In this document: one piece after another, positions 1 through 64,000 of the stretch
Numbering within the stretch: the first letter of the stretch is position 1
Layout of the letters: the number at the start of each line of letters is the position of its first letter
Origin: Phaeotremella fagi
Taxonomy: Eukaryota; Basidiomycota; Tremellomycetes; Tremellales; Phaeotremellaceae
Reading direction: 5' to 3'
NCBI GenBank assembly: GCA_001599715.1
Contig: BCHU01000006.1
Coordinates: forward strand, 186,001 to 250,000
DNA: 64,000 bases
Made by a program: the position numbers and the translations under genes
The notes under the pieces: generated by a model
The model's database searches: none
Told to the model about the DNA's origin: nothing
The model's input: the letters and a program-made list of their open reading frames with translations, nothing else

Positions 1-1381
1 ATCTGGCTTCGTCGATTCCGAGTAAACGGTGACCGTAGGGACCAGCACATGAGCACCCTCCTCTAGCTTGGACACCAAACAAGTCGTTCAAGAGGGTGAC
101 GACAAAGTTGTGGTGCAGTGATCCTTGGGGATGTTCGATGATGAAACTGATGATTGAAAGTCGTCGAGCGTCTAGGTTACCCAGGATACGAATCCGTGGA
201 TTCTTGCTCCACCGTTTGATAGCTCGTTGCACGAAAGAGTGTTCTAGAGTTTCGATATGACTGGCACCGACCCGTTCTTTCAGTTGGAAAACTAATCCCG
301 CCCGTATCGATTCGACTATTCCTGGTGTACCCCCTTCTTCGCGACGAATGATGTCAGGATGATAAGCGTGAGTCTCGGTCGAAACGTAGCTGACCGTACC
401 GCCTCCTGGTGTTGTTGGGACCTTGTTTCGAAAGACGTTGTTTTTGGCGATCAAGACACCAGGTGTTCCAGGTCCACCCACGAATTTATGTGTCGAGATG
501 AATATAGCGTCTTTGTTGCGCATCCCACCTGGATTCATGTTGATTTGGATATATGGAGCTGCAGCAGCGTAATCAAAGAAAGCCAGTGCACCGTGTTGAT
601 GAAGAATTTCGGCGATGACCTCCGTATCCGTCAAAATCCCAGTCACGTTGGAAGCGGCTGAAAAACTTCCAATTCGAAGTGGTCGATCTGCGTATTTGAC
701 GAGTTGCCGTATCAAGTCTGACGTATCAACTAGGCCCTGAGAGTCAGCTTGAATAACGACGACCTGAGCGATAGATTCTCGCCAAGGAACTTCGTTGGAG
801 TGATGTTCGAATGGACCCAAAAACACAACCGGTCGTTCCTCTTCTGATATCTGAGATTGTAATCGTTTGCCATTTTCCCACGTCGTGTTCAACCGCAAAC
901 CTAGTACATCGATGGCTCGACTGATAGCCGCTGTAGAACCAGAACCACAGAATATCACCTGATCATCTGACCCCCCACCAACAGCTGAATGGATAATCGC
1001 TCGAGCGTCCTCTCGGTATTGATTTGTTTGCCGCCCAGTTTGAGATGCCTCAGAATGGGTGTTGGCGTATAGCGGCAACACATCTGAACGTATGAAATCT
1101 TCAATGAACGTCAAACCTCTTCCTGACGCTGTGTAATCGGCATAAGTGATACGTCTCGTTCCGTATGGTCCAACGAACACGCTCCCATCCCCAATAACGC
1201 AGTTGCGTATATCTTGAATAAGGTTTTCTGACGCGTCGTCCAGTGTTGGAAGACATTCATTAGAGGTTGAGTGTTGTGGTTCGCTTTCTGAGCAAGAACC
1301 GGAGGGAGACTGAAAGTCAGAACGAGCTGATTCCGGTGAAGGCGGAGCTGGCAAGTAGGATTTGAAAAGAGACCAAATCAT
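1..1381 (-). CDS. Class V aminotransferase (cysteine desulfurase-like), partial at window edge
   Basis: Reading the minus strand from the ATG at 1379-1381 gives an open frame of about 460 codons that runs off the left edge, so the C-terminus is missing. It is a fold-type I PLP enzyme of the class V (NifS/SufS-like) group. Seen motifs: GSGSTAA (PLP phosphate region), STHKFVGGPGTPG with the presumed PLP-binding Lys near residue 299, and RGGCSCAGPYGH near residue 440, where a Cys lies in the usual desulfurase active-site loop. The family cleaves C-S or C-N bonds of amino acids using PLP; the actual substrate here cannot be read from sequence. No mitochondrial presequence is evident (start MIWSLFKSYLP). 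It has no intron over 1.4 kb, unlike almost all neighbours. A molybdenum cofactor sulfurase N-terminal domain is a less likely alternative. Confidence 0.88.
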   Translation of the reverse strand, partial: MIWSLFKSYLPAPPSPESARSDFQSPSGSCSESEPQHSTSNECLPTLDDASENLIQDIRNCVIGDGSVFVGPYGTRRITYADYTASGRGLTFIEDFIRSDVLPLYANTHSEASQTGRQTNQYREDARAIIHSAVGGGSDDQVIFCGSGSTAAISRAIDVLGLRLNTTWENGKRLQSQISEEERPVVFLGPFEHHSNEVPWRESIAQVVVIQADSQGLVDTSDLIRQLVKYADRPLRIGSFSAASNVTGILTDTEVIAEILHQHGALAFFDYAAAAPYIQINMNPGGMRNKDAIFISTHKFVGGPGTPGVLIAKNNVFRNKVPTTPGGGTVSYVSTETHAYHPDIIRREEGGTPGIVESIRAGLVFQLKERVGASHIETLEHSFVQRAIKRWSKNPRIRILGNLDARRLSIISFIIEHPQGSLHHNFVVTLLNDLFGVQARGGCSCAGPYGHRLLGIDEAR

Positions 1382-1760
1382 TGTGTTTAAAGTACTTTCC
1401 GAGTAGTAAACAAGTTAAAGATGAAAGATTGTAGATCTATAACATGCGAATATATAGGAAGAGGATACATTCATCGCCGTTATCACAAACATCCTCTTAT
1501 CATGGTCCAGAACACGAGAAGTTTGGGAAGCGAATTTTTGTTTGGCTTTTGCCGCAAGGCAGGCACATTCACATTCCCACTTTGCCCACTTCTACACACG
1601 TCGTAGGCTCGCATTTTTTGGCCGCGAGACATTCTAAAGGTGGTTTTCGATATCACATGAACTGATAAGTCAGCGGAACAGATACAGACCATGTACAAAT
1701 ACGTGTACAAAGATACAAGGAATACAAGACAGAGTATACAACAATCGCCCATATCTGACG
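1382..1760. other. Intergenic: promoter of aminotransferase, 3' flank of F-box gene
   Basis: About 380 bp. It must hold the aminotransferase promoter and the terminator of the F-box gene. Short ORFs on both strands overlap here but have no recognisable content. I see no repeat or RNA gene. Confidence 0.6.
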
Positions 1761-4714
1761 TTACATCACCACACACGACCCCCCGTCATAAGAATCATCT
1801 TTTCGCCATCCCGCAGAACCCCTTCTCTTTGGAGTTTCATGACCTTTCTTCGTTGTCACGACGACTGACTGATCCTTGAAAAACTCCTCTCGAACCTCCC
1901 TCCAACCCCTTGGAATCCCTACCCGTCTCCAAGACCAAAAGGTCTTGAGCACGGGTTTTTGAGCGAATTCTCCTCCACATGGAGTGGACGAGTCGGTGTT
2001 ATACTTGAAAATGTGGGCTGCGTAACCCGTCCATCCTCGTCTGGAGCGAGAGAAGGGAGCCACAGAGTTGTAGGTTATCTGAGTGACTGCTCGACAGTCG
2101 ATGACAGATAGTTCAGCTTGAGCTTCGGATCGTCGTTTGAGGAATTCCCGCATGACTGCGTTGTTGGCAGCGGTGTTCTGGTATCAGTGCAATTCGATAT
2201 ATTAACCTACATCAGCCTCGAGAACCATCAACCTGGGACAGCCCCTGATCAATCGAACAAGAGCTTCAGGAGTGATCAATCGAGCATAACCAAGCTTGAG
2301 CTCTACGAGTCGCTTCCCAACCTCCTCCTCCGAGTCGTCTTCACCAAAGATATCTCCTGGTTCTAATCTCGTGGGAATCAAAGACTCGAGTAAGCCATCG
2401 GTTACAGCTTCGTGGATGCCGGTACCTTCCAGATCCAGCTTTTCCAGTTTTGGACAGCTGATGAACAACCTAGCTAAACCCAAAGTAGGATCGTTTTTGT
2501 GAATGTTGGCCAATTCTGGGTCACTCCTTGACGACACTGGCAATCCTGCCAATTCAAGTATAGTCATTTCGGGGAAATACCCTGTGAGGGTGATGAAGGT
2601 TCTTGAAGTGATTGAAGTGCAGCCAGAGATGTTGAGATGTTTGATCGAACTCTTCCTCACATCCTCCGCGTAGACCTCTACAAATCGCGTAAAATCTCCA
2701 TCAAGCAATGGACAGCCTTGAACGTCCAGTACTTCCAGGTGGATCAGTTTACTCGCTACCAACGGAAGAAATTCGTCAGCAGTATAACCGTACCCTTTGA
2801 CACCGCCGACGCGAAGTTCCTTCATCGAGCCCGCTTGTGACGGATTGAGCATTCGCAAGAACACGACCATGTCGCAGAGAGAAATGTTCCAACACCTGGA
2901 AACGATTAAACTCGAAAGTTTGGTGGTGGTTCGAGCAAGAGTTCGCACAACTTCACCAGTGACACATTGCAACCCTTTGAAATTGACCACCTTGAGACCA
3001 GGAGCGTTAGCAACAATGTGACAAAGATCGTCTGGTGTCAAATGACCGCAACCGCGTAGATCCAAATGAGTCAAACTGGGTAGAACGAAGTCTGTGCTTT
3101 GACTCAAAGATCGCAAGAGGGTTCCACTGGTTATACTATCCATCCCCTTTAACCTCAGATGGGTGATACAGGGTTGACTCGATTTCACCAATCGAACAAG
3201 TGTCTCGGGTTGCAAACTAGACGCAAACCCAGCAAGGTCAACGATGGGCCAAAGCTGGCCATCAAAACAAAGTTCCTGCCATTGTTTTGATACCTAAATC
3301 GTGTTAGAACGCATCCCCACTGCACACTTACTCTGCTTAGTCTGATCAATTCCCTTCTTCCAAGCTGATCCCCATCCCATCTTGGGCTACTCTGAGTTTT
3401 CCAAGATTCCACCAAGGCTTTGAACACCAAGATCTTTAGTTCATGAGGCAGCATCGTTCCAAACATATCTTCTTTAGGTTCCGATGGAGCTAGCGGCACC
3501 GTCGTGGAAACAGTCATGTTAATTGAACTTGGTAGTGGCATGGTAGAAGCTCTTGATCGTTTCATAGCCGACATTTCGTGAGGTCCAGACACGATAGTTG
3601 ATACTGCAGAAGGCGATGAGAGAGGTAGAAAATTCGGTTTGTGACGCCTGATCATCCCAGTGGTCAGAGCACGACCTTTACCTTTGTCTCTAATGATAGT
3701 CAGAGGTAGTTGAGGATCTGATTCTGGATCGGTGAGAGGGGTTTGGTGATGGTTGTTAGCGGGTGGAATATCGACCTGTGAGGCGATTTCAATTGACATC
3801 GATTCAGGGACATTGTTTCCCTGCTCAAGAGTCGATGTTCGTGTCAAACTGTTGTCTGCTTGATCGTTATTGAAGGAACGTGATGAGAACGATGCAACAG
3901 ATCGGATAGACGGTGCCAGCGACGGAGATCGAGACGAGATCGTTAACAGAGACTTGAGTCGTGATCGACGAGAGGTAACAGAAGAAGTTTCTAGATGATC
4001 TGGTGTCGACGAGGATACAGTGGAAGCTTCCTTGAAGGACGATTTTGACCTTTCAAGTTTACGACGAATCATTCCACCAAATGATGATTTCGCTCGTTTG
4101 TATCCAGGATGAGAGGGTGGAGAAATTGGGTCTGAAGGGGTTGCCGGAGTTGGTGTCACCAGCGCGTAATCAATGACTGTCACAGAATTGGACGTGTTGG
4201 TGTCGAATGTCCCTGATGAGCTGGAGATCAACGTCCCCAAATTCAAGTCATCTCGAACTAGATCTTGTTGCACAGGCTCCGTTGCTGAAGGGGAGTCGAC
4301 TAAAGGGCTCATAACCAAAGGGAGATCCAATTGGAATTGACGACTAGACCCTTCACTCTCCCTTCTCCTTTCATTCAAAGGTATGGAATCTGTATCCTGT
4401 GTGGTGACTGAATTTGTGTGAATTTTGTCAAACCCATAACTCAATCTTCTACGAGCACTTCCCAAGTCGTCTCCTACATCGATCTCTCTTGGTGAAGTTG
4501 AGATACAATGACTGATGGCATCTATCGAAGGAGGGGTTTGGATTTGGAATGAGTCTGACGAGGATGCAGTCATGATCGTGTCTGATCGATCACGAGCGAG
4601 ACGGTCTTGAAGGGGAGTTTCTGGATACCCATTAAACATTCGACTTCTCGACGGATCGTGAATCGGGATCGGAAGGGGTACAACAACTGGCTGGTGATCT
4701 TGATTTGGTGACAT
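1761..4714 (-). CDS. F-box / leucine-rich-repeat protein
   Basis: Three exons joined at introns of 38 nt (near 3294-3331) and 33 nt (2178-2210) give an in-frame CDS of about 960 residues. The first ~420 residues are Ser/Thr/Pro-rich and probably disordered. An F-box-like segment follows (LPHELKILVFKALVE ... RLSRVSKQWQELCFDGQLW), split by the first intron. Then comes a run of LRRs of the cysteine-containing type (THLDLRGCGHLT, EVLDVQGCPLL, KHLNISGCTSIT, EKLDLEGTGI). The C-terminal tail is rich in Trp and Arg (TFWSWRRVGIPRGW). By family, such proteins are substrate receptors of SCF ubiquitin ligases (Grr1/Fbxl class), binding Skp1 through the F-box. The target is unknown. The 33-nt intron is at the low limit of size, but the reading frame and the tail depend on it. 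Confidence 0.85.
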
Positions 4715-5161
4715 GACTGAATAGATCGTAGGGAGTGAAGGCAGTTGAACGTCGGTGTAAGATATCGATAGATTCGAACTGTCGGTGACAGGTCAATGAG
4801 GAATTAATCAAAACGAGGAAAAGGACAGGTGACTATTGTGATACAGAACAGGATACAGCAAGAAGTAAGAAGAATACAGACTAAGGAGTTACAACGACGA
4901 GGAGAACATCTCTGATGACCTGGTGGGGATGATCACATGAGATTGATAATGGATAAAGTTGTAGTTGTTATCGTATTTGCTATCGTTATCGTTATCATCC
5001 TTATCGTTCTCACCATCACCCATCCTTAGCGTGCTTTTAGATTCCGTAGTGGCAGCCAAGACAGTGGCAAATTGTGCCGTTGCACTTGCCTCCCTCAACC
5101 AGATTGAAATAGATTCATTCTCTGAGACACAACCAAACCTTGACAAAACACAAGCAACTAC
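4715..5161. other. Intergenic: F-box promoter and copy A 3' flank; imperfect TTATCG repeats
   Basis: About 450 bp. Around 4965-5010 there are imperfect repeats of a TATCGT/TTATCG unit. Short ORFs here on both strands look like by-products of that simple repeat, so no gene is called. Confidence 0.5.
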
Positions 5162-6456
5162 CTAAACATCAGCCATCTCAACATCTTCACTGTTTTCTTT
5201 GCCCTCCGCTGCCATTTCTTTCATTTTCTCCTCGATCTCCCCCTCCTGCCCTTCATCCACCGCCGTCTCGTCTTCCTCGTCTATTTTGAGATTCTTACGT
5301 CGAAGTGCAAAGGCGTGTTTAAGACTTGGGTAATCACCTTTCTCAATCTGATATCCCTCCCTCAGTTTCCACATGTGATTGTTGAACAAAGTGAGATTGT
5401 CGCGGGTTTGTCGATCTAAAGCCAAACAGTCCTCTTCTGTCGTTGTTCGGTCACCGAGGATCTCCCAATGTTTGATTTCTGTTTCGAAGAAAGTGGCTGC
5501 GATATCAAAATCGATCTCTTCACCCTTTTGGATTGTGAAATCGAAGTCTTTCTCCTCTTCGTATCGCTTCGTTTGGTCTGATCCGTCAGCAAAGCTAATC
5601 ATGTGACCTACCGTAAAGCCACTGGGCACCTTTTCTAGTCTGATCATAGGCGATTTGGACTTCGCGCAACAGCTCAAACAACGACTCAAATACGTTCCCA
5701 TCCGCATTTTGGAATGACTTGTTGTAGGTCTCGATCAATCGTTTCAACTCTGAGACAGTGAACGCCATAATTTCGAATGGTTCTTTGAACGGGTTAAAAA
5801 CCTCAGTTTTCCTTTCACTGGAAGTTGAAGTTGAGCCCGAGCTTGAAGAGGGACGCTTGGCTTTCGGGGGAATGAAAGGGATGTCTGAGAGGGAGTATTC
5901 TGGCTCCCAAGTGGCTTCGTTGTTGTCAACCAAAGTTTGAAGCATTGTATTGTAATTCGATAACAACTCTGCATCTTTCATCAAAGAAATACGCTTCTCC
6001 TCTCTGAACTTCTTGAAGATGTCGGCTGTACCTTCAGTTTCGGTTTCTTCGGTTTCGGTTTCTTCTAACAAGACCCCGTAACGTCTCCTCTTGGACTGGA
6101 TGACTTCGTCAAAGTCTTTTACAATCTCGTTCAGCTTGAAAGTATCCCGCATCTCAGCCGGTACGTTGTGGATCGTGGTAGCATTTTCTGCAGTATTTGA
6201 GTAAGTTGAGTTCGTGAAAGGAGTGGATAGACTCACTACCCCACCACTTTGAATGGTACTCCAAAGTTTCCTTCTCAAACTTCAAAGCGTCGATTTCAGA
6301 GTCATCGGTACCTTCAGTTTCTTCCAAATAGGCGATTTTTCCTTCGAGCGCTTTAATATGGTCATCGAGACCACAAGAGGTGGCTCGATGTCTAGAGCGG
6401 AGGATTTCAATTCTGCGACCTGCAAAGTAATCTGGAGAATCACTACCTGTGGACAT
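5162..6456 (-). CDS. Tandem paralogue family, copy A (unknown function)
   Basis: Copy A of a six-member array. Three exons with introns at 6188-6239 (52 nt) and 5578-5611 (34 nt) give 402 residues. Exon 1 starts MSTGSDSPDYF and is a predicted coiled coil (GLDDHIKALEGKIAYLEET ... DALKFEKETLEYH) ending in the family's WW pair. The first intron interrupts the codon right after WW, giving WWE-NATT. Exon 2 carries an acidic ETE repeat and the phrase PFKEPFEIMAFTVSELKRL shared with copies B and C. It ends WLY, again split in phase 1. Exon 3 has the family's FFE core (DIAATFFETEIKHWE) and a longer acidic/basic tail than the others (ending SEDVEMADV). There is no signal peptide, membrane segment or recognisable catalytic motif. 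Closest by eye to copies B and C. Function unknown. Confidence 0.75.
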
Positions 6457-6837
6457 GGTTGATGATTGGTATTTGATTGGGGATGCAAGAGATAAGAAGA
6501 AAAGAGTTTTATTCGTATGTAGCAGTATCTTGCGAATGGGAAAGGCTTCGAGCGGAAGGCATTTGAAGGCTATTCAGTGACGGTCCGCGAAAAAGTAATC
6601 TAGTGTGATGAGAAGATATGTTGTATGATCCCGAAAATATACATCACGACAGAACAAAAGAGGTAGCAGCTTCTCACAGGCCAGCCGTCCTTGCAGAGTT
6701 CCAGATAGTACGAAGACACTCACAAGTGGTTGAGTGGTGTGATTCGCTAGGAGAATTCCTTGTGGCGAGGTGCTCCGTTGCAGTAGGAAAATAATTTTAC
6801 AGTAAAGTACATAGGCCAGCGTGATCTACGCTCATAT
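6457..6837. other. Intergenic spacer between copies A and B
   Basis: 381 bp between the start of copy A and the stop of copy B. No coding sequence, remnant copy or clear repeat is visible. It presumably carries the copy A promoter. Confidence 0.5.
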
Positions 6838-7867
6838 TCATCCCCTACGGCCCAAACTGTTCAAAATTGTCGAATACGGTATGCTCTGAAAGTAATCTGA
6901 GATACAACGGAAATTGGGATGAACCACTGTCTCAAACCCCTCAGGTAAACAACCCTGCATTACCTCGTTGAAGGTTTCGACTTGCTTGTAGCTCTCAGTC
7001 CCTTCCGCCTCAGCTAAGATCTCTCCTTCGAAAAACGATTTCACAAGACTGGTTACACTGACGTCTGTGAAATCGAGCGAAAACTCCTCGTCTGCCTCTT
7101 CATCCACCTTCTCCCAAGCTGAAGAGTTACCTGTGGCATCAGTGTCACAAACTGAGCGGATGACTCACCCTCCAGCCATTGAACGGCTTTCTTTAACTCA
7201 AAACTCGCTTCGAATTCCTCAGGTACATCCTCTTCCTCTACATCTCCCCCTTCCTCCATTATATTCAACAGATCATCCATCTCACTCGTAACGTATCTCA
7301 TAAGACTCAAAGGGAACGTGAATGGATTCACAGTTGGTTGATACTCTGAGAAAGGCTTCTCCGTCTGATAATCGTCTGGACGTTTTCGTTTCCCTACTGA
7401 GGGAGTGATTGTCAGTTCGTCATCTAACAACAAGGTGGAGCCGGGTTCGAGAACCGAGTTGAGTGTGTTTTTGAGTACATTCAATTGACGAATGTCATCC
7501 CTCAGCTCTGATATCTCTTCAACCACATCAGAAGAGCTCTTTCTCAATTTCATCGATTCAATCACTCTAACAAAATCGTTTCGAACTTGTATCATTCGAT
7601 GGGTTTCTTCTTCCTCCATGTTTTCTACTAACAAATCTGGTATCTTTTGAGCGTTTTCTACCTTGTGATCAGTTGCTGCCAGACAGAGATACACATTCAC
7701 TCACTACCCCACCATTTGGAGTTTCTCTCGAGGGCTTCGAGTTCTGTTTGGATCTTCTTACTTCTTGAGATGTCAGTAACGGCACTCGTTTCTGACGCTA
7801 ATTGATCTGTGAGTTTGGATATATGGTCATCCAGCCAATTAGAATCCTCCATACTGTCTAATGACAT
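6838..7867 (-). CDS. Tandem paralogue family, copy B (unknown function)
   Basis: Three exons with introns at 7658-7707 (50 nt) and 7131-7168 (38 nt) give 313 residues. I took the ATG at 7865-7867 (MSLDSMEDSNWLDDHISKL) because it aligns with copies A and C (WL-x-x-HI). Exon 1 ends ERNSKWW and rejoins as WWENAQKIP, the same WWEN as copy A. Exon 2 is helical and charged, with a PFTFPLSLMRYVTSEMDDL segment matching the PF..P..IM block of A and C, and ends AVQWLE. Exon 3 begins GNSSAWEKVDEEADEEFSL, continues with SLVKSFFEGEIL, and matches copy C strongly (AWKAVDEDLDEEFSL). No domain or localisation signal is recognisable. Function unknown. Confidence 0.78.
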
Positions 7868-8073
7868 GTTTATTTAGATGATCTCGCGATTGAAACCACA
7901 CACAACCTTGCACACCTTAAATCAGTACACTTTCAAAAAGAAGAAATCAATTTTACAAGAAGGCCGGTCCTTCGAATAACGGGGATATATTCGAGGAACG
8001 CTAGCGTACTACTGTACATATTCCCACTACACATGATACAGTATGATACATGGGCGTACTATGCGAGATCCAT

Positions 8074-9215
8074 TCATAATTCAACCCTCCCTCCCCAACC
8101 CCCTCTACTCGAAGCACCAGACAGATCCTGACTCCTGCATTGCCTTCGAAAATCGGACAAAAACGCGAGACTGGGACTATCTGAGATTGGAAACTTTCTT
8201 GGGAGAAGAGATTTCAAATCGATATTGAAAGACTCGATATGCTTGTGATTCTCCGTCTCCGACCTCCAATTCAGCAGCTCCCTTTCGAAAAATCTGGACA
8301 CAAAGCTGATCATCTTCGAATCTCCACCGAGAAGGCTGAACTCTTCGTCTAAATCCTCGTCAACGGCTTTCCATGCTTTTGCGTTTTCTGACAATGATAT
8401 GTATGTTAGTGCCATGCGATGTCATGGGAATCCCGTCCACGTACCACGTAACCAGTCACCTGCAATCGTAACCTCTGTAAGAGCTGCTGCAACAACCAAT
8501 ATGTTCATCTCCAACTTTGATCCCGTGGCCTTTCCACAGTGGAAATCGGTGAAGGCCTCAATCAACCTGAAACTAGTTTCCTCCATAATCTCAGCGGGAA
8601 GATCAAAAGGACATACCACCTCTTCGTACTCTTCTAAAGTCTCCGAAGTTGGGAATCGACGAACGTCAACTTGAGTTCTTTGACTTCCGATGATAACTTT
8701 GAGCAAGTACGAGTATTGAGTGAAACGTCGAGCATGATCCTGTAAATTTCTCCCCTTTTCGTCCTCTGACGAGATTGAAAGTGGTAGATAACCTCTGAAG
8801 TCGCTAGAGACTTGCATTTGATGAATAATCAATCTGTCTATTTTTGATTGGGCGATTTGTTTGAAATCATTCCTGATTCGATCAAGTTTCATGATTTCAG
8901 AAATTTCGTAATCTCTTCGAGGTAGAGAAATTTGGAGTTCTTATGGTATCAGTCAAATTTGAAATTCAACTCACCTCTGCACCATTGAACGTTACTTTCG
9001 ATTTTATCTATCTCAAACTGGAGACGGTCAATCTCAGTGGTTTGAGAATCAGAAGACCCGAAAGGACTTTGACTGCCTTGAAGTGTTTTTAGATCTTCCT
9101 TCAAATGCTGCAAATGATGACTCAACCAATATGGTTCTGAATCAGTAGATTGCGCAGAGTTGGAAGGAGAGACGGAGAAGTCTAGAAACGTTAGAGGTCT
9201 GGTGGTGTGTGGCAT
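8074..9215 (-). CDS. Tandem paralogue family, copy C (unknown function)
   Basis: Three exons with introns at 8940-8974 (35 nt) and 8388-8444 (57 nt) give 349 residues. Exon 1 (MPHTTRPLTFLDF...) has the WLSHHLQHLKEDL helix and EIDRLQFEIDKIE, equivalent to EIDALKFEKETLE in copy A. The usual WW is WC here (NVQWCRE). Exon 2 carries LIIHQMQVSSDFRGYLPLSI and PFDLPAEIMEETSFRLIEAF, and ends GDWLR. Exon 3 has AWKAVDEDLDEEFSLL, FVSRFFERELLNW and a short basic Gly-rich tail. The spacing to copy B is only 206 bp. The loss of one Trp in an otherwise invariant position is the main oddity. Function unknown. Confidence 0.77.
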
Positions 9216-9524
9216 GAAGTTGAGGTGACAGTATTGTTTGTTGGTAACTTGAGACTGAATTGCATTATATCGCCATTAAAAACAAATAATTCCAACGAAG
9301 GCGCGTGCAAAATTCATCTGTAGAAGGCTCATTGGGATCAGTAAAAGATTAAAGTAGGTTTGATGTGAGGTCCCCAGGCCCGTAACGAAAGCCACTGCAA
9401 GTTGAAAATCGCAAATTAAGAAACGAGATCAATGACATTTTGTAAAAGTTAGTTATACAGCCACTAAATAAAAGTAGCCGTGTGAGTCTGCTAACACGGT
9501 CTTCCAAACACCTTCAAGATACCG
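9216..9524. other. Intergenic spacer between copies C and D
   Basis: 309 bp, AT-rich, no ORF of note. It presumably holds the copy C promoter and copy D terminator. Confidence 0.5.
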
Positions 9525-10413
9525 TCAATCTTCACTGACCATTTTAGCAATCGAATTCAGCTGATCATTAAAGATTTTGACAACCCAGGAGCCTGTTTCA
9601 GCTGCAAACATCGTATGAACCATTAGGAAAGATTCTATGTCTCGTTCGCAGGATATTTCAGGCTTTACCCTGGGCCATGCGAAGATTCTGGATACATTCC
9701 CTGTACGATTTGATCAGTTTGAGCAAAGGGGTCCAACTCACTACTCAACCATGCTTGCGATTTTGTGGCTGCCAAGACGTCCTTTTCCAACTGGACATAC
9801 TCTGCTGAATCTCCCCAAATATCAGACATAAGATCTTGGAAACACTCTCTGTCTTTCCACCACTGCTCAACCCTCTTGAATTTGAGTTCGTCTAGGGAGT
9901 CAGCGAAGACGAAGGAAATGACGGATTTGACGTCGCTTCTGCCGTTTCTTTCATCCTGAACATTCTCAAGAAGCTGGAAGGATGACGGTGTAACCTCACC
10001 ATACTTGATGAAACTCTTGCTGAATAGTATAAAGGACTTCAAGGCCGTCTTGCAAGTCTCTAGAATATGAATGTCTTGACTTTGGTTCTGTGACTGCATT
10101 GCCTTTTCAATCGACAAGAGAGCTTTACGACCCTTCAATACCGTTCGCCTGTCGCCTGTATAGTTTGCAGTTCCTGAATTTTGATTTTCCATCAAAGATG
10201 ATCCGTAAACTGGGAAATGGGTGTTCAGTTTAAAATTAGACAATACTTACGTTCCCACCAGTCCACTCCTTGGCTAAGAGTTCGAGTGACTTCATCCAGA
10301 ATATCCCCTGACTCAGCTGGAAATATCTTCCGTTGTTGCTCAAATGAAATGAGATAATCATTGAGAATTTTTGAAGCCTTGCCGACATGATCAACATCCC
10401 TGTTCTCATTCAT
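9525..10413 (-). CDS. Tandem paralogue family, copy D (unknown function)
   Basis: Three exons with introns at 10211-10251 and 9701-9741 (41 nt each) give 268 residues. Exon 1 (MNENRDVDHVGKASKIL) ends LSQGVDWWE. Exon 2 has a second Trp pair in RVEQWWKDRECFQDLM, a feature shared with copies E and F but not A-C. It also has FADSLDELKFKRVEQWW, matching FSDGLDEFKTLRAMQWW in copy E. It ends QAWLS, split in phase 1. The last exon, which is easily missed because it has no internal ATG near its start, reads RNVSRIFAWPRVKPEISCE and then a diverged core (ESFLMVHTMFAAET ... IFNDQLNSIAKM), stopping at 9525-9527. No known domain. Function unknown. Confidence 0.75.
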
Positions 10414-10836
10414 TTCAGTGGATGATGGTTATGGATAAAGTGATGGTAGTTCCAGCTATGATATGTACAGCAAAAGGCCGCCTTCTCCTCTTCTAATCCC
10501 GAGTCTTCTTTTCGGTTTACTGTAGAATGCCGATGATAACGATTTATCGGAAGGACACAAGAATTGAGAATCACCTTTCGGAATGAATTTTCCTTGCCTT
10601 CTGATCAAAAAGTCTTCAGAAGTACAGGAAATTGTATCTACAGAAGCCATTTATCTCAGAAAGTGTGCAAGTAGGGTGGCAAAATGCAAGAATCCGTGTT
10701 GCTCTTTCCAGCATGAAGAAATTTTATGCAAAGGATGAAGAACAGACAACACAATCTCCCCATCATTGATTTACGGAAACAAAACTAAATACCACCGCAA
10801 ACTTCCACATCTTCAAGCTTTCCCCCATTTACCACC
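10414..10836. other. Intergenic spacer between copies D and E
   Basis: 423 bp, the longest spacer in the array. A 64-codon minus-strand ORF at 10456-10650 (MASVDTISCTSEDFL) lacks all family hallmarks and was not called. Otherwise no structure is seen. Confidence 0.5.
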
Positions 10837-11666
10837 TCAACCTTTGAAAGCATCGGAATCAGCAATCATTCTCAACTTTGTGTTGAACGCTTTAAACCGG
10901 ACCGAGAGAGTTGGCTGCTGAAAGAAGGATCTGACGATCTCAAATGACTTCTTATTCTCATCTGTAGTAAGGTCTGGTTGCTGGTCTGGCCATTTGAGAA
11001 TGCCTTTAATATTTTCTGGAAAGGTGAGCCACCATTGGAACTTGTTTTCAACTCACCTCTAAGCCATTCACGACTTTCCTCCTTCAGAGCAAACTGAGTA
11101 GCAAGTACCTTGGAAGTGATCGACTCTGCCTGCTCTTCCTTGTAAAAATCATTGAAATTGATCCGATCTTGCCACCACTGCATTGCCCGCAAGGTTTTGA
11201 ATTCATCAAGGCCGTCGCTGAAGACATGAGAAATCCTAGACGAGGAGTCCAAACGGTTCAGAACTTCTCTGTTGAGGGTAAGATAGCAAGTGAGATTAAT
11301 TTGATAACTCTTGAGGCGTTCGATGTCTTCGGGTGTCAAGGTACAGAAGGGGTTAGGGTCGATAAACATGCTGATTAAGAATAAAGTGAAACGTGATTGA
11401 TATACTCTGTAACTATCCTTCTCAACACTCTGAGCACAAGATCGAATATTGTTTCCTGCACAGTATGAAAACTCAGTTAACCTTACCTGTTCACACTCAC
11501 GACGCCACCACTCCAAGCCAAGGCTCCCAATACGATGGTGACAGTTGGATGCTAATTGAAGGGATTCTGGATTCGTGAGCTGCCATGTATACTCGAGGAA
11601 GGAATCTTGAAAATCGAAGCATTGGTTGAAAAGAGCATCCTCATGTTCTTTCTCTGAATTTGACAT
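10837..11666 (-). CDS. Tandem paralogue family, copy E (unknown function)
   Basis: Three exons with introns at 11456-11500 (45 nt) and 11016-11056 (41 nt) give 247 residues. I chose the ATG at 11664-11666 (MSNSEKEHEDALF) because it aligns with the N-termini of D and F; an in-frame ATG 16 codons upstream exists. The first intron is a multiple of three without a stop, so an unspliced reading stays open. The conserved position after LGLEWWR supports splicing. Exon 2 has FSDGLDEFKTLRAMQWWQDR and ends SREWLR. Exon 3 reads ENIKGILKWPDQQPD and then SFEIVRSFFQQPTLS and FKAFNTKLRMI. It is the smallest member. Function unknown. Confidence 0.74.
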
Positions 11667-11999
11667 CGTCGATTTATGATATCTGTGAAGCAGGAAGGGA
11701 AGAACAAAAGACACTCTGAGCAGTTCTCAACTATTCAGTTGGAAGGAAACTCTTCCTTACAACTCAAGAGGCAACCTTTCCTTTCGAGCCAAAGTGCATG
11801 AAGGGATTGCATTTAAAAAGGAGATAATTTGCAGTGGTAGTGGCAACAAGAATGTGCCAAGCTATTGAAGACGAAAAATGGTCATCCAAGCAACAACTGT
11901 ATTCATCATTGATGTCCTCGACCTATAACACAGTAGAAAACACCACAAAAACTAGACACCAGCAATCTAAACTCCCTTACTTGAACTTAACCCGAAAAC
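11667..11999. other. Intergenic spacer between copies E and F
   Basis: 333 bp with the copy E promoter and copy F 3' flank. No gene or repeat is seen. Confidence 0.5.
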
Positions 12000-12872
12000 T
12001 CATTGAACTACTGAACTCAGCTTTTCGTTGAAATCGGCAAAGTCTTCGGACCGAAGTGGGTCTTCGAAGAATGACTTGACTACGTCGAAGGCCTTCTTTT
12101 CTTCTTCAGTGGCAAGACTGAGGCGTACAGGGTTCTCTTGAAGACTATCGAAGTTGTCTTGAAGAAAGAAACATAAAGTCAGTCCACTTGTGAGCAATAC
12201 TTTGAAAAAGAATGAAATTCTCACTCTGAAGCCAATCGTAACCTTTTCCCATTGAAGCCACTTGATCGGCAAGAGACATCATATCGCTTGATTGTTCTTG
12301 ATTCTCAATCGGTTCTTCGAGATCACAGAAAGTGCTTTGATCTTGCCACCACTGTTTCGCAAGAGCGAAACGTCTACCTTCGAAACTATCCTCAAAACTC
12401 GTAGCAGCCTTATCCATAAGTGATTCGTGTTGGTCTGACAATCCCGTCTGAGCTTTGAAATGAGCAAGGTTTCTTTGACAAATTCTCAACAATAGTGTGT
12501 CTACGTAATTGACATAGGTGAAAATGTTGGTACGTTCATCTAGGACGAGATTGATAAAGAAAAGCGTGCTTTGGGAATTTTTTACAGATTCCTCTTCACC
12601 CACTGAATTATAGTCTTCATCTTCCACGAATTGAACTCCGTTACCTGATCACGCATCAGCCTTCTATTCTCCATATTTAGGAACTCACGGTGCCACCAAC
12701 TTATTCCCTGTTCCATACGTTCTTTACTCGTAGATAAAACTTCTTTGATTGTCTCATCAGATGTTGTACCTGAAATCTTGGTCATGAATGTCTTGAAAGC
12801 TTCGTGGTATCGGTTGAAAATAATCGCGCAATCGGCTTTCTTCAGATATCGTATGTATTGTGAATCGTTCAT
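12000..12872 (-). CDS. Tandem paralogue family, copy F (unknown function)
   Basis: Three exons with introns at 12645-12688 (44 nt) and 12158-12224 (67 nt) give 253 residues. Start is MNDSQYIRYLKKADC at 12870-12872. Exon 1 ends MEQGISWWH, spliced to RNGVQFVEDEDY. Exon 2 is acidic, contains the second Trp pair RFALAKQWWQDQSTFCDL, and ends KGYDWLQ. Exon 3 has the clearest version of the family core, KAFDVVKSFFEDPL ... DFADFNEKLSSVV, and stops at 12000-12002. It is the most upstream member of the array in the direction of transcription and lies 201 bp from the stop of the ABC1 kinase gene. No domain assignable. Function unknown. Confidence 0.76.
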
Positions 12873-13073
12873 GATAATTATATATTCTGGAATACACAGA
12901 GAAGGGGGAAGAAACAGAAATCCCCTATCTTGTCTGGCATTCATATGATCCTTAGAACAAGGCCTTCTTGGAGTCTGAATACATGAAAGGACGGGGTTGC
13001 AGGAAATGTTGCTGTATTCTGGGTGGTGGCAGCGCCAACAGGGTTCAAACTTGAACACAATTGCATGTAATGT

Positions 13074-15424
13074 TTATCCAAGAAATACCTGATCATCTAT
13101 CTCTATACCAAATTCCTCTTTCGCCATAGTCTCAAACTGGTGTTGGAGTTGATCCTCCCAACCAACGTTTTTATCTTTTGAGAAGAAGCCTAAGAAACAA
13201 GTATCAGCTCCTGTTTACTTAATTTTCCAAGGTGGACTTACGTTGCTTAAACAGCACCGCCCAAAATGCTAAATCAACTATCCCCAACGTTATCCTAAAC
13301 AGCACCATGTCGAACCTATCTTTCACCCATGTTGATAATCCTACTGTGTGCAGGGACCTGGAACCTGTTATCGAGTTTGTGTAGCCGATTGACGCCCACT
13401 AAAATCGATCAGCATTGAAATTTGAGGTTAATGGCATGACTGACCTTGGCGGTCAGATTCACCCTCGAAGAGGGAGAGCCGAGAAGTTGATTATTCGCTT
13501 GCATCATCCGCTGACATCTTGATAGAAATATAAGTTCCTGTGAATCCTGGGTCAACTTCTTGTTGTCATTACCAAGTAAAGAAGCTCACTCTTGGTATCA
13601 ACTTTTCATTCTCCAACATCGTTTTCAATCGTTTCTTCATTTCAACTTGAAGTTCGTATTGAGTCTTTTCAGGAAGAGCCTCCTTCGTTTTTTTATTCTT
13701 CGTCACCTGAAAGGGTCGAAGAAGGATTGCACTTGCGAACCTGAGGAATAAGTTGTGAACATGGGATCGACTTACATATTAGCATCCAACGCTATACCCC
13801 ATTTCCGTGCGATGGTTTCGATCATCGGGACGTCCAAAACAAACAAGGATCTCCATAAGGTACAGTATTCTTCTCTGAACGTTTGGGGTAGCGTGATATA
13901 TAACCCGTGATCTATTAAAATCTAAACATGGTCAGCGATGTCACCCTCGCAATTGCGTACGATCTGAGGTTTCCCCTTTTTCGTCGGATGCGGTCGAACA
14001 AGAATATTCCCTGGGTGTGGATCGCAATGAACGAATCCCCAGGAAAAAGTCATAGCTGACATTGTGGTTATCGCCAGATCCATCACTTCTCGTGTTTTCA
14101 AACCCCATTTTTCTATTTGTGTTCTATCGTTTAACCTAAATCTGGTTAGCATCTCAGGTCCTACCTGACGCTAACTTACCTGCAGCCATCAACCCATTCC
14201 ATGACCATTATCCTGTCACTGCTCTTGACCCCCTCTTCTTCACCGTACACCCTTGGAACGTAGACGTCACCCCTTAACTCGGGTGTTTGAGCTATCAATT
14301 CGGCACATCGTCGAGCGTTACTTGCTTCGTGCTTGAACGAGGTCTCTAATCGCATTTGAGACGAAACGTATTCTGCTCTGGGAGTTGTTAGACAGCGTTG
14401 AGTCCTTGGTCGAGTTTGACTCACACAAAGTACACTGTGGACTATCAGAATCTGGCTCTCGAATAACAAGGATGGTTTGACTTACTTGGCATATCAAAAA
14501 TGGACTCTGCTAACCACATGAGTGACCTATTCATCTGTATCAGCTTTATCTATAAAGTTTAGCCACTGCCCACCTGTAAGAAAACAAATCCCAATCCATC
14601 TGTTTCGCAATCGCGGGTTTCTGAACTTTTACAGCGACCAATTCCCCACCTGCACTTCCTACACGAGGCTTCAGTGTAGCTTGATGAACCTGGGCAATGG
14701 ATGCTGAAGCGAGGGCTTCGTGTGAAAAGGTTGCGAACATGTCCTCTGGGTCCAGCGAAAGATCTTTTCGAAAGACCTAGAATGGTGTCAATTTCGAGAA
14801 GGACGAAAACAATGAGGAATAACCTACCCCCACCACCTCTTCATATGGCACGGAGGGAGCTCTATCGAAGACATGCCCAAAAGCCTCCCTATAAGGTTTA
14901 GGTAATAAAGCAGCTTGAAGTCCTGCAGAGAATGTGGTCAATGTTGAGAGTGTACCTTGTACTCACCGAGAGCCTGCCCGAGCTTCAGATATAAACCCTG
15001 ATTAACATCTATGACCCATTTCAAACGTCCAGCAACTCGTTCATGCAAAGCATCGATTTTATCTGCCTTTCCAGGGGAGAAATTTATCTTGTCTGTGGTT
15101 TGTCAGTGATATCTAATGCTGGACGTACAATCTAATGTACTCGTCAATCTGGAACAGATTAGCTTGCGTACCAACCTGCTACAACAACCAAACTCACCCA
15201 ACATAAGCCGTCCGTAAACTCCTCGTTAGTGCACTAGCATTCAACTCTCTATCATAGAGATAGGCGGATCCACTGATTACCAAAACAACAGCACCCCGTC
15301 TACTCCATTTCCGTATTCTAGATCGAGGGGGAGAGGGTGGAGTCGACGGATGAGAGGTGGTTTGAAACAAGGGTCGGGATGTATGAAGTGCTCTTCTCCA
15401 TATTTTCACGGACGGGAAGGACAT
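13074..15424 (-). CDS. Mitochondrial ABC1/ADCK1-type (UbiB family) kinase-like protein
   Basis: Multi-exon gene. The N-terminus (MSFPSVKIWRRALHTSRPLF) is Arg-rich and amphipathic, like a mitochondrial presequence. It is followed by one hydrophobic segment (GAVVLVISGSAYLY). Diagnostic ABC1 features: the KxGQ motif (LYLKLGQALG), the Ala-rich nucleotide loop variant ASASIAQVHQA, VAVKVQKP with the catalytic Lys, RIMVMEWVDGC, and the catalytic loop WGFVHCDPHPGNILV. HCDPHPGN is typical of the ADCK1/yeast Mcp2 branch rather than Coq8. Known members sit in the inner membrane or intermembrane space and affect lipid or mitochondrial homeostasis; ATPase or kinase activity is inferred only. The stop is at 13074-13076 after QVFLG. 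It is divergent from PRP40 across 412 bp. Confidence 0.88.
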
Positions 15425-15836
15425 CTAAGAAGAGGATGTTCGACACGGTTGATGTGGATTGAACCAGAGTAAACAAAAGCAATTCGAGAAGACGAAATTG
15501 TGCGATGTAATCGATCGGCATCGTGCGTGCCTGATATTTTTGCTGTTTATGGTGGCAAATTGGCTTCAAGTGGGTGATAAAGATTGACCAACCTACTCGA
15601 TAATCGTCAATATCTACACTCCCCTGTCTACTCATGATGATTCTTCCTAGAACAGAGAAGATGGTTATCTCATTGTATCGCTGAGATAGTAGGCCAGTAC
15701 AAGGATAAGGGAAGTAAAGGTTGGTATAGTTGCCACTTTCCCACGGTGTTTACCGACAGCTTCCTAACGATTCTTGAACTGATTTCTGATTGATCTTTTC
15801 ACTCTTTCTTTCCTTCCACCATTGAACTTTGACAAA
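15425..15836. promoter_or_regulatory. Divergent promoter, ABC1 kinase / PRP40
   Basis: 412 bp between two divergent start codons. It contains the 14-mer ACTTTCCCACGGTG at 15735-15748, which recurs exactly in another divergent promoter at 38057-38070. No other clear element is seen. Confidence 0.5.
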
Positions 15837-18335
15837 ATGTCCTCATCTCCGCCAGCATCCAAGGGAGATTCCCAATGGGTAAGCTCGTATTCAATCCCGG
15901 TTGGAGGGATATAGCTGACACTCATCTGCAGAGGGAGTATAAAAACTCTGAAGGACGAGTTTATTGGTCTCATGCTGTCACCAAGCAATCCGTCTGGGAA
16001 AAACCAGATGAACTTAGGGTAGGTTCAAGTGTCATCTCATCGCGAATACATCACTAACCACTACGTAGTCTCCATTCGAAGTAAGTGATATGTGTCTCTC
16101 TCCCAGCTCAATATTGATTCCTCTTTAGAAAGCTTTCGCGAAAACAGCTTGGAAACAGTATACGTCCAAAGATCGACCTTATTATGTCAACTCAGTGACC
16201 AAAGAGACGATGGTGAGTTTTGTCACTCACCACAGCTAACACTCTACAGTGGGAACTTCCACCTGAACTGCAAGCCCTCAAGCGTAAAGTCGAAGCAGAC
16301 GAGGCGTACAGATTAGAAAAAGAAAGACGTCGAGAAGCAGGGGAGGAAAGGTAAGTCGAGGGACAATTAAGACGTCGCCGCTGACACCACAAAGTCCCAC
16401 CCCCCCTCCTCGTTCAAGTTCGTCCTCTCCGGAGCCAACATCCTCCAACGCAGTAGCGATTCGTGGAAACCACACACCCATCATTCCTCCTGAAGAAGTG
16501 TTCACCATGCCTCCAGGTGGATTTTTGACCCACGAAAAAGCTGAAGCTGCTTTCATGTATCTCTTGAAGAAAGAGGGTGTAGACGAGCATTCAGCATGGG
16601 ATTCGACGATGAGAAAAATTATCATGGACCCGTTGTACAAGGCTTTCGACACTCTGGCACAAAAGAAGGCCGCTTTCGAAAAGGTGAGTAAAACTTTGGG
16701 TTCATGCACTCACACGACCTAGTACCAAATCACCATCGTCGAAAACAGGAGAGCAGAAAAGGAGGCCAGAATCGCCAAATTCCGACCCCTGTTCAACCGA
16801 ATCTTTGCGTCTTCCAGAGAGATCAAGAGTTATTCCACTCTTAAAACTGCTGACAAGGTCTTTGCTCATGATCGTAACTGGAGGGAAGCGAAATCGGATG
16901 AGAAACGGATCATTCTTGAAGATTACGTCAAGGAATTACGGATCAAAGAGGAGGTGGGTTATAATGCAAAGATTGACTGACCTCAGGCTTCCGAACGAGA
17001 ACTCAAAACCCACAACCTTCAAACTCTGGGTGCACTCATTCGACAACTTGACATCACCGTTTCGACTCGTTGGCGTGCCGCTCACGATCTCATTCTTTCG
17101 TCGCCACAATTTCGTCAGGATCCCGATTTGGAGAAGGTGGAGACTTTGGACATTTTGGCAGTGTACGACGACTATTCACGACTTTTAGAAAAGGAACACG
17201 AAGAAGAACAACGTAGATCAAAGATTGAAAACGTCAGACGTGGACGAAAAGCTCGTGAAGGTTTTAAAACACTGTTATCTGAACTACAAGCCAACGGTGA
17301 CTTGACTAGATTATCTAAATGGAAGGAAACTCTACCTAAAATCAAGAACGACGAAAGGTATACTGCGCTATTAGGCCTACCTGGTTCAAGCCCGTTGGAC
17401 CTTTGGATGGACGCTGTCGACGATATCGGTGAAGAAACCCGTCGGGCTGCTGAGAAGGTTGAAAAAGCTTTAGATAAGATTGGAAAGACCGTATCGATCG
17501 AAACTCAGGAAGAAGAGTTAGAGGAAATGATCAAAGAGGTTGAACTTGATGGCCAAATCGATGGTTCAGTCAGAAAAGACGTTTACCAATTGGTGAGTGC
17601 TGTCTGCAACCCCACTGACGACAGATTCACACTCGCCTGACTCAAGCTGCCGCCGATGAAGCTCGACGATTGGAACGTAAACGCCGTCACAAGATTGATG
17701 ATCTCCGTTATGCGTTGAAGAAAGTCTCGAGACATTTAGATTTAGAAATGACCTATGAAGAAGCTGTACCTCATATGGAAGGGTTGAGTGAATTCAAAGA
17801 TATCAATGAAGAGGAGGATCGTCGTAGTGCTTTCGAGAAATATGTCAAGAGGCAAAAGGTAAGTTATTGCTGGAAACATTTGTTGATGACTCAGGAAAAA
17901 CTACGTGAAGCCGAATCTTCTGAAGTGGGTTCGACTAGAGATGACAGAGACCGGGACCGCGACAGAGATCACAAGGAGCGTAGATACTCCACGTCGAAAC
18001 ATGAAAAGGAAAAGGACAGAATGGAGATTGACGAGGACGATCGGGATCGTAAGCGATCTGACAAGTATCGTGAGAGAGATGATAGACGGGGTGAAAAGGA
18101 GAAAGACAGGAAGAGAGATGATAGAGACAGGGACAGAGATCATCGTGATCGTGGACGAGACAAGGACAAGGATAGAGAGAGAGAAAAGAGAGATAGGAAA
18201 CAAAAGGATTCCGAGGAGCCTGATGAAAGGGATCTCAAGGTGGGTTTTCTTCGGCGACGTTACTGACTATCCTAGCGCCCTCGTGTTTCTGAAGGTAAAC
18301 CTAAAAAGGAGGATATTGAAGAAGGTGAAATCTGA
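15837..18335 (+). CDS. PRP40: U1 snRNP splicing factor PRP40 (WW-FF protein)
   Basis: Multi-exon gene starting at ATG 15837-15839 (MSSSPPASKGDSQW). Two N-terminal WW domains are seen: one around REYKNSEGRVYWSHAVTKQS with WEKP, then AWKQYTSKDRPYYVN with MWELPPE. A Pro-rich linker follows, then a series of FF domains (EKAEAAFMYLLKKEGV; SYSTLKTADKVFAHD; EGFKTLLSELQANGDL). The C-terminal tail is rich in RD/RE/KD dipeptides and ends PKKEDIEEGEI after a final small intron. PRP40 is the U1 snRNP protein that bridges the 5' splice site to the branch-point proteins BBP/Mud2 and to the polymerase II CTD. The order WW-WW-FFn and the length match the family. Its stop lies 22 bp from that of the opposite-strand GPALPP1-like gene. 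Confidence 0.93.
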
Positions 18336-18357
18336 TGATGCATATGATTACCTCGAA

Positions 18358-19395
18358 TTACATACTGAAAGCACCAGCTTTACCATGACCGAATCTGTCG
18401 TTCAAACCTTTCGCATCCCTAGACATGATCAGTACACAGCTTGACGACGAACTTACTTTATCTTCTGAGCTCTTTCGTTATCAGTCAACAACCTTCCCGT
18501 TATCCCCATATCCCTATCCCTATCCCAAATAGCAGGAGGCTCATCGTCCTTGTCCTTTTTATTTTTAGCATGGACATCCAATAGCGACGCTCCCCTATGT
18601 GAAGTCTAAACGGGGTCAATCACCAGGCATCGTTATTGAGTAAACCAAACATACATTATGTTTATCGATACTCTCTTTAATCTCCTTATCGCGTCGACGT
18701 TTCTTTCTCGCTTCCTCGTCGTCTTCTGCTATCGGTGCTGTAGCCCCGATTTCAGGTTTTCGTTTCCGTCCCATAACCTCATCTTGAAGTCTTTGGAGTT
18801 TCTCAGCTGGTGTTTCCGTCCAGAGCGTTTGGTCTTTGGCGGTGATGATCGGTGCTGCTGTTCTGTTGAACGCTGTTGCTCGTTTTCGAAGGGGGTCGGT
18901 AGCTAGGTGTGTTAGAGGTTGATAGACGTCGACTTACCCGCTGCTAAATCACCAGCTTCGGGGGGTACTAACATCCATTCCTCTCTTTTCAGTATTTTAG
19001 GTTTAGCAGCTTCCTACGACGATATCAACAAATTGTAAAAGAAGAGAAGTCTTCCTACTCACCTCACGCTCTTTCGCCCATCGAGCCTCCCTCTCCATAA
19101 ATTCCTCAACAGCACTTCTCTCCTCACCACCAGAGGTTGGTACGAATTTAGGTCCAACTTCTTCATCATCGCTGTCGTCTTCTATATAAGGGGGAATGGA
19201 TGTTGGTGGTGGTCGAGATGGACCTACTGGACCAACGGTTGGTTTTGATGGACCGGCGACAGCTCTCGCTGCTGCTAGATGGGGAGGGAGTGCTGGTCCG
19301 AAATCGTTATCGTCGTCCTCGTCTTCTTCGTAAGGTGGGGTAGTGCTTCTCTCTGAGGGTTGAAGATGGGGTGGTAGGGATGGTCCTATTGGCAT
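18358..19395 (-). CDS. GPALPP1-like protein (DUF3752)
   Basis: Five exons with introns of 49, 35, 49 and 38 nt give 288 residues. The N-terminal half carries repeated GPxLPPHL motifs (IGPSLPPHL, FGPALPPHL, VGPVGPSRPP, VGPKFVP) separated by acidic stretches. The C-terminal half is basic and has the DUF3752 block: EEWMLVPPEAGDL, TLWTETPAEKLQRLQ, IWDRDRDMGI. The last exon completes the typical ending DAKGLNDRFGHGKAGAF. Without that last 38-nt intron the frame would stop early at 18453, so the intron matters. GPALPP proteins are conserved and nuclear; no biochemical role is established that I know of. Adjacent to PRP40 in convergent orientation. Confidence 0.85.
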
Positions 19396-19613
19396 TTTTG
19401 TTTTGAATGTTGAAGTTGGTTGTTGATGTGAAAGATTTTTGTTATTAGATGCCGAATAAAAACGTCAGTAATTTAACTCTAACTACACCGCTTTCTCTGC
19501 GATATAAATACGGACAGTCGTTCTTATCTTCTTCAACAACTTCATTACTCTTTACTAGAACTTGTGTTAGAGAAGAAGAACCAACCCCAAGTCTCAAGCA
19601 CAACTCGTAAATC

Positions 19614-21631
19614 ATGGTAACCACCGACAAAGCGTCTTCAATATCGTCCTACAACCCGTTACAAGGTTCCGACACTGATGAAGATCATCTCCCACCTTCC
19701 TACGATGATGTAACCACTTCATCCTATCAACAACCCCAACCTGCAGCAGGCTCCAGTTCCTCGTCAGCCCCTCAAGGATCAAGTTCGCAAGAACCTGCAT
19801 CGATCCCAGAACATCTAAGTCATTTGTTTAACGGACCACCGAATCCTGAACCATTACTTGCCAAGGGGGACGTTCATCTCGCTGCTGTATCTAATTCTGT
19901 CCCTGTGAAATCTGCTGGGAGCTCTGATCTCCATATCTGGGATCAGAAATTGGATGATCGTATGTTCATGCATTCATTTCTGTCGTCGATTTCACCATTG
20001 ATGCTCATCTGGTGGCGAATTGCTGTGCTTTTACTGATACTTTGACGTCCAGCTCGTGTTTTGTACAATTTCCTTCGAAAGGAAGCTCTTAATCCCCCAA
20101 AGTTCAAGATTCATGTCCTTGGTGGGTGTCTAATCAGCGTGGAGACTATGAAGCTCATCTTATGATAGGTGCCCATTGGGACACTGTCCAAGTCGACGAA
20201 CATGTATTTGAAAACGGTACAAGTCGTCACCGCCGAAAAGGTCAACGAGAACGTGTTGTCGATTTTGATTTCACTGTAAGTGTATATCAAGATTCAGTAT
20301 TGATGAACGCAGATCGACCTCACACCTCTCCTCTCACACGAAGACAACCTCGCCAACATCCATCTACACACTTCGTTACCCGACGCTGCAGTCCACCGTG
20401 GAACCCATTTCCCATCCTTCGCAGCGGTGTATGCACCAGGACCCATCCAAACATTCTGGCAATCGCTCATGAGTCGATTCGCAAGCGGTCCCTCCCATCA
20501 CATCGACATCCAAGAGGACGTAAAAATTACTGACCCAGGAAGAGTCGCTTCATGGAAGGAGAATCGTTTACAAAATCGCTTCACGGCTTGGAGGGGTCAA
20601 AAAGGTTTCCCCGGTTGGATCGATATGAAAAATGAATTAGTCAAAGGGTTCTGGGAGAATCGAAATGATTCACCAATCTCGAATGGAGAGGGGGGTGTTA
20701 GACTCCCTGAAGATGGATATGACATTCAGGAGGAAAGACGTCTTTTGGATAACAATGATGTGGAACGAGATGACCGTGCTGAGAGAAGACGGTTGTTGGA
20801 GATTGCTAGGACTTCACCGACACTCAAGGAATGGTGTGATGTCTATTGCGGGTCTGGTGGTTTACTCAAGGAGTTCCATCTGGTCAAGGGGGTTTGGGGT
20901 TGGGACCAAGCTGGTTTAATCTCAGGTTCGTTACCTTGATTAGTGGTTAGAACGAGTAGCTGATTCGTTGTAGCCGTTCGTGCTGCTGTTTTGTCAACTG
21001 GTTATCTCGCAAATAACGTCACTATTCAAATGGAAATTGATCAATCGAGAATCGTCGTTCATCCTGATAACAAACTTTCGAGGATTTTGGGAAAGGTAGA
21101 ATCATCCTAAACTGTCTTGCTTAACTAATCCACTTGCAGACGTTCGTTTACGTTTTGTTATGGATCACGACGATCTACCCCTTTATCTGGTTATGGCAAC
21201 GTCTTCATTCTTCTGGGGGCGGGAAATGGGATGTTGCTAGAGCGAGCTGTATGTCATCTCCATCTGAGATCGATACTAAACATCTTTTTAGACGCTCTTA
21301 AATTATATCCACCTCTCCCCGAAACATTCCCCAACGAAAGTGTCGCATCCGCTCAACATCGCTTACCAGCTCTTTACAAACTCCATCCTCAACTTCCACA
21401 AACTCCAGTTCTCCAACGGGGACCTAAGGGGGTTCATTATTTGGTTGGTAGAAAGGAAGGTGAATGGTTTAGGTATGTTCTTTCTTCGTCGGGTTTTTGT
21501 TTTGTTTTTGTCTGATTGGTGTTTACAGAGAATGGGAGGATCGTATTCGTATGGGTGTTAGATTGAGATTCAAGGGAGAACTTGAAGGTGGTTATGAGAG
21601 GGGAAGGGATCCTAGTCTCGATGGTTATTGA
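19614..21631 (+). CDS. Conserved fungal membrane protein, unknown function
   Basis: Multi-exon gene from ATG 19614-19616 (MVTTDKASSISSYNPLQ). The N-terminus is Ser/Gln/Pro-rich with a PPSYDDV motif, a possible WW-binding PPxY site. It continues with HLFNGPPNPEPLLAKGDVHL and the block RVLYNFLRKEALNPPKFKIH. Further on are GAHWDTVQVDEHVFENG, CGSGGLLKEFHLVKGVWGWD, and one strong hydrophobic segment near 21140-21200 (VYVLLWITTIYPFIWLWQRL). The end is EGEWFREWEDRIRMGVRL followed by ERGRDPSLDGY. The composition suggests a cytosolic protein anchored by a single C-terminal membrane segment. I recognise the sequence style as conserved in fungi but cannot name a function. Confidence 0.75.
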
Positions 21632-21884
21632 TCTCTTCAAGCTGCTTATCAAGTATGATTTGTTGGAAGTGTAGGCTATGCGTGTGTAGATCTTGTATCA
21701 TTGTTCATTCTAGATTTATTGCAATAGGAGTTATGTACTTGTGTTACAGTAGTGTAACGCAACGCCATTCGCCTTCGCAACTCTCCTTTCTGATTTCAAG
21801 AAGGCCCAAAGAAAACAGCAATAGACGTAATGCAACTACCAACAGTATTTATCATCCACTTGATCCTCTGAATATCAAATAAAA

Positions 21885-22352
21885 ATGAAAGAATCATTCA
21901 GAAGCGCTACAGCCAAATCCAAAAAGGATTGTCCAGAAATAATCAAAAAGATAGTCTCCGAAATAGGAATCAGAACATATTTGAGAAAAGACTATGAAAC
22001 ACAGACGTCAGAACTGCTAAATCATGATTGTAAGGTGATCAAACCTGGAGAATGTACTTCTACTAGACACGAGGGGTTTTATGAAATCAAATTAACGGTT
22101 GATGAAGATGGGGAATACTTGTTTCAGTATTGGACTACTCAGCCTTGGGTTGAGGTTGAGGTTGAGGTTGAGGTTGAGGTTGAGGTTGAGGTTGAGGTTG
22201 AGGTTGAGGTTGAGGTTGAGGTTGAGGTTGAGGTTGGGGAGGGTGCAGAGTCTACATTGGAGGGTGAGACGAAGGGGAGTATTGGTGTTGGTGTCGAGAG
22301 TGCTGATACAGCTGATGAGACGCTACCTGAGAGCCTGCTTACTGAAACTTAG
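21885..22352 (+). CDS. Small hypothetical protein with (Val-Glu)14 tract
   Basis: Intronless ORF of 155 residues starting MKESFRSATAKSKKDC. The first ~85 residues look like a normal globular segment (EIGIRTYLRKDYETQTSELL; EGFYEIKLTVDEDGEYLFQY). It then runs into fourteen Val-Glu dipeptides encoded by a GTTGAG repeat, and a Gly/Glu/Thr tail. It is convergent with the 7TM gene, with stops about 92 bp apart. No family recognised. It could be a real species-specific gene or an ORF sustained by the repeat. Confidence 0.4.
   Translation: MKESFRSATAKSKKDCPEIIKKIVSEIGIRTYLRKDYETQTSELLNHDCKVIKPGECTSTRHEGFYEIKLTVDEDGEYLFQYWTTQPWVEVEVEVEVEVEVEVEVEVEVEVEVEVEVGEGAESTLEGETKGSIGVGVESADTADETLPESLLTET
22149..22232. 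repeat. Hexanucleotide microsatellite (GTTGAG)14
   Basis: Fourteen perfect GTTGAG units in 84 bp, in frame, encoding Val-Glu repeats in the small ORF. Unit-length change would keep the frame, so copy number may vary between strains. Confidence 0.95.
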
Positions 22353-22443
22353 GGTGAGCTATTGATTTATGTGAATGATGTACAGTTCAGACCAAGTTCC
22401 CACCCTCACTGCAAACAGTACATTAAAACGTCCATACGAATCC

Positions 22444-24241
22444 TCACAAATAACTCTGCAAAATCCTATACTTCTCCTTCGCCTCCTCAGTCTGTTGCTG
22501 TTGTGCCGTACTCCTCCTCCTATCCTCCGAAGCAATTCTAGATTGAACATTGGAACCTTCACCTTGTGACTCCGCGTCCGATCGATTGATCTGAACTTGA
22601 AGCTCTGTTGGTTCCATGTCAAACATATCTTTGAGATCCATCTCTCCCCCTTCATCCTTCTTCTTCACGACTTCGGCTGTGGGTTGCGATTGTGTGGAAG
22701 ATACCGCCTCACCTTTCTCGATAAAGCTCTCGAACTGGTTGTTTTGTTTTAGTCAATGCGTGGTGATAATGAACTTACACATCCTTTCGAGCTTAGGAAC
22801 GTGAAATTATGTCTGTAATGTTGGTACGCCAATCGAATTCCCTAGTTGGTTAGTATCAACTCATTTTATCGATGGCTTACTTGTGAGAAGGTTGGGTCGA
22901 CGAAGATACCGAGCTATAGCGTATTAGCACTGAATCTTCTAGGTGGCACTGAGTACCTACCAAAGAAATGAATAGACCCCTGGAACCGTATAAAAATGCG
23001 TACAGACAATAGAGCACGAATATTGGGTAGGTATCGATTGGGTGATAAGCCAAGAACAAATCGGTTACTGATTCATCGTCAACGACGATAAAAAAACCGA
23101 ACGTCGAGTCACTCACCACTGATGATAAGATTGATAATGGTCAAGACGATAGGATACATGGAGATCCTAAAAGCGATCAAAGCAAAGTTGTCTTGGAGAT
23201 GACCGAGAGATTGATTTTGTTGATCTCTGCAACAACCCTTCCCTCTTCTCAATTTACAGATCAGCGGACCTGAAAACCCTTTTCTTGGACATGTCGTTTG
23301 GAGACCTAGAGCTCCGTAGAGTTTTGCCGTGTTTTTACTTTGTCTTATTAGAACGGTCAAGGTCTGAGGTTAGTTCGATCCCCCTGGGTAGATCTTACGG
23401 CGACAACGGAGACGATGGCAATGGCACAGGCTAGTAGTTGCCATAAATACTATTCATGTTTAGTTCTTACTTTTTATTGCAGCTGAGCACTTACTATATC
23501 GAGCACGATATTTCTGACCCTTTCTTGATCATCCGCTGGGAGCAAGTTTAGTAACAGCCCCGTGTTACATTTCTACACTTACAGGCAGTGAACCAACTAT
23601 AGAATAAGGTCAATAATCAAGACATCTGAATCACAAACTACTCACCAACCACCCAACACCGGATCTTCTCCAAAATGCCCCAAAGCAGTTGGAGCAATTT
23701 CAATGATCAATCCCAAAGAAATCGAGATTCCTATATACCATCGTTCTAAACGTAGCGCCACTGGATCGCAGCCGAAACATATAATTAGAGCCAAGTTGAC
23801 AGCAATGAAGGTGCACAGGAAATTGACTCTGTTCAAATGATATTAGATCGAGTTGAACTTCCAAGCTGTTCACTCACGCTATCACAGATGAAAACAGGAA
23901 ATACAAGGCGACAGAGCATTTTTCGCCGAATCCAAACACATTTTCAGTCTAGAGTGAGGTCAACATGATATTTCGTACCAGCAACCTACAGCGTAATCAC
24001 CGTAATAAGCTGCCGCAAACGTTGCTCCGTAGATCAGTTCAAAAAACATCGTCCAAAGAATCAATCTGAAGGAAACTCGATCGAATTTCTTTCGAGCGGC
24101 AGGTGCTCGATATGCTATTCCTGTAGCAACCAGAAAACCGGCTGCCACAATCATACTTATACAGGATCCTGCTCCTGACGCCGTCCAGATGGCGGCGGTA
24201 ACGTCGTCAGTGAGATATGGTGAGGGTGCAATGTCAGTCAT
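22444..24241 (-). CDS. Seven-transmembrane receptor-like protein
   Basis: Multi-exon gene. I chose ATG 24239-24241 (MTDIAPSPYLTDDVTAA), which gives a short extracellular-type N-terminus before the first membrane segment; a longer in-frame start lies upstream. Seven hydrophobic segments can be followed across the exons: ISMIVAAGFLVATGIAY; LILWTMFFELIYGATFAAAY; ALYFLFSSVIAVNFLCTFIA; YIGISISLGLIIEIAPTAL; LWQLLACAIAIVSVVATL; RISMYPIVLTIINLIIS; FVLYCLYAFLYGSRGLF. A Cys-rich loop (CPRKGF, CCRDQ) lies between segments 5 and 6, and a hydrophilic charged tail ends EKYRILQSYL. The layout resembles fungal Git3/cAMP-receptor-like GPCRs, but I see no decisive signature. Ligand unknown. Confidence 0.7.
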
Positions 24242-24876
24242 GGTTGTCGATGTGGATGTTTCCAAGAGATGGATGCATAAAAGATTGTTTATGATATATA
24301 TCTGAATAAGTTCCCATAATTGAATTGAGATCAAATTTGAATTGACGAAATGAAATGTCTCACTATTCAATTTACCTATCGATTGAGTTCATTGCTTATC
24401 TTGGACATCTATCGATAGAGACATAAATTAGCTTCCACTTATTCAATTGGGGTTATCGTAACACTTGAAAGGATCGAGGGTATTAAGTCTACTTTATAGA
24501 TGGTGACAGTTAATGGTGAAGTTAGAGAAATTTCCTCCGTAATCAGTCTGCTTTGAATCTCGTGTAGTGCCCATTGTCCAATGCGTGCATGGTCACACAG
24601 ATAATAAAAGTTGATAACTGGTATGCTTTCTTGTCGATACCAGTCATGATGATCCCTTGTAGATGGTAGTTTGCTTAATCTATCGTCTTGTCTCTTGCTT
24701 GATTTGTTTACTGTTCTTTGTACTTGTACAGTACCTCCAGGTGAAAATTAGGCGCGCTAAAGTTGATACGCCTAATTGCTTTCACCTTTGCCACCATTAA
24801 AGATTTCAGTTTTCGAGCAAAGCATAAACATTTCTAGTTTCTTCATCTTTTTACCTCATCCCATCCTTACCTCATC
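24242..24876. promoter_or_regulatory. Divergent promoter, 7TM gene / PRP43, with inverted repeat
   Basis: 635 bp between divergent starts. About 100 bp before the PRP43 ATG there is a perfect 9-bp inverted repeat: AATTAGGCG at 24746-24754 and CGCCTAATT at 24769-24777, with a 14-nt loop. Nothing else was identified. Confidence 0.5.
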
Positions 24877-27682
<2,806 letters not shown>

Positions 27683-27825
27683 ATGGTTGTTTTATTTTTG
27701 GTTTTACAGTTGTCTTTCAGACCCGATCGTATATTATCTAGCATATCAAATGCATAATCGATTGAATCTCTGTACTCTTATATAACACCCCATCATCTCC
27801 CAACCTGAATCCTTGGATTAGACGA

Positions 27826-29571
27826 TCAAATGAAACGTTGGACGACAACAGCGTTTTGAAGTTTGGCTTCTTCGATTGTTTGAGCGTTGTTGGTGAGTTC
27901 TCGATTGGGGAAGGTGGTTTGTAAAACGTAACTACGAGGGTCGACGCGTGCTCTGCAAGACTGGTTCAGTTAACGTGAAAAAAGAGGATAGTGACCACCT
28001 ACGCAGAAACGAAATTACGTAGATCGGCAATTGTGTGTGTAAGATTGACACGAGCAACGAGTCTATGTACATCAGCTGATATTCTAACCCAGATATTTAC
28101 CTTGTGCCATCACCTAATCTAACCTGTATACTTGTACTTGGTTTCGTCTCATCTAAAGCAAAAGTCGAAGAACCAGTTGCAGGACTAGCGGTACCCGTAC
28201 CAGAGGGTGCCCCTCCATCATAAGCACCAGGGATTGTTGGTGTACTACGTCCACTTCCAGTTATTGATGGAGTAGGTGAACCTAATCTGTTCCCACTACC
28301 TTCAAAGGGTTTCATCGGTTTCTTAGGTGGTGGAACGTAAGCTTCGGATTTCCGTTGTCTAACGACGACTTGAAGTGGTTGATTGAATTTGACGTTGAAT
28401 ATCGCAGGTGGGGCTCGACCAGCTTCGATGGCTTTCAAGAGATCTTGACTTGTGGGATCGTCGTAAGGGAACAATGGTCCGTCCTCTATTGAGAAACCGT
28501 CACGCCAGAAGGTAAGTTGTCTTTGTTGAGGTTCTTCATCTTCAGGAGGTGGAGCTGGTCTTTGACCAAATAACGATGCTAGGATTCCAGAGGGTCCGGG
28601 AGCTGATGAAGAGGTTGCGGCTGATGGTTGCGTTGGAAGAGTGGTTTCGGCAGGTTCTTCATCTGTACCAAGAACGTTACCTGAGCCTGTCCATGGATTC
28701 TTTTTGGGTTTTTGTTGAGCAGATGGATCGTCAGCTACTCCGTTCCTGTGAGATCGTTTAGCATGGTGGTGGATGTCAGATGATTGACTTACTCTTTGGC
28801 TTGTTTGAGGATTTTGTCTATCAACGAAACTGGTTTGTCATCAGGTGGACCATTGGGATTTTGGATAGCGAGTCCACTTCACACAGGTGAGTCATCAACT
28901 CGCTGTGTATATTCGGGGTGAACTCACCTTCGTTCTCCGCCAGCATAAGTTGTTTCACCTTTAGGTTTATCTTCTTCATCTGAATCTTCAGGTTGATTCT
29001 ATGATCACATCAGTCAACTATGATCAATCAAACCCAAAAGTAAACCTACCAAAGAACCGAAAGTTGCAATTCTTGGTCCACCAGCATCAGCCTTCTTTTT
29101 GGTTACAGGAGCTTTACCCCAACCTGAAGGAGTTGATGATTCGATTGGTCTTCCATCTAACGTATAAGCTGTACCAGTTCTATGACTGTTATCTCCAGAG
29201 GGTTGATTGTTGGTCTCGTCAGCCATGATTGTATCGTCTAGTTCGTCTTCGTCGAAGTCGTCGGGGTCTTCTTGGAAACCTTGTAGATTAGGTGCGTCAG
29301 CTGTTTCGGTTGCGTAGAAATCTTCAATAGCGCCCTGATCAATTTTCATCAGATTGAATGATGATAGCACTTAAAGAGAACTGAGCAACTTACCTCTAAG
29401 TTCGTTCCTGTGGATAGAAAATGTTGAGCTTGGTCTGGAGTAGCTTGGGTTATGGCAATGAATTGATCGATATCTGTTGCGAAGAAAGTCAGTCCGCATA
29501 CTTTCTACAGTCTGAATGACTCTTATTTTCCATCTAAACCTACCTTGTTGAGTTACGTTCAATCCAGGCAT
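27826..29571 (-). CDS. SHP1: Shp1/p47-type UBX cofactor of Cdc48/p97
   Basis: Multi-exon gene starting MPGLNVTQQ at 29569-29571. Domain order fits p47/Shp1. A UBA-like N-terminus comes first (IDQFIAITQATPDQAQHFL, then EGAIEDFYATE). An acidic/Gly linker follows with GDNSHRTGTAYTLDG and TYAGGERSGLAIQNP. The SEP domain is around RQLTFWRDGFSIEDGPLFPY and KAIEAGRAPPAIFNVKFNQP. A Ser/Gly/Pro linker leads to a C-terminal UBX domain (STSIQVRLGDGTR ... RSYVLQTTFPNREL ... AVVVQRFI). FPN in the UBX domain is the Cdc48-binding FPR-type loop with Asn in place of Arg. The family delivers ubiquitinated cargo to Cdc48 and aids membrane fusion and PP1 regulation. Confidence 0.92.
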
Positions 29572-29777
29572 AATATCTTAACAAAGGTATAGATGAAAGA
29601 GTTAGAAATTCAAGCTGAGAGATAATCAAAATAGAGACAACTAAGCGTCATTTTGAGCCTGACATCCTCAGGAAGTCAGCCTGACATTTATGCGGGGCAA
29701 CAAGTTGTAACATAATATCTTCAAAAAACTTTAACCTGTCAACAACATCAAAAATCAAAAAAGCAAAGTATGTTAGA

Positions 29778-32702
29778 ATGAATGCAGATGAAGACAGAGA
29801 GACCATCGACAAGCCGACGAAGCGAAGACAAGAACCAGAAGTTGTAATCGAGAAACCTCATTGGCAACGTGAGTCTAACATCCTGATTTAGCTCATATCC
29901 AGTCAACGCCCAAGCTGGTCCCTCGTCGTTCGAGGACGACACTTCCCTTCAATGGTATCTTCGTAATCTCGATAAACACATCAAAAGATCACTTGATCAA
30001 TTATCTGGTGATGTCCCAAAACCGTCTTATCTTAGTGCCAACAGACCATATCAAGATGGAAATCGTTTGAACTATTCTCGACCTACACCCATACCACCCT
30101 CGAATTGTTACTGGACATGGGATGAGAAATGTTGTTTCTACTCATCGTTATCCAGGCATTCTAGATACAGAACCGATCTGATAGCTTTGGATATTGGTAC
30201 CAAGAATGAGACTGAGGTCATTTATTACATGGAATTAATGGAGAAATGTTTAAAGATCGTTGAATTCGGTATTGATGATGAGGATATCGATGAAGACGGT
30301 GATGAACATTTGAATTACGTTGAGGATAATAAATCAGGGAAGAAGATTGGTGGGAAAAGGGATCGGTCGAGTCGTTGGGGTGGTAGTCATATCTGGAAAG
30401 AAGGTTTTGCACCTTCAGCAAGAGAGATGTCTGATGAGTGGATCGAGAAAGAGGAATCACTTTCGCAAGACGCTATAGATTACATTGACACTTCCCAAGA
30501 AGAGAAGAACAGATTACTATTAGTTTCAGAAAGGAAATCGGAGAAACGGAAGTGGATGAATCATTTCGACGAAGATACGAAACAACAGGTTAAACATTTA
30601 CGCACTTCAACCAGTAAACTTGCCAGAGAGGAGACGATGGGTAGAATGTCGTTAAAATGGGAAAGTGAAGATTGGTTAAGAGAAATTGATTCGGATAAAG
30701 CTTTACAATTGGACAGAATCATGACTCCAACTTGGGCTCATTGGTATGCCAAACGAGTAGGGAAATTAACAAACAATCAATTGGATTCACCCACCACATC
30801 CCGAAACATATCTAGAACACCCAACGAAACAACGCATTCTCCCGAATTATCGAATACCATAACAACAGATAAAGCTCAACGTGTCCAACTTGAAAATCAA
30901 GAATTAGACGAATTGCAGAAAATCCCGAAAAAATTACGAGACCCTGTCCAAAAAGATAGATTAAAGGTTCTTTTGAATAGACGAAGGAATAGGGAGAAAT
31001 ATAGACAAGATAAATTGGTTCTGGAAGGGATGAGTTTGAAGGAGATCTCGAAGAAGGGTGGGGCTGATGCTATAATGACTAAAAGGGCTTTGGAGGGAAA
31101 AGAGAACACTCCAACAAGTGTTGAGAAGGTTGATAAAAAGGTTCCCAGACGTCCTAGAAAGGAGGTACCTCCTGGTCTAACAGTTAAAATGGAATCTTTC
31201 GAAAACGAAGGGACGGCTTCTCATTCACCTTCCCGATCTCGATCTCGATCTCAACTCGTAGTGGAATCCGGACCTTCACCGATTTTAGATGAAGATGATG
31301 GAGATGCTATTACCGAGAGATCGTTTCATCACAGTAAAAGTGACAAGTATGTGGAGTTGAAGGAGCTGAAAAAGTTGGAAATCGATAAGAAGATTATTGA
31401 GAAGGGATTGGAAGTGATAAATTTCGCTACGTTAGCTACGTATCTAAGGTGGGGATTTCACTTACGTCTAAAACTTTTACTGATAACCTTCAGTCCTAGT
31501 GCTTATGAAGACCCTCTCAATGACAACCTCGAAAACGATGATACGAATTCATCGACTTCAGAATCTCCAGGCATGAATCTCTCACTCAAAGTCCTCGAAC
31601 TCTTGCACACACAACTTTTAAATTACCTTCGACCTCTTATTTACCGAACAGTTTTCCTTGCTGAAAATGGGGGTCAGAGTCAAATTCCAAATGGTCTTGA
31701 TCGAGCATATGAAAATGGTGTTTTTCAAGTTGACGAGTTGAATGGAGAGGATGTGGAAGTAGAAGCCGAGCCGATCAATACTAAAAATCGAGAAATCTCT
31801 GAAGATCACGTCAAAGTCGCGCTCTCCCTTCTCAACCATCGTTATACCAATCGAGAGGGATCAGAAGAAATCGACTCGGAAGAAGAATCACTCCGATTCC
31901 ATCAAATGGCTCTAAGCAATCTACCCCTTAGCAAAGAAGATATCGAGGAAGAGATGAACATGAGTTTATCGGAGAATAAATTGATCACGCTCGAGGATCA
32001 TTTGTTGGATCGAGCTCAGGAGGAAATGGATACTGCGCATGATGTTTTGTTTGAGAGGGTTTTGTGGGAAGGGGTTGGGGGTGGAGATGTTGAGGTTGAA
32101 GATGTTCTGGAGGATTATGAGGTTTCGGGAATTTGGAAGTTTGGAAATGGGGGTGAGGAGGTTGATGTGATTGATGATGATGCGGTGTCGGGTCAGGGGG
32201 ATGATGATGGTTCTGAGGAGGGGAAAGAAACGGAAGGGAAAGTATTGGGCGGGATGGGTGACAGATCTGAAGAAGAGGATGAAGATGAGGGCGAAATTGT
32301 GGAGAGAAGAGTGAGAACAGCTGAAAAAGGTAAGTCTTCCTTAAAGCATTTTATCAAGATCCAATCGAATACTGATTTCTTCACCTCTCACTTCATTCAG
32401 AATACAAAACCCTGCTCAACGGAATAAACGTCAAAAGACGTAAACGTGAAAAAGAACGGAACGATCTGACGAAACTCCGATTGAAAAGTCGTAAAATTCG
32501 TCATAAACATCAGAGTGCTGCTGTTATTTCTGATAGTGAAGATGAGTACTTGGGTGCTTGGGATGAAGATTATGTTGATAAAAGCGGTCGTGGACGAGGT
32601 GAGGGTGATGGTGAGAAGGGGGAGGAAGAGGGAGTTGGAGATGGAGGTGAAGATGAAGATTTGGGTGAGAATGACGATAATGACGATAATGTGGAAAATT
32701 AA
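29778..32702 (+). CDS. SANT/Myb-domain protein, Rrn5-like (RNA polymerase I initiation)
   Basis: Four exons with introns of 34, 45 and 71 nt give 924 residues from ATG 29778-29780 (MNADEDRETIDKPTK). A SANT-like block sits around residues 98-150: YWTWDEKCCFYSSLSRHS, then RTDLIALDIGTKNETEV. Its order (WT-x-x-E, SRHSRYR-DLIA, IGTK) resembles the Rrn5 subunit of the fungal upstream activating factor for rDNA transcription. Downstream are ESEDWLREIDSDKALQLD and TWAHWYAKRVG, a helical DNA-binding-like region, Ser-Arg dipeptides, and a long acidic C-terminus (DDNDDNVEN at the end). It is much longer than yeast Rrn5, so the assignment is by the SANT block only. A general chromatin SANT protein is the alternative. 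Confidence 0.62.
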
Positions 32703-33429
32703 TGACGTTCACGACTTCAAGTATGTATGAAATGCATGAATAAATGTTCACAGAGACAAGCATGCACGAGTATTGGTACAGTCACACCGTACCGTACACT
32801 GCCAGGACGCAAAAAGAACACTCACCAAGTGGCAAAGTAACAGAGTGCCACCTCAAAAACCTCCACCTCTCAAGTCCAAAAAAAGGGAGATTGAATACGC
32901 ACCAGAACCTTATTCCTAACCAGTCAAAATGGAAATCCCCAATCATATAACAATGACACCAGCGTTCTTTTCAATCTTCAACATCCAAATTGTTATATCC
33001 AAATCATCAAACTCCTTGAATCGGCGAGTTTTCTATGCTTTTGGAGGTGGATTGAAGTTGATTTTTCAGGTTTATACATTGAATTCGAAATTTCGTTAAC
33101 GTCTTTTCCCACTTAATCATCGTTTCTCACTCGCTTACGTGAGTTTTCATTTTTTCACTTTTGGATGGTGATTTTGAGCTAACTTTGAGATGGATTTAGA
33201 CCTTCTTGTAGCTCGTTACACCATTCCCAAGCTCATCACTCCGCTAAAGTCTCTTACCACAAGCTCTCCTTGACATTTCGTAAGTCCTCCCAAAGAATTC
33301 TACGAATTTACCAAGTCCACTAAAGCAAAGTCGTACAGAAACTCAATTTTCACACTTAAAACATCATATCACCCAACAATCGCTGCTTTAGCTCCCAAAA
33401 CAACTTATCCAAGCTCAAAAATATCGACA
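32703..33429. other. Intergenic, 727 bp
   Basis: Holds the 3' flank of the SANT gene and the promoter of the next gene. CT-rich and AT-rich patches are visible but there is no gene, tandem repeat or RNA structure I can support. A spliced 5' UTR for the downstream gene is possible. Confidence 0.45.
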
Positions 33430-34314
33430 ATGTCAGTTCAACACCAACGTCCACTCCCACCGCCAGGTTTTCTCATGATTCCGAGACCATACCGACTGAC
33501 CGAATCCATCCCAATCAAACACTTCGAAAATTTAGTCGATGAATCCAACGGGGAACCAGAATTCCAAGTCTCCCTCAACCTCGATGATATCTTTGGTCCA
33601 AAGGAACATCCAGAATCAACAGTTCTTTATCAAAAAGTGTGTCATCCAGATAAACCTGTTCCTCTAGCTATGCCTAGAGCTACACGGGTTACTCGTAAGA
33701 TCATCAAGAAACTTGAAGTTATGGTAAAAGACTCCAACGGTCAACCTCCTTCTTCTATCAATATCCATCTGGATAATGGTGATGGTAGACCAAAGAACAC
33801 CAACGAACAAGTATGGTGGCGAGGGATGTCTAACACCAACGGTGGCGGTTTCGGTCCTTCCTCCGAACCTATCACTCCCACCAAGTCAGAAACCTCCATC
33901 ACAATCCCATCCCCAAACGCCAGCGATTACTTGCTCGCTGGCGATTATCATGAGTATCCTCAAATTCCAACTCTCAAAAACGATCACCCATTCAACCCTG
34001 CTCGTGTTCCCAAACAACGGGCCGAGGACTACCTCATTCTAGAAGATGTCCACGAACATCCACAGGTCATCTTCACTCCACCTCATCCACAAAGACCAAA
34101 GGTCTTTTTTAATCGACACCCATCTCCACCACGTCCAAAGACACCTAGAGGTGTTTCAAGATTTATCTTTCATGGAGTCATCAAACCGTTTGTTGGTTTT
34201 GCCAAGAAAAGTTATCAACAGCTCAAAGGTCAATATAACTTTTACTCTGGTACCCATGAGGTTGAGTCTTACGATTCCCTCTGGAGGGATATTTGTGCGG
34301 AGACTGCTTGTTAG
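33430..34314 (+). CDS. Intronless hypothetical protein with duplicated DYL-HEHPQ motif
   Basis: ORF of 294 residues starting MSVQHQRPLPPPGFLMIP. No signal peptide is obvious. The sequence is Pro/His-rich with paired segments suggesting internal duplication: KHFENLVDESNGEPEFQVSL versus KLEVMVKDSNGQPPSSINI, and ASDYLLAGDYHEYPQI versus AEDYLILEDVHEHPQVI. The C-terminus has a basic stretch and a hydrophobic helix (SRFIFHGVIKPFVGFAKKSY) and ends DICAETAC. I do not recognise a family. It is unusual here for having no intron, and may be a lineage-specific gene. Confidence 0.65.
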   Translation: MSVQHQRPLPPPGFLMIPRPYRLTESIPIKHFENLVDESNGEPEFQVSLNLDDIFGPKEHPESTVLYQKVCHPDKPVPLAMPRATRVTRKIIKKLEVMVKDSNGQPPSSINIHLDNGDGRPKNTNEQVWWRGMSNTNGGGFGPSSEPITPTKSETSITIPSPNASDYLLAGDYHEYPQIPTLKNDHPFNPARVPKQRAEDYLILEDVHEHPQVIFTPPHPQRPKVFFNRHPSPPRPKTPRGVSRFIFHGVIKPFVGFAKKSYQQLKGQYNFYSGTHEVESYDSLWRDICAETAC

Positions 34315-34667
34315 TGCTTTATTACGGTAACCAGTAGATGGTCTCATCCTCTGTAAAACGGTCTTGTACTTATTTCTCTTTTCTCTTGATTTGTATCAAA
34401 AGTTTCTTTATTCATGTCTGGCCCCAAGAAGGAGTTTTTTTGTCATAGTTTTAAATTATTAAATGTCATAGTATCATGAATAGTCTTCTGTCAAACATAT
34501 CCATGTCACCTAGAACATCGTTATAAGCACTTACCCATTCGACAACAACACAGCACCAAAGTCTTCAAGGAGGAGCGGAGATCCCCCAATCTCCGAAACT
34601 CACCTCCAACGCACCAAAAGATGAATCCAATCCAACGTTCTCCCATCCAACCAAAACATCAAACACA
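34315..34667. other. Intergenic, 353 bp upstream of OST5
   Basis: 3' flank of the intronless gene and OST5 promoter. Nothing else seen. Confidence 0.45.
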
Positions 34668-35009
34668 ATGTCAGAATCCTATCAAACCATAAAAGTAAGT
34701 CCAAGTCCAACCCGATAGCTAAACCAACCCCAACCAGAACCTCCAAGCAACCCTCCCACCGTTCACCCCTCTCTTACCTCCAACGACACTACCCCCTATA
34801 GCCCTGGTATCTTTGATAACAGTCTTCGCCCTAAGTTTCGTTTTCGCTACGTAAGTCCGATGTGTTTATTGGTATGGGGTTGATGATTGATGATTACTAG
34901 GACAAGATCTAAGAATCCACTTGGGGAGGTTATGATTTCGATAGTAGCCTCGCTTTTAGCTGGGTTTGGGGTCGTTGCTCTCTTCTGTACTGTTGGGGTT
35001 TACGTTTGA
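34668..35009 (+). CDS. OST5: OST5 / TMEM258 subunit of oligosaccharyltransferase
   Basis: Small three-exon gene (introns of 43 and 50 nt) encoding 82 residues from ATG 34668-34670 (MSESYQTIK). It has two transmembrane helices, LPPIALVSLITVFALSFVFA and VMISIVASLLAGFGVVALF, and ends in TVGVYV, the hallmark C-terminus of Ost5 and TMEM258 (VGIYV/FGVYV). The protein is a small ER subunit that contacts the catalytic Stt3 in the complex that transfers glycan from dolichol to Asn of nascent proteins. Each exon is too short to show up as a long ORF. The length matches yeast Ost5 (about 86 residues). Confidence 0.9.
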
Positions 35010-35239
35010 ATCACCACTCCTTTCTCATGACAAACATCGAAAATGTACTTCGACAGTATGCATATATCCATCCACCAACGCTTTTCAAGATACTCAATAT
35101 CATCATTCGTCGATTACAATAACCTGATATAAACAAGAACGGATACAGGCAAACTCACGACCCCTAGGGCAAAATGATTAAAACTACAAAACAAAATTGT
35201 CCATGAAACGAATAAACAATGAACCACCTCTAACCATCA

Positions 35240-37928
35240 TCACATAGCGAAACCCTTCCCCATCCCCATCCCAACATCATCACCCAACATCTTTCGCAAT
35301 TCCTTCTCCTCCCGAATCCTCTCCTGTCTCCCTCGAATCTCAGCATGACGTTTCGAAACCCCCTCCTCACCAGCGTTCATCTTGATCCCACTCAACCCAG
35401 AAGTCTTTTGTCGTGCTGCTAACGAAGTTGATGATTTCATTTTCTGAGGTGTACGACCTGGTGTATTGAGTTTGTTGATCGCGGTGTTGGGAGGCAAGGT
35501 TTTGAGGGGTGATGGTTTGGGGTTAGGTCTGGGACCCATAGGTTTGACTGTAGCTTGCATTCTAGCTAGTGAGGATGCTGTTGGAGCGTATAGTCTCGAG
35601 GTGGAAGTTGAAGTTGAAGGTGGTGGAGGTGCCGGTCTAGCGTTGTTGATGATATCAACTTGGTCTTGTTTTCTACTCGACGATAAAGTCGATGTAGACA
35701 TGGAGTTTGGTAATCTACTCCTAGTCGAACCTGAAGTAGACGAAGGAGGAGCGAAATCGAAAGAAGGCAATGGTCCTCTACTCGAGAGTACAGATGATGC
35801 TGAAGTCGATGCGTTTCTCTTGTTCATAGGTGTAACCAATGAGTTGGGCATCTTTCGAGTGGTAGAACCATTTCTAGCTAGTGAAGCTTCGAGATCGAAT
35901 TGTTTTCTTTGTTTAGGCGGATCTCGCGGTGCGTAAACAGATGTTTTACGTGGCATGGTAGGAGTAGGAAGAACAGGTCTCGATTGAGATTCAGTGATGA
36001 CTGGTTCTTTGGGTTTAACGCTTTTACGAATGTTACGAAAGAATCCGAATTTGCTGGATAAACTTTTTCCAGGTGTACCTAGGAGATCGTTAGTTATCAA
36101 TAATGTGGACAAGACACGGTGTAACTAACCTCTGATATTACTGGATCGTCTATTGGACCTAACAGCAGTCTTGTCCTTTGCAGGTGGAAGTACGTCAGGC
36201 ATAAGATTAACCAAACTCTTCCCAGCCTCTTTCAATCCACCAAGATAACTAGCAGCACCAATTGATAGTCTTCTTTTGACGTTTCTTTCCGTATTTTCAG
36301 TTTCAGTTGCGACAAGTGGACCACCGTTGGGAGCAGATGGCATGGGAACTTTATCATCACTAAGTTTTCGTTTACTACCCTTCGGTTGAAGTGATGGGTT
36401 TGATCGATTTTGTGATGAGGAAAGACTTTGCATTCTGGAGCGTGTGATCAGTGAATGTATGTTGCAGTATGACTCACCTGGCAAACTCTTTCTCATGAGC
36501 TTCAGCATATCGATCTCTCTTCCCCGTTATTGATCCCATACCCCATCCACCCCTACTAGTCCCACTACCGACGTTACCAACACTAACCAATTTACCCAAC
36601 TCGGCGTTTCTCCCTTTCAACAATTCTTCACCAAGTTGAATACCACTTCCCTTGAGTTTAGCGTTCATCTCCTCAAGAACGGCTTTACCGGCATGCGAGA
36701 AATCGGCATTTGAAGTCCCGTTTGTTGAATCACCAAAAATGAAGGGTGTGTGTGATTGAGGTTGAACTGGATATGATCCTGGTAAAGAAGGTTGAGAATG
36801 AGGGAGACTAGGTAACGGAGGATAGATTGATTTGATACTGGCTGAGCCAGAATGGGGGAGTGCTGGCATTGATTTACGATTCAAACCACTAAAACAGGTT
36901 TGAGTCGAACTGGAACTAGAACGAAGAGGAGCAAGGGAGCGTCGTTTACGAGTAGTTCCGTAGATATTACGAGATGGTGTTAAAGTTGGTAGATCATCCC
37001 TCTCAGAATCAACATCAGGGGGTGGGGGCGAAGTAACCAATCTAATGGTATTCGGACGTTCGAGGAGTGAAATAACAGAATGGCGTTTTGGTACACCAAC
37101 TGTCGAAGCAGGTGAAGGAGGGAATGATGGAACCATGGTTTCAACAGGTTCGTCCGGTGTAGTTTCAGAAGGAACGATCAATCGTTTAGAGGATGATCTA
37201 GATAAGAGAGTCTTTGATGCTGTTCTTTTCAAAGACGAAGCCAAGGATTTGACGGAATTGATAGAAGAGGATTTTGTAAGTGAGACTAAAACTTTATCAG
37301 CCCCGTATAGATCAAAAACAAAACACATACCACCACCGAAATCATGACTGCTATCAAGAGCTTGACCATTTCTTGCGCTCTTCCAAGAACTGACACTATC
37401 ACTTTTAACGAGACCTTTTCGAACGGGTGAAATGAGACTTGCACCACTTTCAGATAAGACTTCCCAAAATTCGGATTGTGGTCTGTTGGTTGTAATGGTG
37501 CTGTCGAAGATTGGTATAGCTGGTGAGGAAGGTTCGACAGATGCTTCTGTTGAATGGATCTGTGAATCACTTGGAGGATATGGTTCTGCTGGTGCGAAAT
37601 CTGAATGATCACCTGGGGGAATAAGGGTGGTAGCGTCTAGTTGATTGATGAGTTTACTTGTTGATTGTGGATGAGTTGCTGTACTTACGACGTTGTAACC
37701 TGGCGACCAGTGAGGTATTCTACAAGTGGATCAGTATGATGGTCTACATGTTCAGGATAGTTGACTTACCTTCCCAGTAGTTTTTAGATCGTATTTACGA
37801 CAAAGAGCGATGAGTTGATTACGCTTTAGTGAGGTGAGAGCGGCCGAGCTATTGGTGGATGAGTGGTGTCACGACAATCTCTGAGATAGAGGGGGAGTCA
37901 CTTACTTTTGTAGGATCTCGTTGTCCAT
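35240..37928 (-). CDS. SAP-domain protein, possibly spindle/chromatin associated
   Basis: Multi-exon gene starting MDNEILQNSAALTSLKR at 37926-37928. Short 5' exons assemble into a canonical SAP motif: LTSLKRNQLIALCRKYDL then KTTGKNTSLVARLQR. SAP motifs bind AT-rich DNA. The rest is long, Ser/Pro/Arg-rich and probably disordered, with SRNIYGTTRKRRSL, a helical stretch GKAVLEEMNAKLKGSGIQLG, and RYAEAHEKEFARMQSL. An N-terminal SAP followed by a HEKEFxxM-type motif and a basic body resembles the layout of NUSAP-like spindle proteins, but that is inference. The tail (RQERIREEKELRKMLGDD) is a short charged helix. It is divergent from a small membrane-protein gene. Confidence 0.72.
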
Positions 37929-38142
37929 TGTGTTCTTGTAGGAAGTGATAGATGAATGGTTGAATGTTGAGAAGAAATAAGATAAACAAGGTGAGAATAA
38001 AGTTAAGTTGAATGATAAACACAAAAAGCAGTCACCAACGAAATCATTCAACCCTTACTTTCCCACGGTGAGAGGTAGTCACTATAGGACTGTATTGTGC
38101 GAGTACAAGTATATCTCCTACTTCCAACACCACATCACTAGA
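37929..38142. promoter_or_regulatory. Divergent promoter, SAP protein / small membrane protein
   Basis: 214 bp. It contains ACTTTCCCACGGTG at 38057-38070, identical to the 14-mer in the ABC1 kinase/PRP40 divergent promoter. Confidence 0.5.
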
Positions 38143-38495
38143 ATGCCCCCAATAAGAACAAAAGATCTAACAATGCCGTGAGTCCCCCGATCTCAACCCC
38201 AACATCTTCAAGCTAACGAAAAGAGAAAGATTGGCAGCTTTCACAATGGTTTTCGTCCTAGGTACCTTCCCCCCTGACCCTTCTCCGAAAACAATAAACT
38301 GATGAGGAGGTCATAACAGGGAGTTACATCTACACCTCGATTGGCCACGCTAAACGAAACGCTGCTGTTGAGAGAGAAAAGAATTTCGGGTTGGTACTTG
38401 AACAGCGATCGAGGTTGGGTATGGATTTGGGGGTTGAGGAGAGGAGACGAAGACGGGCGGAGGGGGTCGCTAATTCCTTGGAGAAGGTTGATTAG
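38143..38495 (+). CDS. Small single-pass membrane protein, unknown
   Basis: Three exons with introns of 46 and 58 nt give 82 residues from ATG 38143-38145 (MPPIRTKDLTMPERLAAF). One hydrophobic segment follows, TMVFVLGSYIYTSIGH, then a basic and charged C-terminus (AKRNAAVEREKNFGLVLEQR ... EERRRRRAEGVANSLEKVD). The size, the single membrane helix near the N-terminus and the basic tail resemble small mitochondrial inner-membrane assembly factors, but I cannot identify which. It is missed by simple ORF scans because the exons are short. The frame is preserved across both introns, which supports the model. Confidence 0.65.
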
Positions 38496-39185
38496 GCATG
38501 ATGGAGGGTTGGGCGTTGGGTTTCCTCTTGGATACGGGGAGATTCTCAATTCACCCTCGGTGAAAGGATTTCTTCACTTGGTTATACGATCAGGTTGACG
38601 GTGATCTTTGGTCGATCAATCTCGAATTTTGGATTAGAGCCAATTATCTTATTATCAAGGTCTACATATTCTATTGCTGATTACGAGATCAAAGTCAAGT
38701 TGGGTCTCAGGTATAGCTAGACGTAAAATTAGGTATAAAGAATAAAGTAAAGGTATTGAAGAAGGGGTTTAATTATAAAGATCGACCTGGTGATGAGATT
38801 AAAAACAGAATTATGAATCAGTTAAAAATTCAAATCACCAATCCAATCAAACGAAAAACAGAAATTAAACAATCAAAAAAACGACACAAAACAAAACAAC
38901 ATAGATTCGAACGATTAAAGATACAATACGATAGATAAGTCCATACCCGACGAATGGATCTCTTCAGCGATAATTCAAATCCACGGTGATTATAATTAAA
39001 CTCCATTGTATGGATATTCTGGTAGATGCAAGATTGTTCGAGTGATAATCTCGAGATAGGTGGGAGATAAGGGAGTGTGAGATTTGAGTATTAGGAGAGA
39101 GGAATGAGATCGGCCAGAATAGATAAACCGGGGATGAATTTGAGTAGATCATAGATCTTGAAGACGGGTAGTCATATAGTCACGA
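38496..39185. other. Intergenic, 690 bp, A-rich
   Basis: Convergent 3' region between the small membrane-protein gene and the velvet gene. It includes an A-rich stretch around 38810-38930. Short ORFs here have no convincing codon structure. No gene called. Confidence 0.5.
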
Positions 39186-39993
39186 CTACCACTCTGCTCT
39201 AGGGAGATTAAATCGTACAACATTTTGAGCGTCGAAATGCCGCGTTAATTCAGTGATAGCTAAGACCAATTCAGTTTTCATCTTCAAACACCAAAACCAA
39301 AAATCACTTACGAGGTGCAACGTAGTCAGCTTCACCGACTATCTCGAAAGGTGTCGAATGACAAATATCCAAAGCCACTCCACTAAACGAGTCTTCAGTA
39401 CAACTTACAACTTCCCAGCAAATTAAGCCCCAACTCACCCAGTGATCCTCATCATCGCAGCCTTCAATCTGAACACTCCACGATACCTAACGCTGACATC
39501 TGGAAACGCGAAATAGATACCAGGTGCACCTGATTCATCATCCATCTCTGCTGGTGCCGCAACTAGTGTCCCATAAAGCATTGAGACCACTTCGTTGGGG
39601 TTGTTACCTTCGCGTGAATGGACCATTGAGGCATCATCCCCCTCAGGGGTTTCTAATGTTAAATGACAAATCAAGAACGGTAATTCTTCGTACCTAAAAA
39701 TAAATTAGTACACACTCAGTGAAAAGGGTTTATAGTCCACCTTGAAAGGTAGATAGTGATTGGAAGCCTTTGACTCACGGTATAATCTGTTCACCCTCTT
39801 TATTCCAACAATCTAATTGAAGTATTAAAGGTGGCGATAAAGGTAATCTCGACAGATAAGCGCCTCTGAATTCAGCTGATCTCTCGGGTTGTTGTATAGG
39901 TGTAATCCTATAGGTGCTGGAATTGGTTAGCTCAGCTATCGAAGAATTCACTCACCGATTCATCTCGTTAAAGTTGATCCCACCAAGGTTCAT
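39186..39993 (-). CDS. Velvet-domain regulatory protein (compact)
   Basis: Five short exons with introns of 48, 85, 56 and 52 nt give 188 residues, from ATG 39991-39993 (MNLGGINFNEMNRITPI) to the stop at 39186-39188. Nearly the whole protein is one velvet domain: ITPIQQPERSAEFRGAYLSR, LPLSPPLILQLDCW, LYGTLVAAPAEMDD, SGAPGIYFAFPDVSVRYRGV, STPFEIVGEADYVAPPITE, LTRHFDAQNVVRFNLPRAEW. Velvet proteins are fungal DNA-binding factors with an NF-kB-like fold that control development, light response and secondary metabolism, usually as dimers. There is no room for an extra PEST or disordered tail, so this is a minimal member (VelB/VosA/VelC type not resolved). It is preceded by an unusually long 2.4 kb gene-free region. 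Confidence 0.88.
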
Positions 39994-42376
39994 TCTTATA
40001 TAAAAAAGGTAGAGATTAAACTCATCGAACACTCGACGATTCAAGTCGGGTGTTGTCGGTGGTTATGATGTTGATAGGGTGAAGTGGATTAGTGTTGATC
40101 AGAACCAGAGTTGTGTTATGATGGTGTGATATTTATTAAAAGTTGTGTTAAGAGACAAATAATTGTGTGTTCTCTTTAATTAATGAAAAATGATACGAGT
40201 AAAAACGACTACGGTTTTTTCGCTCTTTTTGGATTCCTTTTTTCTTTTTCTTTTTTAATGAAACCCGTCCTTTGGTAGGGAGGGTGATAGATCTGAATCC
40301 GGTCTGTTGGGTCATTGATCGCCGGTAAAGGGGGTTTGATAGGGGGTTGATCATTGAGGAGAGTGTTTGGGTGGGAAGGTGATAAGTGATGATTGATGTT
40401 GATGTTGATGTTGATTGAAACGTAGAGTGTAAGGTCAAGATATAGGAGTAGATCGTCAGCACTGCTACTTTAAAGGTATATCCCAAACAACTAGAGTTGA
40501 AGCTAAGATCGTCTCTCCCTCCTCATCCATCATCCATCATCCATCACCATCACATCATCCCCTTTTATCTGATACAACTGACTCCTTCGGATATAAAAAG
40601 ATAAGGAGAAGGAGAAACAACAAATGACACAGCCACATTTCACTCACCTTCAAGGTACTTCGGTCTGGAATAGATCTGCGGTAACCAAGTCACTACTCGT
40701 CTCCTATCCAAGGTAATTGAATCAAAGTGATACGTCAAGTTGAGTTAATTGACTGTTGAGCAATAACCTCTTCACTAGCTCCAGTTACAGTACCTGTGCC
40801 GTTATTCTATTAAAACCCTGGTCTAAATCAACTTTACTTTGGTTAAGTGTATTCCGTATTTTATGTCTAGTTGTTAAAAAATGAAATAGAAGGAAGTAAC
40901 CAGATTGATCGACAGGGGATAGAATAAAAAGTTTATAATAAGAAAAAGATAGAAGGGAAAAAGAGGGAAAAAAAGATCGTCGAAAATATGTTAAATATCC
41001 TTTAACTTAAGTATAAAAAATCCAAGATTCCCAAAGAAGTGCAAAGAACTTTTTTTTATTAGGGTCCCGTGTTTTCGTTACGTAGATAAATTAGCCGTCG
41101 ATCTTCTGGCGTTGAACGTGATTTTCTGCCGACAGGTGATAAGCAAGCAGTTGGACAGATGGAAATGAGTAGGTTTAAAAAGTAAAAGTTGAGAGGGATA
41201 GACGTGTGTTGATTCGAAGAAGGAAATTATAGATTTCGTTTATGACTGTTTGCAGCTGATAGTGACGAGTTGAGAGTAACCGGCGGGACGTGCAGCTATC
41301 ACGTCGAGATTGAGCAGCGTCAACAGCAAAGACAAGAGACGAGGTGTGACCTTGAACAGTCCATAAAAAGCCGAATTGAAATGTCTCAATTTCGTTCTTT
41401 CAATTAACCCAACTGAATGTTAATTCCCTGAACATGACGGAGGTAGATCACTCGTACACCGTATCCCATCCTCTTGGGTCTTCTAAGTGTCGTTGGGTTC
41501 TTCTTCTCCAGAGTTTATGGTTGTTAATTCCCATTAACCCTTTATTAAAAAGTTACCTGAAAAAGGAGCCGAAGAGGCACTGGCACTGTGGAAAACGCAA
41601 GGGAAGAAAAGGGAGGAAAAGAACACATTCTTAATTTCCGAGTAGATTTTTGGCAAGTATGGGATGAGGCTTGAGGAACGTGAATACCGATTCCCTGGGA
41701 GTATGGAAGGGAAGATTTCGCGAATACGGAATGGGATTACCTCTGGCAGATCCTCGGTAACTCCTGACAAGTCTTGGGTTTCCTCCTTGGTCAGTCCCCC
41801 CGTATCATCTCTCAAAACAACAAAACAACACAACACTCTATTGTTCACTGAAACAGAGGTCAATGACATCACAATCACAATCATCACCAATCCAAAGCAA
41901 AAATAAAAAGAAGACAACCCAAATGTCTTAAAAGAAAAAAAGGTTTCCCGTCGTTCCGAGACATTTGCAAAAAAACAAAGAAAAAACTTAAAAGTGTATT
42001 TGCTACTTCCGTTTGAGTAAGCCCCTGTGATGTCACTATACGGTATAAGAGGATGTTTACGGTGACCGAGGATAGGCAAGAAGAGGGAAAAGAAAAGATA
42101 AAGTCAAACTCCGACTCATGGCCTACATGTGCTTCCTAAAGAGGCGTTAACGCCATCGTAATTTAGATTCAGAGTGATCGACTACAGGGTCATCTAGGAG
42201 AGTGAGAACACCAGGGTAAGTTTGTCGTATTCGTCGTAACTGAATCCTTCTACTCAATCATTGGAATACGTTTCTTTTCTTGAGAATATATTCCTTGATC
42301 GACAGGCCCCGTGCCTACAGTGCCTATGTTTATGTTTATTACCAAGTCAGAGTCAACGTTTTAGAACTAGTCTAAG
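39994..42376. other. 2.4 kb gene-free region upstream of velvet gene
   Basis: The longest gap in the window. It lies upstream of the velvet gene and beyond the 3' end of ELP1. It holds poly-A/T-rich stretches, a CATCATC-type simple repeat near 40523-40560, and scattered short ORFs. The longest, 181 codons on the minus strand at 41534-42079, is F/S-rich and looks like chance. This could be a large regulatory region, a long 5' leader or a noncoding RNA locus; the sequence does not decide. Confidence 0.5.
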
Positions 42377-45300
42377 TTACAGAAGAACACCCAATCCCTT
42401 CCAATCACCAACAGAAGGTCTAACCAAACCCAAAGCTTTCTGCAATTCAGTCGAATCACCCTGGAATCCCATTCCACCAGATTCCTCGACCTCCTTCAAA
42501 ATTTCTAATCGATCTTTCCAAGCGTCCTCAATCGATTCCTTCAATTTCAATCTAAATCTAATGATGGTGCTTTGTAATTCTTTAGCTAGATCTCGATGTT
42601 CTTTCGAAGCTGTTAATAGATATTCCAGTAATGTTAACGATTCTCCTGTTTCAATTCATCAGTCTCCTTGGTTGTCGTTGTTAGATTGGCTACTGACCAC
42701 TCTTCTCGTCAACCCTTATAACCAATCTACCAATACTCGCCAACAGATACTCATACTCATCAACAGTACCTTTACGTCCGGCAGCTCGTTTTCTTGAAGA
42801 TCGCTTAGTTCTAGATGATTGTCTAACGAACAATCGTCAGTGCTGAGATACCCACTCTCAACCAAAAGGTCGACCTACCCAGTAAACCCAGTCATCTTCG
42901 TCATCTGAGTGTAAACAGTTGGCGCAACAGTATACCTCGTAAAAGCACTAGCAGCGGTGGTAGCGTTGGTAGCGACGTCCACACCCTCCAAAGCAGGTTC
43001 CGTATCAACGATGAAGAAAGAGTCTTGAGAACAACAGTCAACCCAATGCTTGTATCCAAGAGAAACGCATTTACTCACCAGGATCGTTCTCTCTGACACC
43101 ACGTAAAACTTCAAGTCTAGCCATTTCTTTATCAAGTTGACCTTCCATCTCTTCAAACACTTCCACCAAGGATTCCTGAGATTCCTCTAACCCAGGATGG
43201 ATAACGCTCCCAACCAAATCTTCCCTATCGTGTTTAATCGCCTACAAAAAAAGTCAGTTAAATTTTCAACAAGTATAGTGGAAACCTCACCAATCTGAAC
43301 GCTTCACCGAATTCTGAACCTTGACGTAAAACTTCAACGGCGTTATCGACATCTTGGGCGTATTCAATAAATATCTGAGAAGCTTCAAGATGTCTTCCAC
43401 GAGATGATAGGTGATCTACGCGTTAGCTTCATGATGACATGTAATACATACCAGTAACTCTTTCGACCATATCAACAATAGATGATTGGGATACTTTCTG
43501 CTGTAAAGCCAAAGTGAAAAGTTCCCTCCAGGCATGAGCTTTTTCATAAGCTTTCAAAGCTTTTGTCGGGTTATTCGCCAGTGTATAAGCTGCCAAATCA
43601 GTTATCGCATCGCGTGGGGGACTTACATAAAGCAGCTTCTTTGAAATCTCTTCGATCGTATAGATAATCACCATACAGATCATGGATGATCAAGAGTCGT
43701 TTTTCATCTTGATCATATAATTTGAAAGCCTCTTCATAAAGTTCATATCTTGCCAGATAAGATGCAGCCTCATCGAATTTTTCATCACCTATTTGATCAG
43801 CTAGCCCTTCGTGTCACAAGACTCACCTGCATTCTGCAAGTTTCGTAAAGCACTTTCCCTCCTACCAAGATGATCATCTATCCTAAATCTTTGATCGTAT
43901 TTATCAAGTGCACGAAGTTCTCTCAGGAATGGTAAATATTCTTTTGGATCCTGAAGATCGTCAGTTCTAGTTACCGTTATTGCAACTCACTTTTTGAGAA
44001 TATTGAGCAATCATCAACACTAGTTGGAAATTATACATTCCCAAAGCGACATCATAAAGTTTATCAACTTCGGACAAGAAGATGATATATTTGATAGCGT
44101 CTTCCACGATCGTAGGGTGATCAACTGACTGTTAGTCAAAGTGAGGTTACCTCGAAACTTACCTTGAAGTTGTAACAGCACTTCTAAACCTGATTCATAA
44201 TCAGGTGGGGATTTACAAACATGAGTGGTCAATATCGTTTCGACGTATTTGACAACATCCTTCAAGAGTAATCCTCGGAGCGTATCACAGATTTTATTTA
44301 CTTTGGATTCATCGACTGAGGTCTTTGATCCACGATAGTAAACCCCAGAAATATCGTTCTCACTAGTGATTTGTATCAGGAAATGAATTGCATTTAAAAG
44401 CCCATCTAACTCACTTTAGCGCAGAAACGAATAAATTCAGATAATCAACTTCATGAATTTGTTCAACAAAAGTTGAAAGGTTGTTCATGAATTTCGAAGG
44501 ATCAAGATCATAAAGTATATTAAGATCCAGTCGATGTTTTCGACATGTAATAAAAGCTTCTCTATATTGAGAACTAAACCAAAAGTCGATGAGTATCTAA
44601 CGGCAGTTCAAAGAAGGGACAGACCCACCTCGTGATATAATGACGGACTTCAGTTAAAACCAATGGTCTAGGATAAACAGTTTCCAAATTACCTCTTGGC
44701 ATCTGTAGAACCAAACTCATGGAGCTTTCACAAGCAACAACAGCCAAAGCACCACGTTCAACACGTCTGGTCTCCCAATTCGAATCGACGTCTTCACCCT
44801 GAGCAACGAGTTTCAACATAGATAACGGAGCGTAATGTGACATTTGAGCTGAGGTGGTATAGATCAAGAAATCTTCTGTTAAAACGAACGACGTGACTGA
44901 TGTTGCTACGATAGATGATGTTTGGGTTTCTGTTGATGCTTGATATAGTTTTCCTTTTGGTGACAAGGCAAACAATAACGACGACTCCGTCGAGAAAGCT
45001 ACTGATTGAATTTGAGAACAGACATCAATAGTTGTTCCTTCAAGTACCAATGATCCGTTCTCAATGACGAGCCATTCGTCTCCTGCCAATACCCTTTCAG
45101 CTGCCGTACTGAAAACTTGAATATCCGTCACACCATCTTGAGTGACAGTAGCCAACTTGCAAACAGGTCCATCTGTTTCATCAACCCAGAAAAGAACAGC
45201 AGCAGCATCCTTTCCCATCGCTACCTGTTTCGCGATGAAAGGTTTGGAAGGGGCGATATCAACTTCCCATCGAAGTTTTGGTGAGGCAACTTTACCAAGT

Positions 45301-46969
45301 CGTTTACCTGTCTCTGGTAATTTGGTATTGAGATCCCAAACTTGTAGTTTTCCATTAGGCGATAGAGTCGCAAGAGCGTCTTGGGAATTTGAATGACTGA
45401 CGTGGGATGGGGTGGTGGGTAGGGTGATGGAATATGAGGACATTGGTGGTGGAACGTTTTGGGATCGGAACGGAGTGATTAGAAGACGATCTAATATGTT
45501 AGTGTGCGCCAACTAAGATAACTTACCTCCATCAACCACACATACAGTGGCTGTGTCATTAGGTATGGGAAGACGAGCGACATAGGTATCCCAGGCAAAA
45601 CTTCTAGTGGAAACATGATCTATCAAGTTAGCCAGATCAAACCTGATTCACTCACCACCTGCAATAAGATAAATAGTCAAAGGCAATTCCGGATGCCATT
45701 TGAATCCAGTAAACCTATCCGTCGAATGAGAAAACAATTCCTGTTTCAAATAATAGTGATAATTCTTCATTGACCAAAGTTGAATGACATCTTTATCAGA
45801 TCTTTCGATCCAGATCGCCAAAACTTCTGAATCTGAATTCCAGCAAAGTCCCTTGACTCTACCATTCTTCCAAACACTCAGTTCCTCTCTGAGTTCAAAT
45901 CCACCGTGTCGTAAACCATTCCTCTCTAACATCGCTACATCCCATCTCCCTTCTTTACCTGATGCACCACCTTCATAACCGTATCTTATCAATCCAGATA
46001 AAACGTTCCCACTAGGTCTCCACGATATCGACGGTTCTAATCCTGGTAAATTCTCTGATGTGGCTGATAACTTTGGAATGAACCCCGCTGACGGGTCTCG
46101 AGAATAAATCCTAATTTGACGTCGGGAGTTGGTGGGTGAATATGAGTCTAATGAAGATATGGCGAAGAAAGCTGCATCACCACGGAACGTTATGCTTGGT
46201 AAAGCTGTATCTGTAGGATATGAAATTGAGATAGCAGATGAACTGGTCGAAGCAGCGGCCGCTGCTTTTCCTAATGAACCATGGAATTGAGTCGATTTGG
46301 ATCCCCAACCGACATTAATCATTTCATCTGGCTGTGTTAAGATTACTCCAACATGTATAACGTACCATCACCAAATTCATCAGATCTCAAAGGTTCTTCA
46401 TGAACCACGTCGAAATTTCTCGTCATACACACTAAATTATCCTCCCCTGACAATGTTAATTCATTCTGATATCCGCTTGACTCACCAGTTATCAAAACAA
46501 GTTGTTCCTCATCAGGTGACCAAGCAGCAGCTTTTATGCCGCTATCGACAGATCCAACTATCTCAACCTAATTGTCAGAACATATTTTGAATGTTGGAAG
46601 CTTACGGTCGATGTCTCCAAGGCTAGAGTTGCGATATCACCTCCATAAAGAAGAACGACTAAGGAACGATCGTCGGCGAAATAATGTAAATCAACAATTT
46701 CCACTTGGTCAGGTAGTTTAAATGGCGATTTTGGTGAGTTGAAAGTTGAAATTACCTATTACTGTAAGTAATGACCATCTTCCTTTACTCACCTCAACAG
46801 CTGAGTCCTTAGTTATACTAACGACTTGAAGTTCGATACCATCAGGTGAATCATCTTGAACTACGGCATAAAGAGTATTGGTATCTGGATCAACAGTGAC
46901 AGCTGAAGTGAGTTTCCCAATATGATCCAATTTCGCTGCCTGTATATCAATGGAAGTTAAACTCCTCAT
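42377..46969 (-). CDS. ELP1: Elongator complex subunit 1 (ELP1/IKAP)
   Basis: Large gene with many small introns, from ATG 46967-46969 (MRSLTSIDIQAAKLDHIG) to the stop at 42377-42379. The N-terminal half is WD40-like beta-propeller sequence typical of Elp1: AWSPDEEQLVLITGEDNL, INVGWGSKSTQFHG, ISWRPSGNVLSGLIRYG, LCWNSDSEVLAIWIE, GFKWHPELPLTIYLI. The C-terminal half is alpha-helical TPR-like (PTKALKAYEKAHAWRELF; ITVRENDPG-type motif region). It ends with a basic stretch (TKRSSRKRAAGRKGTVDEYE) that in Elp1 binds tRNA. Elongator modifies wobble U34 of tRNAs (cm5U group) in the cytoplasm; Elp1 is the scaffold. The order and length fit the family. Confidence 0.93.
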
Positions 46970-47384
46970 GATGAATTGTTATCAAGTTGTAAATGCTATG
47001 TTATCGATAAAATCTAAAATTTATGTTGTTGGAGTCGTCGAAAATCAAAATCTCGAAGAACAACGGAAGCAATTTGGTGAAAGCTGAGTAACCTTTTATT
47101 CACTGTAAAAAGCTATATTTCTATGCATCTCAATTCAAATTTTCAGCAGGATATACTCTGGCTAACACAGCTATCATACACTTGTCAGGTTTCTTCACAA
47201 GCAAGTCTGAATAAGAAAAGAAGAAAACGTTTTCAAAGAGGTGTACAAAAGTCACGTGACTTGCAGTTAACCATTATTTTGATTTTTGAGATTTCCTGGA
47301 AGATAATTTCTGAATATCTTGTATACCAACAGAAAGTGAAGCAAAGTAACAAGCAGAAACAACGAACAGTAGAGAACGTGAAAA
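46970..47384. promoter_or_regulatory. Divergent promoter, ELP1 / IPI3, with 14-bp CACGTG palindrome
   Basis: 415 bp between divergent starts. It contains the perfect palindrome AAGTCACGTGACTT at 47249-47262, centred on an E-box (CACGTG), the class of site bound by bHLH factors such as Cbf1. Confidence 0.6.
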
Positions 47385-49014
47385 ATGTCACCTCAAGAAC
47401 TCATCCTCTCAACCTGTTCAGCAGAATCCAGTAGCTCCACATCGACCTCAAAATCAACAGGATCGACCGGAACACCCTCAATCCATCTTCACGATCTCCT
47501 GAACTCCTCTCCAATCCATTCCTTCAAAACTTCCCTCAGTGCATTAAACTCAACTGGATATGTACAAACTTCCAACACGGGTGGTGCTGTTTTCGCAGTT
47601 CAAGAGAATAAAGCTTTAGTCAATGTTTGGGCTTGGCAGAAGGTGTGTTGATTGCGTTTTTCTTTGATAGAATTGGTATTGACAGATGCTTAGGATCAGC
47701 AACATTTGAAAATCCATTTACCGGAGAAACTGTCTTGTTTCACTATTTCACCTAATGGATTTTGGGCTGCTGGTGGATCTCCATCTGGTCATATCTACTT
47801 ATGGGAGGTTAGTTTGATCCTGCATGTTCAGAATCTGACACTAACATTAAACTAGATATCATCAGGCCTATTACTAGCATCGTTCACAGCGCATTACAGA
47901 GCCATAACGAAATTATCATTCAGCAAAGATTCACATCTTCTCCTCTCTTCATCATTAGATTCTTCAGTACATGTATTCCTAGTATCGAGATTAATCGATG
48001 ATGAAGATAATCCGGATGATCTAGGTAGTCGTGGTAAACCCTACGGAACGTTGGGTGATCATACACTCGCAATCAGAGATTTAGCTTTGGGTGTAACCGC
48101 TGGTAGTTCAGGTGGCAGATGTTGGACGGCATCTGATGACGGGACTGTCAAGGTTAGTTTTTACTCTGAAACCTTGGACTGACAATCTAGATGTGGTCGC
48201 TTCATCCACCATTCAATTTACTCGCTACATTCAATCTACCGCCCTCAGTTCTCCCCACAACATTAGCTGTAGATCCAACAGAAAGATATTTCTACGTTGG
48301 AACGTCCCAAGGCGATATATATCATGTACCGTTATTCAAAAGACGTGAAGAGTTAGGTAACAATTCGATAGAAGCCATAGAGGGTAACAATAAAGTTGAA
48401 AAGAGTGTCATAAGCATCGGGTAAATCACTTCATCAACCCTAATAAAGCTGAACTAACTGGTTCCAACAGATCCCCAATAACGGCACTATCACTATCAAT
48501 CTCCTCAACCCACTTGATAAGCGGAACATCATCTGGATCAATCAACATCCACTCCCTCCCCTCCCATCAACATCTAAGAACAATAACAATCCACAACGCC
48601 CCAATCTCCTCCATCTACACCTTACTCAAACCAGCAGACCTCATCGAATCATCTTCATCTTCATCGACAAACTCGAAATCCGATGTATGGCCGATAATCG
48701 ATATCAAACCTTTCGAACGTTTACGTGTCAAATCCAGTCATCTGAGGAGTTCTCATGATGTTCAGATAAAGTTACAACCTAGATCTAAAATCTCTCGGAT
48801 TGATGGGTTGAGATTACCCAAGACGTCAACTTTGACTTTGCTAGCGAAACAATCTATTGAGAACGGTGCAGGTCAGATTAATGACGAAACCGAATCGATA
48901 GACAAATTGCACGATGAGATCAAACGTTTGAAAACAGGTCTCGAGAAAGCGAATAAAATCAATGAAAAAATGTGGACGAGTATCGTTGATTTACGTACCA
49001 ACACCACCTCGTAG
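47385..49014 (+). CDS. IPI3: IPI3/WDR18 WD-repeat protein of the Rix1 complex
   Basis: Multi-exon gene from ATG 47385-47387 (MSPQELILSTCSAES). WD repeats are seen throughout: CFTISPNGFWAAGGSPSGHI with YLWE, ASFTAHYRAITKLSFSKDSH, LSSSLDSSVHVFLVSRLI, CWTASDDGTVKMWSLHPPF, LISGTSSGSINIHSLPSHQH. The end is a charged coiled coil (DKLHDEIKRLKTGLEKANKI). The propeller plus C-terminal helix, and the phrase SGLLLASFTAHYRAITKL, match Ipi3/WDR18. This is the component of the Rix1-Ipi1-Ipi3 complex for late pre-60S maturation with the Rea1 ATPase. Its stop is only 41 bp from that of the convergent U2SURP gene. It is divergent from ELP1. Confidence 0.88.
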
Positions 49015-49055
49015 AACATAACATGTAGACCAACTTGATATGCATTTTGTAACGA

Positions 49056-51918
49056 TTACATCGCCTCTCCATCTAAATCCTCATCTTCTTGATCCATATC
49101 CATCGCCTCACCGTCCAAATCCTCCATAGCCTCACCATCAAGATCCTCCATAGCTTCTCCATCTAAATCTTCATCTCCATTACCGCCGTCCATAACCTCT
49201 CCATCCAAATCTTCATCACCTGCTTTCACCGAGGGCACAATGACACTAGAAGCGGAAAGAGGAACGAAGGAAGACTTGAATCCTGATTTCCTAAATTTGA
49301 CTTCCTCTTTCTTCTCAGGTAATTTCTGTTCCACAACTTCCACATCAACAGGTTGAGCTTTCTTGTATAAATCATCGAGAGTCTTGGTTCCATCAAGTAA
49401 ATCTCGAAGAGTGTCACTGACATCGGGATTGAATACGATCCTGAAGTCGTTCTCAGTTGAAATCCCCGAAACATTGGGTGAACATACCATCTCTCCCAAA
49501 TTGTCAGAACAGCAACTACCTGTTGTTTGAATACGTCCGCACTAATCTTTCCCGAATATGCTAATAGACTAGCATAAACTCCTGAGAGATGGGCAAAGAT
49601 CTTTGGAAGTGATAATTCGAATGCTTGACGATATTTCCAAACGTTAGGTAGTGATGATGCCTAAGGGGCATTAATATCAAATGACGATACCTGTTTTAAA
49701 CGAAAGAACTCACTGAATTATGTAGTATATCGGATATCAAATGCAATCTAGCTATTTTCCTTGGGACAGGTGTGTTATCAAGTTTTAAACTTTGGCAAAT
49801 GATTTCGGTAACCTATCCAACGTGAGTTTCAAACCCTTAACAAGATTCGTGAACCAGCTCACCTCCTCAGCAGCTTCCGCACGTTTCATAGCGAATTCCA
49901 TAGCTCTAGCTATCTCCACACGTTTTCCTGACATTGCACGTAAAATAGCTTCCAGCCTTTTTCGCGCCAATTTGCCAAGTTTACCTTTGGCTGTTCGTTC
50001 TTTCTCTGAATCTTCTGCCGAATCTGATGAAAAGAGAGAGGCGTATCCCTGTGCCGTTTCAGTCAGCAAAAAGATTGAATTGGGATTAGGGTAAGAAAAC
50101 ATACGGTATCCTCGAATTCCTCTGGTGGTGGAGTGGGGATTCTATATTTCCTATCTAGAGATGATTTGTAGAGATGATAGTCGGGTAACTAGAATCATAA
50201 GCTTTCTTTTTACTTTGAAAACGAAAGTAGTGACTTACCGACTCATCAAACAAAAATTTAAATTTTTCATTATCCTTCTCTCGATTTTTCAGCAAATCTT
50301 CAAAAGATTTCCCATGCTCTTTAACACGACTGACTACCGCTTTAATAAACTTTTCCTGCTCGTCAGGAACAGTCGATAACCATTTCTGTCTTGCACTGAG
50401 TTTTTTCGGTGGTGGTGTTCTTGACCTCGATGACGAGTCAGATTCCGAATCTGAAGGAAATGACTTTTTGCGCGATTTCTTTGGAGGTGATCTTGAACGA
50501 GATGATGATGAAGTAGAGCGATCTCTTCTTTTATGACTTGACTTTCTTTGTGGTGATCTAGATCTGGACCTTGATCTACCTCTTCGTGATTCTGATGGTC
50601 AGCCGTGGCCATACTAATAACTTACCATAGATTGCTTTTTGTGGGATTGAAATCGCTTTTCCCCAACCTACTCTGAGTGCATTGCCTCCCCATTCCAACC
50701 CATCATATTCTTTCAGACATCGCTCAGCATCAGGTCTTTTCATAAAGGACACAAATCCAGTTAAAGTCTTGCCACGACCCCCAAACGCTCCACCGTCATC
50801 ATCACCACGAGCTATAGCTTATGAGCGTCCATGCAACCCGCTTTTTCCGATGTACTCACGCCACATTATCTTCACCGTTCCAACATCCCCCATCTTAGCG
50901 AAGAATAACCCAAAACTCTCCTCAGTGATGTTTGAGGGTAGATTTGACTAATAGTCAGTTCCGTATACGAAGGGCAAACTCACGATAAACAGATTGGTTG
51001 ACTGAATCCACATTAGTCAAGTGTACAATCTGGAAGTGCTGATCACTCACCTCATCCTCAGTCGGTCTTCTTCCACCTTTCTCACGTTCAAAAGCAGCCA
51101 AAGCAGAAACAGAAGACCCCTCCACTAAAACCATCCATCAACATAATCCTCTCCAAAACCACAAACCCAAACCTACATTTAGCAGCATGACCCAATCTAG
51201 CTTCTCTAGCAATCTGATCCCTACCTCATCAGCTTGAAACCCTAAGCTTTAAACCTACCGTTTGATCTCTTCAAGAAATGAATCCATAGCTCTTTTACCC
51301 TTGGGTTTAGGTCCGGGAGGTGGAGATGGTATTCTAGGTTTGAACGCAGCAACAGGGGGCTATTTTTTATTCAATAAAGTGCTTAGGATGGATGAAAGGA
51401 AGCTTACCCTCGAATAACCCATTGCAGCAGGACCTCTAGGTGGACCAGAGGGTATAGCCTGAACAGGCTGTTGATAACTCCCTCCACCAGCTCTGACAAA
51501 TCCACCACCAGGTCCTATAGGTCTACCTCTGAATCCATTATATCCACCAGAGGAAGTGGAGCCTTGAGTATTGGTATCAGGTCCATCGAAAGCTTCTGCG
51601 TATTCTGCCATTACCAAAGCAGCAGCTCTGTTTCTTTATCAGCTTCAAATCGATTTAAGAATGGATTGGTTAACTGACTTCTCTTCTTCTATACGTTTCT
51701 TCTCTTCTGCTTCTCTCTCGAGATCTTTTTTCGTCTTTTTAGTATTTCCCATAGCGAAGGTTTTGGTTTTCAGGGGGTTCAACTCGATAACTTTCTGCTT
51801 TGGATTGAGAATCGGTCGGGTTTGAAAGAAAGACGATTTAACTTACTCTACTACTCCCACCTTCATCTTCACCTTCTGAATCTGAACCCCATTTGGATAA
51901 ATCCAATTTTCTCGACAT
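49056..51918 (-). CDS. U2 snRNP-associated SURP protein (U2SURP/SR140)
   Basis: Multi-exon gene from ATG 51916-51918 (MSRKLDLSKWGSDSEGEDE). Domain order is typical. A disordered Gly-rich N-terminus comes first, then an RRM (TNLFVANLPSNITEESFG, FFAKMGDVGTVKIMWPRGDD, LTGFVSFMKRPDAERCLKEY, ALRVGWGKAI). An RS/Ser-rich linker follows, then a SURP motif (EKFIKAVVSRVKEHGKSFED, KFKFLFDE). A CID/RPR domain comes next (RKIARLHLISDILHNS, SLPNVWKYRQAFELSLPKIF). The tail ends in tandem EDLDGEAM repeats. SR140 associates with the U2 snRNP and acts in early spliceosome assembly and alternative splicing. The start MSRKLDLSKWGSD also fits. An acidic repeat rather than an RS tail ends the protein. Confidence 0.9.
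49059..49213 (-). repeat. Tandem EDLDGEAM-coding repeat in U2SURP C-terminus
   Basis: About five near-identical units of roughly 24-27 bp encode ED-LDGEAM, some separated by short acidic inserts (DGGNGD, DMDQED). The repeat reads directly up to the stop codon. Confidence 0.85.
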
Positions 51919-52079
51919 GGTTGATATGTTGTTGTTGATATTTTGAAATAAAGATGAAAGTTATTGGACATCAAGAAACCAGGATTGAAGATTTCGAACC
52001 ACGTGGCGGAGAAGAATGAATAAATGAGAATATAGAGGTATCTACCGAGACTATCAACCATCACCCAGACATCAGAGAA
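51919..52079. promoter_or_regulatory. Divergent promoter, U2SURP / PIP30-like, with CCACGTGG
   Basis: Only 161 bp between start codons. CCACGTGG lies at 51999-52006 within ACCACGTGGCGGAG, very close to ACCACGTGGCAGAG in the FZO1/EMC3 promoter. Confidence 0.55.
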
Positions 52080-52972
52080 ATGACAATGGATCCAAAACTA
52101 GCAGCAGAGCTACTGGCTAAATCAACAGGAGCCTCAGGATCCGGTACCATATCGTCCAGATTCGAATCTCAAGATTCGATAGATCAAGCGAAAGCTCAAC
52201 AAGCTGAAGAATGGAAAGCAGCTTATGCGAGGTAAGACAGTGAATTTTCTTTCATCATTCCCTCGGTCATACTGATAAAGGTACATTTTAGGATAGGTCA
52301 AGAACCCCCAAAACAAGATACTGAGGCTGTTCATGATGGAAGGACGTTATTTGAGGTATGTGACGTCTTCATCTTAGTGGGAGCCGAATTAAAACTTCCA
52401 AAATAGAGATTACAAAGTCAGAAAGTAAGTTCTTTCAAAATCAACATGGAAACAGGAAATATCATGATTGATCATTATCACTGGAGTAGGATATGAAAAA
52501 GGAAGAATGGGACGATAAAATGAAATTAGGGAATCAATATCGAGGTCTCGAAACGGAGGAACTAGCCTTTCTAGCTGAAAAGGCTAGAGAACGCAAAGCG
52601 GCGGAAAAACTGATTGAACAAGCTGAAAACGATGAAGTTAGAGAGTATAGAGAGTGAGTCAGAACTTTTTGGTTTGTTTGGGGATATCGTGTGATTGACG
52701 ATGATTTGGTGGGTAGGAGATTGGCAGCTAAAAACGCTAAAAGTGTCGCTTTGCCTCCTTCGCTTCCTTCTTCTATTGCACCGTCGATTGGGAGTGTTAA
52801 GAAATTACCACCTAAAGCTGTTAAGAAGGATGTCAAATCTTTGTTGAAAGGGGTTGTTGTGAAAAAGAAACCTAAAGTCGATGGTGACAAAACTACGGCT
52901 ACGCCTGTGGTAGGTGAAAAACGGGCAGCAGAAGAAGTAAAGGGTGATGAAGAGAAGAAACGTAAATTATAG
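52080..52972 (+). CDS. PIP30/FAM192A (NIP30)-domain protein
   Basis: Multi-exon gene; ATG at 52080-52082, with a second in-frame ATG two codons later (MTMDPKLAAELLAKS). The N-terminal NIP30 block is clear: DGRTLFERLQSQKDMKKEEW, DDKMKLGNQYRGLETEELAF. A charged coiled coil follows (LAEKAREREAKAAEKLIEQ region), then a Lys-rich tail with LLKGVVVKKKPKV and EEKKRKL, resembling nuclear localisation signals. In animals this family (PSME3IP1) binds the nuclear proteasome activator PA28gamma. In a fungus the partner is uncertain. Its stop is 62 bp from that of convergent DPH5. Confidence 0.83.
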
Positions 52973-53034
52973 AGTGCAGCAACTGAACCAATGATGACAT
53001 CCAATTCATTGTAATTATAAATGTAAAAAATGTA

Positions 53035-54158
53035 TTAATGACCCTCTCTAACAACGCCATAAACTTTTTCACCAACCGTCCACCAATTACCACTCTCACC
53101 ACCGATAGCGAAACGACCAGCAAATTCCAATTCCAAAGGATGAACTCGTTTACCAACAATAACCAAACTATGTAATGGCCCTCCGAAATCTTCTTCAGTT
53201 AATTGTGAGAGTTCTTCTAAAGTACCTGAAATGATTTTTTGGGTTGGAGTCCCAATTCTAGAGAGTGACATTGCCAATGTTGTTTTGGGGTCGTTAATTG
53301 AATCAGATGATTCTGGATATCTTTCGTTTTCTGTCAACAAGATTTGCTGGATTGCTGTATGGGGATTCATGAATCTTGGAGGTTCATAAATGAGTCGACC
53401 TCTATATAAATGAACTATCAGTACCAATCCACGAAAGAACTCTAAATTGTTTTTAGAAAAAAATCACCAACCTAGCCATATTCTCTTCACTCTGTTCCCT
53501 AACTTTAATATCAAGTAACACCAAAGTATGCATCCCAATCTTCAAATTCTCTTCTAACCTATCATACCAACTTCCAGGAGTCCAAGTTTCCGTATAAAAA
53601 GGTAAAGAAATCGATTGACCGAAATTATAAAGTTGTAAACCGGTTGAACCTAACGCGGTCAATATCGATGCATTATGAATGGTTTGAGTTGGGATATTGA
53701 GATTTTGAGCACGTAATAGAAGATCAGTATGGGTAGTCGCTCTACATCTTATCAGTTCACTGTACAACAGTTCAATAGAATGTTGATCTTACCCTAATGG
53801 ATCTCCTACTACCAAAAAAGCTATATCGACTGTATCGGCGTTTTTCAAGATTTCATCAGATTCCATCTCTACCATCTCACGAGTTGCCGTGATGACTGGA
53901 CGACCGTAGAATGCTTCCTATAAACTTGATTAGGGCATGTCATCAAAGGCTGTGGAGACATACCAATTTATCTTTTTCAACCATGAGAATACTCGTATAA
54001 GCCTCCAGGTAAACTCTTTCACATTTTTTTACTGCCTGGTCATGTCAAATATCAGTGAAAACCATCCAATCGTTTTAAAAGAAATTGGTAATCACCTCTA
54101 ACCCTTTGACTGTGATATCTTTCTCATCACTCAGACCTAACCCTATAACGTATAACAT
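53035..54158 (-). CDS. DPH5: Diphthine synthase DPH5
   Basis: Multi-exon gene from ATG 54156-54158 ([19 protein letters not shown]). It is a SAM-dependent methyltransferase of the tetrapyrrole-methylase fold. Seen blocks: [110 protein letters not shown], and the C-terminal [20 protein letters not shown]5 methylates the modified histidine of translation elongation factor eEF2 on the way to diphthamide, in the cytoplasm. The length (about 290 residues) and N-terminus match the family, and no key block is missing. Confidence 0.94.
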
Positions 54159-54535
54159 TGTGTCGAATAGATTTATATGAAGAAGAGTTGAATTTAATCG
54201 TTACAATTCAAAGGCATTCAACTTTTTTAAATATTTTTTGATACCGCTTTGTTATCTTATCATTCTTCGACCCCACTGTTCAGAACTGCGTTCAACAGCA
54301 TACTCATACATAAGAGTAATCCATACGAAGTCTGAATATCATGAATACCAACACCGCAGTCCAGACTATGAAATAAAAGATGAAAATTCAGACCACTAAT
54401 GCGAAGCAGAGTAAAATACAACAAATGGAACAAAGCACCGAAATAGATGTTGGAGATTACAAATTATGATACAATTTTCAAAGATTACTTGATAATTTTT
54501 TCATCGAATATGAATTAAAGAATCAACCATCATTC
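54159..54535. other. Intergenic, 377 bp
   Basis: DPH5 promoter and 3' flank of the TKL kinase gene. AT-rich, no distinct element recognised. Confidence 0.45.
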
Positions 54536-57500
54536 CTACAACTCCCCGATAAGAGTTTCTAGATCGGTAACGACATCTGTCATAGTTGGACGTTCGTTAG
54601 GATCTTGATGCCACATCCTTTCCATTAGATTAACAGGTTCAGCACCCCAATGTTTTCGTAAACCTGTCACAGGTGGTCTACGATGTTTAGAACCAACAGC
54701 GTCATAAATGTAATGTTCGTTATGACCTTCCCAAGGGTATTTCTTTGGATACTAATCAGTACAGTCTCGACTGGAAAGGTGGAATGGATCTACCTTTTCA
54801 CCTATCCACCCTGACATCATTTCCCAATATACCATCCCAGCAGAGAAGACATCAACTTTATAATCATATCTCGGTGCTGGATGCCATAGTTCTGGAGCTT
54901 GCCAATTGACAGTACCGACTAAAGAGCGGATCATGGATCTGGTTGAATGTTTAACACGAGCAAGACCGAAATCACCGACTTTGGCAACTCCTTGACGATT
55001 GATCAGGATGTTTGAGGATTTACACTGAGTGAGTCGATCGATCAGTACAACATCTAAAAAAACGGATCCAACTTACATCTCTGTGAATGATTGATGGTTT
55101 TCTCAAATGAAGATATTCCAATCCTTTCGCTATATCCAACATGATGCCCAACTAGACGAGGTCAGTGTAATCTCAGAGACGAACATACCAGTCGTTTAAG
55201 TGGTGGACAAGGGACGTTACGCTAGACAAAACGATTAGCATTGATATAACCAGAAATCCAAATAAGTGACTTACAATATAATCAAACAAATCCCCATTCT
55301 CACATAATTCACTGACAAGCATGCAGGGAATCTGAGAAGAATCCTCTGGTATACAAATTCCGCGCTTAAAGATTAGCTAAGTCGTTGGGAATCACTTACG
55401 AAGCGGACAATATTTGGATGATCAAACTCAGCAAGTAAAGTCAGTTCCCTGATATCCACTAGAGATATTCGTCAGTTGTGAACTACGTTTGTGCCTCCCA
55501 ACTCACTCTCGGAGAGATGACCTCTGAACTCAGAAATGGCAACCTTTCTTCCACGATATTTACCAATAAACACACTATCAAGATTCGTCAACACTCTTAT
55601 CACGAAATGTTGTCGTAATCTCAACTCACTCTTTAAAACCCCCACTCCCAATTTTCTCAAGTTTCTGAAGCTGACCAGGTTTGATCATCGAATCTTCCAA
55701 GCCCAATTCAGATAAATCCAAACCAAGTTCTTGATCTTGAGCAGCAGTCTTTGCAGATTCCTCATCCGAATGTGGAGGAGTAGCAGGATCCGTGACATGT
55801 ATATGATCTCTCAACAGCACCGGGGTGATTTTACCGTCAACATGAACGTTTGATGCGACAGCGTGAATGATTTTGGGTTTTTGTTTGGATCGTTTGTTGT
55901 TCTTTTTAGAGGAATTTGGGCGAGCTGTGGCTTGGGACGATACTGAGGCTGTATCTGTTGTTTCATTTTCGTCTCGCTGTGGATGATTAGTTTGTAATTG
56001 TAGATAGGATACACAACTTACCCATTCAATCAATGCTTTAGCCAGTTGAGGTTTAGTTCCTCCAACCTCTATACCTCTGGCTTCACACATAATGACAAGT
56101 TCATCACGAAGTAATCGAGTTAGAGAAGATACAGTCGCAGAAGCCAGATAATCATCTGAATCATTAGCCTCAATCACCCAGCCCTTCACTCACCATCTTC
56201 AAACTTGGCATCATCCTCTTCATCTTCATCATCGTCATCAACTTCCTCTTCGTCCTCATCAACCTCCATATCATCATCGTCGATAGCTTCTTGACGAAGT
56301 TTCGCTTTCCTCGCACTACGTGATTGCAGTCTCCCGAACGCTTTACCAGATCTCGTCATTGAAATTTCAACCTCCTCGGAAGGGGTATCAGGAGGTGCCG
56401 ATAACGAAGAACTTGAGTACGTGTTGTAGGAATCAGTTATTGGAGGCGGTGTACTTGGTGAACCGTTTTGAGCTCGTAACTGAGCTCTTGTCAAAGGACG
56501 ATGCGGTTCTTCATCAACTTCCATATCTTCTTCCATCAATTTCTGACGTGAAGTACCTGAGTTTCTAGTACTTCTTCTACTGCTCATTGAACTATCTGAT
56601 GCAGGTGGTCGATCAGAATCGACGGACACAGTGTCGTCGTCATCATCCTCGACGTCAGCTTCAACTTCACTTGACATAGCTCGAACAAGACTTGAGCGAT
56701 GTGATCGTAGACGCTGAATGATAGGTGTAGCCCTGACATTGTTATCGTCTTCGTCGTCGACCGTGTCGTCCTCTTCCACATCACCGTCCTCATCTTCACT
56801 ATCAACTTGCGTCTCTCCATCAGCAGATGATTGCCTACGGAACATGACGCGAGCCTTTCTTTGGCGAGCAGGGGTAAACCCTCGAGGTCCAGCTTGACGA
56901 CGAATTCTTTGTGATGCTTGTCTACGAGGTGGGTTCTCTTCAGAAGCGTCGGTTGTTGTGTATGAAGACGATCGACGGTCTCGACTAAGGTACACGGTAA
57001 GCAATCATCGAGATTTCGGGGAAAGGAGACTTACGCAGGTTTAGCGCGTTGACCATTTTGACGGAAAAGTTTTCGACCAGTTCTTGATCTTTCAGCTGAT
57101 CTGTTACCTTCAGGTCGACGAGCTCGTGATCGTGTACGCGGTGCTCGAGGTGTATCAGAAGTATCTCGAGTTGGTCGATGTGAAGACGAAGACGTTGTTG
57201 GGGATATCGGTATAGAATTTGAAGCACTACGAAGTCGCTTGGGCTCAAACGCTGGACCAAGAGATTTAGGGGAAGGAAGTGGTGATCGAGATGAGTTGCG
57301 CTGAATACTGTCAGACCGCGTCTATAGATCGACTTACAGCTTCGATTAAACCGTCAACCAATTCTTTTTTACCCATTCCCGCACCGTCATCATCTTCAGT
57401 GGTATTATCTTCATCATCACTAGTCCACATTCCCGCTACTTTCCATAATCTGATAAGTTCAGCTTTGAGTAATCGTTGCAAAGCACTAGCCGGGGCATCT

Positions 57501-58089
57501 TCGATTAAATGTTGATCACCTAAACAATCAGTGAATGATACAGCAACGATCACGTACTTTCTGCAATGAATTCTGGTTCTTCTTCCAATTCAATCCAGCT
57601 ATCAGAGTCTCTAGTGTCGTCGCTCCCAACAGGACTCCTTCCCCTCTTCCTTTTCCTGGGACTAGATTCGTCCTCTTCATAATCTTCAACTTCAAGTACC
57701 CGTAACCGTCCTTTCCCCTTGACTCTACCGTCATCAGTCACACCTTTCCTTTTAACGTTTCCATTGAGGTGAATACCGTTATTTCTGACTTTGTTGATAA
57801 GTTGTTGACCGACTTCACTACTTAACGGTGTAAGTGGTCTCCGTCTCTTGTTGACATTTGAATTCGAGCTTTCAGGTGGATACGCATCTTCCTCATCATC
57901 ATCGTCATCTTCCGTATTTTCTTTTTCAGTATCTGAAGCATCGATAGGTCGTCCAGTTGGGAAAGACAAAGGTCCAATCCTACGTTTCTTATTATGTCTA
58001 ACCAGCTGACGATGTTTTAATGGAGTTAACCCTTTTCTTGGAGACGAAACAGCAAATGAACGTGTACGAGTTCGAGGTAAATGAGTCAT
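54536..58089 (-). CDS. SAP-SAP-TKL protein kinase, nuclear-type acidic N-terminus
   Basis: One long multi-exon gene of roughly 1,000 residues, from MTHLPRTRTRSFAVSS to the stop at 54536-54538. The splice joins I checked keep the frame from end to end. The N-terminal part is basic and acidic low-complexity (KKRRIGPL, DDDDDEED, KRKRGRSPVG). Two SAP-like motifs are seen: SALQRLLKAELIRLWKVAGM ... GMGKKELVDGLIEA, and SSLTRLLRDELVIMCEARGI ... GGTKPQLAKALIEW. The C-terminal ~270 residues form a tyrosine-kinase-like (TKL) kinase: IGSGGFKDVF glycine loop, IIHRDCKSSNILI, VGDFGLARV, GTVNWQAPELWH, and DPNERPTMTDVV. HRD, DFG and APE are intact, but the VAIK lysine is replaced (KVAISEFRG). Substrates unknown; DNA-bound nuclear kinase is inferred. 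Confidence 0.82.
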
Positions 58090-58564
58090 TGTTGATTAAA
58101 GTGTTTTTCGATTTGGAGTTTATGTAGTGATTTTTGGTTCGTTTTGGGAGTGACCTTTACAGTTACTTGAGTACAGTCTGAGAATGTTACAGCCTTATTG
58201 GGAAGGCGCGACGTTGAATGATATGGAATATTATTGTATCTTGACGAATAGTTGATCAATTTTTATAGCTTTAGGCTTGAAATGATGATAGGACACTCCC
58301 ATTTCATTCTATGAGGTTGAATGAGGGGGTTATAACACGATCAAGAGAGATATTAGAGAGTTAAGAGATGGAAAATTGAAGAATTCCAATGTTAGGGGAG
58401 GAAATGGTTGACTCGCTTATCAATCGAGGGTAAAAATGACGTGTAGCAGGGCCCAGACATAGTATTACGTAATCTGTTTCCTCCACCTCCTACACCAACT
58501 TGAACTTCTTATCTGAATTTCTTACCAAAAATTCGATAAAACAAGTCAGAAAAACCGAATCAAA
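58090..58564. promoter_or_regulatory. Divergent promoter, TKL kinase / DRG1
   Basis: 475 bp between divergent starts, AT-rich near both genes. I see no CACGTG site and no shared 14-mer here. Confidence 0.45.
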
Positions 58565-60538
58565 ATGGGTATATTAGAGAAGATAGAAGATATAGAGAGT
58601 GAGCTGATCATCTATCTTTGGTAGAAATAGCTGACAGTCGTTTCTTTCAGAGGAGATGGCTCGGAGTAAGTTGGACATTTCTTGATGAAATGAAGAATCT
58701 AGTTTGACCTTACCTTTCCTTTAGCGCAAAAGAAGTGAGTTGCTCTCTAGACGTATTCAGATACATGACCAACTGACTCTTCTCTAGTAAAGGTAAATAA
58801 CCCCTGGGACAAAGACTAACACCCAGCGACCGAGTATCATCTGGGTTTACTAAAAGTAAGTCAAGTCAATTCCAAAAATTCGAAAATTAACCCTACAATC
58901 ATAGGCGAAACGTAAGTAACCATTACCCATCACCCCAACTAACCAAAACGAAAAGTCGCAAAATATCGAGCTCAACTACTTGAACCTGACAAGAAATCAG
59001 CTAAAGGAGAAGGCTTCGATGTTCTAAAATCAGGAGATGCCAGAGTCTGTTTAATCGGTTTCCCATCTGTTGGGAAATCAACTTTGTTGTCTAAAACCAC
59101 TAAAACTGAATCATCGGTTGGTGCTTATGAATTCACTACTTTGACTGTGAGTACTTGTTGCGTTTAGAATTGGCGAAAGACTACTGATTTCCCTTGCTTT
59201 AGGCTATTCCTGGAGTTTTGGAATATGAAGGTGCAAGAATACAGTTGTTGGATTTACCTGGTATCGTGCAAGATGCTGCTAAAGGTGAGTATTTTATGGT
59301 GGACTACTCTAACTTCAGGTCGTGGACGTGGTAGACAGGTTGTATCTGTTGCTAAAACAGCTGATTTGATTATCATCATGAGTGAGCTTGCTCAATGTCT
59401 AATAAAATATCAGCTCACAGTCCTTTAGTCGACGCTACGAAATCATCAGAACAGAAAGCAATGTTAGAAACTGAATTAGAAGCTGTTGGGATACGGCTGA
59501 ACGCCAAAAAACCTGATGTTGTATTTAAGCAGAAAACAGCCGGAGGGGTAAGTGCTTAACATGAACAAGTACTGATTTATTAGATCACTGTGAGGAATCT
59601 CTTTTCGTTGTTTTTCAGCGTGGAAATTGATGTTTTTTTTTTCAGATCAATTGCACAGTTAAACTTACTCAGACGGATGAACGAACGGTCAGATCTATCT
59701 TACAGAGTTATAAAAGTGAGTTTATGGTTTGAAGAAAACTAACGAAAGTTCACAATTGCGATGTGATGATAAGAGAAGATGTAAGCTAAAAGTAGCATAC
59801 CATTCTTAGCTGACAGAATTAGATCACAACCGACGAATTCATAGATGTTCTTCTAGGTATGTACAGAGAAGCCTGTAACCGTGTATTGATTTCTTATAGG
59901 AACAAGAAAATATTTACCAGCTTTAACTGTTATCAACAAAATTGATGGAGTTTCAATGGAAACTTTAGATAGTATGGCTAGGGAAGGTGATGGGAAGAAC
60001 GTGATGATATCTTGTGAAATGGATTTAGGTCTTGATTGGTTGTTAGAGAATATATGGAGGGTGAGTTTTGAATTGTAGCAAACTATTAAGTTTCGATTGG
60101 CTGAATAAATTCATAGGAACTTGGATTAGTCAAGTAAATCCCCTTCTCTTCGACAACAGAATTACAAATACTGAAGAAAAGTTTAGAGTATACACAAAGA
60201 AACGAGGTCAACAGCCCGATCTATCAGATCCAATCTGTCTGCGTCAAGGAGCGACGATAGAGACGGTATGTCACGGAATCCATAGGAGTCTAGCATCGCA
60301 TTTCAAGTAAGCCAACCAAATACAAAAACAACGGATCAATTAACCAACTGTAAACCATAGATACGCACTGGTTTGGGGTAAATCAAGTAAATTCAATCCC
60401 CAACCTCAGAAAGTTGGTTTGACCCATTTAGTCCAGGATGAGGATGTGTGAGTAGTGTTTTTTTTTTCGATTGGATTGGGGATGATGAAAGGTTTTTACT
60501 GATTTTTCGTTTTTAGGGTTAGTATATTTACTAAATAG
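58565..60538 (+). CDS. RBG1: DRG1/Rbg1 developmentally regulated GTPase
   Basis: Multi-exon gene from ATG 58565-58567. The spliced N-terminus reads [20 protein letters not shown] then [20 protein letters not shown], the exact style of DRG1. GTPase motifs: [10 protein letters not shown] (G1), YEFTTLT (G2), LLDLPGI (G3), NKID (G4). The C-terminal TGS domain is [20 protein letters not shown] and [18 protein letters not shown], ending EDVVSIFTK. DRG1 acts with a DFRP partner (Tma46/Dfrp1) on translating ribosomes to relieve stalls. The 5' coding part is split into exons of 34 (58565-58598), 15 (58651-58665), 10 (58725-58734), 5 (58788-58792), 29 (58827-58855) and 7 nt (58905-58911). An 18-nt exon lies further down near 60117-60134. 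Confidence 0.94.
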
Positions 60539-60863
60539 ATGGTGTTTGATTGGGTTTTCATTTTTTTTGGATAGTTGGGATCTTGTATAATGAGATGATG
60601 TATTTTATGTTAATTCTGGTATGGCAGAGCTGCAGCTGGAACAATCTCTTAAAGCACTCCAAGCTTCTGATACGGGATGATGATCTTTACATGCGAAATT
60701 GAACGAATGCATTATCACTTATTCAATCGTATACGTATATCCGAATCCAAATCAGAGTGATGTGAAAACTAAAAAAATCAAATCAAAGAACTAAACTAAC
60801 AATACAAAAATATATGGGATTCAAAGGGCCAACCCCGACAACAAACGTATCAATACCGCAAAA
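60539..60863. other. Intergenic, 325 bp, convergent 3' ends
   Basis: Between the stops of DRG1 and FZO1. AT-rich with T-runs; presumably both polyadenylation regions. No gene seen. Confidence 0.5.
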
Positions 60864-63440
60864 CTAAATCTTAACACCTTCCACAACCTCTCTAATCTCT
60901 TCAACCTTCTTGCCAACATCCTCAAAAGTCTTGATAGCTTTTTTAGAACTTTCCACCAAACCCTCAGATTTCTTAACTACCAAACCCCGCTCATCCAACG
61001 CGATCTTGAATCTCTCTTTCAAATCCCACGAAGCTAATCTCATAACTTTTCTCGTTTCTTTCGAGATTCTCTCGTTGAAGAAGATGATCCAATTACCGTC
61101 GTTGTCATTGTCGACATTCGGTGATCTACTGAGATCAGATTTAAGATGACGACCGACATTCTTTGGTACACTGTTTGGAAGGTCGTAGATGATATATCCT
61201 ATTGTTCCTATTGAAATCACTCCTATAACCGGACCTGCCCATTTCTGAACATTAGGGTTCGAGATCATATCAGAAACTTTGACTACTGAATTGACGAAAC
61301 TGTGTAAACCCATAGTTTTCGATCCAAGTGATAAAGCACCGAAAGCAAGTGAAGCAGCACCAAGACCTGTGATCTCAGTTCCGTAACTGATTAAATCTCG
61401 TGATGGCGATGAAGTGGTTTGGGGTACACTCGAACGAGCTAGATGTAACGTATGTTGAATATCGAATATATCACTGAACCCAACATCCGATAATCGAGGT
61501 TGGAAACCGACAGTTGAGATTTTACGTGAAAACATTGCGTTAGGATTGAATACCCTATTCGAACGTTCCACATCAGCTGGTAGATGTCGATCACCGAGTT
61601 TGATAACACAATCAACCCCTTCAGTCGTTAATTTTCTAGCATCGTTCTCCGCTAGTGAAACGGCGAAATCCAATGATTTAAGTAAAACTTGTTTAACCTC
61701 TTTGGCGTAATCCCAGACACCTAGCAAACCGGGATAAAGGGGTAATTCAAGACCAGAAGATGGGGTGGCAAGTTCTCCACGACCGATACGTTCCAATGCA
61801 CGTTCCATGAAAAGTGTTGAACGAGTTTTGGACTGATCGACGACTTTCTCTTCTTCGTTGACTAAACCTTCCTCAAGACTTTCACGACCTTTTGTCATTT
61901 TTTCCACGACAGGTTTAACACGATTCAATTCAGCTAAAGCAGAATCTCTTTCTTGAATCGCGAGAAGGGTATTGGCTTGAGCGAGCAGTTCAACATCAGC
62001 CAATAAATGGGTGACGTAATTTTGAGCAGGTCCTAATTTAGATTTCGATCTGTTGACCAATACAAAGGATCGAAGTGATTGTTCGAGATGAGCGAAAGCG
62101 CTATCTGATTCATCACCGAAAGCGACTTGAGCTGAATCGACGAAATGAACCAAATCAGCAGCGTCCTCGTATGTCTTTGGTGACAACTGTTTGATCTGTT
62201 CTAAAACCAGTCGACGACATCTTTCCTTGTCTCTGATTTGATCGAATCGATTGACGACAATGAAAAGATGGGCTTTTTCGTGTCCCGCTTGCCAAATGAA
62301 TTCTTTGGCAGAGAGGGTGAAATGATTAGCGGCAGAGACGACGAAGACGACGACATCGATTTCTTCTTGTCTAGCAAAGTTGGCGGTTGTCTTGATTGAA
62401 TCCCGATTAAGACCTGGGGCGTCGATGAGAGAAATATCAACAACACCGTTGTGAAGAATTGATGGTGCAGATGGTGCCTCTTGCAAGAAAACTTTCAATG
62501 GTGGAGAAGAAGCATCAGCATCGGTTACCAATTCCTCCAATCGTGAAAGTGGTTCGACAGTGAAAGTCGATTTATCACCAGCATCATATTTTTCACCGAG
62601 AACATGAATCTCTTCAACACCCTCATTCTCTTTCGCACTAACAACCTCTACGAATCGAGTAGTCAAAGGCTGTTGATCGGTTGGCATAACCTCGTTTCGT
62701 CGAAGTAGAGCATTGATGAGTGTAGATTTACCAGCGTTGAGATCACCGGTGACTAAGACTCTTGATTGAGCGTCGTGGATACGAGTTTGTAGATTGACCA
62801 AATGATCTAAAGAAGCTGATAAACGAGTATCGAGTAAGGCTGAGATGGATGATTTTTCAAGATGAGAAATGAGAGTTTTGGCTTGACGCGCAGCTCCCAT
62901 ATTAAGATCTAAACGAAGGATGGAAAATTCATCGTTCTCCGTCGAAGCGGTGGTTTCCGATTCGACTTCATTGGCATCAGGTGCAAAAGTGAGTGAACGT
63001 TTAAAAGTTCTTCTAGTTGGTGTTGACGCGATGACGACGTTCGTTGATGCCGATGGTTCATCTGCGAAAGTCAAGGTTCTTCTGTTTGATGGTCTGGTTG
63101 GTGTTGAAGAAGAAGAAGGCGCCTCGATGGGTTTAAGAGAAGGATATCGAACGGTCCATTGATCGTTATTGAAATTTCTTAAATCCGCAACAAGATATTT
63201 TGAAGATTCGATAGCGTTACTTAATCTGTCAAGTGTGAGTGGGATTCGGAGTTGATCAAATGGCAAGTGTACCTACCGATCTCTCTTCTGTTCGTAATCT
63301 CTGACAACATTATCAGCTATGACTCTAGCTTGAGCTAATTCATTTTGTGAACCGATGTGAGATTCTTTTTGAGGAGTATCGGGGGTGGCGGGGTGGGTGA
63401 GGGATTGAGATTGGGGGGTTGAAGGATGGAATGGTTGCAT
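60864..63440 (-). CDS. FZO1: Mitofusin FZO1 (mitochondrial outer-membrane fusion GTPase)
   Basis: Two exons joined at a 51-nt intron give 841 residues, from ATG 63438-63440 (MQPFHPSTPQSQSLTHPATP) to the stop at 60864-60866. The first intron joins VRDYEQKRDR to LSNAIESSKYLV. The dynamin-like GTPase domain has GDLNAGKSTLINALL (P-loop), DAPGLNRDS (G3) and NRFDQIRD (G4, NKxD variant). Helical repeats (KPVVEKMTKGRESLEEGLVN) flank it. A hydrophobic double-spanning region lies near the C-terminus: TEITGLGAASLAFGALSLG and WAGPVIGVISIGTIGYIIYD. A C-terminal coiled coil follows (FEDVGKKVEEIREVVEGV). FZO1 tethers and fuses mitochondrial outer membranes. The size matches yeast Fzo1 (about 855). Relatively intron-poor for this window. 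Confidence 0.95.
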
Positions 63441-63751
63441 GGTAGTTGTGGGGGTGGTGGAGTATCAAATGAATGAGTCCTTGTGGGTATAGAGTAGAGT
63501 TGATATGGATATGGATGATGATGATAATAAGATGATTAAATGAGAATAATAGGAATAAGAGTAAGAAGATGATGAAAATAACAAAGGGGCTGGTGGGACA
63601 GTAAGTGGGTGAAAAGGCGACATAATCCGATTAAAGGTGGGAGTGAATAACGTTTATCGGTAATGTGGCACCACGTGGCAGAGTTGTTCTGGCTTAAGAA
63701 CACCAACGACAACTATAATCATCACCATAACCATCTCTATATCGTATAACA
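63441..63751. promoter_or_regulatory. Divergent promoter, FZO1 / EMC3, with CCACGTGG
   Basis: 311 bp between start codons. CCACGTGG at 63671-63678, in ACCACGTGGCAGAG, resembles the element in the U2SURP/PIP30 promoter. GATGATGAT-like repeats lie near the FZO1 side. Confidence 0.55.
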
Positions 63752-64000
63752 ATGAAAGAGTAAGTCAAAGTATCAACAACAAGAAACACATCTAACAAAC
63801 ACCACAACCACCAGACAAGACCTATATCTAGATCCTTCAATCAGAGTAAGTTACAATCTACAAGCAGAAAACTGATTTCCAGGATTGGGTCTTGATCCCA
63901 ATAACCATAGTAATGGTAAGAAGAGAATTTCAACAGCATGAAATGATATTCTGAATGACAATCAAATTCCAGATCTTAGTAGGTCTATTAAGACACTACG
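63752..64000 (+). CDS. EMC3: ER membrane complex subunit 3 (EMC3), 5' part only
   Basis: Start of a gene cut by the window edge. Exons: ATGAAAGA (63752-63759, 8 nt), then 63815-63845 (31 nt), then GATTGGGT... (33 nt), then the last exon running off the end. The spliced product reads MKEQDLYLDPSIRDWVLIPI then TIVMILVGLLRHY. This aligns with the EMC3/TMEM111 N-terminus (LLLDSNIRLWVVLPI ... GMIRHYV), including the first transmembrane helix and the RHY motif. EMC3 is a core insertase subunit of the ER membrane complex, related to YidC/Oxa1/GET1. About 50 bases of each intron separate these tiny exons. Confidence 0.85.

Follow-up and report, generated by a model that had tools for sequence, protein, structure and literature searches.

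A tandem array of six diverged three-exon genes and two dispersed copies in Phaeotremella fagi

Introduction

Fast-changing gene families of the kind described here are common in fungi. Membrane-type spore killers, wtf among them, have several transmembrane segments. In Neurospora, lineage-specific (orphan) genes cluster close to telomeres together with HET-domain genes (PMC10684091). Here we describe a family from the genome of Phaeotremella fagi, a relative of Cryptococcus and Kwoniella, most of it in a compact array within a 64,000-nucleotide stretch of contig BCHU01000006.1 (positions 186,001 to 250,000, hereafter the window). We recognised no published description of this family in the literature searched, and the available part of PMC12262581 makes no mention of it.

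Array structure and gene models

Six intact three-exon gene models of 247-403 aa occupy the minus strand from 12872 to 5162, at intervals of 1.2-1.4 kb. The rebuilt models fill exactly 5162-12872 and confirm the six-gene minus-strand tandem array proposed by the first-pass annotation. The models are as follows.

12000..12872, minus strand: copy A, subfamily I, 253 aa; exons 12872-12689, 12644-12225 and 12157-12000
10837..11666, minus strand: copy B, subfamily I, 247 aa; exons 11666-11501, 11455-11057 and 11015-10837
9525..10413, minus strand: copy C, subfamily I, 268 aa; exons 10413-10251, 10209-9742 and 9700-9525
8074..9215, minus strand: copy D, subfamily II, 340 aa; exons 9215-8975, 8912-8445 and 8387-8074
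6838..7867, minus strand: copy E, subfamily II, 314 aa; exons 7867-7705, 7657-7169 and 7130-6838
5162..6456, minus strand: copy F, subfamily II, 403 aa; exons 6456-6237, 6187-5612 and 5577-5162

A profile built from the copies themselves matched 17 exon pieces in the window (E<=1.6e-10), every one overlapping the array, and found no seventh copy there, the next-best match having E=0.4. The array consists of tandem paralogues with a common gene structure. Each of the six models has two phase-1 introns, the first following W-[W/C]-x and the second following W-L-x, and phase 1 extends to all 16 introns when the two dispersed copies described below (G and H) are included. In the eight-copy alignment, intron 2 occupies the same column in 8/8 copies and intron 1 in 7/8 (D is shifted by a gap), an agreement that is only partly independent because the joins in D, F and H, along with some acceptors, were picked by eye, guided by the W-W/W-L plan. 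A control enumeration of joins, scored without that plan and with starts set by hand, returned no model for D; in the other five copies it placed the donor of intron 1 behind W-W-x, and in A, B, C and E it placed that of intron 2 behind W-L-x. Intron 2 of A has an AAG acceptor where the enumeration favoured a different one, intron 1 of D has a GAG acceptor, and intron 2 of F, at just 34 nt, is the least certain join among the models.

Conservation is concentrated in the W-[W/L]-x|x-N sites at both exon joins and in a C-terminal motif with [FY]F...FN. Only M1, W59, L121, L186, W199-L200, F232 and F244-N245 (A numbering) are invariant across the six. In the common plan described earlier, the Trp pair is replaced by W-C in D. 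Because the two introns are alike in phase and surroundings, each gene might comprise two W-[W/L]-x|x-N units produced by internal duplication, which we offer as a suggestion. When halves were compared, the real score was reached in 1/80 shuffles for all copies, 6/80 for subfamily I and 1/80 for subfamily II; among nine exon-against-exon comparisons with 30 shuffles each, one score was reached by 0 shuffles, one by 1 and seven by 2 to 26.

Two subfamilies

Pairwise identity inside the array is 15-29%, in keeping with the fast divergence noted in the first-pass annotation. That annotation had treated the six copies as equivalent, which did not hold: the array comprises two blocks of three closer relatives, and the physical gene order agrees with the split.

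9525..12872, minus strand: subfamily I block (A, B, C), from tree, identities and blastp
5162..9215, minus strand: subfamily II block (D, E, F), from tree, identities and blastp

By sequence the two subfamilies are only weakly linked. Identity between them is 14-20%, and blastp of one against the other gave no match at E<=10. These values, together with single-sequence profile tests that were mixed (score reached by 0 to 179 of 500 shuffles) and an hhalign profile-profile probability of just 26.8%, are what would be expected if I and II were two unrelated orphan families adjacent by chance. However, the profile-profile score of 33.8 (P=0.0007) exceeded all 200 column shuffles (highest 24.9) along a co-linear alignment, the intron columns, phase and W-[W/L]-x|x-N surroundings are identical (partly via the choice of joins), and strand and spacing are common to both subfamilies. 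We consider a chance neighbourhood quite improbable, and all six array copies are likely to belong to one family.

Dispersed copies and their neighbourhoods

With seven single proteins as queries, a search of the same genome found two further intact copies on other contigs, for eight altogether.

C2:2192967-2193824: copy G, three-exon plan, 57% identical to B
C10:1110242-1109305: copy H, three-exon plan

The DNA pattern TGGTGGNNNNGTRAGT matched 52 places in the genome against 30 for its reversed control. A family-profile scan of all 52 places recovered six members (A, B, C, E, F and G) and no new copies. G and H document duplication beyond the array together with divergence of the copies, and birth-and-death evolution of the family is plausible.

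Orphan ORFs adjoin copy G, and no relation to G's family was seen when they were compared with it. Copy H sits inside a tandem cluster of F-box-like ORFs on contig C10, and H alone matched the family profile among the ORFs fetched around it. Strongly diverged tandem clusters of such ORFs occur on contigs C7, C6 and C10 of this genome; the label F-box-like is our reading of the N-terminus, and Pfam gave no F-box match for the three ORFs tested. The upstream regions of the eight copies shared no 7-mer in at least five of eight, and 8-mers gave nothing above chance. Upstream 6-mers were mildly enriched, with 13 present in six or more regions against 3.5 expected.

Searches for known families

The first-pass annotation recognised no domain in these proteins, and the profile searches, which assigned no known family to any copy, agree. 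With Pfam matches to the eight copies listed up to E=10, the best had E=0.0074 and fell under its cut-off; NACHT, NB-ARC, HET and F-box domains were absent from these results. The strongest NCBIfam match to any of the six array copies had E=0.036, and the best PDB sequence matches of the two subfamily profiles (E=0.057 and 0.11) were read as chance. In a protein database that includes Kwoniella, Cryptococcus, Tremella and Naematelia proteins, the six-copy profile found no homologue at E<=1 among the best 7998 candidates scored, and the subfamily I profile found none at E<=10. A neighbouring mitofusin matched in this database at 61-67% identity. The homologue search requires words of five residues in common and covers a restricted range of lengths, so relatives may be missed, and it is at this limited sensitivity that no homologue was detected outside the lineage. 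Lineage restriction is proposed because these searches came back negative.

The family could instead be an old, conserved fungal one that has diverged past sequence detection. Long terminal branches in the tree (median 1.4 changes per column) and the reliance of the search tool on short exact words are compatible with such an age, which the structure models described below are too weak to test. Against it, two alignment profiles matched nothing in a database rich in Tremellales, and neither PDB nor Pfam gave a match above chance. We regard an ancient origin as possible though doubtful.

Copying mode and selection

The DNA of B and G is about 75% alike over 10798-11523 and 11671-11738 (B coordinates), and most of exon 1 is unalignable as DNA. 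The similarity includes both introns, which are kept in the two genes, and continues outside the coding region, for 72 bp upstream of the start and about 40 bp downstream of the stop; DNA, not mRNA, was therefore copied. The single pair giving a usable rate estimate, B/G, has pS 0.44, pN 0.26 and dN/dS 0.47, with a bootstrap interval for pS-pN of 0.09 to 0.29. B and G are real genes under relaxed purifying selection. Very low identity between neighbours and relaxed constraint might also describe dispensable genes decaying by drift without lasting function, but GT..AG introns and open frames persist in 8/8 models and pS is clearly above pN for B/G, and we give decay hardly any credence.

The dN/dS check called for earlier returned a value not above 1, which bears on a further reading: a family for recognition or conflict inside the cell (self/nonself, defence or selfish killer-rescue) made variable by diversifying selection. 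Its genes would be tandem, fast-diverging and free of known domains or membrane-like stretches, as here, and the orphan ORFs beside G and the tandem F-box-like ORFs around H fit by association only. The B/G ratio argues against it, as do the lack of any toxin-like, membrane or known effector domain and of any toxin-antidote pairing seen; we judge it unlikely. Its more specific form, in which the eight genes would be a Tremellales-specific intracellular recognition repertoire using paired-Trp helical modules as variable binding surfaces in an NLR/HET-like job, is very improbable.

Protein properties and proposed model

The products have net charges of -5 to -36. The highest 19-residue Kyte-Doolittle mean among the copies is 1.57, with no transmembrane-like stretch, and two AlphaFold models from contiguous exons are helical but weak (mean pLDDT 63.4 and 58.8); the membrane-free, helical proteins described at first pass are consistent with both results. 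Foldseek of the first model (pLDDT 63.4) against PDB gave no match at E<=0.001. On these predictions the products look helical, acidic and soluble. Exon 2 of E contains KRKRP and an NPF.FP stretch, and F has KAKRP in exon 2 and an acidic tail. We take KRKRP and KAKRP to be NLS-like, and subfamily II may be active in the nucleus.

With moderate confidence, we favour a lineage-restricted intracellular helical family, tandem-duplicated, with two subfamilies and two dispersed copies, whose products are probably protein-binding. Tandem duplication at the DNA level, with introns retained, would have built the array, whose copies form two subfamilies, each made up of three neighbours; two single copies lie on other contigs. 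Most likely each product would serve as a small helical module for interaction with one or a few partner proteins, a role guessed from their helical content and the lack of a recognised enzyme domain. Local duplication would supply copies and purifying selection would retain the helical core and Trp sites, while exposed surfaces might drift or diversify.

Comparison with known systems

The family is compact: six of its eight copies lie within 7.7 kb, which one deletion could take out. Should its role be recognition or conflict, it would offer a handle on cytoplasm policing in a group of fungi for which a survey reported no NLR genes; if not, the family would be another example of the rapid invention of intracellular proteins by fungi. 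Copies here have no transmembrane-like stretch (hydropathy maximum 1.57), unlike wtf-type spore killers. The F-box-like clusters of the same genome (C7, C6 and C10) are likewise tandem and strongly diverged, but none of their ORFs fetched around H matches the family profile except H itself. As in fungal NLR/STAND birth-and-death repertoires (PMC4986451), the family is intracellular, expanded through paralogues and fast in divergence; unlike in those, Pfam identified neither NACHT nor NB-ARC nor repeat domains in it. Like the Neurospora orphan genes (PMC10684091), these genes are taxonomically restricted with few or no recognised domains, and some adjoin other fast-changing intracellular gene families, whereas the array lies about 190 kb from a contig end, unlike the telomere-near genes of Neurospora.

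Array and host genome

The first-pass annotation had placed six minus-strand genes at 5162..12872, and rebuilding them confirmed both the array and its coordinates: genes A-F were each modeled with three exons, running from 12872 down to 5162. Start-to-start spacing, taken from the model coordinates, was 1206, 1253, 1198, 1348, and 1411 bp, with intergenic gaps of 206-423 bp. The surrounding genome spans 22.6 Mb in 24 contigs. Among the best 120 matches listed for the mitofusin encoded in the window (60864-63266, minus), the nearest named entries were Tremellales proteins from Kwoniella, Cryptococcus, Kockovaella, Tremella, and Naematelia at 61-67% identity, and none was higher. This places the host among Tremellales-type fungi, with no close relative of it represented in the protein database.

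Duplication and selection

We searched the host's own genome with the six array proteins, copy H, and a consensus of group I (A, B, and C within the array; D, E, and F form group II). Only two further copies were found, G and H, among the best candidates that were scored, so more distant copies could exist; a further match on contig C1 had E=1.26.

Family copies outside the array
C2:2192967-2193824, plus strand, copy G, open frame with introns at the family sites
C10:1110242-1109305, minus strand, copy H, open frame with introns at the family sites

B and G were ~75% alike in DNA from the end of exon 1 through both introns and the other two exons to ~40 bp beyond the stop. The likeness resumed over the 68 bp directly before the start, and most of exon 1 gave no DNA alignment. 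Because the likeness includes introns and flanks, the duplication took place at the DNA level; the family has multiplied by both tandem and dispersed duplication with its introns retained. The B/G protein is kept by selection, loosely, as seen from a pS of 0.44 against a pN of 0.26 (bootstrap interval of pS-pN 0.09 to 0.29) and a dN/dS of 0.47. Synonymous sites were saturated or nearly so (pS 0.73-0.82) in the six other computed pairs.

Introns

Both introns were phase 1 in all six array models. Intron 1 interrupted the codon that follows W-W-x (W-C-x in D; the site is W-M-x in H), and in every array model intron 2 interrupted the one that follows W-L-x. In the eight-copy alignment intron 2 occupied one column in 8/8 copies and intron 1 in 7/8, with some exon joins chosen by eye with the W-W-x/W-L-x plan in mind. 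An enumeration scored without this plan, with starts set by hand and CAG and TAG as the only acceptors, agreed with the models on the donor of intron 1 in all array genes but D, and on that of intron 2 in all but D and F. It favored a different intron-2 acceptor in A and E, additional introns in A, C, and E, and different downstream joins in F, and yielded no model of D. The models of A, D, and H each use once an AAG or GAG acceptor, outside the enumerated set. The least certain join is intron 2 of F, at only 34 nt.

In each array gene the two introns also agree in phase, and the residues around them resemble each other (W-[W/L]-x|x-N in most). This may be a trace of an ancient duplication inside the gene; the statistics for it are weak.

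One family or two

Identity inside the array was 15-29%. Blastp separated A/B/C/G/H from D/E/F, with no match between them at E<=10, and this split recurred, strongly supported, in the tree. End branches there were long and most forks within the groups unresolved; the tree program warned that long-branch joins may be false. Aligning the group I and II profiles gave a score of 33.8 (P 0.0007, probability only 26.8%), and 0/200 column shuffles exceeded 24.9. Tests against single sequences were mixed: with the group I profile, shuffles reached the real sequence's score in 2/500 (D), 14/500 (E), and 8/500 (F), and with the group II profile in 0/500 (A), 2/500 (B), 179/500 (C), 58/500 (G), and 55/500 (H). 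The link rests on the profile-profile alignment and the shared introns, and a single family is likely, though not proven and less firmly supported than the duplication history.

Genomic surroundings

Copy G is flanked by a NuBaID zinc-finger ORF on one side and a Gaa1 ORF on the other, and a row of small ORFs without Pfam families lies beside it. The first two of these are related (E ~1e-8), and a genome query with the second returned only itself and the first. Long ORFs whose N-termini look F-box-like are clustered around copy H. When one of them was used to query the genome, 30 pieces matched at E<=0.1, and most of these belonged to clusters on C7, C6, and C10. The F-box-like assignment is our reading of the N-terminus, and the three such ORFs tested had no Pfam F-box match. 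With these clusters and the orphan ORFs by G, the genome has several fast-diverging tandem families, of which the array is one.

Features near the family copies
L050 (stretch around G, contig C2) 2437-3000, 3293-3718, 4090-4515, 6231-6851, small ORFs
L051 (stretch around H, contig C10) 1265-2431, 2659-3882, 6077-7177, F-box-like ORFs
C7:303-320 kb, C6:985-994 kb, C10:1090-1112 kb, clusters of long, strongly diverged F-box-like ORFs
Window 3185-4714, minus strand, left of the array, ORF with the stretch LPHELKILVFKAL, F-box-like in our reading, no Pfam match
Window 2202-3215, next after that ORF, leucine-rich-repeat ORF

Elsewhere in the window, ~15 (14.8) perfect GGTTGA 6-base units within an ORF (22148-22236) encode a long Val-Glu run, and a 24-base repeat (x3, 82% matches) in a minus-strand ORF (49099-49169) encodes repeated E-D-L-D-G-E-A-M.

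Protein properties and homologues

Hydropathy indicated soluble proteins (top 19-residue mean 1.57, in D), and net charge was acidic at -5 to -36. Two AlphaFold models of contiguous exons contained helices only (mean pLDDT 63.4 and 58.8), and Foldseek matched the first to no solved fold at E<=0.001. Helical, soluble products are supported, again more weakly than the duplications. Exon 2 contains KRKRP in E and KAKRP in F, which resemble nuclear localization signals and are candidates for that role.

The first-pass view of a family without a recognized domain also held: no Pfam match passed the cut-off for any of the eight copies, and NCBIfam gave the six array copies nothing better than E=0.036. 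In the protein database, a six-copy profile, scored against the 7998 candidates with most shared words, yielded nothing homologous at E<=1, nor did a group I profile at E<=10. These negatives cover the two profiles used, of all six copies and of group I, and homologues sharing five-residue words. Restriction to the lineage is likewise supported at the weaker level.

Interpretation

The proteins may be small helical interaction modules in which the core would be kept as the surface drifts. Recognition, selfish-element, and environmental-response roles would be more conjectural candidates. In Neurospora, lineage-specific genes are reported to cluster with HET-domain genes (PMC10684091), and a survey of fungal NLRs identified none in tremellomycetes (PMC4986451); against this background a recognition role would be worth testing, no more. 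The family itself had no counterpart in the libraries searched, but tandem, fast-diverging gene families restricted to one lineage are a familiar kind.
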